Part shown: positions 1 to 64,000 of the stretch, piece by piece
Position numbering within the stretch: position 1 is the first letter of the stretch
How the letters are laid out: each line of letters begins with the position of its first letter
Source: Pseudoblastomonas marina
Lineage (GTDB): Bacteria > Pseudomonadota > Alphaproteobacteria > Sphingomonadales > Sphingomonadaceae
Assembly (NCBI RefSeq): GCF_014641655.1
Contig: NZ_BMID01000001.1
Location: 930,001 to 994,000 of the forward strand
Direction of reading: 5' to 3'
DNA: 64,000 nt
The notes under the pieces: model-generated
What the model was told of the DNA's origin: nothing
Databases searched by the model: none
What the model saw: the letters and a program-made list of their open reading frames with translations, nothing else
Translations under genes and position numbers: made by a program

Positions 1-74
1 AGCGCGTGGCCGGTATCAAGGTGACCAAGCCCACTGCGGCCAAGGCCGTCAAGGAGACGCTGGCTCATGGCTAA
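1..74 (+). CDS. ATP synthase F0 subunit b-prime, C-terminal end (partial)
   Basis: The third frame is open from the window edge to a TAA at 72-74 and encodes the last 23 residues, ending KETLAHG. It overlaps the start of the following b subunit by 8 nt, the arrangement expected for the b-prime/b pair of alphaproteobacterial F0 operons. The fragment is too short for independent identification; the call rests on position and on the lysine/alanine-rich end. The stator role (peripheral stalk, with b) is family knowledge. Confidence 0.65.
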   Translation, partial: RVAGIKVTKPTAAKAVKETLAHG

Positions 75-633
75 CACGCCCGCCCCCCTGACCACCGGCG
101 CGCCGGAAGCTTATACCGAAGTCGACGCCTCTGGCGCGACGCACGAATCGCCTTCGCTGTGGGGCTTCGAGCCCTATCAGTGGGTCTCGGTCGCGATGCT
201 CGTCCTTCTCGCCTTCGCCTTCATCGGCGCCAAGGTGCACAGGACCATCGCCGGCGGACTCGACAAGAAGATCGCCGATATCCGCGAACAGCTCGACGAG
301 GCGAAGGAGCTGCGCGCCGAGGCCGAGGCGCTGCGCAACGAATACGCCGCCAAGATCGCCAACGCCGAGAAGGACGCCGAGGCGATGATCGAAAGCGCCA
401 AGGGCGAAGCCGAAGGCATCGTCGCCAAGGCGGAGGCCGACAGCAAGGCGATCGTCGAACGCCGCAAGCGGATGGCCGAGGACCGCATCGCGGCCGCCGA
501 GCGCGACGCGCTGGACGAGGTGCGCAACCGCGCCGTCACAGCCGCCACCGCAGCGGCCGGCACGCTGATCGACGACAGGTTCGACGCTGACGCCGATCGC
601 GCGCTGGCCGACAAGGTGATCGCCGACATCTGA
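67..633 (+). CDS. atpF: ATP synthase F0 subunit b
   Basis: This 188-residue protein is a peripheral-stalk subunit of F1F0 ATP synthase. It has an N-terminal proline-rich stretch, one membrane helix at about residues 38-58 (WVSVAMLVLLAFAF), then a long charged alanine/glutamate/lysine coiled coil that would dimerise with b-prime and reach F1 delta. The ATG at 67 overlaps the upstream gene, indicating translational coupling. An intrinsic terminator follows 24 nt after the stop, so this is the last gene of the F0 operon; the F1 genes are evidently elsewhere, as is usual in alphaproteobacteria. The N-terminal extension before the membrane helix is somewhat long, a common feature in Sphingomonadales. 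Confidence 0.92.
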   Translation: MANTPAPLTTGAPEAYTEVDASGATHESPSLWGFEPYQWVSVAMLVLLAFAFIGAKVHRTIAGGLDKKIADIREQLDEAKELRAEAEALRNEYAAKIANAEKDAEAMIESAKGEAEGIVAKAEADSKAIVERRKRMAEDRIAAAERDALDEVRNRAVTAATAAAGTLIDDRFDADADRALADKVIADI

Positions 634-657
634 TCGGGCGACACACTGCGAATTTCG

Positions 658-685
658 AAAGGGCGGCCTAAGGGTCGCCCTTTTT
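658..685 (+). terminator. Rho-independent terminator of the F0 operon
   Basis: An 8-bp perfect stem (AAAGGGCG at 658-665 with CGCCCTTT at 676-683) closes a 10-nt loop and runs into a five-T tract ending at 685. It sits between atpF and the convergent gene at 701-1027; the A-run on the other side of the stem means it may work in both directions. Confidence 0.85.
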
Positions 686-700
686 CGTTGGCGGGTGCGA

Positions 701-1027
701 TCAGTCGAAGATCGACAGGTCGAGCGGTTCGGATTCGCCGAACCAGACCACGTGTCGGGTATGATCGGCGAGATCGTCCCCGCTGAGGCCATGCGCGAAG
801 ATCGTGAGGTCTCCGCGCGCCTCGGCCGCCCACACGGCGAATTCACCGAATTGCGCCGGGCGGAGTGTCAGCTGGCAGGATCCGCGCGGATGGGGCCCGA
901 CCGGCGCGATATGGAAATGTCCGACCGGACAGCCGAACCGGTCCTTTGCGCGGGCCGCGAAATGTTGGGCTTCATCCAGCTCGTCTGCATCGAAGTAGAT
1001 ATGCGCATGGAAGCCCTTGATCGTCAT
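701..1027 (-). CDS. DOPA 4,5-dioxygenase family protein
   Basis: This 108-residue protein matches the small DOPA_dioxygen family: HAHIYFDADE near the N terminus, then GHFHIAPVGPHPRGS, IFAHG and DHTRHVVWFGE, giving the conserved histidines expected to bind iron. Fungal and bacterial relatives cleave L-DOPA or similar catechols extradiolically, but the substrate here is unknown. I chose the ATG at 1027 because the family signature begins seven residues in and because this ATG overlaps the gloB stop (TGATG), so the two genes are translationally coupled. A longer in-frame reading upstream only shadows gloB. Confidence 0.8.
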   Translation of the reverse strand: MTIKGFHAHIYFDADELDEAQHFAARAKDRFGCPVGHFHIAPVGPHPRGSCQLTLRPAQFGEFAVWAAEARGDLTIFAHGLSGDDLADHTRHVVWFGESEPLDLSIFD

Positions 1028-1788
1028 CAGAACGCGTCCTTGGCAGCCCTCAGTGCGGCGAAAGTCTCGTGTGGGGCCTCGCCGCCCCAGCGCGCCTGCA
1101 TCTCGTCGTCGTCGGCGCGGAGGAAGGGATTGGTCTCGAGCTCGCGATCGAGCGGGAACGGCACGGTGGGCTCGCCCGCCTCGCGCTTGGCGTCGATTTC
1201 CCTGGCATAGGCAGCCAGCGCATCGTTGCCAGGATCGGCATGGAGCGCGAACTGCGCGTTCGCTTGCGTGTATTCGTGGGCGCAATACATCGTCGTGTCG
1301 GCGGGCAGGGTCTTCAATCGCGACAGGCTGTCCCAGAACTGTCCGGGCTCGCCCTCGAACATCCGCCCGCAGCCGAGCGCGAACAGCGCATCGCCGACGA
1401 AGGCGATCCCGTCATCGGCGAGGTGGAAGGCGATGTGGCCGTTGGTGTGGCCGGAGACGTCGATCACGCGCGCCGTGTGGTCGCCCAGCGAGACCGTGTC
1501 GCCGTGCGCGACCTCGCGATCGATCGGCGAGAGCTTCTCGACTTCCTGCGGGGCGATCACTTTCGCGCCGGTCGCTTCGACGATCGCCTTGTTCCCGCCG
1601 GCATGGTCGGGATGCCAGTGCGTGTTCCAGATATGGGTGATCTTCCACCCCTTGGCTTCGGCCTGCTTCAGGTATTCGGCGCCATCGGGCGTATCGATGC
1701 AGGTCGTCTCGCCGCTGGCGGGATCGTGGACGAGGAAGCCGTAATTGTCGGACAGGCAGGGGAACTGGTGGATCTGGAGCATGCCCAT
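1027..1788 (-). CDS. gloB: Hydroxyacylglutathione hydrolase (glyoxalase II)
   Basis: This 253-residue metallo-beta-lactamase-fold enzyme hydrolyses S-D-lactoylglutathione to lactate and glutathione in methylglyoxal detoxification. The metal motif THWHPDHAGG is present near residues 56-65, with later ligands in GHTNGH and CAHEYT, and the glutathione-binding C-terminal domain is full length. The start may be residue 1 or the Met two codons later. It shares a leftward transcript with the DOPA-dioxygenase-like gene and begins just downstream of the rpsA terminator. Confidence 0.93.
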   Translation of the reverse strand: MGMLQIHQFPCLSDNYGFLVHDPASGETTCIDTPDGAEYLKQAEAKGWKITHIWNTHWHPDHAGGNKAIVEATGAKVIAPQEVEKLSPIDREVAHGDTVSLGDHTARVIDVSGHTNGHIAFHLADDGIAFVGDALFALGCGRMFEGEPGQFWDSLSRLKTLPADTTMYCAHEYTQANAQFALHADPGNDALAAYAREIDAKREAGEPTVPFPLDRELETNPFLRADDDEMQARWGGEAPHETFAALRAAKDAF

Positions 1789-1811
1789 GAAGGTAGGCGC
1801 CCGTCTCGCCG

Positions 1812-1842
1812 TAGAAAAGGCCCGCCATAGAAAAGGCCCGCC
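1812..1842. repeat. Tandem 15-bp duplication within a terminator arm
   Basis: TAGAAAAGGCCCGCC occurs at 1812-1826 and again at 1828-1842, separated by one base. The right copy is the 3-prime arm, as transcribed, of the rpsA terminator; the left copy is a spare that could pair with the same 5-prime arm. It looks like a slippage duplication. Confidence 0.8.
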
Positions 1843-1866
1843 GCTCCGGTGGGGAGGGCGGGCCTT
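1829..1866 (-). terminator. Rho-independent terminator of rpsA
   Basis: A perfect 10-bp stem pairs AAGGCCCGCC (1833-1842) with GGCGGGCCTT (1857-1866) across a 14-nt loop. Read leftward it is followed by a T-rich tract. It lies about 30 nt past the rpsA stop codon. Confidence 0.88.
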
Positions 1867-1895
1867 CGCTATCCGCTGGTGCGGCGTGGAAGAGC

Positions 1896-3599
1896 TTAGT
1901 CTTCCTTCTTCTTCAGCGCTTCGCCGAGGATGTCGCCGAGCGAGGCACCCGAGTCGGCCGAACCGTACTGTTCGACGGCCTGCTTCTCTTCGGCGATCTG
2001 GTACGCCTTGATCGAGAAGTTCGGCTTCTTCGAACGGTCGAAGCCGGTGACCATCGCGTCGAGCTTCTGGCCGGTCTGGAAGCGATCCGGACGCTGTTCG
2101 TCGCGGTCGCGGCCGAGGTCCGAACGCTTGATGAAGCCCGTGGCGCCATCTTCGCCGACCTGCACTTCGAGACCGCCATCGCGGACTTCGAGGACGTGCA
2201 CGGTGACGACCTGGCCCTTGCGGAGCGAGCCCGAAGCGGCGGCTTCGGTCGGCGCACCCTTTTCGAGCTGCTTCATGCCGAGGCTGATGCGCTCCTTGTC
2301 GGTGTCGACGTCGAGCACGACGGCTTCGACCTGCTCGCCCTTGCGGTGCAGCGCGAGCGCGTCTTCACCCGAAATGCCCCACGCGATGTCGGACATGTGG
2401 ACCATGCCGTCGACGTCGCCCGGAAGACCGATGAAGAGGCCGAATTCGGTGGCGTTCTTGACTTCGCCTTCGACTTTCGAGCCCACCGGATGCGCTTCGG
2501 CGAACTCTTCCCACGGATTGCGCTGAGCCTGCTTGAGGCCGAGCGAGATGCGACGCTTCTCGCTGTCGACCTCGAGCACCACGACTTCGACTTCCTGCGA
2601 GGTCGAGACGATCTTGCCCGGGTGGACGTTCTTCTTGGTCCAGCTCATTTCCGAAACGTGGACCAGGCCTTCGATGCCCGGCTCGATTTCGACGAATGCA
2701 CCGTATTCGGTGATGTTCGTGACCTGGCCGTCGAGCTTCGCGCCGACCGGGTACTTGGCCGAAACGCCGTCCCACGGATCGCTTTCGAGCTGCTTCATGC
2801 CGAGGCTGATGCGCTGCGTTTCCGCGTTGATGCGGACGATCTGCACCGTCACGGTCTGGCCGATCTCGACCACTTCGCTCGGGTGGTTGACGCGCTTGTA
2901 GCTCATGTCGGTGACGTGGAGCAGGCCGTCGATGCCGCCGAGGTCGACGAACGCACCGTAATCGGTGATGTTCTTGACCACGCCTTCGATGACCTGGCCT
3001 TCGGCCAGCTGATCGATCAGTTCGCTGCGCTGTTCGGCGCGGGTTTCTTCGAGGACGGCGCGACGCGAGACGACGATATTGCCGCGGCGACGGTCCATCT
3101 TGAGGATCTGGAACGGCTGCGGCGTGTCCATCAGCGGGGTGACATCGCGCACGGGGCGGATGTCGACCTGCGAACCGGGCAGGAAAGCCACGGCGCCGTC
3201 GAGGTCGACGGTAAAGCCGCCCTTGACGCGACCGAAGATGCGGCCTTCGACGCGCTTGCCTTCGCCGAATTCGCTTTCGAGCTTGTCCCAAGCGGCTTCG
3301 CGGCGGGCGCGATCGCGGCTGAGCATGGCTTCGCCGTCGGCGTTTTCGACGCGGTCGACATAGACTTCGACTTCGCTGCCGACTTCGAGACCGTGCTCGT
3401 CTTCGCCGCGCATGAATTCCTTGAGGTCGACGCGGCCTTCGCTCTTGAGGCCGACATCGATGATCGCCTTGTCGTTCTCGATACCGGTCACGGTACCCTT
3501 GACGACGCGGCCTTCGAAGCCGCCGTCGATCTCGTCGCCGAGTTGTTCGTTGAGAAGCGCTTCGAAATCGTCGCGCGAGGGGGTGGCACTGGTTGCCAT
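1896..3599 (-). CDS. rpsA: 30S ribosomal protein S1
   Basis: This 567-residue protein has six S1 RNA-binding repeats at roughly residues 31-98, 115-180, 200-268, 286-356, 372-442 and 460-530; the third to fifth are the most canonical (DYGAFVDL, EYGAFVEI, EFGLFIGL). S1 binds mRNA leaders and helps ribosomes initiate. I chose the ATG at 3599 because the protein then starts with the typical short N-terminal segment and is the usual length; an in-frame GTG at 3630-3632 would add 11 unlikely residues. It follows cmk, the conserved cmk-rpsA order, but a terminator-like hairpin lies between them, suggesting its own promoter or attenuation. Confidence 0.96.
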   Translation of the reverse strand: MATSATPSRDDFEALLNEQLGDEIDGGFEGRVVKGTVTGIENDKAIIDVGLKSEGRVDLKEFMRGEDEHGLEVGSEVEVYVDRVENADGEAMLSRDRARREAAWDKLESEFGEGKRVEGRIFGRVKGGFTVDLDGAVAFLPGSQVDIRPVRDVTPLMDTPQPFQILKMDRRRGNIVVSRRAVLEETRAEQRSELIDQLAEGQVIEGVVKNITDYGAFVDLGGIDGLLHVTDMSYKRVNHPSEVVEIGQTVTVQIVRINAETQRISLGMKQLESDPWDGVSAKYPVGAKLDGQVTNITEYGAFVEIEPGIEGLVHVSEMSWTKKNVHPGKIVSTSQEVEVVVLEVDSEKRRISLGLKQAQRNPWEEFAEAHPVGSKVEGEVKNATEFGLFIGLPGDVDGMVHMSDIAWGISGEDALALHRKGEQVEAVVLDVDTDKERISLGMKQLEKGAPTEAAASGSLRKGQVVTVHVLEVRDGGLEVQVGEDGATGFIKRSDLGRDRDEQRPDRFQTGQKLDAMVTGFDRSKKPNFSIKAYQIAEEKQAVEQYGSADSGASLGDILGEALKKKED

Positions 3600-3724
3600 A
3601 AGGTGAAATTCCTGGACTGAATTGCCGGCCACCGGGAAAGCCCGGGGACTTAGGAGGCCGAACGTCCCGCGGGGCCGAATGCCGTCGCGGGAGCCTTCGG
3701 GTGCGGGGTTCGTCGGCAGGTGCC

Positions 3725-3776
3725 AAAAGCACGGGGGAGGGCGGCTCTGCGCCCTTCAGTCAACCCAGCCGTGCTT
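3725..3776 (-). terminator. Terminator or attenuator hairpin between cmk and rpsA
   Basis: On the leftward strand AAGCACGG and CCGTGCTT (3769-3776 and 3727-3734 on the + strand) form an outer stem enclosing an inner AGGGCG/CGCCCT stem (3738-3743 with 3750-3755). The outer stem is followed by TTTT. It lies in the 287-bp gap upstream of rpsA. It could terminate the aroA-cmk transcript or be a conditional element in the S1 leader; the sequence alone cannot decide. I see no gene in the rest of the gap. Confidence 0.6.
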
Positions 3777-3886
3777 GGGATAGCCTGCCGCCGAACGGTT
3801 CCACACCGTCGGACCGGCGCGCGCCTAGGCGAAAAACGCGCGTAAGGCAAGGGTGATTCGTGCCGGGGGAACGGCGGAGAGAGGGG

Positions 3887-4519
3887 TCAGTTTTCGCCTT
3901 TCAGCGCCCGCTCGACCGCACGGATAGCAGCCGCAATCGCCTCTTCCTTCTTCATCAGCGTGGTGTCGAGGACATAGGCATCGGGCGCCGGCTTGAGCGG
4001 CGAATCCTCGCGCTCCTGGTCGCGCTTGTCGCGCGCCTCGATCTGCTCGGTGATCTCCTCGAGCGTCGTGTCGACGCCGTTCTCCTGCATTTCGCGAAAG
4101 CGGCGCGAAGCGCGCGCAGCGGCGCTGGCGGTGACGAACAGCTTGGCGTCGGCCTCTTCGGGCACGATCACCGTCCCGATGTCGCGCCCGTCGAGCACCG
4201 CGCCGCCATCCTGCAGTGCGAAGGCGCGCTGGCGCTCGAACAGCGCCTGGCGCACGCCGGGGTGGATCGAGACGCGGCTCGCCAATCCGCCGGTTTCCTC
4301 GCTGCGAAGTTCGGGATCCTCGAGCAGCTTGTCGTGGAAACCGCAGGCGCAGAGCGCCTCGACCGGGCTGTCGGGATCGAAATCGGAAATGAACGCCTGA
4401 CGCCCGACCGCACGGTAAAGCAGGCCGGTGTCGAGATGCGGGAGCCCGTAATGTTCGGCGAGGGCGCGGGCGATGGTGCCCTTGCCCGAGGCAGTCGGTC
4501 CGTCGACGGCGATGATCAT
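3887..4519 (-). CDS. cmk: Cytidylate kinase
   Basis: This 210-residue kinase phosphorylates CMP and dCMP to the diphosphates using ATP. The P-loop GPTASGKG spans residues 7-14, the LDTGLLYRA segment recognises substrate, and RDIGTV follows in the mid-region. Its ATG overlaps the stop of the 92-residue membrane gene (ATGA), and that gene in turn overlaps aroA the same way, so the three are one coupled operon. The aroA-cmk-rpsA order is common in alphaproteobacteria. Confidence 0.95.
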   Translation of the reverse strand: MIIAVDGPTASGKGTIARALAEHYGLPHLDTGLLYRAVGRQAFISDFDPDSPVEALCACGFHDKLLEDPELRSEETGGLASRVSIHPGVRQALFERQRAFALQDGGAVLDGRDIGTVIVPEEADAKLFVTASAAARASRRFREMQENGVDTTLEEITEQIEARDKRDQEREDSPLKPAPDAYVLDTTLMKKEEAIAAAIRAVERALKGEN

Positions 4520-4794
4520 GCGCCTGCCTCCTGTCGTGCTGCCGACCGTTCACGCAGCGCGACGATGATGCCGTAGGTGGCGATCGTCATCCACACGATT
4601 TCGAGCACGAGCGTCGGCAGGTTGAAGTTGACCAGCAGCGACACGGTCAGCAGCGCCGCCCCGAGCAGGTTGACGAGATTGTAGACGAGCTTGTCCATCC
4701 GCTTCGCGCGATTGGCGTAGGCGAAAGCGGCGACGATGCAGAAGCTGCCGGCAAAGCCGATCAGGTTCGCGGTCTGGGACGAAATGGGAATCAT
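4516..4794 (-). CDS. Small membrane protein, CBU_0592-like
   Basis: This 92-residue protein has about three hydrophobic helices (IGFAGSFCIVAAFAY, LVNLLGAALLTVSLLV, LVLEIVWMTIATYGIIVAL) and a short charged C-terminal tail. The pattern fits the CBU_0592-like small membrane family of unknown function. It overlaps aroA and cmk by 4 nt on each side, so it is co-translated with them, but nothing links it to shikimate or nucleotide metabolism. Confidence 0.75.
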   Translation of the reverse strand: MIPISSQTANLIGFAGSFCIVAAFAYANRAKRMDKLVYNLVNLLGAALLTVSLLVNFNLPTLVLEIVWMTIATYGIIVALRERSAARQEAGA

Positions 4795-6101
4795 GCGCGA
4801 GTGCGCTCCAGCGTATCGATGAAGGTCGGAAAGCTGGTGCCGATAGGCGAAGCGTCGTCGATCGTCACCCCCCGCGTGCTGGCGAGGCCGGCCACCGCCA
4901 TGCTCATCGCGATGCGGTGATCGAGACGAGTGGGGACGGGACCGCCCCCGGCCAGCGGCGCGCCGCCGGTGCCGTGAATGGTCAGGCCGTCGGAGTGTTC
5001 TTCAACCTGCGCCCCGATCGTGCCCAGCGCGGCGGCCATGGCGGCCAGGCGATCGCTTTCCTTCACCCGCAATTCGCCGAGGCCGGTCGTGCGAGTCGTC
5101 CCTTCCGCCAGTGCGGCGGCAACAAAGAGGATCGGGAATTCGTCGATCATCGAGGGTGCGAGGGCCGGATCGATGTCGAGTCCGGCAAGCGTCGATTGCC
5201 GCACCCGCAGGTCGGCGACCGGCTCACCACCCGCCTCGCGCTCGGCGGCGATCTCGATCGCACCGCCCATCTCCCGCAATATCGCGAGCAGCCCGGCGCG
5301 GCTCGGGTTCATCCCGACGTTGCGAATGGTCAGGTCGCTGCCTTCCACGAGCAGCGCGGCGACGATAAAGAAGGCGGCCGAGGAGGGGTCGCCTGGAACC
5401 ATGACGTTTTGCCCGCGCAGCCCGGATTCGCCCTTCAGTCGGATGACCTTCGCGCCGTCCTCAGCGCCGGACTCCAGCTTCGCCCCGAAGGCCTGCAGCA
5501 TGCGTTCGGTATGGTCGCGGGTCGTCTCAGACTCGATCACGGTGGTCGTGCCGGCCGTATTGAGCGCGGCGAGCAGCACCGCGCTCTTCACCTGCGCGCT
5601 GGCGACGGGAAGGCGGTAGGCAATCGGGATCGCGCGCTTTGCGCCCGTGACCGTCATCGGCAGGCAGCCATCGCGCGACCGGAACTCCGCGCCCATGCGG
5701 GAGAGCGGCTCGATCACGCGCCCCATCGGGCGGCGCGACAGGCTGGCATCGCCGGTCAGCGTGACTGCTATGTCCTGGCTCGCGACCAGTCCGGACAAAA
5801 GCCGGGCGCTGGTCCCGCTATTGCCCATGTCGAGCGGCGCGCGCGGCGACATCAGCCCGCCCGTGCCGAGGCCCTGGACCACCCAGTCTGCGCCGTCGCG
5901 TTCGATGGCGACGCCCATTGCGCGCAGCGCGGCGGCGGTGGCGCGCACGTCATCGCTCTCGAGCAGGCCGGAAATCCGCGTCTCGCCCAGCGCGCTGGCG
6001 CCGAGCATCAGCGCGCGGTGGCTGATCGACTTGTCGCCCGGCACCGCGATCGTGCCGCGCAGCGGGCCGCCGGGCGTAAAGGTGCGGGAAGGGCCGTTCA
6101 T
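4791..6101 (-). CDS. aroA: 3-phosphoshikimate 1-carboxyvinyltransferase (EPSP synthase, class II type)
   Basis: This 436-residue enzyme joins phosphoenolpyruvate to shikimate-3-phosphate in aromatic amino-acid synthesis. PGDKSISHRA (residues 21-30), SLSRRPMGRV, and the RVKESDRL/LDHRIAM motifs place it with the class II, CP4-like enzymes rather than the enterobacterial class I form. The PEP-site segment reads GNSGTS with glycine at residue 96, where the CP4 enzyme has alanine. It heads the aroA-orf-cmk operon and starts from an ATG divergent from the FYDLN gene. Confidence 0.95.
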   Translation of the reverse strand: MNGPSRTFTPGGPLRGTIAVPGDKSISHRALMLGASALGETRISGLLESDDVRATAAALRAMGVAIERDGADWVVQGLGTGGLMSPRAPLDMGNSGTSARLLSGLVASQDIAVTLTGDASLSRRPMGRVIEPLSRMGAEFRSRDGCLPMTVTGAKRAIPIAYRLPVASAQVKSAVLLAALNTAGTTTVIESETTRDHTERMLQAFGAKLESGAEDGAKVIRLKGESGLRGQNVMVPGDPSSAAFFIVAALLVEGSDLTIRNVGMNPSRAGLLAILREMGGAIEIAAEREAGGEPVADLRVRQSTLAGLDIDPALAPSMIDEFPILFVAAALAEGTTRTTGLGELRVKESDRLAAMAAALGTIGAQVEEHSDGLTIHGTGGAPLAGGGPVPTRLDHRIAMSMAVAGLASTRGVTIDDASPIGTSFPTFIDTLERTRA

Positions 6102-6246
6102 GAGAAGCCGCGCTTTGACAGCGACCGCACCCTATGGCAAGGCGCGCCGCCAATGCGAAAGGGCTTGATTCCATCCCGCCCCGCCGCCACCTGCATCACT
6201 GAATTTTCTCCCGCGATTTTCGCGGGGCAAGCGTTTGAGGAAGACC

Positions 6247-6573
6247 ATGGCCAAACCGGAATGGGGCACCAAGCGGACCTGCCCGAAATGCGGCACCCGC
6301 TTCTACGACCTGGGCGAAGAGCACCCCGTCACCTGCATCGAGTGCGGGAACGAGTGGGACCCCGAGCCCGTGCTGAAGCCCAAGCAGCCGATCCCCTTCG
6401 AGGACGAGAAGAAGGAAAAGGACAGCGATTCCGATTCGGATCTGGCCGATGACGATCTGGACGATATCGACGAGGACGACGATTCGCCCGACAACGAAGT
6501 CGACCTCGGTGGTGACGACGACCTTGGCGTGACCAAGGGCAAGGGCGACGACGACAAGGAAGACGACAGCTAA
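6247..6573 (+). CDS. FYDLN-acid zinc-ribbon protein (TIGR02300 family)
   Basis: This 108-residue protein starts with a compact four-cysteine zinc ribbon (CPKCGTRFYDL and CIEC) and ends in a very acidic, low-complexity tail rich in Asp, Ser and Glu from about residue 50. The FYDLN signature defines a small family found almost only in alphaproteobacteria; its role is unknown. I use the ATG at 6247 (MAKPEWG), which is where the family begins; an in-frame upstream start would add four residues. It is divergent from aroA. Confidence 0.85.
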   Translation: MAKPEWGTKRTCPKCGTRFYDLGEEHPVTCIECGNEWDPEPVLKPKQPIPFEDEKKEKDSDSDSDLADDDLDDIDEDDDSPDNEVDLGGDDDLGVTKGKGDDDKEDDS

Positions 6574-6591
6574 TTCGTTTTCTGATAAGGG

Positions 6592-6620
6592 TTGCCAAAC
6601 CCGGGGCGCGGTCATAAAGG
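6592..6620 (+). promoter_or_regulatory. Probable sigma70-type promoter of tRNA-Ala
   Basis: TTGCCA at 6592-6597 and TAAAGG at 6615-6620 are separated by exactly 17 nt, and the mature tRNA begins 55 nt downstream. The -35 box is near consensus and the -10 box is moderate. Confidence 0.5.
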
Positions 6621-6674
6621 GCGCGTCCTCGCCACCATCCGGGTCTCTCCGGCAGGCGGCGAAAATGAATGATT

Positions 6675-6750
6675 GGGGCCTTAGCTCAGCTGGGAGAGCG
6701 CAACACTGGCAGTGTTGAGGTCAGCGGTTCGATCCCGCTAGGCTCCACCA
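6675..6750 (+). tRNA. tRNA-Ala (anticodon GGC)
   Basis: The 76-nt cloverleaf folds fully: acceptor GGGGCCT with AGGCTCC (one G-U pair), D-stem GCTC/GAGC, anticodon stem CAACA/TGTTG with loop CTGGCAG, T-stem AGCGG/CCGCT with loop TTCGATC, and an encoded CCA end. The anticodon GGC reads GCC/GCU alanine codons. Confidence 0.97.
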
Positions 6751-6892
6751 TTCATCCGTCCTGACCAATATTCGGGACGAACGGTTTTACATCTAGTCGG
6801 GGCATGCGCCTCGCACGCTGGCCGACGAGGTTTCGTCCGCCGGCGTTTTTCGCGTTTGGCGGGTTTTCCGCTGAAAAGGAGTACGGCAAAGC

Positions 6893-8380
6893 GTGTTCGA
6901 CAACCTGTCCGATCGCCTCGGTGCCACGTTCGACAAGCTGCGGGGGCGCGGTGCGCTCAAGGAGCAGGACGTGCGCGATGCGATGCGCGAGGTGCGGATC
7001 GCGCTGCTCGAAGCCGACGTCGCGCTGCCGGTCGTCCGCCGCTTCATCGATGCCGTCACCGAAAAGGCCATCGGCCAGGACGTGCTGCGCGCGGTTTCGC
7101 CCGGCCAGCAGGTCATCAAGATCGTCAATGACGAGCTTGTGCGCACGCTGGGCGGCGATCCCGACGAAGAGGAAGGCGCGCCCGCGCCCGAGGAATCGCG
7201 CCTCAAGCTCGAGGTCAAGCCGCCCGCCGTCGTGATGATGGTCGGCCTGCAGGGCTCGGGCAAGACCACCAGCACCGCCAAGATCGCGCGCTATATCCGC
7301 GAAAAGCACGGCAAGAAGGCGATGATGGCGTCGCTCGACGTCGCGCGCCCGGCGGCGCAGGAACAGCTCGCGGTGCTTGGCCAGCAGGCCGATATCGCCA
7401 CGCTGCCGATCGTCCCGGGCCAGCAGCCGGTCGACATCGCCAGGCGCGCGCTCGAATCGGCGCGGCTGCAGAATTTCGACGTGCTGATGCTCGACACAGC
7501 GGGCCGCCTGCATGTCGACGATGCGCTGATGGCCGAGATGAAGGCGGTCGCCGGCGCGGCCGATCCGGCCGAAGTCTTGCTGGTGGTCGACTCGCTCACC
7601 GGCCAGGACGCGGTCAACGTCGCCAAGAGCTTCACCGACGAGGTCCCGCTGACTGGCGTGGTCCTCACTCGGATGGACGGCGATGCGCGCGGTGGTGCGG
7701 CGCTCTCGATGCGCGCCGTAACGGGCAAGCCGATCAAGTTCGCCGGTACCGGCGAGAAGCTCGATGCGCTCGAAGCGTTTCATCCGAAGCGCGTCGCGGG
7801 CCGCATCCTCGGCATGGGCGACGTCGTCAGCCTGGTCGAGAAGGCTGCCGCGACGGTCGATGCCGAAGACGCCGAACGCCTCGCCAAGCGCATGTCGAAG
7901 GGCGAGTTCGACTTGAACGACCTTCGGACCCAGCTGAAGCAGATGCAGAACATGGGCGGGCTCGGCATGCTCGCGGGCATGCTGCCCGGGATGAAGAAGG
8001 CCAAGGCCGCGATGGCCGCCTCGAACATGGACGACAAGGTGCTGCTCCACATGGACGCGATCATCGGCTCGATGACCGCGAAGGAACGCGCCAAGCCGGG
8101 CCTGATGAACGCCAAGCGCAAGAAGCGCGTCGCCGCCGGTTCGGGCACCCAGGTGCAGGACGTCAACAAACTCCTGAAGATGCACCAGGAGATGTCCAAG
8201 GCGATGAAGCAGATCAGGAAGATGGGCGGCCTCGGTGGCCTCGGGAAGCTGTTCGGCGGCGGCGGGATGCCCGGCATGGGCGGCGGTGGCGCGGGCGCTC
8301 CTTCGCTCCCCGGTCTCGGCGGCTCAGGGGGCGGCGATATTCCTCCCGAAATCCGGGACATGATGAACAAGAAAAAGTGA
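6893..8380 (+). CDS. ffh: Signal recognition particle protein Ffh
   Basis: This 495-residue SRP GTPase recognises signal sequences and delivers ribosomes to FtsY. It has the four-helix N domain, the G domain with P-loop GLQGSGKTT (about residues 117-125), DTAGR and TRMDGDARGG, and a methionine-rich M domain from about residue 300 (GMLPGMKKAKAAM) followed by a glycine/proline-rich tail. The start is a GTG at 6893 preceded by AAGGAG (6876-6881). It opens the conserved ffh-rpsP-rimM block. Confidence 0.97.
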   Translation: MFDNLSDRLGATFDKLRGRGALKEQDVRDAMREVRIALLEADVALPVVRRFIDAVTEKAIGQDVLRAVSPGQQVIKIVNDELVRTLGGDPDEEEGAPAPEESRLKLEVKPPAVVMMVGLQGSGKTTSTAKIARYIREKHGKKAMMASLDVARPAAQEQLAVLGQQADIATLPIVPGQQPVDIARRALESARLQNFDVLMLDTAGRLHVDDALMAEMKAVAGAADPAEVLLVVDSLTGQDAVNVAKSFTDEVPLTGVVLTRMDGDARGGAALSMRAVTGKPIKFAGTGEKLDALEAFHPKRVAGRILGMGDVVSLVEKAAATVDAEDAERLAKRMSKGEFDLNDLRTQLKQMQNMGGLGMLAGMLPGMKKAKAAMAASNMDDKVLLHMDAIIGSMTAKERAKPGLMNAKRKKRVAAGSGTQVQDVNKLLKMHQEMSKAMKQIRKMGGLGGLGKLFGGGGMPGMGGGGAGAPSLPGLGGSGGGDIPPEIRDMMNKKK

Positions 8381-8413
8381 TTTCAAGAGTTTAGGACTGA
8401 AAGGTAATATCAA

Positions 8414-8926
8414 ATGGCAGTTGCAATCCGTCTTTCGCGTGGTGGCGCCAAGAAGCGTCCCTACTACCGCATCGTCGTCGCCGACGCGCGCAGCCCGCGC
8501 GACGGCAAGTATCTCGAGCAGATCGGCGTCTACAACCCGCTGCTCGCCAAGGACGACGAGAAGCGCGTCCAGCTGAACGAAGATCGCGCCCGTTACTGGG
8601 TCGGCGTCGGCGCGCAGCCGAGCGATCGCGTCTCCCGTTTCCTCGATGCCGCCGGCATCGTCGAGCGTGAAGCGCGCAACAACCCGCAGAAGGCCGAGCC
8701 GGGCGAGAAGGCCAAGGAACGCGCCGAAGAGAAGGCTGCGAAGGAAGCCGAAGCCAAGGAGGCCGAAGAAGCGGCCAAGGCCGAAGCCGAAGCGCCGAAG
8801 GAAGAAGAAGCCAAGGCCGAAGACGCTCCCGCCGAGGAAGCGGCTGCGGAAGAAGCCAAGGAAGAAGCTCCGGCCGAAGAAGAGAAGAAGGACGAAGCCG
8901 CCGACGAAGAGAAGTCGGAAGGCTAA
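8414..8926 (+). CDS. rpsP: 30S ribosomal protein S16 with long acidic tail
   Basis: Residues 1 to about 90 are a complete S16 ([21 protein letters not shown], then [10 protein letters not shown] and [17 protein letters not shown]). Residues 92-170 are an added tail made almost only of Glu, Ala and Lys, roughly doubling the usual length of 80-90 residues. The tail is in frame to a clean stop 6 nt before rimM. Similar tails occur in Sphingomonadales S16, so I read it as genuine, not a frameshift. Confidence 0.95.
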
Positions 8927-8932
8927 GCCTCG

Positions 8933-9421
8933 ATGTCGGACAAGCCCGTCACCCTCGCGGCCATCACCGGCGCGCACGGCGTGGCGGGCGAAGTCCGGCT
9001 CAAGCTGTTCGGAGAGGGGTGGGAGCAATTGCGCTCTCACCCCTCTTTCAATGACGGCGCGCTGAAGCTCGCCAAGGTCCGTTCGGACAACAAGCGCGGC
9101 GCGATTGCCCGTTTCGAGGGCGTCTCGAACCGCAACGAGGCCGAGGCGCTGCGCGGCACCGCGCTCACCGTTCCGCGCGACGCGCTGCCCCCGCTCGAAG
9201 AGGGCGAATACTACCACGCCGACCTGATCGGGCTCCCGGTGGTCACCGAGCAAGGCGAGGCGATCGGCACCGTCGCCGACGTGATGAATTACGGTGCGAC
9301 CGACCTCGTCGAGATCGAGCGCGCAGACGGCAGGAAATTCATGGTCCCGCTGACCGAACAGGCCGTGCCCGAGTGGAACGACGAGCGCCTGGTGGTCAAC
9401 GCGGCCTTCGCCGAAGACTAG
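8933..9421 (+). CDS. rimM: 16S rRNA processing protein RimM
   Basis: This 162-residue protein binds S19 and helps mature the 30S head. It has the N-terminal RimM barrel (ITGAHGVAGEVRLKLF) and the C-terminal PRC-type barrel (GEYYHADLIGLPVV, KFMVPLTEQAVPE). It begins 6 nt after rpsP, so the two are co-transcribed. In most proteobacteria trmD follows immediately; here three unrelated genes intervene. Confidence 0.95.
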   Translation: MSDKPVTLAAITGAHGVAGEVRLKLFGEGWEQLRSHPSFNDGALKLAKVRSDNKRGAIARFEGVSNRNEAEALRGTALTVPRDALPPLEEGEYYHADLIGLPVVTEQGEAIGTVADVMNYGATDLVEIERADGRKFMVPLTEQAVPEWNDERLVVNAAFAED

Positions 9422-9453
9422 GAACGGTCGCGCTCACGACGCTTTGAATCGGT

Positions 9454-10167
9454 ATGACCGATACGAAGTCGCTCCTCTCCGCCATCCTCTTCGCGCCGCT
9501 CCTGTCGCTCGGCGCATGCCAGCAATCGACCGAACCGCCGGGCGATCCCTCCAGCGACGATCCAGCAGCGACGCGCCCCTCGGGGAGCCCTTCGCTGCTG
9601 ACCGTCGAAGGCCGCATCGAAAGCGGCGTCGAATGCCGCGTACTGCACACACCCGATGGCAAGCGCTACGCCTTCAACGGCGGGGATGAATTCGCCTCCG
9701 GTGATTACGTCCGCATTACCGGCGAGCTTGCCGATGCAAGTTTCTGCCAGGAGGGCGAGGGCACGCTCGTGATCGATTCGATCGAGAGCGCCGATGCCCC
9801 TGCGCGTGATCGCGACCCGGCGCGTACTGGCGGAGTCGCACTGACCGAAGACTACGTGATCGGCAGCTGGACCGCGAAGGGTGTCGGTGCGAACTGCGCA
9901 AAGCCCGATTTCCAGATCAGCCGCAGCCCCGGCGCGCTGGTGCTCGAATCGAGCGTCAACGGCGTACCGACCGACAGCATGGTCGTGCTGGGGGACTATC
10001 CGCGCCTCGTGCTCGACGATCCGCTGCCCGACCTTCCGCTGGAGAGTCGCGGACCCGACGGTATGGCGATCCTGCGCCCCGCTACCGATGCCGCCTACGA
10101 TCCGGTCTCGATCGGCGGACACCAAATCGTCGGCGACGGCGTTGTGTTCGTCAAATGCGGAAATTGA
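9454..10167 (+). CDS. Predicted lipoprotein of unknown function
   Basis: This 237-residue protein has a lipoprotein signal (LLSLGAC, lipid-anchored Cys about residue 22), then a low-complexity Pro/Ser/Asp linker. A first segment (residues ~48-105) starts LTVEGRIESGVECRVL and a second (~130-237) starts YVIGSWTAKGVGANC; each has a cysteine and beta-rich character. I recognise no family. It lies between rimM and trmD and abuts the convergent oxidoreductase gene with a 4-nt gap, so it is part of an insertion in the ribosomal operon. Periplasmic location is inferred. Confidence 0.75.
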   Translation: MTDTKSLLSAILFAPLLSLGACQQSTEPPGDPSSDDPAATRPSGSPSLLTVEGRIESGVECRVLHTPDGKRYAFNGGDEFASGDYVRITGELADASFCQEGEGTLVIDSIESADAPARDRDPARTGGVALTEDYVIGSWTAKGVGANCAKPDFQISRSPGALVLESSVNGVPTDSMVVLGDYPRLVLDDPLPDLPLESRGPDGMAILRPATDAAYDPVSIGGHQIVGDGVVFVKCGN

Positions 10168-10171
10168 GGGC

Positions 10172-11080
10172 CTAGCGCCGCAACGGTTCGTCCTCGGCCA
10201 GGTGATTGCGGATCGTCGTCGCGGCGACGCCTGCCTGACCCATCGCATGGCTGATCTGGTCGAGCCCTATCACCACGTCGCCCGCCGCGAACAGGCCAGG
10301 GACGCTGGTTTCGAGATGGTCGTCGGTCGCGACGCAGCCTTCGTCGCTCAGATCGGCCCCCGCCTGCGCGGCGAGTTCGGAACGGATATCCGAGCCGAGC
10401 GCGGGGTAGACACTGGCGAATTTCATCCGTCCCTCGGCGGTGTCGAAGGCGAGGCAATCGCCCTCGATCGCGAAATTTTCGACCGGGCCGCCGACCGCAT
10501 CGATCCCGGCGGCGCGGAGCCGGCGGTCGCAGCTATCCGAAAAATCGTGCTTGGGCAGCGGCGAGACGAGGGTGACATCCTTGGTATAGGTGCGCACGAA
10601 CTCGGCCTCGGCGCAGCCATGCTTGCCGGTGCCGATGACCGCGACGCGCTTGTCGGTAACCTCGTAGCCGTCGCAGACGGGGCAATAGCGCAGCAGCCCG
10701 CGTGATAGCGCCTCGTCGTGGAGATCGTCCTCCATTCCCTCGGGCCGCCGATTGACGACCCCGGTGGCGAGCAGGACCGAGCGTGCGCGATAGGTTGCGC
10801 CTTCGGTGCCGACGATAAAGCCCTCTTCGTTGCGCTCGAGATGTATGACCCGCTTCTCCTCGCGATGCGCACCGTATTTCTCGGCCTGTTCGAGCATGCG
10901 CGCGAGCAGCTCCTTGCCATTGATGCCGTCGGGAAAACCCGCATGGTTGTGGCTCTTCGGGATCCATGCAGCACGGCTCTCGCCGTCGTCGAAAAGGCGG
11001 ATGTCGAGGTGGTAGCGCGCGAGATAGATCGCCGCCGTCAGGCCGGCGGGGCCAGCGCCCACGATGATGCAATCGTCCAT
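10172..11080 (-). CDS. Thioredoxin-reductase-like NAD(P)/FAD oxidoreductase
   Basis: This 302-residue flavoprotein has the FAD-binding [10 protein letters not shown] at residues 8-17, a CPVC redox motif at about 137-140, the NAD(P) loop [11 protein letters not shown] at about 155, and the C-terminal FAD motif GLFAAGDVV. The length and CxxC motif resemble thioredoxin reductase, but it is divergent enough that the partner could be another small disulfide protein. It is the only leftward gene in the ffh-rplS segment. Confidence 0.85.
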
Positions 11081-11203
11081 GAGTGCTCAACGCATGGGAT
11101 GGTTATACGCTCCGTAAGAGGATAAAGCATTGTTCGGCGCTCAATAAGCAGTTTTGAAGTAGCCGGTTGAACGGTTCACTAGCGATTGGCGGGGGGATTT
11201 CTG

Positions 11204-11491
11204 ATGGGTTGGATCGCTTTCCTGCTTCCTATTGCGGTTGCAGTCTGCTTGCGTTTATTCGCGAAGAGCAGAGGGTTTTGGTTCCTGATCGGGTCCCTTT
11301 TGGTATCGTACTGGCCTCTGATTGCAGCTGCGCCGACTGCGCTTTGCGGAGATGGCAGTTGCGAAATCGACTGGGTGCCTAATCCCATAGGTCTTCTGAT
11401 TTTGCTTATCTCTCCGTTTATGTGGATCCATTTTTTGGTCACTTTCCTCATTGTATTTTTCATGCGACCCGACCCGAGAAATTCTGAATGA
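11204..11491 (+). CDS. Small hypothetical membrane protein
   Basis: This 95-residue protein is mostly hydrophobic, with about three membrane helices ([54 protein letters not shown]). Two cysteines sit in the short CGDGSC loop between helices two and three. I use the ATG at 11204, preceded by GGGGGGA at a 7-nt spacing; an in-frame TTG at 11186 is possible. Its stop overlaps the trmD start (ATGA), so it is co-translated with trmD. The gene is visibly more AT-rich than its neighbours. No family recognised. Confidence 0.7.
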
Positions 11492-12228
11492 CCTTCGCCG
11501 CCACCATCATTACGCTCTATCCCGAAATGTTTCCCGGGCCACTGCGGCTGTCGCTCGCGGGGCGGGCGCTCGAGGAGCAGAAATGGTCGCTCGACACCGT
11601 GCAATTGCGCGATTTCGCGCAGGACAAGCATCGCACGGTCGACGATACGCCGGCCGGGGGCGGGGCGGGCATGGTGCTGAAGGCCGATGTGCTGGGCGCA
11701 GCGATCGATCATGCGCGGCGGCTGTCGCCCGATGCCCCGGTGCTCGCCATGACACCGCGCGGGAAGCCGATCTCGCAGGCCCGCATTCGCGAGCTGGCGG
11801 CGGGGCCGGGGGTTACGCTGCTGTGCGGCCGGTTCGAGGGGTTCGACGAACGTATCTTCGAGGGCCGCGACGTCGAGGAAGTCTCGCTCGGCGATATCGT
11901 GCTGTCGGGCGGAGAACCTGCGGCGCTGGCGATACTCGACGCTTGCATTCGCCTGCTTCCCGGCGTAATGGGCGCCCCCGATAGCGGGGTCGAGGAATCG
12001 TTCGAGAACGGCCTCCTCGAATATCCGCAATTCACCCGACCTCAGGAATGGGAAGGGCGCACGATCCCTGAAGTGCTGCGATCGGGGGATCATGCGAAGA
12101 TCGCGGCGTGGCGCAAGGCACGTAGCGAGGAAGACACACGGTTACGCAGGCCGGACCTTTGGGAACGTCATACGGACGCTCGGGACCAGTCTGCCTCTGG
12201 CGCGCGGCACGAAACGAAGGACGATTAG
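11488..12228 (+). CDS. trmD: tRNA (guanine-N1)-methyltransferase
   Basis: This 246-residue knotted methyltransferase makes m1G37 in tRNAs reading CNN and GGG-type codons and prevents +1 frameshifting. [37 protein letters not shown] and the C-terminal [10 protein letters not shown] are all present. It starts inside the stop of the small membrane gene and is followed 2 nt later by rplS. Confidence 0.96.
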
Positions 12229-12230
12229 GC

Positions 12231-12608
12231 ATGAACCTGATCCAGACACTCGAAGCCGAGGCGATCGAAAACCTCGGTAAGGACATTCCCGAATTCCGCG
12301 CGGGCGACACCGTCCGCGTCGGCGTGCGCGTCAAGGAAGGCGAGCGCGAGCGTATCCAGAACTTCGAAGGCGTGTGCATCGCGCGTTCGAACCGCGGCAT
12401 GGGTTCGAACTTCACCGTGCGCAAGATGAGCTTCGGCGAGGGCGTCGAGCGCGTCTTCCCGCTCTATTCGCCGAACGTCGACACCGTCACCGTGATCCGT
12501 CGCGGCGCCGTGCGTCGCGCGAAGCTGTATTACCTGCGCGGCCGCACCGGCAAGAGCGCGCGTATCGCCGAACGTCGCGACACGCGCCCGGCGAAGGACG
12601 CCAAGTAA
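12231..12608 (+). CDS. rplS: 50S ribosomal protein L19
   Basis: This 125-residue protein has the L19 signature from [12 protein letters not shown] through [19 protein letters not shown], the [14 protein letters not shown] core, and [19 protein letters not shown] start at the ATG at 12231 because the family begins there; the longer open frame upstream shadows trmD. It sits on the 30S/50S interface. An intrinsic terminator follows 32 nt downstream. Confidence 0.97.
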
Positions 12609-12639
12609 GCTTTCAGGCTTTCGAGCCGACGAACACACG

Positions 12640-12671
12640 AGGGGCGCTTCCGGCAAGGGAGCGCCCCTTTT
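12640..12671 (+). terminator. Rho-independent terminator after rplS
   Basis: A perfect 9-bp stem (AGGGGCGCT at 12640-12648 with AGCGCCCCT at 12660-12668) closes an 11-nt loop and ends in TTTT at 12668-12671. It terminates the ribosomal block. Confidence 0.9.
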
Positions 12672-12688
12672 GCATTCCGGCCCCGATT

Positions 12689-12778
12689 TCGTCATTGCGA
12701 GCGTAGCGAAGCAATCCAGGGCGCCGACTCGCTTCTTCACTGGATTGCCGTGGCGACTGCGTCGCCTCGCAATGACGA
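12689..12778. repeat. Nested palindromic intergenic repeat (REPIN/MITE-like)
   Basis: A 13-bp terminal inverted repeat (TCGTCATTGCGAG at 12689-12701, CTCGCAATGACGA at 12766-12778) encloses a second inverted repeat (GCAATCCAG at 12711-12719, CTGGATTGC at 12740-12748). The 90-bp unit can fold as one long cruciform. Sequences of this CGTCATTGCGAG...GCAATCCAG type are widespread interspersed elements in many bacterial genomes. Only this copy is in the window. Confidence 0.85.
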
Positions 12779-12800
12779 GTTTGGGAGAGAATGACACACC

Positions 12801-15032
12801 ATGCGACTGTTTCTTGCCGCCCTGATGCTAAGCGCTTCGACCGTTCCTGCCGCCGCGCAGGAGGCTGCGATGACTGAGCCCGCCGAAGCCAAGCAGTTGA
12901 CGTTCGAACGCGTCTTCGGCTCGCCGTCGCTCGACGGATCGAGCCCGCGCGGGGTGAAGATTTCGCCCGACGGCCGTTATCTCACCCTGCTGCGTAACCG
13001 CGAGAACGATCGCGATCGCTACGATCTGTGGGCGTTCGATCGCGAGACGCGCGAATGGACGATGCTGGTCGATAGCGAGACGGTAGGATCGGGCCGCGAA
13101 CTGTCCGAGGACGAGAAGATGCAGCGCGAACGCGCGCGCGTCGGTAATTTGAAGGGCATCATCACCTATCAATGGGCGCCCGACGGCGAGGGACTGCTCG
13201 TCCCGCTCGATGGCGATCTCTACCTCGCGCGGCTCGATGGCAGCGTCACGCGGCTGACCGATACCGAGGAAAGCGAACTCAACCCGACGCTCAGCGAAGA
13301 GGGCGGTTTCGTCTCCTTCGTGCGCGATCGGCAGTTGTGGGTCGGCGCGGTAGGTGAAGCCGCACAGCCGGTAACACCGAAGGAAGGCGAGGATATTCGC
13401 TGGGGCGAGGCCGAATTCGTCGCGCAGGAGGAAATGGGCAGGCTGACCGGCTTCTGGTGGAGCCCCGACGACCGCCGCATCGCGGTCCAGCGCTTCGACG
13501 AAAGCGGGGTCGGGATCGTGACCCGCGCCGCGATCGGTGCGACCGGGACCAAGGTTTTCGACCAGCGCTATCCGGTCGCGGGCAGCGCCAATGCCGTGGT
13601 CGAACTTTTCGTCATGGATCCCGACGGCAGCGACCGGGTGAAGGTCGATCTGGGCGAAGAAACCGATATCTACCTCGCGCGTGTCGACTGGGCGCCCGAT
13701 GGCAGCGCGCTTTACGTCCAGCGGCAGGATCGCGGCCAGACCAGAATCGACATGCTCAAGGTCGATCCCGCCACCGGTGACAGCGAAGTGCTGTTCACCG
13801 AACGGGCGCGCGACGGATATTGGGTGGAAATCAGCGACAGCTATCGCTTCCTCGAGGACGGTTCACTGATCTGGTGGTCCGAGCGCGACGGCTGGGGGCA
13901 TCTCTACCGTTTCGCGGACGGCGAATGGACCCAGCTGACCGACGGTGACTGGCAGGTGATGGACCTGGTCGGCATCGACGAGGTGCGCGAGCGCATTACC
14001 TTCCGCGCGAACAAGGACGATGTGCTCGCGCCGCAGATCTACGCGATCGACGATTGGTCGGGCGAACCGCAGCTGCTGACCGACCCTGACTACGTCAACG
14101 GCGCCTCGATGGACCGCAAGGGCCAGACGCTGCTGGTTTCGCGTTCGAACGATACGCAGCCCACGCAGAGCTACATAGCCGATGCCGAGGGCAATCGCCT
14201 CGCCTGGATCGAGGAGAACCGCGTCGAAGGGGACCACCCGTACGCGCCCTATCTCGCGAGCCACGCGCTGGCGCGTTACGGCACGATTCCCGCCGTCGAC
14301 GGTAGCGAACTCTATTACGAGATGGTCACGCCCGAGCTCGAAGAAGGCAAGAAATACCCGGTCTTCTTCTACCATTATGGCGGTCCGACCAGCCAGGTCG
14401 TCGACAAGGGCTGGGGTGGCGCGCTGCGGCAGGCAGTGGTCGACAAGGGCTATATCTGGTTCGCGCTCGACAATCGCGGCACCCCCAATCGCGGGGTCGA
14501 TTTCCTCAGCCAGATCTACCGCGCGATGGGGACGATCGAAGTCGAGGACCAGGCGACCGGGGCCCAGTGGCTCAAGACGCTGGATTTCGTCGATCCCGAC
14601 AAGATCGCGACCTATGGCTGGTCGTATGGCGGCTATATGTCGATCCTGATGCTGCAAGCTGATCCGGGCCTGTATGCCGCCGCGATCGCGGGTGCCCCGG
14701 TGACCAAGTGGGAGCTTTACGACACCCATTACACCGAGCGCTACATGGGCACCCCGCTGGACGATGCCGAAGCCTATGAGATCGGCAATGCGATCGTGAA
14801 CGCCGACAAGATCGAGGACCCGCTACTGCTGGTGCACGGCATGGCCGACGACAACGTAGTGTTCGAGAACGCCACCGAGCTGATCGCCGCGATGCAGGAG
14901 GCCAACGTCCCGTTCGATATGATGCTTTATCCCGGCTACACGCACCGCGTGGCCGGCGAGAACATCTCGCCGCACCTGTGGAACACCTATTTCCGATTCC
15001 TCGAGCAGAACGGGGTGACCGCACCCGAGTGA
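12801..15032 (+). CDS. Secreted S9-family peptidase (dipeptidyl peptidase IV-like)
   Basis: This 743-residue protein has a signal peptide cleaved near AAAQ (residues 1-20), an N-terminal beta-propeller (DPPIV_N type, about 40-480) and a C-terminal alpha/beta-hydrolase domain. The nucleophile is S608 in GWSYGGYM, with the likely Asp in HGMADDNV (~680) and His in YPGYTHR (~715). Relatives remove Xaa-Pro dipeptides from peptides in the periplasm. The amino-acid permease gene overlaps its stop, suggesting a peptide-degradation and uptake unit. Confidence 0.92.
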   Translation: MRLFLAALMLSASTVPAAAQEAAMTEPAEAKQLTFERVFGSPSLDGSSPRGVKISPDGRYLTLLRNRENDRDRYDLWAFDRETREWTMLVDSETVGSGRELSEDEKMQRERARVGNLKGIITYQWAPDGEGLLVPLDGDLYLARLDGSVTRLTDTEESELNPTLSEEGGFVSFVRDRQLWVGAVGEAAQPVTPKEGEDIRWGEAEFVAQEEMGRLTGFWWSPDDRRIAVQRFDESGVGIVTRAAIGATGTKVFDQRYPVAGSANAVVELFVMDPDGSDRVKVDLGEETDIYLARVDWAPDGSALYVQRQDRGQTRIDMLKVDPATGDSEVLFTERARDGYWVEISDSYRFLEDGSLIWWSERDGWGHLYRFADGEWTQLTDGDWQVMDLVGIDEVRERITFRANKDDVLAPQIYAIDDWSGEPQLLTDPDYVNGASMDRKGQTLLVSRSNDTQPTQSYIADAEGNRLAWIEENRVEGDHPYAPYLASHALARYGTIPAVDGSELYYEMVTPELEEGKKYPVFFYHYGGPTSQVVDKGWGGALRQAVVDKGYIWFALDNRGTPNRGVDFLSQIYRAMGTIEVEDQATGAQWLKTLDFVDPDKIATYGWSYGGYMSILMLQADPGLYAAAIAGAPVTKWELYDTHYTERYMGTPLDDAEAYEIGNAIVNADKIEDPLLLVHGMADDNVVFENATELIAAMQEANVPFDMMLYPGYTHRVAGENISPHLWNTYFRFLEQNGVTAPE

Positions 15033-16213
15033 CGAAGCGCGGCGGCAAACTGGGCTTCAATGCCGCCTGGTCGATGGCGGTCGGGGGTATGATCGGCGGC
15101 GGCATCTTCGCCACTTTGGGCGTGGTCATCGCCGTGGCGGGCAAGCTCGCCTGGTTGAGCTTCGTGATCGGTGGCCTGATCGCGCTGGCGACCGGATACA
15201 GCTATGCGCGGCTGACGCAGGATTTCGACTGCGCCGGGGGCGCCTTCGCATTCTTGCGCCGGGTGGGCGCCGAGCGGGCCGCGCGGGTGACGGTCTGGGC
15301 GCTGATGCTCGGCTATACGCTGACCGTATCGGTCTATGCCTTCACCTTCGGGGCCTATCTCGCGCATGCCGTCGGCGGGCCTTCGTGGCTGCCGCAGGTG
15401 GCGGCTCTCTTGGCGATCTTCGTGCTGGCCGGAGTCAATCTGAAGGGGGTCGGCGAAAGTGCGACCGTCGAGATCGTCGCCGTTTGGGGCAAGCTGGCGA
15501 TCCTGTTCGGGTTGGCGTTCATCGGCCTCCTCCGCTGGGCACCCGAACGGATGGCAGCGGCGGACAGCAGCGGGAGCGGGATCAGCGGGGCCATCGTCGG
15601 CGCCGCGACCGTGTTCATGGCCTATGAAGGCTTCCAGCTGCTGGCTTACGATTACGACGACATGGAAGACGGCAAGGCCTTGATCGGCAAGGCCATGCTG
15701 TGGGCGATCGTTACTACGATCGCGATTTATGTGCTCGTCACCCTGGGCACTGCCATGCTGGTCGGGGCCGATGCGATCATTGCGAAGAAGGAAGTCGCCC
15801 TGGCGGATGCAGGTCGTGCTGCGGCCGGAACCGCTGGCTTGATCGCGGTCACGATCGCCGCGGTGTTCTCGACTGCCTCGGCGATCAACGCGACGATTTT
15901 CTCCACCGCGCGCCTCGGCAAGGAAGCCGAGGCCGAAGGTGAGCTCCCCGCGATCTTCGGCAAGACCGACAGTGAGGGCGTGCCCTGGGCGGGTGTATTG
16001 ATCGTCGCGGTCGTGGCGGCGGTGCTCGCGGTCTTCGGTGGTCTCAGCCAGCTCGTGCAAGGCGCGAGCTTCGTGTTCCTTGCGGTCTTCGCCGTCGTCA
16101 ACGTCGTTGCGGTGCGGCATGGCGTGGCCCATCCGGCGATCGCCTATACCGGCGCCCTCGGCGCTGTCGCGGCCATCCTGCTGCTTGCGCTGCATCTGGC
16201 GGGAATCATCTGA
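15029..16213 (+). CDS. APC-superfamily amino-acid permease
   Basis: This 394-residue inner-membrane protein has about 11-12 helices and the APC signature GGMIGGGIFATLG in the first. Further conserved elements are FKG-like NLKGVGESATVEIV and FMAYEGFQLLAYDYDDM. The start is taken as the GTG at 15029, whose GTGA overlaps the peptidase stop; a longer frame from 14978 would lie inside the peptidase. A later Met in the first helix is an alternative. Substrate is unknown; its coupling to a dipeptidyl peptidase suggests amino acids released from peptides. Confidence 0.88.
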   Translation: MTKRGGKLGFNAAWSMAVGGMIGGGIFATLGVVIAVAGKLAWLSFVIGGLIALATGYSYARLTQDFDCAGGAFAFLRRVGAERAARVTVWALMLGYTLTVSVYAFTFGAYLAHAVGGPSWLPQVAALLAIFVLAGVNLKGVGESATVEIVAVWGKLAILFGLAFIGLLRWAPERMAAADSSGSGISGAIVGAATVFMAYEGFQLLAYDYDDMEDGKALIGKAMLWAIVTTIAIYVLVTLGTAMLVGADAIIAKKEVALADAGRAAAGTAGLIAVTIAAVFSTASAINATIFSTARLGKEAEAEGELPAIFGKTDSEGVPWAGVLIVAVVAAVLAVFGGLSQLVQGASFVFLAVFAVVNVVAVRHGVAHPAIAYTGALGAVAAILLLALHLAGII

Positions 16214-16294
16214 CCGCAGGGTCGGTCAAGCGAATGTGCGCTTGCGGGTGGGCAGGTAATCGCTATCTCGGCGGCACACTCTCACAGTGGAGAC

Positions 16295-17326
16295 ATGGAT
16301 TTGGGTTACAGGGTAGTCGTCGTCGGTGCGACCGGGAATGTCGGGCGCGAAGTGATGCAGGTGCTCGCCGAGCGCGAGTTTCCGTGCGACGAGGTCGCTG
16401 CGGTCGCATCCTCACGCTCGCAGGGGAGCGAGGTCGAATTCGGCGACACCGGCAAGATGCTCAAATGCAAGAATATCGAGCACTTCGATTTCACCGGCTG
16501 GGACATCGCGTTGTTCGCCGCCGGGTCCGACGTATCCAAGACCTATGCGCCCAAGGCCGCGAAGGCGGGATGCGTGGTGATCGACAATTCTTCGCTCTAC
16601 CGGATGGACCCGGACGTTCCGCTGATCGTGCCGGAGGTAAATCCGGACGCGATTTCAGAATATTCCAAGCGCAACATCATCGCCAACCCGAACTGTTCGA
16701 CCGCGCAGATGGTCGTCGCATTGAAGCCTCTGCACGATGCCGCCACGATCAAGCGCGTGGTCGTCTCGACCTACCAATCGGTCTCGGGCGCCGGGAAGGC
16801 CGGGATGGACGAACTGTTCGAGCAGAGCCGCGCGATCTTCGTCGGCGACAGCCCCGATCCGGCAAAGTTCCAGAAGCAGATCGCCTTCAACGTCATTCCT
16901 CAGATCGACGTCTTCCTCGATGACGGATCGACCAAGGAAGAATGGAAGATGGTCGTCGAAACAAAGAAGATCTTGAGCGCAAAGATCAAGGTCCAGGCGA
17001 CCTGCGTGCGCGTGCCGGTGTTCGTGGGCCACTCCGAAAGCATCGCGATCGAATTCGAGGACGAGATGTCGGCGGAGCAGGCCCAGGATATCCTGCGCGA
17101 GGCGCCCGGCATCATGCTTGTCGACAAGCGCGAAGACGCCGGATACGTCACCCCGGTCGAATGCGTCGGCGACAGTGCGACCTTCATCAGCCGTGTGCGC
17201 GACGATCCCACGGTCGAGAATGGCATCGCGCTGTGGTGCGTCTCGGACAACCTCCGCAAGGGCGCGGCGCTCAATGCGGTCCAGATCGCCGAACTGCTCG
17301 GGCGGGAGTGCCTGAAGAAGGGATGA
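16295..17326 (+). CDS. asd: Aspartate-semialdehyde dehydrogenase
   Basis: This 343-residue enzyme reduces aspartyl phosphate to aspartate semialdehyde, feeding lysine/diaminopimelate, threonine and methionine synthesis. The NADP motif GATGNVGREV is at residues 11-20, the catalytic cysteine lies in NPNCSTAQ (about 136) and the His/Gln elements in QSVSGAGKAGMDEL and VGHSESI. It begins a coupled chain: the next gene starts inside its stop codon (ATGA). Confidence 0.96.
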   Translation: MDLGYRVVVVGATGNVGREVMQVLAEREFPCDEVAAVASSRSQGSEVEFGDTGKMLKCKNIEHFDFTGWDIALFAAGSDVSKTYAPKAAKAGCVVIDNSSLYRMDPDVPLIVPEVNPDAISEYSKRNIIANPNCSTAQMVVALKPLHDAATIKRVVVSTYQSVSGAGKAGMDELFEQSRAIFVGDSPDPAKFQKQIAFNVIPQIDVFLDDGSTKEEWKMVVETKKILSAKIKVQATCVRVPVFVGHSESIAIEFEDEMSAEQAQDILREAPGIMLVDKREDAGYVTPVECVGDSATFISRVRDDPTVENGIALWCVSDNLRKGAALNAVQIAELLGRECLKKG

Positions 17327-17928
17327 TCGCGATGCGGGCGCTACCGGTTCTTGCTGTCCTTTTGCTGGCCGCCTGCGGCGAGCCCGCCTCCGACGAGAGC
17401 ACATCCGACCAGTCGCAGGTAGAGCTGCCTTCCGAAGCGATCGCCGAGCCCGAGCCTCTCCAGGAAGGCGAAACGGTCGTGTCCGAGGCGCGACCGATCC
17501 CGGCGCTCGACGGCGAGGGGCTGCGGATGGTCATTCCGTCGGGCGCGACCCGGCTGATCGCCTTCGGCAGCGGGCGGCAGGTGGTCGAGAACGCGCTCGG
17601 GCGATCGCTCGGCAAGGGCGGTACGCGCAGCAGCAATCGCGAGTGCGGTGCCGGCCCGATGGAATTCTCGACGATCGACGGGCTGACGCTCAATTTCCAG
17701 GACGGGAAGTTCGTCGGCTGGAACATCGACGGCACGCTCGGCCTGACGACGATCGACGGCATGGGCGTCGGAAGCAACCGCGCGGTGCTTGAGCAGTCGC
17801 GCACGCTGGCGATGCAGGACAGCACGCTCGGCAAGGAGTTTCGCAGCGGCGGGATCGGCGGATTCCTCGACGAGGAGGGCGACACGGTCACGATGCTCTA
17901 CGCCGGCACGCAGTGCTTCTTCCGCTGA
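17323..17928 (+). CDS. Predicted lipoprotein of unknown function
   Basis: This 201-residue protein has a lipoprotein signal (VLLLAACGEP; Cys about residue 18) and a Ser/Glu/Pro linker. A globular part starts at about residue 62 (MVIPSGATRLIAFGSG) and has two cysteines, in NRECGAGP and the terminal TQCFFR. I use the ATG at 17323, overlapping the asd stop; a second Met three codons later is equally possible. No family recognised. The overlap with asd suggests co-expression only. Confidence 0.8.
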   Translation: MIAMRALPVLAVLLLAACGEPASDESTSDQSQVELPSEAIAEPEPLQEGETVVSEARPIPALDGEGLRMVIPSGATRLIAFGSGRQVVENALGRSLGKGGTRSSNRECGAGPMEFSTIDGLTLNFQDGKFVGWNIDGTLGLTTIDGMGVGSNRAVLEQSRTLAMQDSTLGKEFRSGGIGGFLDEEGDTVTMLYAGTQCFFR

Positions 17929-17929
17929 C

Positions 17930-18592
17930 ATGACCGGCGCCAACCCGATCCTGCCCGCCGATCTCTTTTTCAGCTTTCGTTCGCCCTACAGCTATCTCGC
18001 GATCGGGCGCTATCGTGCATTGGCGGAAAGCCATACGGTCGATATCGCGCTGCGCCCGGTCTACCCGCTCGCGATCCGCAAGCCTGATTTCTTCGAACAG
18101 AGCAATCCGGCCTGGCTCGGCTACCTGCTGCGCGATGTGCCGCGCCTCGCCGAATATCACGGCATCCCCTTCGGCATCCCGCGGCCGGATCCGATCGTGC
18201 AGGACCTCCACACGCGCAAGATTGCCGACAAGCAGCCCTATATCCGCCGCATCACTCGGCTGGGCCAGGCCGCTGCGCGGCGCGGCCACGGCCTCGCCTT
18301 CGCGCATGAAGCCGCCGGACTGATCTGGGGCGGCGCGGCGAACTGGCACGAGGGCGATCATCTCGCACAGGCTGCGTCGGCCGCGGGTCTAGACTTTACC
18401 GACCTCGAAGCCGAAGCGCGAGACGACGCGGATGCCCTCGACGTCGAGATCGCCGCCAACCAGCAAGCGCTCGAGGACGCCGGCCATTGGGGCGTGCCGA
18501 CGCTGGTGTTCGAAGGCGAGCCGTTCTTCGGACAAGACCGTATCGACATTGCCAGGTGGCGCATGGAGCAGAAGGGATTGCAGGCACGATGA
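17930..18592 (+). CDS. 2-hydroxychromene-2-carboxylate isomerase family (DsbA-fold) protein
   Basis: This 220-residue protein has FFSFRSPYSYLA near residue 14, the glutathione-site/serine motif of kappa-class GST and HCCA isomerases, and the C-terminal HWGVPTLVFEGEPFFGQDRID typical of the family. HCCA isomerase interconverts intermediates of naphthalene degradation, but many relatives act on other substrates, and no aromatic-catabolic genes are nearby. The ATG at 17930 lies 1 nt after the lipoprotein stop. Confidence 0.85.
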   Translation: MTGANPILPADLFFSFRSPYSYLAIGRYRALAESHTVDIALRPVYPLAIRKPDFFEQSNPAWLGYLLRDVPRLAEYHGIPFGIPRPDPIVQDLHTRKIADKQPYIRRITRLGQAAARRGHGLAFAHEAAGLIWGGAANWHEGDHLAQAASAAGLDFTDLEAEARDDADALDVEIAANQQALEDAGHWGVPTLVFEGEPFFGQDRIDIARWRMEQKGLQAR

Positions 18593-19332
18593 GCGAACGG
18601 ATCGCCAGTTTCGACGGGCAGGAAATCGCCGTTCATCGCATGGGCGAGGGACGCCCGGTGTTGCTCCTGCACGGCCTCTTTTCGAGCGCCGAGATGAACT
18701 GGATCAAGTACGGCCATGCGGCAAAGCTCGCCGAGGCCGGGTTCGAATGCATCATGCCCGATCTGCGTGCGCACGGCGAAAGCGCCAAGCCGCACGCGGC
18801 CTCGGCCTATCCGCACGACGTGCTGGTGAGCGACGTCGCAGCGCTGGTGCAGGCGCTCGATCTGGTCGACTACGATCTGGTCGGTTTCTCTCTCGGTGCG
18901 CGAACGGCGGCTCGGGCAGTGCTGTCCGGCTTGACCCCGCGCAGGCTGGTGCTCGCGGGAATGGGGCTCGAAGGGCTCGCCGGATGGGACAAACGTGCCG
19001 CCTTCTTCATCGACGCGATCGATCGCTTCGACGAAATCGAACGCGACGATCCGGCCTATTTCGCCAAGAACTTCATGAAGACGATGAAAACCGACCGGGT
19101 GGCCGCGCGCCATCTGCTCCAGAGCGTGGGCGACACCGCACCCGAAGCACTCGAAGCGATCTCGATGCCCACCGCGATCGTGTGCGGCGACGAGGATCGG
19201 GACAACGGTTCGCCCGAACGCCTCGCCGAGGCGATCCCCGATGCGAAGCATGTCGAGGTGCCGGGCACGCATATGTCGAGCGTGGTGAAGCCCGAGCTTG
19301 GACAGGCGATCGCCGATTTCCTATCCGCTTGA
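18589..19332 (+). CDS. Alpha/beta hydrolase
   Basis: This 247-residue hydrolase has the oxyanion segment LLLHGLFSS, the nucleophile elbow GFSLGA (Ser about residue 102), an acidic residue in CGDEDRDNGSP and the catalytic His in PGTHMSSV. The substrate cannot be read from the sequence. The ATG at 18589 overlaps the preceding stop (ATGA), completing the asd-lipoprotein-isomerase-hydrolase chain. Confidence 0.88.
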   Translation: MSERIASFDGQEIAVHRMGEGRPVLLLHGLFSSAEMNWIKYGHAAKLAEAGFECIMPDLRAHGESAKPHAASAYPHDVLVSDVAALVQALDLVDYDLVGFSLGARTAARAVLSGLTPRRLVLAGMGLEGLAGWDKRAAFFIDAIDRFDEIERDDPAYFAKNFMKTMKTDRVAARHLLQSVGDTAPEALEAISMPTAIVCGDEDRDNGSPERLAEAIPDAKHVEVPGTHMSSVVKPELGQAIADFLSA

Positions 19333-19390
19333 TTTGGCGCGGCGCGAAGTCCAGACTTCGCGCAACGCAAAATCGAGAGGATGCCGTTTC

Positions 19391-21256
19391 ATGAAATTCC
19401 GTACCGCCGCCGCCATCGCGCCGCTCGCGCTGGGGCTCGCCGCCTGTAGTACCGCCAATGCCGAAGCCCCTGCCAGCGCGCCGGTGGCCGCGCAGGATGA
19501 GGCGCGCGAGTACCCGCTGACGCCCGAAGGCGCGGCGAAGTGGGTCGCGATGGTCGAGGCGGACCTGTTCGACCATTCGGTCGAGGCCGCGCGGATCGAC
19601 TGGATCAACGCGACCTACATCACCCACGACACCAACGAACTGGCCGCCAAGATCGGTGCGGTGAGCACCGAGAAGACGGTGCGCTACGCCCTCGAAGCTG
19701 CGAAATATGCCGAAGTGGCCGGACTCGCGCCCGACGTCGCTCGCAAGCTCGATATCCTGCGTACCTCGGTGAACCTGCCGGCGCCCACCACACCGGGCGC
19801 GGCGGAACGGGCTGCGCAGCTCGCCGTCAGCCTCAACTCGCAATACGGCGCGGGCAAGGGCACGCTCAACGGCGAACCGATCAGCGGCTCGGACATCGAG
19901 GCCGAAATGGGCAATCTCGATCGCACGCCCGCTGAATATGCCGAAATGTGGGCCAGCTGGCACACCAATGTCGGTGCGCCGATGAAGGACGAATATCGCG
20001 AACTAGTCGGAATCTCGAATGCCGGCGCGCAGGAACTGGGCTTCAGCGACGTCGGTGCTATGTGGCGCTCGGGCTATGACATGACACCCGAGGAATTCGC
20101 CGCCGAGACCGAGCGGATGTGGCAGGAAGTGAAGCCGCTCTATGAAAGCCTGCACACCTATGTCCGCTGGAAATTGAACGAGCACTATGGCGATGCGATC
20201 CAGCCCAAGACCGGGCCGATCCGTGCCGACCTGCTCGGCAATATGTGGGCGCAGGAATGGGGCAATGTCTACCCGCTGGTCGCGCCCGAGGGATCGGGAG
20301 ATCTGGGCTACGACCTGACCGAACTGATTGCGGAAAAGGGCCTCGACGAACGCGGGATGGTGAAGGTGGGTGAGGATTTCTTCTCCTCGCTCGGCTTCGA
20401 TCCGCTGCCCGGGACCTTCTGGGAGCGCAGCCAGTTCACCAAGCCCGAAGACCGCGAGGTCGTGTGCCATGCTTCGGCCTGGGACCTCGACAACAAGGAC
20501 GACATCCGCATCAAGATGTGCATCAAGCGCAATGCGGACGATTTCATCACCATCCACCACGAGCTCGGCCACAATTATTACCAGCGCGCCTACAAGGACC
20601 AGTCCTACCTCTACCTGTCCGGCGCGAACGACGGGTTTCACGAGGCGATCGGCGACATGATCGCGCTATCGATCACGCCCGAATACCTCGTCCAGATCGG
20701 GATGCTCGATCGTGACCAGGTGCCCAGTGCCGACAAGGATATCGGCCTGCTGCTGCGTCAGGCGATGGACAAGGTCGCGTTCCTGCCGTTCGGCCTGCTG
20801 GTCGATCGCTGGCGCTGGGGCGTGTTCGACGGCTCGATCACGCCCGCCGAATACAATTCGGCGTGGCACGGTCTGAAGCGCGAATACCAAGGCATCACCC
20901 CGCCGGTCGATCGCCCCGCCGATGCCTTCGATCCGGGTGCGAAGTACCACATCCCGGGCAACGTCTCCTACACCCGCTACTTCCTCGCACGGTTGCTGCA
21001 GTTCCAGTTCTACAAGGCCGCCTGCGACCAGGCGGGCTGGGACGGGCCGCTCCACCGTTGCTCGTTCTACGGCAACGAGGAAGTGGGCGAGAAATTGAAC
21101 GCCATGCTCGAACTCGGCGGATCGAAGCCGTGGGCAGACGCGCTCGAGGAGTTCACCGGCGAACGCCAGATGAGCGGCAAGGCGATGATGGAGTATTTCG
21201 CCCCGCTCAAGGCATGGCTCGACGAGCAGAACGAAGGCAAGCCGACCGGATGGTGA
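19391..21256 (+). CDS. M2-family peptidyl-dipeptidase (ACE-like) lipoprotein
   Basis: This 621-residue zinc metallopeptidase is related to angiotensin-converting enzyme. Residues 390-394 are HELGH, with the third zinc ligand E418 in FHEAIGD, both diagnostic of family M2. The N terminus is a lipoprotein signal (LGLAAC, Cys19), so it should be anchored facing the periplasm. M2 enzymes trim dipeptides from the C terminus of peptides, complementing the S9 dipeptidyl peptidase upstream. The start at 19391 is chosen because it gives a clean signal peptide. Confidence 0.92.
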   Translation: MKFRTAAAIAPLALGLAACSTANAEAPASAPVAAQDEAREYPLTPEGAAKWVAMVEADLFDHSVEAARIDWINATYITHDTNELAAKIGAVSTEKTVRYALEAAKYAEVAGLAPDVARKLDILRTSVNLPAPTTPGAAERAAQLAVSLNSQYGAGKGTLNGEPISGSDIEAEMGNLDRTPAEYAEMWASWHTNVGAPMKDEYRELVGISNAGAQELGFSDVGAMWRSGYDMTPEEFAAETERMWQEVKPLYESLHTYVRWKLNEHYGDAIQPKTGPIRADLLGNMWAQEWGNVYPLVAPEGSGDLGYDLTELIAEKGLDERGMVKVGEDFFSSLGFDPLPGTFWERSQFTKPEDREVVCHASAWDLDNKDDIRIKMCIKRNADDFITIHHELGHNYYQRAYKDQSYLYLSGANDGFHEAIGDMIALSITPEYLVQIGMLDRDQVPSADKDIGLLLRQAMDKVAFLPFGLLVDRWRWGVFDGSITPAEYNSAWHGLKREYQGITPPVDRPADAFDPGAKYHIPGNVSYTRYFLARLLQFQFYKAACDQAGWDGPLHRCSFYGNEEVGEKLNAMLELGGSKPWADALEEFTGERQMSGKAMMEYFAPLKAWLDEQNEGKPTGW

Positions 21257-22257
21257 GGTCGCTCCTGCCGCTCGTCGCGCTCGCCCTCTTGGGCTGTGCG
21301 CCCATCGCCGGGGAAGAGACGCGCGCGTCCGGCGCCTCGGATGTGGGCGGCGCGCTGTTCGTCGCGGGCAAGTTCGGCAACACGCTCGCGCGGATCGACC
21401 TTGCCTCCGGCGAGGAGACCGCGCGGGTGGCCAGCTGTGTCAACCCGCACGAGCTCGCGACCTCGCCGGATGAGCGGTATGTCGCGCTCGCCTGCTATGG
21501 CGGACGCACGGTCGATATCTTCCGCACTTCCGATCTCGCCAAGGTGAAGAGCATCGAACTGGGCGAGGGCGCGCGTCCGCACGGGATCGTCTGGCACGCC
21601 AATGGCGATCTCTATGCGACCGCCGAGGGCCGCCAGTCGATCTACTGGATCAAGGACCCGCTGGGAGCGGCGGAGACGTTCGAATATGCCAGCGGCCAGC
21701 GCGGCACGCACATGCTCGCGGTCGCGCCCGATGGGCGCCATGCCTGGACCACCGACCTGGGTTCGAAAACGGTCACGCGAATCGATTTGCGTACGCGCCG
21801 CGCGCCCCTGTCGGTCGAGGTCGGCGAGGAGCCGGAAGGCATCGCGCTGTCGAGCGACGGAGCGACGCTCTACGTCTCGGCGCGCGGTTCGAACGAGGCC
21901 TATGCGATCGACCCGCAGACGCTCGAAGTGCGCAAGACCATCCCGACCGGACGGTTCGCGCTGCGCATCGTCACCCGGCCGCAGGGCGACTACGCGGTGA
22001 CTTCGAACCTGATGGACGGATCGCTGACGGTAATCGACCTCGACACTTTCGAACCGGTCCGCACCATCCCGGTGTCGAGCCCGGCCGAGGCCGAGGCGCG
22101 CACGCAGGTCACCGTGCTGTGGTCGCCCGACGGCGAGCGCATCTATGCCGCCGAAACGATGAGCAACACGATCGCCGAGATCGATTTCGCCAGCGGCGAC
22201 GTGCTGCGCCGGCTTCCGGGCGAGGGCGGTGGCGACGGGATCGCGATCGTCGAATGA
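21250..22257 (+). CDS. YncE-like beta-propeller lipoprotein
   Basis: This 335-residue protein has a lipobox (LALLGCAP, Cys about residue 15) and repeated propeller blades of the YVTN/YncE type (LATSPDERYVALAC, LAVAPDGRHAWTTD, IALSSDGATLYVSARG, LWSPDGERIYAAE). Such proteins bind ligands or partners, but the function is unknown. The ATG at 21250 overlaps the M2 peptidase stop by 7 nt; a GTG at 21253 is also in frame. The rimB-like gene starts in its stop codon. Confidence 0.87.
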   Translation: MVRSLLPLVALALLGCAPIAGEETRASGASDVGGALFVAGKFGNTLARIDLASGEETARVASCVNPHELATSPDERYVALACYGGRTVDIFRTSDLAKVKSIELGEGARPHGIVWHANGDLYATAEGRQSIYWIKDPLGAAETFEYASGQRGTHMLAVAPDGRHAWTTDLGSKTVTRIDLRTRRAPLSVEVGEEPEGIALSSDGATLYVSARGSNEAYAIDPQTLEVRKTIPTGRFALRIVTRPQGDYAVTSNLMDGSLTVIDLDTFEPVRTIPVSSPAEAEARTQVTVLWSPDGERIYAAETMSNTIAEIDFASGDVLRRLPGEGGGDGIAIVE

Positions 22258-22718
22258 GCAAACGCCGCAAGGAGCTGCCCGTGGTGGGCTGGCGCGAGCT
22301 GGTGCACCTGCCCGAACTCGGCCTGCACGAGGTTCCCGCCAAGATCGACACCGGCGCGCGAACTTCCTCGCTCCACGGCCAAGTGGTCGAGGAATTCGAA
22401 CGGGACGGAGAAAAATACGTTCGTTTCAGCGTCGAATTTCCCGAGCAAAAAGTGCGCCAGATTTGCGAGGCGGTGCATGTCGACATTCGCGGCATCACCA
22501 GTTCGAACGGCGAGAAACAGCGGCGCTACGTGATCAAGTCGCCGCTACGGATCGGCGATCTCGAATTCCGGGCAGAGATCAGCCTCGCCGACCGCTCGGA
22601 CATGAAATTTCCGATGCTGATCGGGCGATCCTCCTTGCGTCGGCGCTTCGTCGTCGACAGTGGGCATTCCTGGTTGCAGACAGACGGCCGCGAAGCGGTG
22701 AAAGGGCATAAACCATGA
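22254..22718 (+). CDS. rimB: RimB-type retropepsin-like protease
   Basis: This 154-residue protein belongs to the putative ATP-dependent zinc protease/retropepsin-like family. The aspartyl-protease-like [12 protein letters not shown] sits near residue 34, followed by [13 protein letters not shown] and [15 protein letters not shown]. It overlaps rimK by 4 nt (ATGA), the arrangement known for RimB-RimK, where RimB cleaves the glutamate tails RimK adds to S6. I use rimB on the strength of this coupling. Confidence 0.85.
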
Positions 22719-23620
22719 AGATTGCGATGCTTGCCCGGAATCCCAAGCTCTATTCGCACCAACGCCTCGTCGAGGCGGCGGAAGCGCGTGGACATTCGCT
22801 CGATATCCTCAATACGACCCGCTGCACGGTGCACATCGCGAGCCATCGACCCGAGGTCTATTACAACGGCGAGCCGTGCATCGGCTATGATGCGATCATC
22901 CCGCGCATCGGCGCGTCGGTGACCAATTACGGCCTCGCGATCCTGCGCCAGTTCGAGATGCGCGGCTGCTGGCCGCTCAATGAAAGCGTCGCGATCGGGC
23001 GTAGCCGCGACAAGCTGCGCAGCATGCAGATCCTCGCCAAGTACGGACTCGGCCTGCCGCTTACCGCCTATGCCAACGATCCCAAGCAGGCCGAGGAGAT
23101 CATCAAGGCGGTCAAGGGACCGCCGGTGGTGATCAAGCTGCTCGAAGGCACTCAGGGCATCGGCGTGGTGCTTGCGGAGACGATGTCGTCGGCCAAGTCT
23201 GTGATCGAGGCGTTCCGCGGCGCCAACGTCAATATCCTCGTGCAGGAATTCATCAAGGAAGCGGGCGGCACCGATATCCGCGCGCTGGTGATCGGCGGGA
23301 AGGTCGTTGCCGCGATGAAGCGCACGGGCGCACCCGACGATTTCCGCTCCAACCTCCACCGCGGCGGCAGCGCGCAACTGATCAAGATCACGCCCGAGGA
23401 ACGCAGCACCGCAGTTCGCGCGGCGAAACGCATGGGCCTCAACGTTTGCGGCGTGGACATGCTGCGCAGCAACCATGGCCCGGTGATCATGGAGGTGAAT
23501 TCCTCGCCGGGACTCGAAGGGATCGAGAACGCCACCGGCAAGGACGTCGCGGGCATGATCATCGACTATATCGAGAAGAACGCGAAGATCGGGAAGACGA
23601 AGACGAAGGGGCAGGGCTGA
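22715..23620 (+). CDS. rimK: RimK-family ATP-grasp ligase (alpha-L-glutamate ligase)
   Basis: This 301-residue protein is an ATP-grasp ligase of the RimK family, which adds glutamate to the C terminus of ribosomal protein S6. [35 protein letters not shown] and [15 protein letters not shown] are the ATP- and metal-binding elements. The C-terminal tail is lysine-rich. It is the last gene of the rightward chain. The S6 of this window lacks a C-terminal Glu-Glu, so the target may differ. Confidence 0.93.
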
Positions 23621-23759
23621 CCTCCTACCACTCGCTCAGGATGTCGACCGGGCTGGTTTCCCTCTCGATTACAAATGGTTCGCCCTATGGAACCGAACAA
23701 TTGGGTTCGACAACCGTAAATCCCGATGCTAACTCCAATTTCCGGGGGAATTTCATGAA

Positions 23760-24353
23760 TTGGTCGCGCTGTCCCTCATAGAACGATCAACAGGTTCGCA
23801 GGGCGACGGATGGCAGCATTGGCCAATACCGGGAGGGGTCCGGCTTCACTGCTCGGATTACGAGTTGCCGATGGATCAATTGGAGGAGCCGCTCGACCCG
23901 CAAAGCTGGATCGCGGCAATCGCGCGCCTGCATGATCGCGCCGCAGCGGATGACGAGCCGACGCATCAAGAGCGCTACTTGCGCAGCGCCCATACGCTGT
24001 CGCGCCTCGCCCCGGCTGCGCTCGGGGATATATTCGCATCCGAGGCGTCCGAGGCGGAATATGACGAATTCCTGCGCGCGAGCGACCTCTACAAGGCCTC
24101 GATCGAACTGCTGAACCCGTCGCTAAAGCTGGTGATTGCCAAACCCGACGGGACGCTCAAGCTGGAGGTCCACGCGCCCGTTTTCGATGCCGTCGGGGCG
24201 GCGAACGACGTGTTTCCCCGTGCCATCGTGCTTGGCTGGACGCGATGCGTGATGGCGATGGCGGATCGGGCCGATGAAATCGAAACCGATGTCAGCCGTC
24301 AAGACCGGCATACACGCCGGTCCGAACCGCATCCGCCGTCGAGTTCGCATTGA
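23760..24353 (+). CDS. Hypothetical protein
   Basis: This frame of 197 codons has no recognised domain. It reads like a real soluble protein (QGDGWQHWPIPGGVRLHCSDYELPM, then ELLNPSLKLVIAKPDGTLKLEVHAP). The only start in frame after the stop at 23730 is TTG at 23760, 11 nt after GGGGGA; an ATG five bases earlier is in another frame and stops after eight codons, and the next Met is at 23871. The last 62 nt overlap the regulator gene on the opposite strand, and the terminal Arg/His/Ser-rich residues may be read-through. Confidence 0.6.
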   Translation: MVALSLIERSTGSQGDGWQHWPIPGGVRLHCSDYELPMDQLEEPLDPQSWIAAIARLHDRAAADDEPTHQERYLRSAHTLSRLAPAALGDIFASEASEAEYDEFLRASDLYKASIELLNPSLKLVIAKPDGTLKLEVHAPVFDAVGAANDVFPRAIVLGWTRCVMAMADRADEIETDVSRQDRHTRRSEPHPPSSSH

Positions 24354-24888
24354 TCTTGGAGAACATGTTGGCGCGGTGGATCTCGACCGTGCGCGGGCTG
24401 ATGCCGAGATTGCGTGCGATTTCCTTGTTCGACAGGCCGTTGGTCAGGCTTGCCAGCACTTCGGATTCGCGGCTCGAAAGCCCGCGAACCAAAGACTGGG
24501 CTTTCTCGATCCGTTCGAACTTGGCGCGGCGCACTTCGGCGCGCTTCGTGATATCTCGTAGCGCCCGCTCGAAGCTGTCAGAACTTTGCGGCCATTCGAG
24601 GTAGCCGACCGCACCCGACAGCATTGCCTCGATCACGCGTTCGACCTCGGGTTCGTCCGAATACATCGCCACCGGCAGCGTTGCATATGCCGAATCGCCT
24701 GCCTCGTTCAATCGCGCAAGCGGTCGGAATTCGCCGCCCTCGAACGCGAGTACGTACCCGCTGCGCGCGCGCCAGGAGAGGAACTCATCGGTATTTTCAT
24801 AGATTTCGACGTGTTGTCCGTTCTGCAGTATCAGGCGCGAGATTTCCGCGCGCCTTGCAGCATCGGGATCGATGACGTGTACTTGCAT
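24292..24888 (-). CDS. LuxR/FixJ-type regulator with degenerate receiver domain
   Basis: This 198-residue protein has an N-terminal receiver-like domain (VHVIDPDAARRAEI) and a C-terminal LuxR-type helix-turn-helix (LSSRESEVLASLTNGLSNKEIARNLG, TVEIHRANM). In the receiver, the beta-strand that normally carries the phosphoacceptor Asp reads LAFEGG, with no Asp visible, although acidic residues remain near the N terminus. It is therefore probably regulated without phosphorylation. I take the ATG at 24888, since the alternative TTG at 24915 lacks the family look. Confidence 0.85.
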   Translation of the reverse strand: MQVHVIDPDAARRAEISRLILQNGQHVEIYENTDEFLSWRARSGYVLAFEGGEFRPLARLNEAGDSAYATLPVAMYSDEPEVERVIEAMLSGAVGYLEWPQSSDSFERALRDITKRAEVRRAKFERIEKAQSLVRGLSSRESEVLASLTNGLSNKEIARNLGISPRTVEIHRANMFSKINANSTADAVRTGVYAGLDG

Positions 24889-25021
24889 GTAATTGCGACC
24901 TGACGGGTTACCCAAGACCTGCAGTTTCCCCTATGCGACAGCCCCGAACAACTAGGTGCTAACGCGTAAACCGGTCAAGGGACAGGCAGGTTGGACAACG
25001 CGTATGACCGTGCCGTGCGGG

Positions 25022-26461
25022 TCAGCGGAAGGGCGGTTCGTTGAACGCGCGCAGCTTGCGCGAATGCAGTCGCGGGCCCTCGGCGCGAAGTAGCTGGCAG
25101 GTGCGGACCCCGATCTGGAGGTGCGCTGCGATCGCCTCCTCGTAGAACTTGTTGGCCTGGCCCGGCAACTTGATCTCGCCGTGGAGCGGCTTGTCACTGA
25201 CGCATAGCAGCGTGCCGTAGGGGACGCGGAAGCGATAGCCCTGCGCGCTGATCGTGGCACTTTCCATGTCGATCCCGACTGCGCGGCTGAGTGACAGGCG
25301 ACGCGCCGAACTGGTGTAGCGCAGCTCCCAGTTGCGATCGTCGGTGGTGACGACGGTGCCGGTGCGCATTCGCTTCTTCAAATCGCTGCCATGCTCGCCC
25401 GAGACTTCCTCCGCCGCGGTGGCCAGCGCCTGTTGCACCTCGGCGATCGCGGGGAGGGGGATTTCGGGCGGCAACACCGGGTCGAGAACATGGTCGTCGC
25501 GCAAATAGGCGTGGGCGAGCACGTAGTCGCCGATCTTCTGGCTCGGGCGCAGGCCGCCGCAATGTCCGATCATGAGCCAGGCTTCGGGGCGCAGCACGGC
25601 GAGATGGTCGCAGATCGTCTTCGCGTTCGACGGACCGACACCGATATTGACCAGCGTGATCCCGCCGCGGTCCTCGCCGACGAGGTGGTAGGCAGGCATC
25701 TGGTGGCGCCGCCAGGCGGTGTCCGACAGGCGGTTCCGTGCGTGCTCGACCGGTTCGGACAGGTGCAGCCCGCCCGCGCCGTGGAGCGCCTGATAACCGT
25801 TCTTCCCGAGCTGGGCGCCCGCCCAGTCGACGAATTCGTCGACGTAGCGGTGGTAATTGGTGAACAGGATGAAGCGCTGGAAATGCTCTGTGCTGGTGCC
25901 GGTATAATGGGCCAGCCGCGCGAGGCTGAAATCGGTCCGCAGTCCGTCGAACAGCGACAGCGGCTTGGGAAATTCGGGATCCTGCAGGTCGTAGCCGTCG
26001 GCCAGTTCGTCGCCGATATCGGCGAGCTCGGTCGAGGGGAAATGGCGCGCGAGGTCGTTCGGGCTGACCGAAGCCATCGCCGCGCCTGCCGCACCATCGA
26101 GCACGTAGGGGAAGGGAATCTCCTGGGTAGACCGTCCCACCGAGATCTCGACGTCGTAATCGGCGCTCAGCAGGCTCAGCTGCTCTTCGAGATAGGCTGC
26201 GAACAGCGTCGGCTTGGTGATCGTGGTGGCATAGATACCGGCCTCGTTGAGCCGCCCGAAGCTGCGTCCGAACCCGCCGGCGGCCTCGCCCCCGCGATAG
26301 CGCAGACGCAATTCGGGATAGCACCAGGCGCTTTCCTGCCGCCGGCTATCGGGCGGGATCGTGCCGTCCTTGGCAAACGCGGCAATATCGGCCTGAAGGG
26401 TGGCGACGGCTTCGTCGTAGAGCCGCTGCAGGTCTTCGATGATCTTTTTCGTCTTTTGCAT
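25022..26461 (-). CDS. amn: AMP nucleosidase
   Basis: This 479-residue enzyme hydrolyses AMP to adenine and ribose-5-phosphate. The N-terminal AMP-binding domain contains RPELRLRY-like YPELRLRYRG and the C-terminal phosphorylase-like domain contains GVGPSNAKTICDHLAVLRP, MIGHCGGLRPSQKIGDYVLA and VGIDMESATISAQGYRF. Length matches E. coli Amn. It stands alone in the leftward direction and is divergent from a small hypothetical gene 45 bp away. Confidence 0.95.
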   Translation of the reverse strand: MQKTKKIIEDLQRLYDEAVATLQADIAAFAKDGTIPPDSRRQESAWCYPELRLRYRGGEAAGGFGRSFGRLNEAGIYATTITKPTLFAAYLEEQLSLLSADYDVEISVGRSTQEIPFPYVLDGAAGAAMASVSPNDLARHFPSTELADIGDELADGYDLQDPEFPKPLSLFDGLRTDFSLARLAHYTGTSTEHFQRFILFTNYHRYVDEFVDWAGAQLGKNGYQALHGAGGLHLSEPVEHARNRLSDTAWRRHQMPAYHLVGEDRGGITLVNIGVGPSNAKTICDHLAVLRPEAWLMIGHCGGLRPSQKIGDYVLAHAYLRDDHVLDPVLPPEIPLPAIAEVQQALATAAEEVSGEHGSDLKKRMRTGTVVTTDDRNWELRYTSSARRLSLSRAVGIDMESATISAQGYRFRVPYGTLLCVSDKPLHGEIKLPGQANKFYEEAIAAHLQIGVRTCQLLRAEGPRLHSRKLRAFNEPPFR

Positions 26462-26505
26462 CGCGGGCTGATAGCCATAGCAATGTTACAAAGCAAAGGG
26501 AGGGC

Positions 26506-26889
26506 ATGCCTTCCGGTCGCTTCCCCAAGTCCGGGCGGCATCTGGTCACTGTCCGAATCCGACCGATTGCCGCACCCGATTTTCGAATTACAAGGTGGGA
26601 ATGCGATCGAGGTCTCGGCTGGTACCGCGGGGCCCTGTTGCTGGTCCGTTACAACGATCCGCAATCGCAGGTCGGTATCCGGACCATGGGCGAAGCGGCC
26701 AGCGTGCTGATAAGGCTGGGGCAACTGGAAGAGGCGCGCGACCTGCTGGTCGATGCGTCGGAAATCACGCGGGAGCGCCTGGCGTCGGCGCCGGAATTCG
26801 ACGCGGTCGCCCGCCGCCAGCTGGACGAGGCCGGCCCGATCTTTCTCGACCGGGTGAGGACCGATTGGTTGCTTTCGCGAGCACCATGA
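26506..26889 (+). CDS. Hypothetical protein
   Basis: This 127-residue protein is basic at its N terminus. A central segment (YRGALLLVRYNDPQSQVGI) is followed by an alpha-helical C-terminal half with TPR-like character (AASVLIRLGQLEEARDLLVDASE). No family is recognised. The ATG at 26506 is close to amn on the other strand. Its stop lies at the base of the rplI terminator, so it is convergent with rplI. Confidence 0.6.
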   Translation: MPSGRFPKSGRHLVTVRIRPIAAPDFRITRWECDRGLGWYRGALLLVRYNDPQSQVGIRTMGEAASVLIRLGQLEEARDLLVDASEITRERLASAPEFDAVARRQLDEAGPIFLDRVRTDWLLSRAP

Positions 26890-26922
26890 AAAAGGGGCGC
26901 GGTCCCTAGCGAACCGCGCCCC
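26889..26922 (-). terminator. Rho-independent terminator of rplI
   Basis: A perfect 10-bp stem (GGGGCGCGGT at 26894-26903 with ACCGCGCCCC at 26913-26922) closes a 9-nt loop. Read leftward it is followed by TTTTT (26889-26893 complement). Placed 26 bp beyond the rplI stop. A short T pair on the other strand allows weak two-way use. Confidence 0.88.
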
Positions 26923-26947
26923 CTTGTCGTTGCTTGATCGAAAGCGA

Positions 26948-27589
26948 TCAGCCTTCGGTCGTTTCGTCCGTGGCTTCGGCTTCTTCGCCCTCGGCCGAAT
27001 CCACACCCTCTTCGAGCATTTCGGCCGGGATCTCGCCGGGTTCGGCGTTGGGATCGCGTTCCTCGGTGAAGTCCGACGGAACGTTGTCCTCTTCGAACAT
27101 CTGCGCCATCACGTCGACGCCCTGCGCCTGGAGTTCGGCTTCGTCGTCCGAACGGGCGACGTTGGCCTTGACCGTGATCGAGACTTCGGGGTGGAGGTCG
27201 ATGCGCACGTCATGCATGCCGATCGTCTTGATCGGGTTGCCCATGATGACCTGCTTCTTGTCGATCTCGTGGCCCTTTTCCTCGAGGCCGGCGACGATAT
27301 CGCGCACGTTGACCGAACCGTAGAGCTGGCCCGAGTTCGACGAGGCACGGATCAGGACGATCTCGGTACCGTCGATCTTTTCGCCCGCCTTCTCGGCTTC
27401 GGTGCGACGCTCGGCGTTCTCTTTCTCGAGACGCTCGCGGTTGGCTTCGAAGACCTTCTTGTTGGCCTCGTTGGCGCGCAGCGCCTTCTTGTTCGGCAGC
27501 AGGTAGTTGCGCGCGTAGCCGTCCTTGACGGTCACGACGTCGCCGATGGTGCCGAGCTTCTCGATCCGCTGGAGGAGAATGATATCCAT
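26948..27589 (-). CDS. rplI: 50S ribosomal protein L9 with acidic C-terminal extension
   Basis: Residues 1 to about 145 are ordinary L9 ([30 protein letters not shown], then the long connecting helix and C-terminal lobe with NVRDIV and [13 protein letters not shown]). Residues 146-213 form an extra glutamate/aspartate-rich tail. Family members are usually about 150 residues. It follows rpsR in the conserved rpsF-rpsR-rplI order. Confidence 0.96.
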
Positions 27590-27600
27590 GTGCTCTCTCC

Positions 27601-27825
27601 TTACTTCACGATGTAGGGCAGCAGGCCCAGGTGACGCGCACGCTTGATCGCCTTGGCGAGTTCACGCTGCTTCTTGGCGGAAACGGCGGTGATGCGCGAA
27701 GGCACGATCTTGCCGCGTTCGGACATGAAGCCCTGGAGCAGGCGCACGTCCTTGTAATCGATGGCGGGTGCATCCTTGCCCGAGAAAGGGCACGACTTGC
27801 GGCGGCGGAAAAACGGACGGGCCAT
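27601..27825 (-). CDS. rpsR: 30S ribosomal protein S18
   Basis: This 74-residue protein has the complete S18 signature ([58 protein letters not shown]). It binds next to S6 on the 30S platform. Its ATG overlaps the rpsF stop (TGATG), so translation is coupled, and rplI begins 11 nt after its stop. Confidence 0.97.
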
Positions 27826-28178
27826 CAGCTGTCTCCCCGGCGTTTGCGATCGCGGTCGTTCTTGCGCATCATGACCGACGGGCCTTCTTCGTGCTCTTCG
27901 ACGCGGATGGTCAGGAAGCGCAGGACGTCTTCGTTGATGCGGGTCTGGCGCTCGAGCTCGGCGACGACCGAACCCGGTCCGTCGATGTTGAGCATGACGA
28001 AATGCGCCTTGCGGTTGCGGTCGATCTTGTAGGCGAGATTCTTGAGGCCCCAGGTCTCCGTCTTGGTGACCTTGCCGTCGTTCTTCTCGACGATTTCGGT
28101 GGCTTGCGCGGCCAAGGCGTCGACCTGAGACTGACTCAGGTCCTGGCGCGCAAGAAACACGTGCTCGTAAAGAGCCAT
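27825..28178 (-). CDS. rpsF: 30S ribosomal protein S6
   Basis: This 117-residue protein begins [15 protein letters not shown] and contains [23 protein letters not shown] and the [12 protein letters not shown] region. I start at 28178, where the family begins. The C terminus reads KRRGDS, with no terminal glutamates of the kind RimK extends in E. coli. First gene of rpsF-rpsR-rplI; its 190-bp upstream region is shared with a divergent DUF808 gene and presumably holds promoters for both. Confidence 0.97.
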
Positions 28179-28371
28179 GCATCTTCCTTTCACTTCAATG
28201 CCGATCGCTGGCTGATCCGCGGGATTGCGGGGCCCCTCCGGCTTTCTTGGATTTCCCGGCTGTGCTGGGAAGCGGCGCACATAGCGCGATCGGCGAATAA
28301 TGCAAGCGCGAAGCGGGCTTGCCAGCGGCAGCGCGAGACAGCAATGCGATCGCGCAAAGAGGGAGAAACGA

Positions 28372-29319
28372 ATGCCCGGTGGTTTGACGGCCCTGCTCGA
28401 CGATGTCGCGGTGATCGCGCGCGCGGCGGCGGCTTCGGTGGACGATGTCGCGGTGGCGGCGGGACGTGCAGGCTCGAAGACCGCGGGCGTGGTGATCGAC
28501 GACGCGGCGGTGACTCCGTCCTACGTCACCGGCCTCACCCCCGATCGCGAACTCCCGCTGATCTGGAACATCACCAAGGGCAGTTTCAAGAACAAGCTGA
28601 TCTTCCTGCTGCCCGGCGCATTGTTGCTGAGCGAGTTCCTGCCCTGGGCGATCATCCCGATCCTGATGCTTGGCGGTCTGTACCTGTCCTACGAAGGTGC
28701 CGAGAAGGTGATGGAGAAGCTCGGCGGGAAGAAGCACGGCGACACGCTCGAAGACCCGATCGAGGACCTGGCCAAGTTCGAGAAGGAAAGGACTGCAGGG
28801 GCCATCCGAACCGACTTGATCCTTTCGGCGGAGATCATGGCGATCACGCTCAACGAGGTCGCCGCCGATACGCTCTTCACCCGCGCTGTCGTCCTGGCGC
28901 TCGTCGGGATCGCGGTGACGGTGGCGGTTTACGGCACGGTCGCACTGATCGTGAAGATGGACGATATCGGTCTGCACCTCGCGGAAAAGCCCGGCGCCGG
29001 TGCGCAGAAATTCGGCGATTTCCTCGTTCATGCGATGCCTAAATTGCTGACCGCGCTTTCCTTCATCGGCACCATCGCGATGCTGTGGGTCGGCGGCGGA
29101 ATCCTGCTCCACGGGCTCGAGGAGTTGGGCTGGCATGCCCCGGCCGAGATCGGTCACGGTATCCAGCATGCTGTTGAGGACATGACCGGCGCGCTGTCGG
29201 GCATCCTCGGATGGGCGACTTATGCCGCCTATTCGGCGCTGGCGGCGCTGGGCGTGGGGGCGGTGGTGGCCGTGGTGCTGCACAAGGTGTTCAGGGTCGG
29301 CAGCGACGGGGCGCATTGA
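28372..29319 (+). CDS. DUF808 family (YedI-like) membrane protein
   Basis: This 315-residue protein begins [17 protein letters not shown], characteristic of DUF808, contains [23 protein letters not shown]-like text (residues ~27-50) and five or so membrane helices ([77 protein letters not shown]). Function is unknown. I start at the ATG at 28372, where the family begins. It is divergent from rpsF. Confidence 0.88.
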
Positions 29320-29325
29320 CGGTCG

Positions 29326-30750
29326 TCAGAGCCGCGCAAGCACACCTTTCGCGAATTCGCTGAGCGTATCGTCGCGCGCGCCCATCACCACGACCCGGTC
29401 GCCGGGACGGGCGAGTTCGACGATCCGTTCGCCGCATTGCTCGCGGCTCGCGATGTGTTCGGCCGAACCGCCGACTTGCTCGATCATCGCGACGATCCGT
29501 TCGCTGCCTTCGCTGCGGTCGGTCGTGCCGCCGAAATAGACCGGGTCGGAGAAGATCGCGACGTCGTCGCTGTCCAGTTCGCGGGCGAAAGTCTCGGCGA
29601 GCTCGTGCCCCATCTGCCTGAGCGGCCCGTAGCCATGGGGCTGGAAGAACGCGATCACGCGCCCCGGATGGGCCTTGAGCGTGCGCAATGTGGCCGCGCA
29701 TTTCTCCGGATTGTGGCCGAAATCGTCGATCACGATCACGCCCGATTCGCTGGTCCCGACGATATCGAAACGTCGCGCGAGGCCGGTGAAATCGCCCAGC
29801 GCCTCGACCGAAGCAGCGACCGGCACCCCGGTCGCCGCCGCGCCCGCGATCGCGGCCAGCGCATTCGACAGGTTGTGACGCCCGGGCATGGCGAGTCGCA
29901 GGGCATGCGTGCTGCCATCATGGCGATCCACGACCATCGCCGCCTGGCGGGTCGGGCTTTCTGCCCGCGATCCGGCATCGATGCCGATCTGCGCCCGCGT
30001 CTGATCGATGCCGAAGGTGATCGCCTCTGACGCGCGCGGCAGCAAGGCGAGCGATTCCTCGTCGTCGGCGTTGATTACCGCGATCCGGCTGCGCTCGAGA
30101 TAGTCGCCGAACAATGCGCGCAATTCGTCCATCGACTTGTGGTCGAGCGAGACGTTGAGCAGCACCCCCACCGCCGGGCGATAAAGCGCGATCGAGCCGT
30201 CGCTCTCGTCGACTTCGCTCACATAGAGCGACTGACCGCCGACCGCCGCGCTGGCGTAGGGGCGCTCGTCCGAGACGAAGTTCTTCATCACCGCGCCGTT
30301 CATGATGGTCGGGTCGCGCCCCACCGCGTGGAGGATCCAGCCCAGCATCGCGGTGACGGTCGACTTGCCGCTGGTCCCGGCAATCCCGATCCCGGCACCG
30401 CTCGTGTTGAACAGGATCGAGTTGAGTTCGGCGCGGGTCAGCCGCAGCAGGTCGAGCTCGGTGGCGCGCCGAATTTCGGGGACCGTGTCCTCGATCGCGG
30501 CAGAGGCGACCAGCACCTGGTCCGCGCTCACGATACCGCTGCCGTCCTGCGGGCGGAGATCGAAACCCTGCCGCTCGAGTGCGGCGAATTTCTCCGGCGT
30601 GCGGCCCTGGTCGAAACTGCGATCCGAGCCGCCCACCACGCACCCGCGGCCTTTCAGGATCTGCGCCAGCGGCAGCATGCCCGATCCGCCGATTCCGCAA
30701 AAAAAGAACGGGCGGGCGAACAGTTCGTCGGGGGAGGGGAAATCGGTCAT
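29326..30750 (-). CDS. Mur ligase family protein (MurC/Mpl-like)
   Basis: This 474-residue protein has the N-terminal Rossmann motif FCGIGGSGMLPLAQ (about residue 17), the ATP loop GTSGKSTVTAM, VSEVDESDGS and the C-terminal DDFGHNP. MurC and Mpl normally read GTHGKTT; here Ser replaces His and Thr. Mpl, which attaches recycled tripeptide to UDP-MurNAc, is my preferred role because the gene is divergent from an LD-carboxypeptidase and no other division/cell-wall genes are near, but MurC cannot be excluded. I start at the ATG at 30750, 13 residues before the Rossmann motif. Confidence 0.85.
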   Translation of the reverse strand: MTDFPSPDELFARPFFFCGIGGSGMLPLAQILKGRGCVVGGSDRSFDQGRTPEKFAALERQGFDLRPQDGSGIVSADQVLVASAAIEDTVPEIRRATELDLLRLTRAELNSILFNTSGAGIGIAGTSGKSTVTAMLGWILHAVGRDPTIMNGAVMKNFVSDERPYASAAVGGQSLYVSEVDESDGSIALYRPAVGVLLNVSLDHKSMDELRALFGDYLERSRIAVINADDEESLALLPRASEAITFGIDQTRAQIGIDAGSRAESPTRQAAMVVDRHDGSTHALRLAMPGRHNLSNALAAIAGAAATGVPVAASVEALGDFTGLARRFDIVGTSESGVIVIDDFGHNPEKCAATLRTLKAHPGRVIAFFQPHGYGPLRQMGHELAETFARELDSDDVAIFSDPVYFGGTTDRSEGSERIVAMIEQVGGSAEHIASREQCGERIVELARPGDRVVVMGARDDTLSEFAKGVLARL

Positions 30751-30808
30751 GGGCAAAACGCCTATGCGGGGAGTGGCGCTTTGTGAAGCGGATGTTAGAG
30801 GCTTGGGC

Positions 30809-31645
30809 ATGACCACGCGGATCGCCATCTGCTGTCCCGGCAAGCGCCTGCGCCGCGAGCGCGCGGAAAAAGTCGCCACGCTCGCGAAGGCCGAATTTCC
30901 GGACGTGGAACTCGTCTTCGCCGAACAGTGCTTTCACGAAGAGGGGCACTTTGCCGGCGACGACGACACACGTCTCGAAGCGTTTCTCCAGGTGGCGAAC
31001 GATCCGCAGATCGACGCGGTGTGGTTCGGCATGGGCGGCTATGGCGCGAACCGGATTGCGCGCGACGCGATTGCCGGGCTTGGCGCGGCGGCGAAGCACA
31101 AGAAATTCCTGGGCTATTCCGACACCGGCACCTTGCTGGGTGCGCTTTACAAAGCCGGGATCGGCGTGCCGGTGCACGGCCCGCTGGTGGGCGATATCAA
31201 GCGCGAGGGCGGCGAGGAGGCAGTGCGCCGTGTGCTTCGTTACCTGACCGGAACGGGGCGCGCCGGCGATCTCGAACCGTCGCTCGACGAGCGCCCGGTC
31301 GCCGCGTTCAACCTGATGACGCTGGCGATGCTGGTCGGCACCGAGTTCACGCCCGACCTGACCGATCACGTGGTGATGGTCGAAGAGGTCGGCGAGCATC
31401 TCTATGCGGTCGACCGGCTGATGTTCCACGTTACCGAGCACCTTCGCGGGATTGCGGGGCTGCGGCTCGGTCGCATTTCGCAAGTGCCCGCAAACGACCG
31501 TCCGTTCGGCAGCGGCGAGGAGGATATCGCGCGTGACTGGTGCGAACGCACCGGCATCCCCTATCTCGGGCGGGCCGATATCGGCCACGATGCCGCCAAC
31601 AGGATCGTGCCCTTCGGACTTGCGGGGCGCGACGTGCAGGCATAG
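30809..31645 (+). CDS. LD-carboxypeptidase (S66 family)
   Basis: This 278-residue protein belongs to the muramoyl-tetrapeptide carboxypeptidase family. ICCPGKRL at the N terminus, FGMGGYGANRI and the nucleophile-bearing FLGYSDTGTLLGALY (Ser about residue 101) are visible, with a catalytic His expected in the C-terminal DIGHDAANRIVPFG. LdcA converts tetrapeptide to the tripeptide that Mpl reuses, so this gene and the divergent Mur ligase (59 bp apart) form a plausible recycling pair. Confidence 0.88.
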   Translation: MTTRIAICCPGKRLRRERAEKVATLAKAEFPDVELVFAEQCFHEEGHFAGDDDTRLEAFLQVANDPQIDAVWFGMGGYGANRIARDAIAGLGAAAKHKKFLGYSDTGTLLGALYKAGIGVPVHGPLVGDIKREGGEEAVRRVLRYLTGTGRAGDLEPSLDERPVAAFNLMTLAMLVGTEFTPDLTDHVVMVEEVGEHLYAVDRLMFHVTEHLRGIAGLRLGRISQVPANDRPFGSGEEDIARDWCERTGIPYLGRADIGHDAANRIVPFGLAGRDVQA

Positions 31646-31668
31646 GCGGCGCGACGAGAGGAGTTACC

Positions 31669-32604
31669 ATGATTGCATTCGTATTTCCCGGCCAGGGCAG
31701 CCAGAAGGTCGGCATGGGCGCCGAACTGGCCGAAGCCAGCGCCGTGGCGCGCCAGACGTTCGAGGAAGTCGACGACGCGTTGAGCCAGAAGCTGTTCGCA
31801 CTGATGACGAACGGTCCGGCCGACGACCTGACGCTGACTGCCAACGCCCAGCCCGCGATCATGGCGCATTCGCTCGCCGTTCTGCGCGTGCTCGAGGATG
31901 GCGGGCTCAAGCTCGCCGACAAGGCCAATTGCGTCGCGGGTCATTCGCTCGGCGAATATTCGGCACTGGCGGGCGCGGGCGCGTTCCGGCTTGACGAAAC
32001 GGCGCGCCTGCTCCGCCTGCGCGGGCAGTCGATGCAGGAAGCGGTGCCAGTGGGCGAAGGCGCGATGTGCGCGCTGCTCGGCGCTGACATGGAGAAGGGC
32101 GAAAAGCTCGCCGAAGCCGCCGCCGAAGGCCAGGTATGCGAACTCGCGAACGACAACGATCCGGGTCAGGTCGTACTCTCGGGCCATGCCGAGGCGATAG
32201 AGCGCGCGATCGCCATGGCGAAGGACCACGGGATCAAGCGCGGCGTGAAGCTGCCTGTTTCTGCACCGTTCCACAGTTCGCTGATGCAGCCCGCCGCCGA
32301 CGCCATGGCCGGCGCACTCGAGCTCACCCCGCCCGGTGCGCCGAGCGTACCGCTCTACGCCAACGTCACCGCGGCGCTCGAAGGCGATCCGCCGCGCATT
32401 GCCAAGCTGCTGGTCGACCAGGTCACCGGCCGCGTCCGCTGGCGCGAAAGCGTGATCGCGATGAAGGAAGCGGGCGTCACCCATTTCGTCGAACTGGGCG
32501 GCAAGGTGCTCGGCCCGATGATCGGCCGCACTGTCGACGACGTGACCGTCACCTCGGTGGTGACGATGGACGATATCGAAGCCCTCGCGAAGGAGATCGG
32601 ATAA
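31669..32604 (+). CDS. fabD: Malonyl-CoA:ACP transacylase
   Basis: This 311-residue enzyme moves malonyl groups from CoA to acyl carrier protein for fatty-acid elongation. FPGQGSQKVGMG at residues 5-16, the nucleophile GHSLGEYSA (Ser about 91), catalytic His in SAPFHSSLM and the C-terminal VELGGKVLGPMI are all present. The ATG at 31669 is used; the start of fabG overlaps its stop (TAATG). Confidence 0.96.
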   Translation: MIAFVFPGQGSQKVGMGAELAEASAVARQTFEEVDDALSQKLFALMTNGPADDLTLTANAQPAIMAHSLAVLRVLEDGGLKLADKANCVAGHSLGEYSALAGAGAFRLDETARLLRLRGQSMQEAVPVGEGAMCALLGADMEKGEKLAEAAAEGQVCELANDNDPGQVVLSGHAEAIERAIAMAKDHGIKRGVKLPVSAPFHSSLMQPAADAMAGALELTPPGAPSVPLYANVTAALEGDPPRIAKLLVDQVTGRVRWRESVIAMKEAGVTHFVELGGKVLGPMIGRTVDDVTVTSVVTMDDIEALAKEIG

Positions 32605-33356
32605 TGTTTTCGCTCGAAGGAATGACCGCGCTCGTGACCGGAGCGTCCGGCGGGATCGGCTCTGAAATCGCCAAGGCGCTGGCGCGACAGGGCGCGCGGC
32701 TCGCATTGTCGGGCTCGAACGGCGGCAAGCTGCGCAGCTTCCGCGAGGAACTCAATGACGAGATCGGCGGCGACCATGTCGAGATCACCTGCGACCTGTC
32801 GAACAGCGAGAGCGTCGAGGAACTGGTCCCGGCGACGATCGACACGCTCGGCAAGCTCGACATCCTCGTCAACAATGCCGGCATCACGCGCGACAACCTC
32901 GCCATGCGGATGAAGGACGAGGAGTGGGAGCAGGTGATGACGATCAACCTCGAATCGACCTTCCGCCTGATGCGCGCCGCCGCGCGGCCGATGATGAAGG
33001 CCCGGTTCGGACGGATCGTCACGATCACGAGCGTGGTCGGCGCGACCGGTAATCCGGGGCAGATGAATTACGCCGCGGCCAAGGCCGGGGTCACCGGAAT
33101 GACCAAGAGTTTCGCGCAGGAAGTCGCCAGCCGCGGGATCACTGCCAATTGCGTCGCGCCGGGCTTCATCCGCACGCCGATGACCGACGTTCTGCCCGAC
33201 GCCCAAAAGGAAGCGCTCAACCAGCGCATCCCGATGGGCCGAATGGGCGAGGGCGAGGATATCGGCAGCGCGGTGGCGTTCCTCTCGTCGAGGGAAGCGG
33301 ACTACATCACTGGCCAGACGCTCCACGTGAACGGCGGCATGGCGATGATCAGTTGA
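32604..33356 (+). CDS. fabG: 3-oxoacyl-ACP reductase
   Basis: This 250-residue short-chain dehydrogenase reduces beta-ketoacyl-ACP with NADPH. It has TGASGGIGSEI (residues 13-23), NNAGITRDNLAMRM, the Ser of ITSVVG, the catalytic Y-x3-K in NYAAAKAG, and the C-terminal GQTLHVNGGMAM. It is coupled to fabD, the usual fabD-fabG order; acpP would follow in many genomes but is absent here. Confidence 0.96.
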   Translation: MFSLEGMTALVTGASGGIGSEIAKALARQGARLALSGSNGGKLRSFREELNDEIGGDHVEITCDLSNSESVEELVPATIDTLGKLDILVNNAGITRDNLAMRMKDEEWEQVMTINLESTFRLMRAAARPMMKARFGRIVTITSVVGATGNPGQMNYAAAKAGVTGMTKSFAQEVASRGITANCVAPGFIRTPMTDVLPDAQKEALNQRIPMGRMGEGEDIGSAVAFLSSREADYITGQTLHVNGGMAMIS

Positions 33357-33499
33357 GGGTTTTTATCCCCAATTCTCCCCGTAAAACCGGTGCGGGAACT
33401 TGCCCGCTTGGCCTCACCCGTTAAGGGTAATATCCATGTTTTCCGGCGCTGGCAGGCGATTCCGGCCCTGTCCGCGCCCAGAGGGGTAAGGCACTAGCC

Positions 33500-34627
33500 A
33501 TGAAAGCCACGATCGAACGCGCCACGCTTCTGCGGTGCCTCAGCCACGTCCAGTCGGTGGTCGAGCGGCGCAATACCATCCCGATCCTCGCCAACGTCCT
33601 GCTCGAAGCCTCGGGCGACGGCGCGATCAAGGTGACCGCGACCGACCTCGACCTGCAGGTGGTCGAAAGCCAGCAGGCCGTCTCGGTGGAGAGCCCCGGC
33701 GCGATCACCGTCTCGGCGCACCTGCTGTTCGACATCGCGCGTAAGCTGCCCGACGGCAGCCAGGTCAGCCTCGAAGCCGCCGACGGCCGAATGACGGTCA
33801 AGGCCGGGCGGAGCCGCTTCAAGCTGCCGACGCTGCCGCGCGACGATTTCCCGATCATCGCCGAAGGCGACCTGCCGACCAGCTTCGCGATGCCTGCGAA
33901 GACGCTCGCCGAACTGATCGACCGCACGCGTTTCGCGATCTCGACCGAAGAGACGCGCTACTACCTCAACGGTATCTTCTTCCACGTCGCCGACGATGAC
34001 GGCCCCGTGCTCAAGGCCGCCGCGACCGATGGCCATCGCCTCGCGCGCTTCACCCTCCCGCGCCCCGATGGCGCCGAGGGCATGCCCGACGTGATCGTCC
34101 CGCGAAAGGCGATCGGCGAACTGCGCAAGTTGCTAGAGGAATCGCTCGACGGCGATGTGCAGATCGACCTTTCGGCGAGCAAGGTGCGATTCTCGATGGG
34201 CGGAGAGGGCGGAACGATCCTCACCAGCAAGCTGATCGACGGGACCTTCCCCGATTACAGCCGCGTCATTCCGACCGGGAACGACAAGCTGCTCAAGATC
34301 GACCCGAAGACCTTCTACGCAGGCGTCGACCGCGTCGCGACCATCGCCACCGAGAAGACCCGCGCGGTCAAGATGGCGCTCGAAAACGACAAGGTCACGC
34401 TCTCGGTCACCAGCCCCGACAACGGCACCGCGGCAGAAGAAGTGCCCGCGAGCTATTCGAGCGAAGGCCTCGAGATTGGCTTCAACGCCAATTACCTCAA
34501 GGACATCCTCGGCCAAATCGACAGCGACAATGTCGAACTGCATCTCGCCGATCCTGGCGCGCCGACGCTGATCCGCAAGGACCAGGACAGCCCCGCGCTC
34601 TACGTCCTTATGCCGATGCGGGTGTAG
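33500..34627 (+). CDS. dnaN: DNA polymerase III beta sliding clamp
   Basis: This 375-residue clamp has the three beta-clamp domains in order: MKATIERATLLRCLSHVQSVVERR, SFAMPAKTLAELIDRTRFAI-type second domain and a third domain ending in GAPTLIRKDQDSPALYVLMPMRV, the last ten residues being the classic terminal strand. It tethers polymerase to DNA. The 143-bp gap from fabG has no clear terminator, so it may have its own promoter. It is convergent with phaZ. Confidence 0.97.
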   Translation: MKATIERATLLRCLSHVQSVVERRNTIPILANVLLEASGDGAIKVTATDLDLQVVESQQAVSVESPGAITVSAHLLFDIARKLPDGSQVSLEAADGRMTVKAGRSRFKLPTLPRDDFPIIAEGDLPTSFAMPAKTLAELIDRTRFAISTEETRYYLNGIFFHVADDDGPVLKAAATDGHRLARFTLPRPDGAEGMPDVIVPRKAIGELRKLLEESLDGDVQIDLSASKVRFSMGGEGGTILTSKLIDGTFPDYSRVIPTGNDKLLKIDPKTFYAGVDRVATIATEKTRAVKMALENDKVTLSVTSPDNGTAAEEVPASYSSEGLEIGFNANYLKDILGQIDSDNVELHLADPGAPTLIRKDQDSPALYVLMPMRV

Positions 34628-34654
34628 CGCCACCGCAAGGTTCTGGACGATGAA

Positions 34655-35503
34655 CTAGGCTGCCTCGGGCAGAGCCTCGCCTTCGTCGAGAAATGCCCTG
34701 ATTTCGGCGACCGCTTCCTCGCTGTGGGTCAGCAGGAAGAGGTGGCCGCCATCCTCGAATTCGACGAGTTTGGCATTCGGGATCAACCCCGCGAGGATCT
34801 TGCCGTTGGCAGGCACGACGATGCGATCGTCGCCGCCCATCATCACCAGCGTGTCCTTCTTCAGGAACGGCAGCGCGGGGGCGCTGGTCCAGCCGAGCAT
34901 GGCAATCAGCTGGTAGAGGTAACCGCGCGGGGAAGGGGGCTTGATCCGCCCGATGTGATCGCGCCTCGCGGTCGCCTTCGTGTCGCGCGTCATGCCGCCA
35001 TAGAGCGTGGCGAAATGCTCGTTCATGTAGTTCGGATCGACGTAGCGGCGCGGGTCGACCATCTTCGACAGCGCCGACCACTTGCCGGGCACCATCAGCA
35101 TGCCCGGGGTGGTCGCGGCAAGCACCAGCTTGCGCGTACGACCGCCGTGCTGGAGCGCGAAATGCTGCGCCATCGCGCCGCCCCAGGACACACCCATCAC
35201 ATCGACTTCCTCGTTGCCGAGCGAGTCGAGCAGCTGTGCCGCCGTCCAGCACATGGTGAAGGGATTGTAGGGCAGCACCGGCTCGGGCGATTCTCCCACC
35301 CCCGGCATGTCGAAAATGATGAAACCTCGCTCCGGCATGGCCTCGGCCAGCGGCGCGACCGCCTCGATATTGGCACCGATACCATTGAAGAACAGGATCG
35401 GCGGGTGGTCCGACGGTTCGTCGAGCCGCCAGTGCGCAACGCGCAACGTGCGACCGCCGACCTCTTCGAGCGACACGGTAGCGGAATTCATCGGATCGCC
35501 CAT
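34655..35503 (-). CDS. phaZ: PHA depolymerase (PhaZ, medium-chain-length type)
   Basis: This alpha/beta hydrolase (282 residues from the chosen ATG) matches Pseudomonas PhaZ in FFNGIGANIEAVAPL, FDMPGVGESPEPVLPY, the nucleophile elbow GVSWGGAMAQHFA, KLVLAATTPGMLMVPGK, PRRYVDP, LGWTS and the catalytic His in DGGHLFLLTHS. It degrades intracellular polyhydroxyalkanoate. I take the ATG at 35503, with AAAAGG upstream; an in-frame ATG at 35545 overlaps phaC and one at 35491 is also possible. It is downstream of phaC in the same transcript. Confidence 0.93.
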   Translation of the reverse strand: MGDPMNSATVSLEEVGGRTLRVAHWRLDEPSDHPPILFFNGIGANIEAVAPLAEAMPERGFIIFDMPGVGESPEPVLPYNPFTMCWTAAQLLDSLGNEEVDVMGVSWGGAMAQHFALQHGGRTRKLVLAATTPGMLMVPGKWSALSKMVDPRRYVDPNYMNEHFATLYGGMTRDTKATARRDHIGRIKPPSPRGYLYQLIAMLGWTSAPALPFLKKDTLVMMGGDDRIVVPANGKILAGLIPNAKLVEFEDGGHLFLLTHSEEAVAEIRAFLDEGEALPEAA

Positions 35504-35538
35504 GCAATCGGCCTTTTCATTGTGCGCCGCAACGTGTG

Positions 35539-37224
35539 TCAGCATGCCTCGCGCACGTAAAGCCCCGGGGCCGGATCGCTCGCCGGGTATTCCTTGCTTC
35601 CGACCTCCTTCGGTGCGTCGACAAGATCACCCGATCGCGCCTGCAGCCACTCCATCCAGAACGGCCACCAGCTACCCGCGACTTCTTCTGCGCCCTCGAT
35701 CCACTTCTCGGCCGTGGCGGGGAGCTTGCCCTTCTTTTTCTGGACGAAATACTTTGCCTTGGGATTTGTCGGCGGGTTGAGGATCGCCTGCATGTGACCC
35801 GACTGGCTGAGTACGTAGGTCACGTCCTTCGATCCGAACAGTTGCGTCGAGCGATAGGTCGCACGCCACGGGGTAATGTGGTCGGTCACCCCGCCGAGAA
35901 TGAAAAGGTCGCTCTTCACCTTCGAAAGGTCGACCTTGTGGTCGAGCATGGCGACCTCGCCCTTCTTCGTGAAGGCAAGCGTTTCATAGATGGTGAGGAA
36001 ATCGCCCATCAGGCTGGCCGATAGATTGGTCGCATCGGCATTCCAGTAGAGCACGTCGAAGGCTGGCGGGTCTTCGCCCAGCAGGTAGTTGTTGACGACG
36101 TAGTTCCAGATCAGGTCGTTGGGTCGCAGCCATGCGAAGCCGCGCGCAAGATCGTCGCCCTTGATCACGCCCGCCTTGTCCGCGCGGCGGCGGGCGAGGG
36201 CGAGCCCGTTCTCGCTGATAAGCGACCCGGCCTCGATATCGTTCTGCTTGGGATGCAGCACGCAGACCATCAGCGTCAGCGCGCCGAGCAAATTGTCCCC
36301 ATCGGCCGCCATCTTGCTCGCGAGCATCGCAGCAGTCTGTCCGCCCGAGCAGCCGGCCGAGACGTTGACCTTGTCCGACCCGGTGATTGCCGCGGTCACT
36401 TCCATCGCCTCGCGGCACGAGCGGACGTAATCGGCCATGTCCCAGCTGCCCTGTTCGGGGCTCGGGTTCTTCCAGCTGATGACGAAGGTCTGGATGCCGT
36501 TGTCGACGAGGTATTTCACCACCGACTTCTCGGGCGAGAGGTCGTTGATATACATCTTGTTGATCTGCGGCGGAATCGTGAGCGCCGGCACTTCGTGGAC
36601 CTTGTCGGTGCTCGGCGCGTAGTGGACCAGTTCGAACATCTCGGTCCGGTGGACGACCGCGCCGGGGCTGGTCGCGATGTTCCGGCCCAGTTCGAACGGG
36701 CGTTTGTCGACCTGGCTGACCATGCCCTTGTTCTCGGTCATGTCGGTGTAGGCGTTCTTCAAGCCCTTGATCAGGCTGAGCCCGCCGCTGTCGATCGCGC
36801 GCTTCTGCGCGGTCGGGTTGCCCGCCAGCGTGTTGGTCGGTGCGATCGAATCGATGATGATGTTGGAGATGAACCGCGCCCGGTCGCGTTCGAGTTCGTC
36901 GAGCTCGAGCTCGTCGAGCCACTCGGCCATCCCCTTCTGCACGGCAAGGTAATATTGCGCCCCGGCGCGCATGAACGGGTTGTACTGCCACGCCGGGTCC
37001 ATGAACCGCCGGTCCTTGGGGTGCGGGGCGAGTTCGGACTGGCCGGTCATGATCTTGACCATTTCCGAACCCATCGCCTGGCTGTGACGCATCAGCCGCG
37101 CAGGATCGGACGCCGTTTCGCGCAGCAATACCGCGACCGCGCCGAAGATATCCTCGCGCGTCAGGCCGATCAGCGGGCCGAGCGCCGAAGTGTGCTGTGC
37201 GGCTTCGTCTTCTAGGTCAGGCAT
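35539..37224 (-). CDS. phaC: Class II-like poly(3-hydroxyalkanoate) synthase
   Basis: This 561-residue synthase polymerises hydroxyacyl-CoA. The lipase-like box GCSGGQ contains nucleophile C292; D448 in VTDHITPW and H477 in SGHMQAILNPP complete the triad. Blocks such as LGPLIGL, DRRFMDPAWQYNP, APTNTLAGNP, PPQINKMYINDLSPEKS and FAWLRPNDLIWNY resemble Pseudomonas class II enzymes, which prefer C6-C14 monomers. The start is the ATG at 37224, overlapping the ferredoxin-reductase stop (TGATG). Substrate preference is inferred. Confidence 0.95.
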   Translation of the reverse strand: MPDLEDEAAQHTSALGPLIGLTREDIFGAVAVLLRETASDPARLMRHSQAMGSEMVKIMTGQSELAPHPKDRRFMDPAWQYNPFMRAGAQYYLAVQKGMAEWLDELELDELERDRARFISNIIIDSIAPTNTLAGNPTAQKRAIDSGGLSLIKGLKNAYTDMTENKGMVSQVDKRPFELGRNIATSPGAVVHRTEMFELVHYAPSTDKVHEVPALTIPPQINKMYINDLSPEKSVVKYLVDNGIQTFVISWKNPSPEQGSWDMADYVRSCREAMEVTAAITGSDKVNVSAGCSGGQTAAMLASKMAADGDNLLGALTLMVCVLHPKQNDIEAGSLISENGLALARRRADKAGVIKGDDLARGFAWLRPNDLIWNYVVNNYLLGEDPPAFDVLYWNADATNLSASLMGDFLTIYETLAFTKKGEVAMLDHKVDLSKVKSDLFILGGVTDHITPWRATYRSTQLFGSKDVTYVLSQSGHMQAILNPPTNPKAKYFVQKKKGKLPATAEKWIEGAEEVAGSWWPFWMEWLQARSGDLVDAPKEVGSKEYPASDPAPGLYVREAC

Positions 37225-38549
37225 CAATCCGCTCCCCTCGCGGCAATCATGGCGTCGATATCGACGAATTTCTCGCGCGGGCTGCCCTCGCGGGCAGCGG
37301 CATTCTCGGCATCTTCGATCCTTTTCCAGTCCTGGAAGGTGACGACGTCGAGCCCGCGTTCGGCGGCGAGTGCGTCGAACCCCTCGCGCCCCTTCTTGCC
37401 GCCCTTGCCCAGCGCGCCGCTGGCGATGTCGTCCTCGATCAGGTCGACGATACCGAAGCCATCGGGCTTGTTGGTTCCGATCGTGCCCGAGGGGCCGCGC
37501 TTGGCCCAGCCGACCGCATAGAGGCCGGGCAGGATCCGGCCCTCGTCATTGGCGAAGCGACCGGCGCGCTCGTCGAACGGCACGCCCTCGATCGGGGCGG
37601 TTCGGTATCCGATCGCGGTGAGCACGATCCCGCAGGGGATGGTATAGGTTTCGCCGGTACCGACGGCGCGGCCGGCCTCGACCTTGGTGCGCTCGACCTC
37701 GATGCCGGAAACCCTGCCCTCTTCGCCGATGATGGCTTTCGGGCTGGCGAAGAAATCGAATTCGATCTCGATCGTCTTGTCGGCGCGCTCGCTCTCCGGA
37801 ATGGCGGCGAAACTGCGGACATGCGCGACCGACTTGCGCAGTCCCGGTTCGAGCAGCGCGTCCTCTTCCCCGTCGGGCAGGTCGTCGGCATCGACCCGCG
37901 GCGTGGCGCGTTCAAGGAGCATGAGCTCGCCCAGTTCCTTGGGCGTCATCATGATCTGGTGCGGCCCGCGCCGACCGAGGATGACGATGCGGCGGATCGC
38001 GGAGCTCTCGAGCGCGTCGAGCGCGTGCAGCACGATGTCGCTGCCCTCGAATTCGGCGGTCGTCTTGGCGAGGATTCGCGCGATGTCGAGCGCGACATTG
38101 CCCATCCCGATGACCACCGCCGTCTCGCTCGAGAGGTCGGGGTCGAGCCCGGCGAACTGTGGATGGCCGTTGTACCAGCCGACGAATTGCGCGCTCCCGT
38201 GAACCCCGGCGAGATCGGCACCCTCGATCGAGAGCGTCCGGTCGTGCGGCGCGCCTGTCGCCAGCACGACCGCGTCGTAAAGCGATTGCAATTCGGCGAT
38301 CGAGACATCGCTGCCGATCGTGACGTTGCCTACGAACCGGACATGGTCGGTAAACGCGGTCTTTTCATAGCGTCGCGAGACGGCCTTGATCGATTGATGA
38401 TCGGGCGCGACCCCCGTCCGGATCAATCCGTAGGGCACCGGCAGGCTGTCGAACACATCGACCCGCACATCGCCGCCCCATTTCTTCTGCGCCGCCTCGG
38501 CCGTGTAATATCCCGCCGGGCCGGAGCCGATAACCGCGATATGCCGCAT
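37224..38549 (-). CDS. Ferredoxin-NADP reductase, adrenodoxin-reductase type (FprA-like)
   Basis: This 441-residue flavoprotein begins HIAVIGSGPAGYYTAEA (FAD), followed by PVPYGLIRTGVAPDH, the NADP motif VIGMGNVALDIARIL, VILGRRGPHQ and the C-terminal GWAKRGPSGTIGTNK, all diagnostic of adrenodoxin/FprA reductases. It moves electrons between NADPH and ferredoxin-type partners. I start at the ATG at 38549, because the FAD motif follows at once. It is translationally coupled to phaC; no ferredoxin gene is adjacent. Confidence 0.93.
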   Translation of the reverse strand: MRHIAVIGSGPAGYYTAEAAQKKWGGDVRVDVFDSLPVPYGLIRTGVAPDHQSIKAVSRRYEKTAFTDHVRFVGNVTIGSDVSIAELQSLYDAVVLATGAPHDRTLSIEGADLAGVHGSAQFVGWYNGHPQFAGLDPDLSSETAVVIGMGNVALDIARILAKTTAEFEGSDIVLHALDALESSAIRRIVILGRRGPHQIMMTPKELGELMLLERATPRVDADDLPDGEEDALLEPGLRKSVAHVRSFAAIPESERADKTIEIEFDFFASPKAIIGEEGRVSGIEVERTKVEAGRAVGTGETYTIPCGIVLTAIGYRTAPIEGVPFDERAGRFANDEGRILPGLYAVGWAKRGPSGTIGTNKPDGFGIVDLIEDDIASGALGKGGKKGREGFDALAAERGLDVVTFQDWKRIEDAENAAAREGSPREKFVDIDAMIAARGAD

Positions 38550-38761
38550 CGCCTCTCCTGTCTCTCCCGGTTTCTTAAGACCTCGACCGGGCTTGCGATC
38601 GAGGATGCCCGCCTCCGAACCCATTGGCAAGCAGGCGGCGCAGTTGGGCGAACCTAAAGCCGGAATTAACCATTATGTCATACCACCCCCTAAGCTCTCG
38701 CGCGCTACGCGTGTGCGGGGGAGTTGCGCACGGGGTCGATGCGCCGCGGAAGGGAGTCGTC

Positions 38762-40984
38762 TTGCTCGAAATATTGCGCAGGAATTCCGGCGGCGACTGG
38801 GGAAAGTATTCAGCTCTCCTCGACCCGCTGAGCCGCGAGGAAATCGCGCAAAGCGTCCTGCTGATGCGCGAGTACGAATCCAGCGGGCACGGCTGGTTCT
38901 GGTCGACCGACAGCCATGGCCGCATCACCTATATTTCGCCGCGTCTCGTCGCCCAGATAGGGTTCGAGGAAGGGCAGCTGATCGGGCGCACCCTCGGCCG
39001 GGTGTTCGTCGAGGATCGCGAGATCGAACGCGCCGAGGACGATGACGGCCGCGCCCGGGGGCTCAAGATCTACCTTGCAGGCCGCAAAGCGTTCTCGAAC
39101 ATCGTGATCCACACGCAATGCGGGAAGTTCGACCAGCGCTGGGCATTGAGCGGGCATCCCCAACGCGACAACGATGGTCGGTTTGCCGGTTATCGCGGGC
39201 ACGCGGTCGACGTGACCGAGCAATATCGTTCGGAATCCGAAGCTTCGCGTCTCGCCATGTTCGATTCGCTGACCGGACTTTCCAACCGCCATCGCCTGAC
39301 CAGCCAGCTCGATCGCGAAATGAAGGTTTGTGTCGCGGCCAAACGATCTTGCGCGGTGATGATGCTCGATCTCGACCGGTTCAAGGCGGTCAACGATACG
39401 CTCGGCCACCAGGCCGGCGACGAACTGCTCAAACAGGTCGCGCAGCGATTGCGCAATCTGATAAAGGACGAGTTCGAGCTCGGCCGGCTCGGGGGTGACG
39501 AGTTCCAGATCATCCTGCCCGATATCGACGATCGCGGTCGCCTCGCCGATCTCGGGCATTCGATTGTCACCCACCTCTCGCAACCCTATTCGGTCGACGG
39601 CAATCGCTGCGTCATCGGCGCATCGGTGGGCATCGCGGTGGCGCCCTATGACGGCATAACCAGTGAGGAACTGGTGCGCGGTGCCGACCTCGCGCTCTAC
39701 GCCGCCAAGGGCAGCGGGCGCGGGCAATTCCGCTTCTATTCGTCCGAGCTCCACGACAAGGCTCGCGAACGCAACGATATCGAGGAAGCGCTGCGCGATG
39801 CGCTCCAGAACGAGGAATTGTCGCTGCATTACCAGCCCTTCGTCCACCAGGAGAACGGCAAGGTGGCGGGCTACGAGGCGCTGATGCGGTGGCAGCATCC
39901 GAAGATGGGCTGGATCGAGCCGTCGAAGTTTATCCCGATCGCCGAAGAGACCAATCTGATCACCTCGCTGGGAGAGTGGGCGATCCGCCAGGCCTGCAGG
40001 GACGCGGCGAAGTGGCCGAACGACGTTTCGGTCGCGATCAATGTGTCGGCGGCACAGTTTCAGCAGGAGGGACTCGCCGCGATCATTGGCGGCGCGCTCG
40101 CCGCCTCCGCGATCGATCCGGCAAGACTCGAGATGGAAATCACCGAAAGCGTCTTCATCAGCGACATGGAGCGTACCGACAAGCTGTTCCGTGACCTGAA
40201 AAAGCTCGGGGTGCGGCTGTCGCTCGATGATTTCGGGACCGGCTTCTCCTCGCTCAGCTATCTCGGTCGCGCTCCTTTCGACAAGGTCAAGATCGACCGC
40301 AGTTTCGTGGTCGGCTCGACCGAAGAGGGGTCGCGCAATCCAGCGATCATTTCCGCGATCGTGAGCGTCGCTGGAGCGCTTGGCATGCGCACCACGGTCG
40401 AAGGCGTCGAGGCGCTCGACGAGCTGGCGTTGGTGCGCGAGAAGGGCGTCGACTACATCCAGGGCTATCTCTTCTCCAAGCCGCTGACGCAGGACAAGAT
40501 CCTCGAAAAGCAGGGATCTGGGGAATGGGTGCTCGAGGCCAAGGGGCCCTCGCGCAATCGCGCCCAGCGCTTGAGCGTGCTCCGCAAGATCGGCGTGATC
40601 CACGGCGATTACCGCTATGAGGTGCGCATGAGGAACCTCTCGCGAACCGGGGCAATGATCGAGGGGGTCTCCGACGTTCCGGTGGGCACGGAGCTGGTTC
40701 TAGACCTCGGCGAAGGCCAGCTCGCCGTGGCGACCGTGCGCCGATCGGAGGGGGACGTGCAGGGGGTCGAGTTCGAGACCGGCCTCGTCAATGACGGCGC
40801 CGACGGGTTGTGCACCCGCTTCCGGATCAGCCCCTATGCGCTCGCTGCCGCGGGCATGCCGCTCCAGGCGCTCCCGCCCGGTGCCTATCCGCTCGCCGAA
40901 AACGTCCCGGCGACGACCGAGTCCCGCCCGAGCTTCGAAACCCGCACCTTTGCCGACACGGCGACGAGGCGCGGGTCCGACTGA
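38762..40984 (+). CDS. PAS-GGDEF-EAL-PilZ cyclic-di-GMP protein
   Basis: This protein of 740 residues has a PAS domain (~45-160), a GGDEF domain (~165-325; intact LGGDEF), an EAL domain (~335-585; YEALMRW, MEITESVF, LDDFGTGFSS, KIDRSFV) and a C-terminal PilZ domain (~600-690; RNLSRTGAMIEG). It could make, break and bind cyclic-di-GMP. The usual I-site RxxD before GGDEF reads KDEF. I use the TTG at 38762, 5 nt after GGAAGGGAG; an ATG at 38675 would add 29 unconserved-looking residues. It is divergent from the fpr-phaC-phaZ operon. Confidence 0.93.
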   Translation: MLEILRRNSGGDWGKYSALLDPLSREEIAQSVLLMREYESSGHGWFWSTDSHGRITYISPRLVAQIGFEEGQLIGRTLGRVFVEDREIERAEDDDGRARGLKIYLAGRKAFSNIVIHTQCGKFDQRWALSGHPQRDNDGRFAGYRGHAVDVTEQYRSESEASRLAMFDSLTGLSNRHRLTSQLDREMKVCVAAKRSCAVMMLDLDRFKAVNDTLGHQAGDELLKQVAQRLRNLIKDEFELGRLGGDEFQIILPDIDDRGRLADLGHSIVTHLSQPYSVDGNRCVIGASVGIAVAPYDGITSEELVRGADLALYAAKGSGRGQFRFYSSELHDKARERNDIEEALRDALQNEELSLHYQPFVHQENGKVAGYEALMRWQHPKMGWIEPSKFIPIAEETNLITSLGEWAIRQACRDAAKWPNDVSVAINVSAAQFQQEGLAAIIGGALAASAIDPARLEMEITESVFISDMERTDKLFRDLKKLGVRLSLDDFGTGFSSLSYLGRAPFDKVKIDRSFVVGSTEEGSRNPAIISAIVSVAGALGMRTTVEGVEALDELALVREKGVDYIQGYLFSKPLTQDKILEKQGSGEWVLEAKGPSRNRAQRLSVLRKIGVIHGDYRYEVRMRNLSRTGAMIEGVSDVPVGTELVLDLGEGQLAVATVRRSEGDVQGVEFETGLVNDGADGLCTRFRISPYALAAAGMPLQALPPGAYPLAENVPATTESRPSFETRTFADTATRRGSD

Positions 40985-41093
40985 TCGACGCTCGGTGCGC
41001 GCCGGTGCCGCGAGCGCTGGCCTTGCCGCAACTCCCCCGCTAAAGGGCGCAGCACACGCGCACCCCCGCGCATCTGCCCATTAGAAGCGTTCA

Positions 41094-42929
41094 ATGACCG
41101 ACCTTTCCAAGATCCGCAATTTCAGCATCATCGCGCATATCGACCATGGCAAGTCCACGCTGGCGGACCGGCTGATCCAGGCGTGCGGCGGGCTGACCGA
41201 GCGCGAGATGTCCGAGCAAGTGCTTGATAACATGGACATCGAGAAGGAGCGCGGGATCACCATCAAGGCCCAGACCGTGCGCCTTTCCTACACCGCGAAG
41301 GACGGCGAGACCTACGAGCTCAACCTGATGGACACGCCCGGCCATGTCGACTTCGCCTACGAGGTCTCGCGCTCCCTCGCCGCCTGCGAAGGCGCGCTGC
41401 TGGTGGTCGACGCGGCCCAAGGCGTGGAAGCCCAGACCCTCGCCAACGTCTACCAGTCGATCGAGCACGACCACGAGATCGTCCCTGTCATCAACAAGAT
41501 CGACCTCCCCGCCGCCGAGCCCGAGCGCGTCGCCGAGGAGATCGAGGAAATCGTCGGCATCCAGGCGACCGGGCCTTGGGCTGAGGGCGGCGCCGTCCTC
41601 GCCAGCGCGAAATCCGGCCTCGGCGTCGAGGACGTGCTCGAGGCGCTGGTCGCGCGCATCCCCCCGCCGCAAGGCGATCGCGACGCGCCGCTCAAGGCCA
41701 GCCTCGTCGACAGCTGGTACGATCCCTATCTCGGCGTGGTCATCCTCGTCCGCGTGATCGACGGCGTCCTCAAGAAGGGCCTCAACGTCCGCTTCATGCA
41801 GGGCGGCACCCAGCACCTCGTCGACCGCGTCGGCTGCTTCCGGCCCAAGCGCACCGACCTCGCGGAGATCGGCCCCGGCGAGATCGGCTTCATCACCGCG
41901 CAGATCAAGGAGGTCGACCAGGCCCGCGTCGGCGACACGATCACCACGGTCAAGGGCGGGGCGGACAAGCCGCTGCCCGGCTATCGCGAGCCGCAGCCGG
42001 TGGTGTTCTGCGGGCTGTTCCCGGTCGACGCCGCCGATTTCGAGAAGCTGCGCGAAAGCATCGGCAAGCTGCGCCTCAACGATGCGAGCTTCACCTACGA
42101 GATGGAGAGCAGCGCGGCACTCGGCTTCGGCTTCCGCGCCGGCTTCCTCGGCCTGCTGCACCTCGAGATCATCCAGGAGCGGCTCTCCCGCGAATACGAT
42201 CTCGACCTCATCACGACCGCGCCCAGCGTCGTCTACCGCGTCCACCTCGGCAAGACGAAGAACGAGGACGCGAAGGTGATCGACATCCACAACCCCGCCG
42301 ACTGGCCCGACGTCAACCGCATCGACGCGATCGAGGAACCGTGGATCAAGGCGACGATCTACACGCCGGACGAATATCTCGGCCCGATCCTCAAGCTGTG
42401 CCAGGACCGCCGCGGCGTCCAGACCAACCTCACCTATGTCGGCGGCCGCGCGCAGGTGACCTACGAGCTCCCATTGAACGAGGTGGTGTTCGACTTCTAC
42501 GATAGGTTGAAGTCCATATCGCGCGGCTATGCCAGCTTCGATTACGAGCAGATCGGCCTGCGCGAAGGCGACCTCGTGAAGATGAACATCCTCGTCAATG
42601 CCGAGCCGGTCGACGCGCTCTCGCTGATCGTCCACCGCACCGTGGCGGAAGAACGCGGCCGCGGCATGTGCGAGCGCCTCAAGGACCTCATCCCCCGCCA
42701 CCTCTTCAAGATCCCGATCCAGGCCGCCATCGGCGGCAAGATCATCGCCCGAGAGACGATCGCCGCCCTGCGCAAGGACGTCACCGCCAAGTGCTACGGC
42801 GGCGACATCACGCGCAAGAAGAAGCTGCTGGAGAAGCAGAAGAAGGGCAAGGCGCGGATGCGGGAGTACGGGAACGTGTCGATTCCTCAGGAAGCCTTTA
42901 TTGCAGCGCTCCGAATGGGCGAGGAATAA
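41094..42929 (+). CDS. lepA: Elongation factor 4 (LepA)
   Basis: This 611-residue GTPase assists ribosome back-translocation/assembly. It has the G1 loop [10 protein letters not shown] (residues ~14-23), [22 protein letters not shown], followed by EF-G-like domains and the LepA-specific C-terminal region ([23 protein letters not shown]). Start ATG 41094. It stands alone, and the accessory cassette begins about 80 bp past its stop. Confidence 0.97.
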
Positions 42930-42970
42930 CTCTCATTCTGAGGATGCGGGAGCGCCCGTAAGGCGGCCTG

Positions 42971-42988
42971 CCCCGGCGGAGGCCGGGG
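42971..42988. repeat. Small REP-like palindrome after lepA
   Basis: CCCCGGC (42971-42977) and GCCGGGG (42982-42988) form a perfect 7-bp inverted repeat with a GGAG loop, in the gap between lepA and the GHKL gene. There is no T-tract, so I do not call it a terminator, although the stem is very stable. Palindromes of this sort are common interspersed units in Sphingomonadales. Confidence 0.55.
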
Positions 42989-43011
42989 AGGAGCGATATC
43001 CGGTCGGTTTA

Positions 43012-44670
43012 CTAGGTTTTCAGTAGCTTCCGAAGTCGGCCTTTGATGTTTTCTAAAACAAGTTTCAGGTGAGCTTTAGAGTTATCAGTCAACGTACCGG
43101 TATGGCCAACAGCATTTCTGACCGGTTTGAAATTAATTGCGTCAAGCCAGAGAGACTGTTTCGACTTGTCTTTGGATCCTTCGGCGGTGAACGCGAGATC
43201 GTCCATTCCAAGGTAGCTTAGATCGTCATCGTCTCGCCTTATGTCAAAGCTTATATTCGCTTCTTCTTTCCTCTTCTCCTCGGTTTCTCGATAGCCTTTT
43301 ATATTTGTCTTAATCCCCTCAATGGGAGCTATCCCTTTATGCCCAACATACTTCCTTATAAGGTTTTCGGAAAGAAAGCAGTCTGCGTACGAAGAAAGAT
43401 TAAACTCGGCATCGGGTTCAAGATCATCAAGCCATTTTTCTACTAAATCGGCGTTGGCGTCGGTCTTTTTCAACTTGAATTCTTTTTTTGCTGCCCCGGC
43501 CAGTTCGGCAGCCTTTCGATCCTTCACGCTTTTACGCTTGTTTTCATCGTCGCCGGTCTGCCGATATTTTATACGAAGCTCATCCCACTGATCAATGACC
43601 TGCGGGAAGAGGGTGGACTTGAGATAATCTATTAGCTCAACGAAATTGTCGTCGTCTGCGACCACTCCTTCGCGACTGCTGGTGAACGGTGAGTCCCCAT
43701 CTCCATCCATCGAATTGAAATGAATTTGCCCATATACGTAGCTTTCTACAATCCTCTGGGATGGTAGATGGCTTAGAATATTCTTTTCCCGAAGTCGTCC
43801 ATTTACAAAAAGGTCGACTGTCGCTCTTTCGCCTTTGCCACGAATATTAAGGTGGCTTGGCTTTTCGACGGTGGCGATAAAGCCAGTAAGATCTAGTTCC
43901 GTCTCCGGAGCGTCAACTTGCTCCTTCAGATTTGTAAACGCCTTTTTAAATTCATCGTCATAGCTTTCGATCTTCCACACAAATTCAGTCTTAGACGTGA
44001 GCGTTTGCAGATCGTCCAAACTGATTGGTTTTCCATTCACATGGATTGTGAAGGCTTCATCCAAAAGAGAGAAATGAAAGGAGAGCGCAAGCAATTTTCG
44101 GATTTGTTCTTCAGAAGTTCGCAGGATTCGGTCCGCGCCTTCGAAGACTATAATCGTGCCAGTTTCGTGACCATCTTCTTTCCCAATAAGAAGATTTTCA
44201 TCGGGCTGTTCGAGTTGATATTGGCCAGGTTCTAGGTCATCGGTTATGGCTTCATCTAGGCCACTATTATCGATGACGCCGCCCACATAATCCTCGTCGG
44301 CGTCGTCTCTTGTGAAAATAGTGATTCTTTCTGCGCAAGAAAGAAGAGCGAGTTTTCCGATACCTTTGGCTCCGATGAAGGGTCGTCCGGATTCCGATTC
44401 CGAGCCTAAATCCTTTCTTTTCGAATAGCCTATTTTCAAGAACTTATTCTGAAAATCGGCGGCGTTCATCCCATTCCCGTCGTCCTTCACATAGAAGGAA
44501 TTCTTGTTTTTATCGAAGGAAATCCAGACATTATTTGCGTCGGCATCCCATGAATTGGAAATTGCCTCACCCAGAACGGTGATGAAATTGCGATATAGGT
44601 TTCGACCCAAATGGTTGAGAACACTTAATGATATCGCAAAATTGAACTCGCTGGCGTCTTCCTCTTCCAT
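43012..44670 (-). CDS. GHKL ATPase (MORC/HSP90-like) with C-terminal HEPN-type motif
   Basis: This 552-residue protein has a full GHKL/Bergerat ATP site: E35-x3-N39 in the N box (EAISNSWDADA), D63-x-G-x-G67 (DDGNGM) and G100-x2-G-x-G (GAKGIGK). An S5-like transducer domain follows, with SREG at 332-335. A charged helical region (~350-500) leads to a short C-terminal domain with R518-N-x3-H523, the R-x4-6-H signature of HEPN ribonucleases. It lies 4 nt after the C5-methyltransferase in one operon. The gene is AT-rich: 24 of 60 bases are G/C at 43321-43380 against 41 of 60 at 42121-42180 in lepA. MORC-type GHKL proteins occur in restriction-modification loci. Confidence 0.85.
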   Translation of the reverse strand: MEEEDASEFNFAISLSVLNHLGRNLYRNFITVLGEAISNSWDADANNVWISFDKNKNSFYVKDDGNGMNAADFQNKFLKIGYSKRKDLGSESESGRPFIGAKGIGKLALLSCAERITIFTRDDADEDYVGGVIDNSGLDEAITDDLEPGQYQLEQPDENLLIGKEDGHETGTIIVFEGADRILRTSEEQIRKLLALSFHFSLLDEAFTIHVNGKPISLDDLQTLTSKTEFVWKIESYDDEFKKAFTNLKEQVDAPETELDLTGFIATVEKPSHLNIRGKGERATVDLFVNGRLREKNILSHLPSQRIVESYVYGQIHFNSMDGDGDSPFTSSREGVVADDDNFVELIDYLKSTLFPQVIDQWDELRIKYRQTGDDENKRKSVKDRKAAELAGAAKKEFKLKKTDANADLVEKWLDDLEPDAEFNLSSYADCFLSENLIRKYVGHKGIAPIEGIKTNIKGYRETEEKRKEEANISFDIRRDDDDLSYLGMDDLAFTAEGSKDKSKQSLWLDAINFKPVRNAVGHTGTLTDNSKAHLKLVLENIKGRLRKLLKT

Positions 44671-44674
44671 CTCT

Positions 44675-45706
44675 CTACCCCGTTGCTTGAATTATGCTGC
44701 TCCCAATAGCTCGCCCGAGTTCCACCGGAACTGCATTTCCGATCCAGCGGCCCACTTCCTTCATTTTCGGCTTTTCGCCGCACGGAAGAAATGCGTATTC
44801 CGGCGGAAATGACTGCAGATTTGCAGCTTCGCGAAGACTTATCGCCCGGTTCTGTTCTGGATGTCCGAACCGTCCATTGCCGAACCCGAAGCATTGAGTC
44901 GTCATGGTTGGTGAGGGCTTGTCCCATTCCATGCGCGCATAAACGCCGGGATACGTCTTCCCGCTGACACGGCGATGACATTCCGCCCGGAGGTCTTCCG
45001 GCCAGTCTCGCCATGTCCCGCCTGGCTTGGCCGCAATCATCCGCTGCATGTTGAGAGGCGACAACTCCGACGCGACGTGGAGCGTGTCATGGTGGTGTGT
45101 CTGTCCCGCTTCGATTGGCGGTAGGTCGGCGATCGCGTCTCGGACGGTTCGACCAACATTCTCCGATGTTGGTAGGCGGCCAACCTTCCGGCGCCGTGCA
45201 GCAACAACAACCAGCCGCCGCCGCTTTTGTGGAACGCCGAACAATTCGCACTTCGCGATCGTCACGCGTAGAGGGTAGCCCGCTTCATTCAAAATCCCTT
45301 TGAACATGCGAAATACGGAACCGTTCTTGTAACGCAGCAGCGATGGCACGTTTTCCATAGTGACAAAGTCGGGCTGCACTTCGGCGGCCAGTTCGGCGAA
45401 CTTCCTCACCAGCCCCCATTGGGGGTCTTCTGCGTATCTCTGCTTATACGTCGAGAAGGGCTGGCATGGTGCGCAGCCTGCCAAAACGCTAGGTGCCTCC
45501 CCTGAATAATGGCTCATGATTTCATACGCCGACATCTTGCCGACGTCGCGTTTGATGAATTCCCCTCCATTATTCGTCTCGAAGGCGAACTTGCAGCGCT
45601 CATCGGTATCGTATCCGGCCAAAATCTTGCACCCGGCAAGCTTCAAGCCGTGGCTCAGGGCGCCAACCCCGCAGAAGAGGTCCACGACTTCCGGCTGCGC
45701 ACTCAT
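44675..45706 (-). CDS. DNA (cytosine-5) methyltransferase
   Basis: This 343-residue enzyme methylates cytosine C5. It has DLFCGVGALSHG (motif I, residues 9-20), the catalytic C81 in APCQPFS (motif IV), ENV at 118-120, QKRRR at 160-164 (motif VIII) and IGNAVPVELG (motif X, about 325). The target-recognition region (~175-300) is short and cannot be read. It overlaps vsr by 4 nt (ATGA) and is followed 4 nt later by the GHKL gene. The G+C is closer to the chromosome than that of the GHKL gene (37 of 60 at 44941-45000). Confidence 0.95.
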   Translation of the reverse strand: MSAQPEVVDLFCGVGALSHGLKLAGCKILAGYDTDERCKFAFETNNGGEFIKRDVGKMSAYEIMSHYSGEAPSVLAGCAPCQPFSTYKQRYAEDPQWGLVRKFAELAAEVQPDFVTMENVPSLLRYKNGSVFRMFKGILNEAGYPLRVTIAKCELFGVPQKRRRLVVVAARRRKVGRLPTSENVGRTVRDAIADLPPIEAGQTHHHDTLHVASELSPLNMQRMIAAKPGGTWRDWPEDLRAECHRRVSGKTYPGVYARMEWDKPSPTMTTQCFGFGNGRFGHPEQNRAISLREAANLQSFPPEYAFLPCGEKPKMKEVGRWIGNAVPVELGRAIGSSIIQATG

Positions 45707-46116
45707 CGTCCCAGCTCCAAAAATTCAACCAGACGATCGACGATTTCTTCGGGCTTTTCAGCTTCGCATTGCCACACGACCATCGTTTCCCACCCCAATT
45801 CGGACAAGTCGTTCAAGTTCTTATTGTCCCTCATAATATTCGCGTCAAATTTGTTTTCCCAGAATTCCACATTGGTCTTCGGCGTTGTGGCTTTCTTGCA
45901 ATCGTGCCGATGCCAATAGCAGCCGTGCACGAAGATGACCTTCTTCTTTCCCGGAAAAACGAGGTCGGGTGTTCCCGGCAGATCACGTCGATGCAGTCGA
46001 AACCGATACCCAAGTTTGTGGACGAGTCGACGGACGGCCATCTCCGGATTGGTATCCTTGCCGCGTACACGCGACATCAAGCGGCTGCGCTCTTCCGGGC
46101 TAAGGTTATCCACCAT
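45703..46116 (-). CDS. vsr: Very-short-patch-repair endonuclease
   Basis: This 137-residue nuclease nicks 5-prime of T in T:G mismatches arising by deamination of 5-methylcytosine. D51 in GTPDLVF is the catalytic acid, and the zinc ligands C66, H71, C73 and C117 fall at the same numbers as in E. coli Vsr. The HGCYWHRHDC segment is typical. I start at the ATG at 46116, where the family begins; a longer frame reaches 46218. It is the first gene of the cassette and overlaps the methyltransferase gene. Confidence 0.95.
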   Translation of the reverse strand: MVDNLSPEERSRLMSRVRGKDTNPEMAVRRLVHKLGYRFRLHRRDLPGTPDLVFPGKKKVIFVHGCYWHRHDCKKATTPKTNVEFWENKFDANIMRDNKNLNDLSELGWETMVVWQCEAEKPEEIVDRLVEFLELGR

Positions 46117-46206
46117 CAGGGTGCTACTAGGTAATGATGTACGGCGGGGCGAGGGGTCTTTTGTTGAGACCCTCAAACGCCGGGCGCGTGCCATCCGGCT
46201 CGCTTG

Positions 46207-46267
46207 GCTTCGCCGCATAAGCGGCGGCGGCCGGTCGGCCTTGCCTCGCGCTGGTCGCGCTCGGGCT
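46207..46267. repeat. Imperfect repeat flanking the terminase-like gene, left copy
   Basis: This 61-bp stretch shares ordered words with 47358-47421: GCTTCGC at the start, then CGGTCG, CTTGCCTC and CTGGTCG. The two copies bracket the 322-residue terminase-like gene in the same orientation. Intervening bases differ, so the relationship is by ordered short words only. Confidence 0.45.
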
Positions 46268-46284
46268 TTCGCCAGATAGCAGCG

Positions 46285-47253
46285 TCATCGCCAGCGCCGG
46301 TCTTTGAGCCGCCTGACAACCGCCGCGCGCTCGTCCTCCACCTCCGGTTCCTCGCCTCTCCGCCAATCCGGCGGCGGCAGCGCGGCGCTCTCAGCTTCCG
46401 CCGCGCGGTCGGCGGCTTCGCGTTGCCAGCGGTCGCGGCGGGTGAGGAGCCAGTCTTCGGGGGCGTCCCACCAGTTTTCGCGCTCGGGGTCGCCGTCATG
46501 CGGCAGGAGGAAGAAGGGGATGTCGGGTTCTTCGCCCAGGTCGCGGGCGCGCAGCCGGGTGTAGCGCACGAAGGCCTGGCGGGCCTCGTCGGAGAGGCGG
46601 GCCCAGTCGCGGCGGCGATTGTCGAGGACCTGCTCGCGCAGCCCCTGCACCTTGCGCTCGATGCTGGCGTAGACCTCGCCGGGGGAGACCTTCTTCTTCT
46701 CCGCCTCCCACTCGGCGCGCCATTTCCTTTTCAGGCGGCGCTTTTCCATCTTGCCGATGGCGCCCCGGCCTTTCGGTTTGCCCCCGTTGATCTGGGTGCC
46801 GAAGCGGTCGGGCGCGCGGTTCCTGAGCATGAACATCAGCAGGCGGTCGTTGTAGACGGTGCGCGCGCCGACGAGCTTGCCGTAGGAATAGACCGGCACC
46901 TCGACCCCGTTCAGCGCGCGGTCCATCGCGACGTCCTCGATCCGCTGCATGCCGAGATCGAGCGCGGCCTGCCACGCGGCGCGGAAGCTCGCCGCCTCGG
47001 GGTGGCGGCGCAGGAGGTAGGCGCCGACCTCGGCGCGGCCGACCTTGCGACAGGCGGCCTTGACGCTGCCGGTATCGGCCAGCGCCTCGATGAAGGCGCG
47101 CTGGACCTCAGGCTTCCAGCCGTTCGAGCGGTCCTTCTGCCGCGGCACGCTGGTGAAGGCGGGGAGGATGCCGCGCTGGCTCTGCGGGCGCTGGGGGGTG
47201 GCGGGGCACTCGGGCGGGGTGTCGGGCGCGGTTTCGGGCGGCTGTTCGGGCAT
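46285..47253 (-). CDS. Phage terminase small subunit-like hypothetical protein
   Basis: This 322-residue protein has a proline-rich N terminus, then a helix-turn-helix-like segment (residues ~45-90: NGWKPEVQRAFIEALADTGSVKAACRKVG) of the type found in phage terminase small subunits and in a Sphingomonadales-specific family. YGKLVGARTVYNDRLLMFMLRNRAPDRFG follows, then a long charged C-terminal half. Similar lone genes occur in many Erythrobacter-like genomes without an adjacent phage. No large terminase or capsid gene is near. Function unknown. Confidence 0.7.
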   Translation of the reverse strand: MPEQPPETAPDTPPECPATPQRPQSQRGILPAFTSVPRQKDRSNGWKPEVQRAFIEALADTGSVKAACRKVGRAEVGAYLLRRHPEAASFRAAWQAALDLGMQRIEDVAMDRALNGVEVPVYSYGKLVGARTVYNDRLLMFMLRNRAPDRFGTQINGGKPKGRGAIGKMEKRRLKRKWRAEWEAEKKKVSPGEVYASIERKVQGLREQVLDNRRRDWARLSDEARQAFVRYTRLRARDLGEEPDIPFFLLPHDGDPERENWWDAPEDWLLTRRDRWQREAADRAAEAESAALPPPDWRRGEEPEVEDERAAVVRRLKDRRWR

Positions 47254-47357
47254 CCGCGAGCTTGGAGCAGAAAAGCGCGGAGTAGGAAAATGGGGGGGAG
47301 GAGTCTTTGCGGTTACGGACCCGCATCCGCGGGTCCATCCTCGCGGCTATTCTCTCC

Positions 47358-47421
47358 GCTTCGCTACGAGGCCGCTGCGGGCGCGCGGTCGCGCTTGCCT
47401 CCGCCTGGTCGGCGTCGGTCT
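47358..47421. repeat. Imperfect repeat flanking the terminase-like gene, right copy
   Basis: Right partner of 46207-46267: GCTTCGC, CGGTCG, CTTGCCTC and CTGGTCG occur in the same order and orientation over 64 bp. It lies between the terminase-like gene and the MASE1-GGDEF gene, partly over the presumed promoter of the former. Confidence 0.45.
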
Positions 47422-47443
47422 GGTGCCCTGATCTGCCGTCGTG

Positions 47444-49240
47444 TCAGGCGGCGCGGAAGTTGCGGAGCTTGCGGCGTTCGCGCAGCGTGACGGGGGCGAT
47501 CTCGACGCGGTTGCGGCCGGCCTTCTTGGCCTCGTAGAGCGGGGTGTCGGCGGTGCTCAGCGCCTCGGCCGGGGTCATCGGCTCGGCGATCCGCGCGACC
47601 CCGACGCTGGCGGTGACGTTGAAGCGGACGCCGTGATGGCTTTCGAGGTCGAGGTCCTCGATCGTGCGGCGCAGTTCCTCGCACAGTTCGATCATCCCGG
47701 TGAGCGAGATCCGCTCTGCGACGAGCACGAATTCCTCGCCGCCGAGACGCGCGAAATAGCGGCCCGGGCCGGTGAGCTGGCGGAACACGCCCGCGACCTG
47801 CGCCAGCGCGGCGTCGCCCGCGGTGTGGCCGTGCGTGTCGTTGACTTCCTTGAAGTGGTCGAGGTCGATGATCGCGAGCGCCATCGACTGCTCGCCGGCA
47901 CGCTCGAGCCGGGGTTCGACATGGCGGAGGAAGGCGCGGCGGTTGGGCAGGCCGGTGAGCGCATCGGTCTCGGCGTCGCGCACCGCGCTCAGCTCGGCGC
48001 GCTTGCGCGCGGTGACGTCGCGGATGGTGACGGCATAGCCGGTCACGCCCGGGCCCTCGGGATTGGGGACGGCGCGCAGCTTGGTCTCGAGCCAGCGCAC
48101 TTCGCCTTCGCGCACCACGGCGCGTTCGAGCGTCCGCGTGACGTCGGGGTTGTCGGCGGCGAGCACCAGTTCGCGGCGCACCAGCGGTTCGTCGTCGGGA
48201 TCGAAGAACTCGATCAGCGAAGCGCCCACCAGCTGGTCCGAACCGCAGAGCCGCTCGCTCGAGGGCGAGTGGTAGCGAACGTTGCCGTTGACATCGAGGT
48301 TGAGCAGCGCGTCGTCCGAATGATCCGCAACGAGGCCTTCGAGCGCGCGTTTCTCGTCGAGCTCGAGCAGGACGAGCTTGTGCTGCTTGAGCGCGACCGA
48401 GGCGGGCAGCGACAGCAGCAGCAGGACCGCGAGGTAGAATTGGAGGAACTGCACGTCGTTGGCGAGCGCGAACTGGGTATGGCTCAGGTCGCCCTGCTGC
48501 ATCTGGAGCGCGGTCGCGCCGACGCCCGCGATGATCACGAGGCCGAGCAGCGTGGCGATGCGGCCGCAGCGGAACGAGGCATACATCAGCGGCGCCACGG
48601 GCAGGAACAGCAGCGCGAGCGAGCTTTCGAAGAAGGCCAGCCAGCTGACCCCCGCGATCAGCACGCAATGGATCGCGCATTCGACCACATAGGACGACGT
48701 TCCCTGCGCGACCTTGCGGTGCATGATGCCCGAAGTGAGGAAATACGCGATCGGGAAGCAGAGCAGCGAGCCGAGCGTGTGGCCGGTGATCCATTCGATC
48801 ACGTGGGTCTGGACGTCGCCCGCCACCGCCCATGCCGCGAGCATGCCGCCGGGGAACGCCGCGAGACAGGTACCCAGCACCACGCTCAGCAGCATCCGTT
48901 CGAGCCCGGCGACGCTCTTGAGCCAGTCGCGCTCCGGGCGGAAGTGGCGCAGCAAGGCGGCGATCGCGAAGCCCTCGAAGATATTGACCACGGCGAGCGG
49001 GGCCGCGACGCGCGGACCGAAGCCGAAGAATGCGGTGGCGATCGTGCTCAGCAGGGCGAAGAAGGCGATTGCGCCGAACCAGCGCTGGGTGGGCAGGACG
49101 ACCAGGAGCGCGGCGAGAATCGCGGACCCCGGCCAGATCAGGGCCAGCCCCCCGCTGAAGCGGGACCAGGCAATAGTCAGGCTGGTGATCAAGAAGAAGG
49201 CTGCTCCGGCAGCCAATATCTTGCTCGTTTCCCGTCTCAT
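47444..49240 (-). CDS. MASE1-PAS-GGDEF membrane diguanylate cyclase
   Basis: This 598-residue protein has an N-terminal MASE1 sensor with about eight membrane helices (residues ~10-290), a PAS domain (~310-415; LNLDVNGNVRYHSPSSE) and a GGDEF domain (~425-580) with an intact GGEEF active site. It should make cyclic-di-GMP in response to an unknown signal. The position of the I-site RxxD reads GPGR, so product inhibition through that site is not expected. I use the ATG at 49240 with GGGGAC 6 nt upstream; another ATG at 49261 lacks a ribosome site. Confidence 0.93.
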   Translation of the reverse strand: MRRETSKILAAGAAFFLITSLTIAWSRFSGGLALIWPGSAILAALLVVLPTQRWFGAIAFFALLSTIATAFFGFGPRVAAPLAVVNIFEGFAIAALLRHFRPERDWLKSVAGLERMLLSVVLGTCLAAFPGGMLAAWAVAGDVQTHVIEWITGHTLGSLLCFPIAYFLTSGIMHRKVAQGTSSYVVECAIHCVLIAGVSWLAFFESSLALLFLPVAPLMYASFRCGRIATLLGLVIIAGVGATALQMQQGDLSHTQFALANDVQFLQFYLAVLLLLSLPASVALKQHKLVLLELDEKRALEGLVADHSDDALLNLDVNGNVRYHSPSSERLCGSDQLVGASLIEFFDPDDEPLVRRELVLAADNPDVTRTLERAVVREGEVRWLETKLRAVPNPEGPGVTGYAVTIRDVTARKRAELSAVRDAETDALTGLPNRRAFLRHVEPRLERAGEQSMALAIIDLDHFKEVNDTHGHTAGDAALAQVAGVFRQLTGPGRYFARLGGEEFVLVAERISLTGMIELCEELRRTIEDLDLESHHGVRFNVTASVGVARIAEPMTPAEALSTADTPLYEAKKAGRNRVEIAPVTLRERRKLRNFRAA

Positions 49241-49551
49241 CGAAGTCCCCGTGTTCAGCATCGGGTTCTAGCCAATGGTTAAGTAGACTGTCTAACACGC
49301 GAGCTAGGTACAATCCCCTAGCCGCGCATGGAAAAAGTCGAAAGGTGCGTTTTCCTTCCGCGATTTGAGCAGTTTAAGACGTATCGCGCAACGCGTTCGG
49401 GAGGTTCTTGATTAAGGGTCTCTTGGGCTCGCCTGAAGGGAAAGGGGCCGGGATCGCGTTGGATCCCGGCCCCTTTCATTCGCTCGATATCATGGCGTGA
49501 ACGGGAGGCCCCATGCACTTCGGACCGATCAAGGTCCGGGCCTCGTTCGGC
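49241..49551. other. Intergenic region between MASE1-GGDEF gene and proA
   Basis: This 311-bp gap should hold the promoter of the leftward GGDEF gene in its first half, and it holds the proA terminator at 49441-49476. A second small palindrome (CGGACC/GGTCCG, 49521-49526 with 49533-49538) lies just after the proA stop. A 66-codon frame at 49318-49518 shows no conservation cues and spans the terminator, so I do not call it. Confidence 0.6.
49441..49476 (-). terminator. Rho-independent terminator of proA
   Basis: A perfect 15-bp stem (AAAGGGGCCGGGATC at 49441-49455 with GATCCCGGCCCCTTT at 49462-49476) closes a 6-nt loop, the strongest hairpin in the window. Leftward it is followed by CCCTTC after three Ts. 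It lies about 75 bp past the proA stop and could stop transcription in both directions. Confidence 0.8.
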
Positions 49552-50817
49552 TCACGGACGTGTCTGTCCGCTGCCGTGGACGAGGTACTTGAAGCTGGTG
49601 AGCTGTTCGAGCCCGACCGGTCCGCGCGCGTGCATCTTGCCGGTGGCGATGCCGATCTCGGCACCCATCCCGAATTCGCCGCCATCGGCAAACTGGGTCG
49701 AGGCGTTGCGCATCAGGATCGCGCTGTCGATGCTGGTCATGAACTTGCGCGCCGCCTCGTCGTCCTCGGTCATGATCGCGTCGGTGTGGTGCGAGGAATG
49801 GGTGTCGACCCACTCGATCGCCTCGTCGAGCCCGTCGACGATCTTCACCGAGGCGATCTGGTCGAGATATTCGGTGTCCCAGTCCTCGTCACTGGCGGGC
49901 TTGATGCGGTTGTCGATCGAGACCGCGGCCTTGTCGCCGCGCAGTTCGCAATCGGTCCCCATCGCGTCGACGATCTTGGGCACCGCCTGCTCGGCCACCG
50001 CGCGATCGATCACGATGCTCTCGGTCGCGCCGCAGACGCCGGTGCGGCGCAGCTTGGCGTTGCGGATCACCTCGGCCGCCTTGTCGAGATCGGCGGCTTC
50101 GTGGACATAGGAGTGGCAGTTGCCGTCGAGGTGGAGCAGCGTGGGGACGCTGGCCTGGTCGCGCACCAGTTCGACCAGCCCGCGCCCTCCGCGCGGGATC
50201 ACGAGGTCGACGAACTCGTCGGCCTTCAACAGCGCGGCGACGGCGGCACGATCGGTGGTGCGCACGGTCTGGACGGCATCGGCCGGAAGGCCCGCGGCTT
50301 CGAGTCCCTTCTGCATGCACTCGACGATCACGCGGGTCGAATGGCGGCTTTCGCTGCCCCCGCGCAGGATCACGGCATTGCCCGATTTGAGGCATAGCGC
50401 GCTGGCATCGGCGCCGACATTGGGTCGGCTTTCGTAGATCATGCCGATGACGCCGATGGGTACCGCGACGCGCTCGATCTTGAGGCCGTTGGGGCGATCG
50501 AACTGCGCGAGCTGACGGCCGACGGGATCGGGCAGTTCGGCGATCTGTTCGAGCGCGGTGGCCATGCCTTCGACCCGTTCCTCGTCGAGCGCGAGGCGGT
50601 CGATGAAGCTGTCGGGCTTCTTGCCGCGGACGCTCTCGACGTCCTTGGCGTTCGCCTCGAGCAGTTCGGCCATCGAGGCGCGCAGCGACTTGGCGGCTTC
50701 GGTGAGCGCGGTGTTCTTGGCCTCGGTCGAGGCGGTGAGGAGGCCGCGCGCTGCCTTGCGGGCGCGCTGGCCGAGTTCGTGGACGTGGAGTTGCGGATCG
50801 AGTTTCTGGTCGGTCAT
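49552..50817 (-). CDS. proA: Glutamate-5-semialdehyde dehydrogenase (gamma-glutamyl phosphate reductase)
   Basis: This 421-residue enzyme carries out the second step of proline synthesis. It has [28 protein letters not shown], the catalytic Cys in TGVCGATES (about 290), and the C-terminal [29 protein letters not shown] start at the ATG at 50817, since the longer open frame upstream lacks family character. It is divergent from proB, with 239 bp between the starts. Confidence 0.96.
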
Positions 50818-51056
50818 GTGGGTCCTCTGTTTCTGTTCTAACGACGAGCGGAACGGGCATTGCGTTCCCGGGGGCCCCGGCTGTTCGCGCGGGGCGCGAT
50901 CAAGACGCGGATCGTCGGAAAATGAGTGCGCCGGCAGGCGGAACTGCGGCGAAGTGGTTACTTTATAACACACTCCAGCAAGAATTGCACGCGGTTGTCT
51001 AATTCGCGGCCAGCCCCTAGGTGAAGGGGCATGCCGCACAAAACCGATATTTCCTG

Positions 51057-52211
51057 ATGTCCAGAAGCAATACCGTCGTCGTCAAGATCGGCTCGACTCT
51101 CGTCGCGAACTCCGATCGCCTCACACCGCGCTTCGGCTTCATGCAGCGCCTGCTCGACGATATCGCGCGTCTGCGCGATCGCGGGACGAACGTGATCCTG
51201 TGCAGCTCGGGCGCGGTCGCGCTCGGGCTCAAGACCGTGGGGGAGACCCCCGAGAGCGCCGGGATCAGCGACAAGCAGGCCGCCGCCGCCTGCGGGATGC
51301 CGCTGCTCACCAACGCCTACAAGCAGATCGGCCACGAATACGGCATCGAGATCGCGCAGGTCCTGCTGACGCTGGGCGATTTCGAGGACCATCGCCGCTT
51401 CCTCAACACCCGCAACACCGTGTTCCGCCTGATGGAAGCGGGCGTGATGCCGATCGTCAACGAGAACGATTCGATCACCACCGAGGAGATCCGCGTCGGC
51501 GACAACGACCGGCTCGCGGCCAAGGTCGCGCAGATGGTCGATGCGCGCGATTTCATCATCCTCACCGAGGTCGACGGCCTCTACGATCGCCACCCCGACG
51601 AGGAGGGTGCCAAGTTCATCGAGGAAGTGACCGACGTCGCCCCGTTCATGGAAGCGACCAAGGGCAAGAGCACGCTGGGCACCGGCGGGATGACGACCAA
51701 GCTGATGGCCGCGAATATCGCGCAGGAAGCCGGCGTCACCACCTATATCGCGCATGGCGAGGTCGACCACCCGCTGACCTCGATCCTCGACGGCGAGCGG
51801 CGTTGCACGCGCTTCGTCGCGCATGAGGACGCCGCCTCCGGGTGGGAAAGCTGGATCGCCAACCGGCTCCAGATGGCGGGCAGCCTGCGCGTTTCGAACG
51901 AGGTCGCGGAGGAACTCATCGACGGCGATCGCGCGGTGATGCGCGCCGACATCAAGGGGATCGACGGCGAATTCACGCGGGGCGACGTGCTCCACATCTA
52001 CGACGAGGACGGGATCGAGCGGGCGCGCGGCCTGTCCGATTTCACCTCGGAGGAATTGCGCGTGCTCGCGGTCAACCCGCATCTCGATGCAGAGCAGCTG
52101 CTCGGCTACAAGACCAAGGGCGAGATCGTGCGCTCGAAGAACCTCGTTTCACTGGTCAAGCGCCACCTGCGCTGGGATCTGCCCGAAGGCACCTCCGACC
52201 CCACCATCTGA
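51057..52211 (+). CDS. proB: Glutamate 5-kinase
   Basis: This 384-residue enzyme phosphorylates glutamate in the first step of proline synthesis. The kinase domain has [10 protein letters not shown] at residues 7-16, [18 protein letters not shown] and [10 protein letters not shown]; a C-terminal PUA domain (~285-375) is present. The ATG at 51057 is chosen; an in-frame GTG at 51021 would add 12 residues. The usual proB-proA operon is here split into a divergent pair, perhaps with a shared regulatory region. Confidence 0.95.
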
Positions 52212-52287
52212 CGCGGCGTCAATTTACGCGGCACTGGCACGCTGACTTCACTTGGCGTTCAGCGCGCGGCTGGTTATACGCGCTGCC

Positions 52288-53115
52288 ATGACGATCACCC
52301 CTGTTTCGCCGCGCCGCCCGATTTCGCGGGCCCTGCGCGCCGCCATCCTCGCCACGGGCACCCTTTCGATCGCCGCTTGCGGCGGCGGTGCCGGGGGCGG
52401 TCCGTCGGACACTGCCTATGTCGCGCGCGACGTCGAAACGCTCTACATGGCGGCGAAGGAACGGCTCGATCGCGGGGCGTCGCGCGATGCCGCGGTGCTG
52501 TTCGACGAGGTCGAGCGCCAGCATCCCTATTCGCCCTGGGCCCGCCGCGCCCAGCTGATGAGCGCTTTCAGCTATTACACCGCGCGCGACTACAACAAGG
52601 CGATCCAGAGCGCGCAGCGCTTCCTCTCGATCCACCCGGGCAACAAGGATGCGCCCTACGCCTATTACCTGATCGCGCTCAGCTATTACGAGCAGATCAG
52701 CGATGTGACGCGCGACCAGAAGGTGACCGAACAGGCACTGACCGCGCTGCGCGAGATCGTGCGCCGCTACCCGGCGACCGACTATGCCACCGACGCGCGG
52801 CTCAAGATCGACCTCGTCAACGATCACCTCGCGGGCAAGGAAATGGAAATCGGCCGCTATTACCAGAACAGCGGCAAGTGGCTGGCGAGCGCGCTGCGCT
52901 TCCGGCAGGTGGTCGAGAACTACCAGACCACCAGCCATGCGCCCGAGGCGCTGTTCCGGCTGGTCGAAAGCTACCTCGCGCTCGGCATCCCGGCCGAGGC
53001 GAAGAAGGCCGCCGCGGTGCTCGGCCGCAACTACCAGGGCTCGGAATGGTACGAACGCGCCTACGAGCTGATGCAGCGCCACGCCCCCGAGACGGTCGCC
53101 AGCGCCGCGAGCTGA
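52288..53115 (+). CDS. bamD: Outer-membrane assembly lipoprotein BamD
   Basis: This 275-residue lipoprotein belongs to the BAM complex, which inserts beta-barrel proteins in the outer membrane. The signal ends LSIAACGGG, with the lipid-anchored Cys about residue 31. Several TPR-like helical repeats follow (MAAKERLDRGASRDAAVLFDEVERQHPYSPWARRAQ and later NKAIQSAQRFLSIHPGN). I use the ATG at 52288; the ATG at 52252 would lengthen the n-region. It is followed closely by the convergent GGDEF gene. Confidence 0.93.
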   Translation: MTITPVSPRRPISRALRAAILATGTLSIAACGGGAGGGPSDTAYVARDVETLYMAAKERLDRGASRDAAVLFDEVERQHPYSPWARRAQLMSAFSYYTARDYNKAIQSAQRFLSIHPGNKDAPYAYYLIALSYYEQISDVTRDQKVTEQALTALREIVRRYPATDYATDARLKIDLVNDHLAGKEMEIGRYYQNSGKWLASALRFRQVVENYQTTSHAPEALFRLVESYLALGIPAEAKKAAAVLGRNYQGSEWYERAYELMQRHAPETVASAAS

Positions 53116-53150
53116 ATTCCTGAATTACTGCGAAATAGGTTAGCCGGGAA

Positions 53151-54305
53151 TCAGGCTGCGCGGTGATCGCGGGCCTGGCCTTCGTCGGCAACGGCCGCGT
53201 CGGTCGGCGCGTCGCTCGATCCGGCGACGGCGCAGTCGCGGCCCTCGGCCTTGGCTTCGTAGAGCGCCTGGTCGGCCAGCGAATAGAGCAGCTTCCAGTC
53301 GTCGTCCGACTTGAGCGGACCGCTCGCCATGCCGATGCTCGCGGTGACGCGGGTGCCGTGCGGCATATCCGCCTGGCGGAGCGTGGTGAGCAGGTGCAGC
53401 CCGGCCACCGCCGAGAGGTCGTCGATCCGTCCGACCAGCGCGAATTCCTCGCCGCCGACCCGCGCGACCGCGACGCCCGGCAGCGCGAATTTCTCGATGA
53501 TCCGCGACACCGCGCACAGCACCCGGTCGCCCATTTCGTGACCGTAGCTGTCGTTGATCGCCTTGAACCGATCGAGATCGAGCAGGATGAGCCGGAGGTG
53601 ATCGGCCGTCCGCCCGAGTTCGTAGGCGTCGTCGAGGAAGGCGCGGCGGTTGGGCAGACCGGTGAGCGAATCGCAGCGCGACAATTGGTGCAGCGCCTGG
53701 CGCTTCTCGAGCAGTTCGACGAGGAAGCGACGATTGTTGCTCGCCATGATGAAGAGGAAGACGGCCGCCACGACCATCGCAGCGCCGCAGGCCTTTTCAA
53801 CCAGGTTTCCTTGCACCAGCACGACCGTGGCGATCGGCAATATCCCGACGATCAGGCAGGCGCCGGCCAGGCGGCGGACCTTGGCGAAGGCATAGCCGGT
53901 CACGATCACGCCCAAGGCCATGAAAAACGGGAATCCGAAGCGTGTGGCTTCGTCCGCGCCTTGCCACGAGAGGATCGACCACACCGATCCGAGCGCAATG
54001 ATGCCCCCCGTTCGCGCCGTCGCCATGGTCAGCGAGCGGGTGGCTTCGCGCTCGGTGGTCGGCAAGCGCGGACGGAACACCACGCCGAGCAGGCACAGCA
54101 CGAAGATCGCGGTCGGGAGACCGAAGCGCAACAGGACAGGGAGCGACTCGCCCATCAGCATCGCGCAGGGAACGCCGAAGGTGAAGCCGGCCAGAAGCAG
54201 CGGCTCCTGCGCGCGCACGTGCTGCGCCGCGACGATCGCATAGTCGGCGCGCACTTCCTTGGGCACGGTGGGTTCGACGACCCAGCTGGACTTGATCGGT
54301 TCCAT
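53151..54305 (-). CDS. Membrane GGDEF diguanylate cyclase
   Basis: This 384-residue protein has about six membrane helices in residues ~35-190 and a C-terminal GGDEF domain (~205-360) with DSLTGLPNRRAFLDD, LLDLDRFKAINDSYGHEMGD and an intact GGEEF. The I-site position reads LPGV instead of RxxD. The N-terminal sensor is not one I recognise. I start at the ATG at 54305, just before the first helix. It is divergent from recN, with a 147-bp shared promoter region. Confidence 0.9.
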   Translation of the reverse strand: MEPIKSSWVVEPTVPKEVRADYAIVAAQHVRAQEPLLLAGFTFGVPCAMLMGESLPVLLRFGLPTAIFVLCLLGVVFRPRLPTTEREATRSLTMATARTGGIIALGSVWSILSWQGADEATRFGFPFFMALGVIVTGYAFAKVRRLAGACLIVGILPIATVVLVQGNLVEKACGAAMVVAAVFLFIMASNNRRFLVELLEKRQALHQLSRCDSLTGLPNRRAFLDDAYELGRTADHLRLILLDLDRFKAINDSYGHEMGDRVLCAVSRIIEKFALPGVAVARVGGEEFALVGRIDDLSAVAGLHLLTTLRQADMPHGTRVTASIGMASGPLKSDDDWKLLYSLADQALYEAKAEGRDCAVAGSSDAPTDAAVADEGQARDHRAA

Positions 54306-54452
54306 TACGGCGGGTGCTAGGAGAAAACCTCTAATATTGACTAAAGCCTGTCCCCTTTTCTGGGGACAATTCCGCGCGGGCGAGAAAGCTGTTCGTGCGC
54401 GGGCCGACAACGCTACCAAGCCGAGGGGGAACGCGTTAGGAACGATCCCGCG

Positions 54453-56117
54453 ATGCTCACCCGCCTTTCCATCCGCAATATCGTGCTGATCGAGGCGCTC
54501 GACCTCGACTTTTCGCGCGGGCTCGGCGTGCTCACCGGCGAGACCGGCGCGGGCAAGTCGATCCTGCTCGACGCGCTCGGCCTCGTGCTCGGCAACCGTG
54601 CCGATAGCGGGCTGGTGCGCAGCGGTGAGGCGAAAGCGAGCGTGACCGGATCGTTCGAGTTCGACGCGCTGCCAGCACCGGTGGCCGAGGCGCTCGACGA
54701 TGCCGATCTCGAATTGGAGCCGGGCGAACCGCTGATCATCCGGCGGCAATTGAAGGCGGACGGCGGCTCGAAGGCCTTCGTCAACGACCAGCCGGTCGGC
54801 GTCGCGCTGCTGCGCCAGATCGCGGGCGCACTGGTCGAGATCCACGGCCAGCACGACGATCGCGGGCTCGTCAATCCGCGTGGCCACCGGGCGCTGCTCA
54901 ATCGGTTTGCGGGGAGCGATGTGGCGGCAGTGTCCACGGCGTGGGCGGAATGGCGCGCGGCGGAAGAGAAACTCGCCGCGGCCAAGGCCGAGATCGCGCA
55001 GGCGAGCGCCGATCGAGATCTGCTGCTGTCGTGGCTCGAGGAACTGACCAACCTAGCCCCGGAGGAAGGCGAGGAGGCCGAGCTCGCCGCGATACGCGCC
55101 AACATGCAGAAGGGCGAGCGGCTGTCGGGCGATCTCGAGGAACTGCGGCAGCTGTGGGAAGGCTCGGACGGCGCGCTGGCGACCTTGCGCGGCGCGGCGC
55201 GGCGGCTCGACCGGATCGCGGGGGAACACGACCAGTTGCAGGCCGCGCTCGACGCGCTCGACCGCGCGGTGATCGAGGCGGGCGAGGCCGAGGAAGCGCT
55301 GGCGCGCGCCGCCGAGGCGCTGGTCCACGACCCCGCCGAACTCGACCGCGCCGAAACCCGCCTGTTCGAACTGCGCGCGCTCGCCCGAAAGCACGATTGC
55401 GAGGCCGACGAATTGCCCGCCAAGATGGCCGAGCTACGCGGCAAGCTCGACGCGATCGAGGGCGGCGAGGCCGAGATCGGCGCGCTGGAGAAGGCGGCAC
55501 GAGACGCGGGCGATGCCTACCGCGCCAAGGCACAGGCGCTGCACGAGGCGCGCAGCAAGGCGGCGGCGAAGCTCGACACTGCGGTGGCGGGCGAACTCGC
55601 GCCGTTGAAGCTCGATGCCGCACGGTTCCACACGAAGGTCGAGGCGCTGCCCGATGAACGCTGGGGCGCGCACGGCATGGACGCGGTCGAATTCCTGATT
55701 GCGACCAATCCGGGCGCCGATTTCGCCCCGCTCAACAAGATCGCGAGCGGAGGCGAATTGTCGCGCTTCATCCTCGCGCTGAAGGTGGCCTTGGCGGAAG
55801 AGGGCGGCGCGGCGACGGTGATCTTCGACGAAATCGACCGCGGCGTCGGCGGCGCGGTCGCCAGCGCGATCGGCGAGCGATTGGCGCGGCTGGCGAGCGA
55901 CGGGCAACTCCTTGCCGTCACGCACTCGCCGCAAGTCGCCGCGCGCGGTACGACGCACTACCTGATCGCCAAGTCCTCCACCGGCACCGTCACGAAGACC
56001 AGCGTCGCGCGGCTCGACGAGAGCGGACGGCAGGAAGAGATCGCGCGCATGCTCAGCGGGGCCGAGGTGACGCCCGAGGCGCGCGCGCAGGCGGATCGCT
56101 TGCTGGAGGGTGTTTAG
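54453..56117 (+). CDS. recN: DNA repair protein RecN
   Basis: This 554-residue SMC-like ATPase acts in double-strand-break repair. Walker A GETGAGKSILLDA is at about residues 30-42, a long coiled coil of Glu/Ala/Arg-rich sequence fills residues ~150-360, and the C-terminal ABC signature IASGGELSRFILALK and Walker B VIFDEIDRGVGG follow. In E. coli it is SOS-induced; I found no obvious LexA box by eye. Its stop overlaps the convergent DUF2165 gene by 4 nt. Confidence 0.96.
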   Translation: MLTRLSIRNIVLIEALDLDFSRGLGVLTGETGAGKSILLDALGLVLGNRADSGLVRSGEAKASVTGSFEFDALPAPVAEALDDADLELEPGEPLIIRRQLKADGGSKAFVNDQPVGVALLRQIAGALVEIHGQHDDRGLVNPRGHRALLNRFAGSDVAAVSTAWAEWRAAEEKLAAAKAEIAQASADRDLLLSWLEELTNLAPEEGEEAELAAIRANMQKGERLSGDLEELRQLWEGSDGALATLRGAARRLDRIAGEHDQLQAALDALDRAVIEAGEAEEALARAAEALVHDPAELDRAETRLFELRALARKHDCEADELPAKMAELRGKLDAIEGGEAEIGALEKAARDAGDAYRAKAQALHEARSKAAAKLDTAVAGELAPLKLDAARFHTKVEALPDERWGAHGMDAVEFLIATNPGADFAPLNKIASGGELSRFILALKVALAEEGGAATVIFDEIDRGVGGAVASAIGERLARLASDGQLLAVTHSPQVAARGTTHYLIAKSSTGTVTKTSVARLDESGRQEEIARMLSGAEVTPEARAQADRLLEGV

Positions 56118-56605
56118 GCTTCGACGTCTCGCAGGCTGACATAGATCAGCGCCATCATCGCCATCGCACCGTAGAAGAACGAGCCGTAGAACGGGCCTTC
56201 GCCGAGCGGCATCTGCCACAATTGGTAGCCCGCGACCGCGATGCCCTGGAACAGGCCCCACCAGTTGAACACCGCGCAGGCGAGCGCGATCTTGGCCCAT
56301 TTCTTACCGGCCTCGAAACTCGCGGCGTCCGCCTTGCGCAGCGTCCAGAGGTGCCAGGCACCGTAGAACCCGAGGATCCCGGCGATCGCCTCGAGCGTGA
56401 AGACCACCACGATCGCGATCACGATCAGGAAGGCCGGCGGCACCGGCAGCAAGGTGACCGGATAGGCTTCCTGGTCGACATGGCTCGTGGTGTAGACGAA
56501 GAAATCGTATGCCTGCGGCAGGTTGGCGATATTGTGCGCGACGTAAAGCAGCGCGAACAGCGCGATGGATGCTACCACCACGGCCTTGATGATCCGGTCG
56601 GTCAT
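56114..56605 (-). CDS. Small integral membrane protein, DUF2165-like
   Basis: This 163-residue protein has four membrane helices (VVVASIALFALLYVAHNIA, PPAFLIVIAIVVVFTLEAIAGILGFYGAW, IALACAVFNWWGLFQGIAVAGY, GSFFYGAMAMMALIYVSL). The spacing and the tryptophan-rich third segment resemble DUF2165, whose function is unknown. It is divergent from ligA and convergent with recN. Confidence 0.75.
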   Translation of the reverse strand: MTDRIIKAVVVASIALFALLYVAHNIANLPQAYDFFVYTTSHVDQEAYPVTLLPVPPAFLIVIAIVVVFTLEAIAGILGFYGAWHLWTLRKADAASFEAGKKWAKIALACAVFNWWGLFQGIAVAGYQLWQMPLGEGPFYGSFFYGAMAMMALIYVSLRDVEA

Positions 56606-56655
56606 GTTTCCCCCCTTGGTCTCGTTTGCGGCACTTTCCCCGGTGCCGTGGCTGA

Positions 56656-58758
<2,103 letters not shown>

Positions 58759-58774
58759 GGGGGGAGAAAAACGG

Positions 58775-59314
58775 ATGGAAGTGAAAGCGGCGCAGGCCGA
58801 ATTGCGGCAGGCCTATACCGATGGCGGACCCGGCGTGGTGGTGTCCGGGCTGATCTGGCTGGCGGCTGCCTTCGTCGAGCGCCAGCAGGGGGTCGAAGCG
58901 GCGTTCCTCGCACTCTTTTTCGGCGGCATGCTGATCTTCCCGTTCGCGCTCTTCATCAACCGCGCGATCCTCAAGCGGCGCGGCGAAAGCAAGACCAATC
59001 CGTTCGGCAAGCTGGTGCTCGAAGGGACGATCGCGATGATCGGGGGCCTGGTCGCGGCGTGGCTGTTCCTGCCGTTCAAGCCCGAATGGGTCATCCCGCT
59101 CGCCGCGATCGCCGTGGGCACGCATTACTTCGCGTTCCGCACGGCCTATGGTCTCGCGATTTTCTGGTTGCTGGGCGCAGGCGTCACGGCGCTGGGCGCG
59201 CTGGCGATCTTCACCGGGTGGCTCGAAACCAATTTCGTGACCGTTGCGGTTGCGGTGACCGAGCTCGTCTTCGGGGGAATCCTTTGGCTGCGCGCGGGCA
59301 ACACCTCCGAATAG
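58775..59314 (+). CDS. Conserved hypothetical membrane protein
   Basis: This 179-residue protein has a short soluble N terminus (AQAELRQAYTDGGPG) and five or six membrane helices (VVVSGLIWLAAAFV, FLALFFGGMLIFPFALFI, GTIAMIGGLVAAWLFLP, IPLAAIAVGTHYFAF, FWLLGAGVTALGALAIFTG, TVAVAVTELVFGGILWL). I recognise no named family with confidence; it looks like a conserved DUF in Sphingomonads. The stop of ligA is 16 bp upstream, so it may share the ligA transcript. Confidence 0.75.
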   Translation: MEVKAAQAELRQAYTDGGPGVVVSGLIWLAAAFVERQQGVEAAFLALFFGGMLIFPFALFINRAILKRRGESKTNPFGKLVLEGTIAMIGGLVAAWLFLPFKPEWVIPLAAIAVGTHYFAFRTAYGLAIFWLLGAGVTALGALAIFTGWLETNFVTVAVAVTELVFGGILWLRAGNTSE

Positions 59315-59349
59315 TTCGGAACTTCGCGGCAGCGACGCGTTGAATCAGC

Positions 59350-60444
59350 GTGTCGCACGCAGTCAGATTCATCGCCGTCCTGTTCCCCGTGCTCGGGATC
59401 GCCGCGCTCGCGGTGCTCGTCCTGCCGCGCATGTCGGCACAGGCGAAGGATCCCGTGGCGGAAGAGGCCGAGGCGCTGATCGAAGTCGAACTGCCGACCC
59501 CCGAGGAAGCCGCGCTCGACCGCCGGCTGAACGAGATCGGCTCCAAATTCGCCGGGCAGGTCGGAATCGCGGTGCGCCCGGTCGAAAGCGACCGCACGAT
59601 GCATTACCGCGGGCTCGAACCGTTTCCGCAGCAAAGCGTGACCAAGACCTGGGTCGCGCTCGCCGCGTTCCGCCAGGTCGACGAGGGCAAGCTGGCGCTC
59701 GACGAGCCGCGGATCGTGCGGCGCGAGGACCTGACGCTGTTCCACCAGCCGATCCGCGCCGAGGTCCTGCGCAAGGGCTCGGTCTCTACCGATTACGCCG
59801 ACCTGCTCGACCGCGCGCTGACGCGCAGCGACAACACCGCCAACGACGTGATCCTGCGGCGCGTCGGCGGCCCCGATGCGGTGCAGGGTACGCTCGACAA
59901 GCTCGGGCTCGGCAGCATCCGCTTCGGCACCGACGAGCGGACCAAGCAGAGCGCGACCGCGGGGCTGACCTGGCAACAGGCCTATTCGCTCGAACGCAAT
60001 TTCTACGATGCGCGCGACGCGGTGCCCGACGAGGATCGCCGTGCCGCTTACGAAGGCTATCTCGCCGACCCGATCGACGGCGCACCGCCGGTGGCGGTGG
60101 TCGCGGCGCTGGCGCGGCTGGCGAAAGGCGAATTGCTGTCGGATGACAGCACCGAGCGCTTCCTCAAGATCCTGTCCGAAACGCGCAGCGGGCCGAACCG
60201 ATTGAAGGGCGGGCTGCCGCCGGGCTGGACGATCGCGCACAAGACCGGGACCGGGCAGGCGCTGGTGCACGAGCAGACCGGCTACAACGATATCGGCCTC
60301 ATCACCGCCCCCGACGGCAGGCGCTACGCCGTCGCGGTGATGATCGCGCGCACCGAACAGCGCGTGCCCGAGCGGATGGCGATGATGCACGAGGTGGTCG
60401 CCGCGGTGGTGGAGTACCACGAAGCTACTTCGTTGCCAGATTGA
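59350..60444 (+). CDS. Beta-lactamase-like serine hydrolase (class A fold)
   Basis: This 364-residue periplasmic protein has an N-terminal signal/anchor (residues ~1-32) and the three penicillin-binding motifs: S-x2-K in QQSVTKTW (about residues 96-99), S-D-N in TRSDNTAND and K-T-G in AHKTGTGQ. I do not see the ExxLN omega-loop motif that gives class A enzymes deacylation, so it may be a peptidase/esterase-like member and not an effective beta-lactamase. The GTG at 59350 is the start. Confidence 0.85.
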   Translation: MSHAVRFIAVLFPVLGIAALAVLVLPRMSAQAKDPVAEEAEALIEVELPTPEEAALDRRLNEIGSKFAGQVGIAVRPVESDRTMHYRGLEPFPQQSVTKTWVALAAFRQVDEGKLALDEPRIVRREDLTLFHQPIRAEVLRKGSVSTDYADLLDRALTRSDNTANDVILRRVGGPDAVQGTLDKLGLGSIRFGTDERTKQSATAGLTWQQAYSLERNFYDARDAVPDEDRRAAYEGYLADPIDGAPPVAVVAALARLAKGELLSDDSTERFLKILSETRSGPNRLKGGLPPGWTIAHKTGTGQALVHEQTGYNDIGLITAPDGRRYAVAVMIARTEQRVPERMAMMHEVVAAVVEYHEATSLPD

Positions 60445-60838
60445 ACCTCATGAAAACCAGTTCGAGAAGTGCAACCAGCACCGAACTGATTGCAAACAGT
60501 TGCAGACCAGCCTCGTCGTTGAAAAATGACCGGCCTTTCGGCGACATCAACCATGAGAAGAACCAGAAATGCGCCGCGAAGAGCCCGCTTGCCAAGATCG
60601 GTTTGCCCCAATGCCTTGTCACGTTGGCGAGGATGATAAGGCTCAAGAAATAGCCCGAAAATACGACAAAGAATCCCGCCGCGAGCCAGGGGATCACAAA
60701 AAGAAGATTGGCATCGGGCAAGCCGTCAGTTCCGACCACGAAGCTCAAGATGAAAGCAATTCCACCAACGAACGTGTTGCCGAGTATCCGGGTCAGGTAG
60801 GGCGAAGGCGTCAGCCTGCTGCGCAATTGTTCGATCAC
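60425..60838 (-). CDS. Hypothetical four-helix membrane protein
   Basis: This 137-residue protein begins with an amphipathic segment (VIEQLRSRLTPSPY) and has about four membrane helices (FVGGIAFILSFVVG, LLFVIPWLAAGFFVVFSGYFLSLIILA, ILASGLFAAHFWFFSWL, LFAISSVLVALLELVFM). I use the GTG at 60838, which overlaps the upstream stop (GTGA). It is co-transcribed with the DUF2459 gene and convergent with the serine hydrolase (20-bp overlap). No family recognised; it is more AT-rich than the surroundings. Confidence 0.7.
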   Translation of the reverse strand: MIEQLRSRLTPSPYLTRILGNTFVGGIAFILSFVVGTDGLPDANLLFVIPWLAAGFFVVFSGYFLSLIILANVTRHWGKPILASGLFAAHFWFFSWLMSPKGRSFFNDEAGLQLFAISSVLVALLELVFMRFNLATK

Positions 60839-61518
60839 ATCGCCGGCTCCTCGACCCATTTCATCACCCCGCCGGCGAACGGCGTCCAGTAGCCGGTCTC
60901 GACCCCCGCATCGGCGAGACGGTCGCTGGTCCACTGGTTGCAGGTGTTGCCGAGCGTGTAGTCGGCGCGCGCGTCGTAGAAACGGTCCTGCGCGCGGAAG
61001 CCGGTGAGGACGGGGCGTTCGCGGCCTGCGGGGGCGGGCGCGAGCTCGGCCTCGATCGCGGCAACCAGCGCGGCATATTGCCGCTCGCTCAGCCGGATCG
61101 GGCGCTTGTTCGGGCCGGGCCCGGGATTGGTCAGGTGATCGACGCGGACCACGCCCGGGCCTCCGGTGGTGGCGATGCGCCACACGGTCCGCGCTTCGAG
61201 ATCGCCCCAGCTGGGGTTCTCGAGGAACACCTCGCGGTCGCCCCAGCCGACGCCGATATGGGTGATCGCGCGGCCGGGATAGTCTTTATCGATGCTGGGG
61301 AAGGTCTCGCGCCAGTCCTTCTGCGGCGAGGTCACGGGCAGGACCAGTTCGGTGTGGATTCCGTTGGTGGCGAGCAGGATCTCGACGCCGCTCTCGGCCG
61401 GTTCGGCGCCGGCATTGCGCGGGATCGAGCTGCCCGCCCAGTTCCACAGCATGACGAGGCCCAGGAAGAGCGCGATCCAGGTCAGCGCCTTGCCGATGAA
61501 CTTCGCGATCCCCCTCAT
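60835..61518 (-). CDS. DUF2459 / TIGR02117 family protein
   Basis: This 227-residue protein has one N-terminal membrane helix (~10-28) and then the family motifs TNGIHTELVLP, HIGVGWGDREVFLENPSWGDL and YTLGNTCNQWTSDRLADAG. The family is often named from urease regions, but it is not demonstrated to act in urea metabolism and no urease gene is here. It lies 10 nt after prmA in the same leftward operon. Confidence 0.82.
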   Translation of the reverse strand: MRGIAKFIGKALTWIALFLGLVMLWNWAGSSIPRNAGAEPAESGVEILLATNGIHTELVLPVTSPQKDWRETFPSIDKDYPGRAITHIGVGWGDREVFLENPSWGDLEARTVWRIATTGGPGVVRVDHLTNPGPGPNKRPIRLSERQYAALVAAIEAELAPAPAGRERPVLTGFRAQDRFYDARADYTLGNTCNQWTSDRLADAGVETGYWTPFAGGVMKWVEEPAM

Positions 61519-61528
61519 CGCCCAAGCG

Positions 61529-62425
61529 TCACCCGCGCTTGCGCAGCCACAGGATCGACCAGTCGCCCTTCACCAGCCGACCCGCCAGCCGGAAGCCGTG
61601 CCAGCGATAGGCGCGGCGCACCGCGGCTTCCTGCGTTTCGAGCAGCCCCGCGAGCAGCACGTTCGCGCGCGGGGCGGTCACGCGGGCGAAATCGGGCGCG
61701 AGGTCGATCAGCGGCTGGGCGAGGATATTGGCGATCAGCAGGTCGTAGGGCGCGCGCACGAGAATCGCCGGATCATCGATCCCCGGCGCAATCACGGGGA
61801 GCACCTCGCCCGCGCTCGCGCCGAGCGGGATGTCGTTCTGCCGCGCGTTTTCCTCGATCACGCCGAGACACACCGGATCGATATCGGTCGCGGTGAAATC
61901 GGCCCGGGGCCACAGCGCGCGCGCGGCGAAGGCGAGCAGGCCGGTGCCGGTGCCGATGTCGGCGACGTCGCGTGCGACCACGCCGCTTCTCTTCATCGCG
62001 TCGAGCAGGGCGAGGCAGCCCGCGGTCGTCTCGTGATGCCCGGTGCCGAAGGCCTGCGCCGCGGGGATCACGAAATTGACCGCTTCGGGGTCCGGGTCGT
62101 GGTCGGGCGTGTGGACGTGGAAGCGGCCCGCGCGGATCGGGTCGAGCCCGCGCTGGCTTTCGGTCAGCCAGTCGGTCTCGGGCAGCTTCTCGACCGTGAA
62201 GTCGGGCGCGTCGCCGGCGAACAGCGCGGCAATCGCGGCGCGATCGGCCTTCGAGGGGTTGCGCGGCAGATAGGCGTCGAGCCGCCAGTCGTCGGGCTTG
62301 TCCTCGGCGATCTCGAACCCGGTGAGGACGATCTCGGGATCCCAGTCGAGCCGTTCTTCCTGCCGCGCGAGCGCGGCCTCGATCCAGGGCTTCCTGCCGA
62401 AGCCGGTGAGTTTCCAGCTGGCCAT
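61529..62425 (-). CDS. prmA: Ribosomal protein L11 methyltransferase
   Basis: This 298-residue enzyme trimethylates L11. It has the substrate-recognition N-terminal part (WLTESQRGLDPIRAGRFHVH), then PAAQAFGTGHHETT, the SAM motif DIGTGTGLLAFAARAL, and NILAQPLIDLAPD. The ATG at 62425 overlaps the SDR stop (TGATG). Confidence 0.94.
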   Translation of the reverse strand: MASWKLTGFGRKPWIEAALARQEERLDWDPEIVLTGFEIAEDKPDDWRLDAYLPRNPSKADRAAIAALFAGDAPDFTVEKLPETDWLTESQRGLDPIRAGRFHVHTPDHDPDPEAVNFVIPAAQAFGTGHHETTAGCLALLDAMKRSGVVARDVADIGTGTGLLAFAARALWPRADFTATDIDPVCLGVIEENARQNDIPLGASAGEVLPVIAPGIDDPAILVRAPYDLLIANILAQPLIDLAPDFARVTAPRANVLLAGLLETQEAAVRRAYRWHGFRLAGRLVKGDWSILWLRKRG

Positions 62426-63135
62426 CAGCGGACGTAGCTCGCGCCGTTGGCGTCGATCGTCGCGCCGGTCATGCTCGGCGGGGCGTCGAGCGCGCAAAAG
62501 GCGATGATCGCGGCCATTTCCTCGGGTTCGGCGACGCGGCCGAGCGGTATGTCGGCGAGCAGGCCCGGGCCGCCGCGGCTTTCGAGGTAATCGCCCGCCA
62601 TCGCGGTATCGGTGAATCCCGGCGTGATCGCGTAGCTGAGGATGTTTTCCGAGGCATAGGCGCGCGCGATCGTCTTGTGCATCGCCAGCATCCCGCCCTT
62701 GGCCGCGGCGTAGTGCCAATGCGCGGGGCTGTCGCCGCGATGCCCGGCGCGGCTCGCGACATGGACGATCCGCCCGCCCGCATTGCTGTCCTGCCAGTGC
62801 CGCACCGCATAGCGCGAGAGCTGCGCGGCGGCGGTCAGATTGATGCGGATGGTCTCTTCCCACCCGTCGAGCCATTCGATGTCCGAACGGTCGAGCGGAT
62901 TGGGGTCGAAGAACCCGGCGTTGTTGATCAGCACGTCTATTTTTCCGCCGGCGCGCTCGAGCGCCTCTTCCCAAAGCAATTGCGGGGCCTGCGGGTCGGT
63001 CAGGTCGGCGCCGATCGTGTGTGGGTCGTGCGCTTTCGAGCCATGCCCGATAACGGTGCAGCCGCGCGCTTCGAGCGCGCTGCGCGCCGCGGCGCCGATC
63101 CCTCGCGAGGATCCGGTGAGGAGAATATTGGTCAT
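62425..63135 (-). CDS. Short-chain dehydrogenase/reductase (SDR family)
   Basis: This 236-residue protein has TGSSRGIGAAARSA near the N terminus, NNAGFFDPNPLDR, the active-site Ser region HVASRAGH and the catalytic Y-x3-K in HYAAAKGG. The C terminus (GATIDANGASYVR) is typical. The substrate is unknown. I take the ATG at 63135; a longer frame to 63204 overlaps the promoter of sdhC. It is first in the SDR-prmA-DUF2459 operon. Confidence 0.9.
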   Translation of the reverse strand: MTNILLTGSSRGIGAAARSALEARGCTVIGHGSKAHDPHTIGADLTDPQAPQLLWEEALERAGGKIDVLINNAGFFDPNPLDRSDIEWLDGWEETIRINLTAAAQLSRYAVRHWQDSNAGGRIVHVASRAGHRGDSPAHWHYAAAKGGMLAMHKTIARAYASENILSYAITPGFTDTAMAGDYLESRGGPGLLADIPLGRVAEPEEMAAIIAFCALDAPPSMTGATIDANGASYVR

Positions 63136-63247
63136 GGCCGCGCGATAAACCGAGACATTGCCGATCACAATGATGTGCTTCCCCACCTTGCCTCGCGGCC
63201 TCATTCCTTTAAGGGACGGGCCAGAAATTCACGCGACAGGAAAGCCC

Positions 63248-63640
63248 ATGGCCGGAAGACCGCTCTCACCGCATCTGCAAATCTGGAAATGGGGTCCGCA
63301 CATGCTGACCTCGATCCTCCACCGCGTCAGCGGGGACGGGCTCGCGCTGGTCGGCCTGCCCGTGCTGCTGTGGTGGCTCGGCGCGCTCGCCAGCGGGCCC
63401 GAGGCTTATGAGACCTTCGCGCTCGCCGCCTCCTCGCCGATCGGATACATCGTGCTGATCGGCCTGACCTGGGCGTTCTTCAACCATCTCGCATCGGGCC
63501 TGCGCCACTTCGTGCTCGATATCGGCGCGGGCTACGAACTCGATACCAACAAGACCTGGGCGATCGGGACCACCGTGATCGGCGTGGTCCTGACGATCGG
63601 CTTCTGGCTGGTCGTGCTCGCCAAGCAGGGAGTGCTCTGA
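63248..63640 (+). CDS. sdhC: Succinate dehydrogenase cytochrome b556 subunit
   Basis: This 130-residue membrane anchor of complex II has RPLSPHLQIWKWG at its N terminus, the HRVSGDGL helix, and FFNHLASGLRHFVLD containing the heme-ligand His. Three membrane helices are visible. I use the ATG at 63248, where the family starts; the frame reaches back to 63158. Its stop overlaps sdhD (TGATG). Confidence 0.96.
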   Translation: MAGRPLSPHLQIWKWGPHMLTSILHRVSGDGLALVGLPVLLWWLGALASGPEAYETFALAASSPIGYIVLIGLTWAFFNHLASGLRHFVLDIGAGYELDTNKTWAIGTTVIGVVLTIGFWLVVLAKQGVL

Positions 63641-64000
63641 TGGCTCATGAAACCCCCATCGGCCGCGCGCGCGGCCTCGGCTCCGCCCATCACGGCACGC
63701 ATCACTGGCTGCTCCAACGCTTCACCGCGATCGGCAACCTCGTCGCGGTGCTGTTCCTCGTGATCAGCTTCCTGCTGCTCGACGATTACGGCTACGCCGG
63801 TTTCGCCAAGTGGGTCGCGAGCCCGTTGCCCGCGCTGGCGCTGTCGCTGCTGGTGATCTCGGTGTTCTGGCACGCGCGGCTCGGCCTGCAGGTGCTGGTC
63901 GAGGATTACGTGAACACCGCGGGCAACCGCTTCGCCCTCAATGCCCTTCTCAATATCGCGGCGTTTGCCGGCGCGGGTTTCGCGCTGATCAGCATCGCCC
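63640..64000 (+). CDS. sdhD: Succinate dehydrogenase membrane anchor subunit SdhD (partial)
   Basis: The frame starts MAHETPIGRARGLGSAHHGTHHW and is still open at the right edge after 120 codons. The HHGTHHWLLQRFTAIGN segment, the heme-region FWHARLGLQVLVEDYV and the second and third membrane helices mark it as SdhD. It follows sdhC with a TGATG overlap; sdhA and sdhB would be expected to the right. Confidence 0.94.
   Translation, partial: MAHETPIGRARGLGSAHHGTHHWLLQRFTAIGNLVAVLFLVISFLLLDDYGYAGFAKWVASPLPALALSLLVISVFWHARLGLQVLVEDYVNTAGNRFALNALLNIAAFAGAGFALISIA

Follow-up and report, generated by a model that had tools for sequence, protein, structure and literature searches.

Class II PHA synthases of proteobacteria are described as almost confined to Pseudomonas in the available part of one account (PMC8312272), while the accessible text of another considers, on partial sequences, that the Pseudomonas enzymes possibly derive from an alphaproteobacterial phaC (PMC5944434). 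A phaC-phaZ pair in an alphaproteobacterial genome raises the question of what kind of module it represents. The original prediction saw in it a Pseudomonas-type, medium-chain-length PHA module that had been acquired or retained. We favour, with moderate confidence, the reading that it is a vertically retained, intact pair belonging to an alphaproteobacterial class II sister lineage, whose polymer would most likely combine C4-C5 with C6-and-longer units. In the following, the window is the whole stretch of 64,000 nucleotides that was analysed.

Gene layout and the wider genome

The proposed phaC-phaZ pair is real and its limits had been correctly placed (Table 1). On the minus strand the order is the reductase ORF, then phaC, then phaZ, with a single phaC at the locus. 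The TGA of the reductase ORF and the ATG of phaC have one base in common (TGATG), an overlap that makes the reductase a probable operon partner of phaC. The phaZ ATG used here overlaps the phaC stop, while an alternative at 35503 would give a protein of 282 aa; the reductase ORF also has an alternative ATG (MRHIAV...) at 38549, located by counting on the translation. Coupled expression of the pair may be expected. A scan for promoters and terminators returned matches no more than chance would give, and composition is ordinary, phaC having a GC content of 62.8 % and the window as a whole 64.6 %. The names dnaN and lepA were given by recognition and are presumed, as is that of the GGDEF-EAL-type protein that adjoins the pair; one to three homologues of the latter lie between the pair and lepA in loci L064-L071, L090 and L091.

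Table 1. Features at the phaC-phaZ locus (window positions)
Feature	Position	Strand	Description
dnaN	33500..34627	plus	conserved neighbour, context only
phaZ	34655..35545	minus	mcl-PHA-depolymerase-like alpha/beta hydrolase, 296 aa from ATG at 35545
phaC	35539..37224	minus	class II-like PHA synthase, 561 aa; ATG at 37224, stop ends 35539
reductase ORF	37224..38630	minus	adrenodoxin reductase/FprA-type; opens with TTG at 38630
GGDEF-EAL-type protein (presumed)	38624-40984		adjoins the pair
lepA	41094..42929	plus	conserved neighbour, context only

Elsewhere in the genome lies a second PhaC (C1:2177803-2179281), class I by tree. It belongs to the same PF07167 family as the window PhaC and has the same triad but is only 36 % identical to it, carries Ala481, lacks PPQINK and has the sole Phasin_2 match of the genome about 0.5 kb away. 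The Erythrobacter-like host carries two synthases, an ordinary class I enzyme and the one that is paired with a predicted depolymerase. In the scheme that we propose, (R)-3-hydroxyacyl-CoA units, most likely of C4-C5 as well as of C6 and longer, would be added by the window PhaC to a chain attached to Cys292. PhaZ would hydrolyse granule polymer back to 3-hydroxy acids, presumably mobilising the polymer made by its partner, and the pair would operate alongside the class I PhaC, which is separate and has a phasin of its own. The three MaoC-domain genes of the genome are possible candidates for monomer supply. With one PhaD-like protein as query, a PhaD-like gene was not detected in the genome (E up to 0.001), and neither was a match to the phasin model TIGR01837 at the same limit. 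These absences are not proof, since only a single PhaD query was used and TIGR01837 is insensitive, giving 22-26 bits for genes beside phaC in one relative (G055) and passing its cut-off in none of 59 genomes. A cytochrome P450 search, asking whether the reductase might serve alkane oxidation, returned four matches, probably three genes. Of 18 own-family loci, 13 have the reductase close to the pair, either ahead of phaC or behind phaZ.

Class and descent of the synthase

The class II assignment had leaned on the blocks LGPLIGL, DRRFMDPAW, APTN, PPQINK and SPEKS. All are present in PhaC but they are not equally telling. PPQINK is diagnostic, as it occurs in 27 of 27 alphaproteobacterial class II-like rows and 15 of 15 pseudomonad-type rows but in none of 19 class I rows, class I synthases having PPWINK, PPWINR or PPSINK instead. 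DRRFxDPAW is present in class I as well, and APTN and SPEKS have near class I versions (SPTN, APSN, TPEKS). PPQINK, Gln481 and Leu484, the residues that mark class II here, are found in the window PhaC together with TDHITPW; it shares all four with Pseudomonas PhaC1 and PhaC2, with which it falls on one side of the tree as against class I. Alignment to a 559-aa pseudomonad-type PhaC1 row gives Cys292, Asp448 and His477 as its triad, and the fold is plain from sequence (best solved structure in the PDB matched over residues 61-558, E 4.8e-90).

Against the class II profile TIGR01839 (NCBIfam), PhaC scores 611 bits (E 1.4e-183, residues 6-559), short of the curated cut-off of 855.4. The score with class I TIGR01838 is 471.8 bits over residues 55-558 (cut-off 622.65) and with class III TIGR01836 99.8 bits (cut-off 365.3). 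PhaC also departs from class I in lying outside its clade and in having Gln481, not Ala481. That a class I synthase had been misread as class II is ruled out by the profile scores and by the split between the two classes in the tree.

This split, with 27 alphaproteobacterial class II-like and 15 pseudomonad-type rows on one side and 19 class I rows on the other, had a support of 100/100 in a first PhaC tree, which omitted loci repeating the same genes (L002-L016, L046-L060). It was recovered in two further trees after adding rows of family f71. The second tree took seven f71 loci, out of 10 that were read among 21 matching genomes, nine of the 19 class I rows, 10 of 80 named loci and six of seven further alphaproteobacterial loci; the third dropped L088, L216 and L222, which are long branches in the second, as well as L223, L224, L061 and L062. 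PhaC thus groups with class II and not with class I references, and at the level of sequence the class assignment withstands the phylogeny. A main alphaproteobacterial clade was found each time: 24 rows in the first tree (100/98), 27 in the second, with f71 and further alphas added (100/100), and 27 in the third, with seven rows removed (100/99). In the third tree the pseudomonad-type rows, the f71 rows and L079 lie outside this clade, L079 joining the other two weakly (81/77). The PhaZ tree contains the same 27-row clade (97/97). The alphaproteobacterial rows as a whole were not one clade in the second PhaC tree (0 % of bootstrap trees), and a constraint holding all 32 of them together was not rejected (p-AU 0.117). 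As to whether Pseudomonas took its synthases from the alphas or the reverse, the trees favour neither direction.

While the class II grouping is borne out by three trees, the epithet “Pseudomonas-type” is too strong, given an identity of 41–46 % to pseudomonad-type rows, a score below the cut-off and a separate alphaproteobacterial clade. The proper label for PhaC appears to be class II-like, of an alphaproteobacterial sister lineage.

Over 398 Pseudomonadota genomes, TIGR01839 scores fell into three tiers: more than 1020 bits, above the cut-off, in 13 genomes that all belong to a single family (f49); 601-692 bits in 15 genomes, all of the own class and including the own genome; and 472 bits or less in the remainder. 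We take f49 to be Pseudomonadaceae; two of its loci were read and have the order phaC-phaZ-phaC-PhaD. At E up to 1e-150, the model matched 21 of 200 genomes of f71 (538-771 bits). In a draw of 385 genomes of the own class it matched 12 at the same limit, among them two divergent alphas at 548-557 bits; none in either draw was above the cut-off. In a relatives search over 59 genomes, 14 had a class II-like copy 50-100 % identical to the window PhaC, the next matches being at 39 %. These are 13 of 35 own-family genomes (own genome counted) and one of 24 elsewhere in the order; a class II-like match was not found in the other 22 own-family genomes, some of which are incomplete. The copy of the same genus is 91 % identical. 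Among the best 80 of at least 592 named copies, the closest come from Erythrobacter, Qipengyuania, Altererythrobacter and Novosphingobium, and those further off from Caulobacter, Hyphomonadaceae, Aquidulcibacter, Phycosocius, Robiginitomaculum and Tepidicaulis; this ranking is by likeness to the window, so that distant groups had little chance to appear. In G008 (C1:903106-904597), the PhaC-like matches are fragmented and one fragment contains two in-frame TGA codons, which looks like a broken or mis-assembled phaC.

PhaZ and companion genes in related loci

PhaZ is, as claimed, of the same kind as the pseudomonad PhaZ: it scores 201 bits with TIGR02240 and 89.8 with the next hydrolase family, although the curated cut-off of 250.6 bits is missed. 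For comparison, a pseudomonad-type PhaZ (L078) reaches 618 bits, and among alphaproteobacterial relatives L079 passes the cut-off with 303 bits and L085, at 235, does not. The Ser, Asp and His triad does not vary among the 39 sequences compared, that of the window being one of them, and with this triad in the family positions and phaC next door PhaZ has the marks of a family member.

The pairing itself is conserved. Downstream of PhaC and in the same orientation, PhaZ is present in all 27 alphaproteobacterial loci (one with 2.5 kb between), in 79 of the 80 named loci (best 80 of at least 592), the exception L165 stopping at a contig end, in all 10 f71 loci read out of 21 matching genomes and in five of seven further alphaproteobacterial loci; these sets overlap in part. 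Three of the same best 80 named loci have 1.8-2.5 kb between the two genes. Gaps of this size are seen in L089 (G449), L127, L149 and L151, and the gap in L089 holds a 716-aa ORF. The two exceptions among the further loci, L223 and L224 (family f126), encode a PhaC that is class II-like but divergent, with Ser130 and Ala481, and phaZ was not found next to it. The address is conserved as well: 14 of 18 own-family loci have lepA or dnaN in the neighbourhood, which spans at most 20 kb. With regard to the alternative of “acquisition or retention”, retention fits this, and acquisition finds no support within the family.

In the Pseudomonas cluster, phaC1-phaZ-phaC2-phaD-phaF-phaI, a phaZ of the same family likewise follows phaC, but the window locus consists of phaC-phaZ only. 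Some relatives have more. A PhaD-like TetR gene stands beside phaC in six of 27 alphaproteobacterial loci, two of seven further ones and 17 of the 80 named loci (best 80 of at least 592), and in none of 10 f71 or 18 own-family loci. Across 124 loci, a pseudomonad-type PhaD query (E up to 1) found 25 ORFs, none of them further than 1.5 kb from phaC. Pseudomonad-type PhaF/I queries had all their matches at most 3.8 kb from phaC, and some of these were weak (E 1e-13 to 0.6). Relatives from Caulobacterales, Hyphomonadaceae and other groups have both a PhaD-like regulator and a phasin of the PhaF/I-like kind there. The phasin-like gene of L085 passes the Pfam Phasin model (42.1 bits, cut-off 28.8) but not TIGR01837 (37.2 bits, cut-off 94.7). 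In the titles and abstract openings listed from an open-access library, a phaC-phaZ-phaD-phasin cluster of alphaproteobacteria was not described.

FadD-like and MaoC-like genes directly precede phaC in L079, L080 (one genus) and L088, and a MaoC-like gene precedes it in nine of 10 f71 loci. In nine of the 10 f71 loci (L208-L217) the phaC match lies 0.5-0.6 kb from the phaZ match, enough to accommodate a small gene; L216 deviates, with 62 bp between the two and no MaoC match. Except for L216, these loci resemble the phaC2 cluster of Cupriavidus pinatubonensis JMP134 as described.

Substrate residues and rival readings

At positions 130, 325, 477, 481 and 484 the window PhaC has D, C, S, Q and L (Asp125, Cys321, Ser475, Gln479 and Leu482 in the numbering of the protein itself). 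Among named relatives (best 80 of at least 592), D130, Q481 and L484 are each found in 80 and S477 in 64, while position 325 is C in 67, N in seven, T in five and A in one. The corresponding counts in the 32 alphaproteobacterial rows of the second tree, 10 of which are named loci, are D 30, C 23, S 23, Q 30 and L 27; nine rows are without Cys325 and five have Val or Ile at 484 instead of Leu. Pseudomonad-type rows have S325, Q481 and L484 (15/15 each), class I rows A481 (19/19) and f71 rows Ile or Val at 484 (7/7). Asp130 is common elsewhere, in pseudomonad-type rows (11 of 15) as in class I rows (14 of 19), and therefore says little alone.

Judged by residues, Asp130 and Cys325 would point in the direction of a broad substrate range, and Gln481 and Leu484 in that of Pseudomonas, whose synthases have Ser325. 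Takase et al. reportedly showed in 2003 that an S325C mutation favours 3HB. In the open-access literature matched, in so far as its text was available, S325C was found for an unrelated protein only and not for a PHA synthase, where S325T is named instead; there, E130D, S325T, S477G and Q481K combined enable Pseudomonas PhaC1 to make a 3HB-lactate copolymer (PMC3815930). Since Asp130 and Cys325 are positions altered in Pseudomonas enzymes engineered for short monomers, their presence with Leu484 suggests a mixed short- and medium-chain product, a best guess and not a reading from the sequence.

PhaC might instead be class II-like by descent and make a short-chain polymer (C4-C5) only, so that “medium-chain” would mislead, a possibility that we regard as rather unlikely. 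It has a precedent in JMP134 PhaC2, a class II enzyme by tree that, according to the available part of the report, accepts 3HB-CoA and not 3HO-CoA (PMC4636328). Like the window PhaC it is found outside Pseudomonas, as the one phaC of its cluster and next to a class I paralogue; it is about 50 % identical to Pseudomonas enzymes, and its authors propose Ile484 as the cause of its short-chain habit (PMC4636328). Asp130 and a residue other than Ser at 325 also lie toward the engineered 3HB- and lactate-accepting mutants, and the genome gave no PhaD-like or TIGR01837 match. However, compared by description, the window enzyme differs from JMP134 PhaC2, and from the f71 rows, precisely in having Leu484 like the pseudomonad-type rows and like all of the best 80 named alphas (of at least 592), notwithstanding the five tree rows with Val or Ile, and some relatives pair phaC with FadD-like and MaoC-like genes. 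A relic, dispensable after loss of regulator and phasin while the class I enzyme does the work, appears improbable: the same missing matches and the 22 own-family genomes without a copy, some incomplete, would fit, but the frames are open, the triads conserved and the same-genus copy closely similar. That the host lineage recently took up a phaC-phaZ module from Pseudomonas by horizontal transfer is hardly credible. Patchy presence in the family and order would fit such a transfer, yet the distance from pseudomonad-type rows, the separate and supported clade common to the PhaC and PhaZ trees, the lepA or dnaN address, the ordinary GC content and the lack of a second phaC at the locus all argue against it.

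Vertical retention of an intact pair with a mixed product, which we prefer, has its own difficulties. Both TIGR01839 and TIGR02240 cut-offs are missed, the genome gave no match for PhaD or for PhaF/I through TIGR01837, and a class II synthase by phylogeny elsewhere makes short-chain polymer only, as available from its report (PMC4636328). Another alphaproteobacterium, Caenibius tardaugens, is reported to make PHBV from steroids, and its three PhaC were called class I-like. Moreover, the divergent L223 and L224 have Ala481 and no PhaZ, and neither Leu484 nor Cys325 is universal.

On a wider view, which we put forward tentatively and hold to be less probable than the retained pair itself, alphaproteobacteria may possess an old mcl-PHA branch of their own (phaC-phaZ with PhaD-like and PhaF/I-like genes), built on a naturally broad Asp130/Cys325 synthase making mixed copolymers; the Pseudomonas cluster would then have branched off from a wider module, and sphingomonads like this host would have lost regulator and phasin. 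The class II module seems to extend beyond Pseudomonas, given a distinct lineage that has PhaD-like and phasin-like genes of its own. This lineage also provides natural sequences whose substrate-determining residues differ readably, and plastics that combine short and medium monomers in a copolymer have a practical interest. The curated class II model TIGR01839 accepted none of the non-f49 proteins scored, so that surveys relying on it would under-count this lineage.
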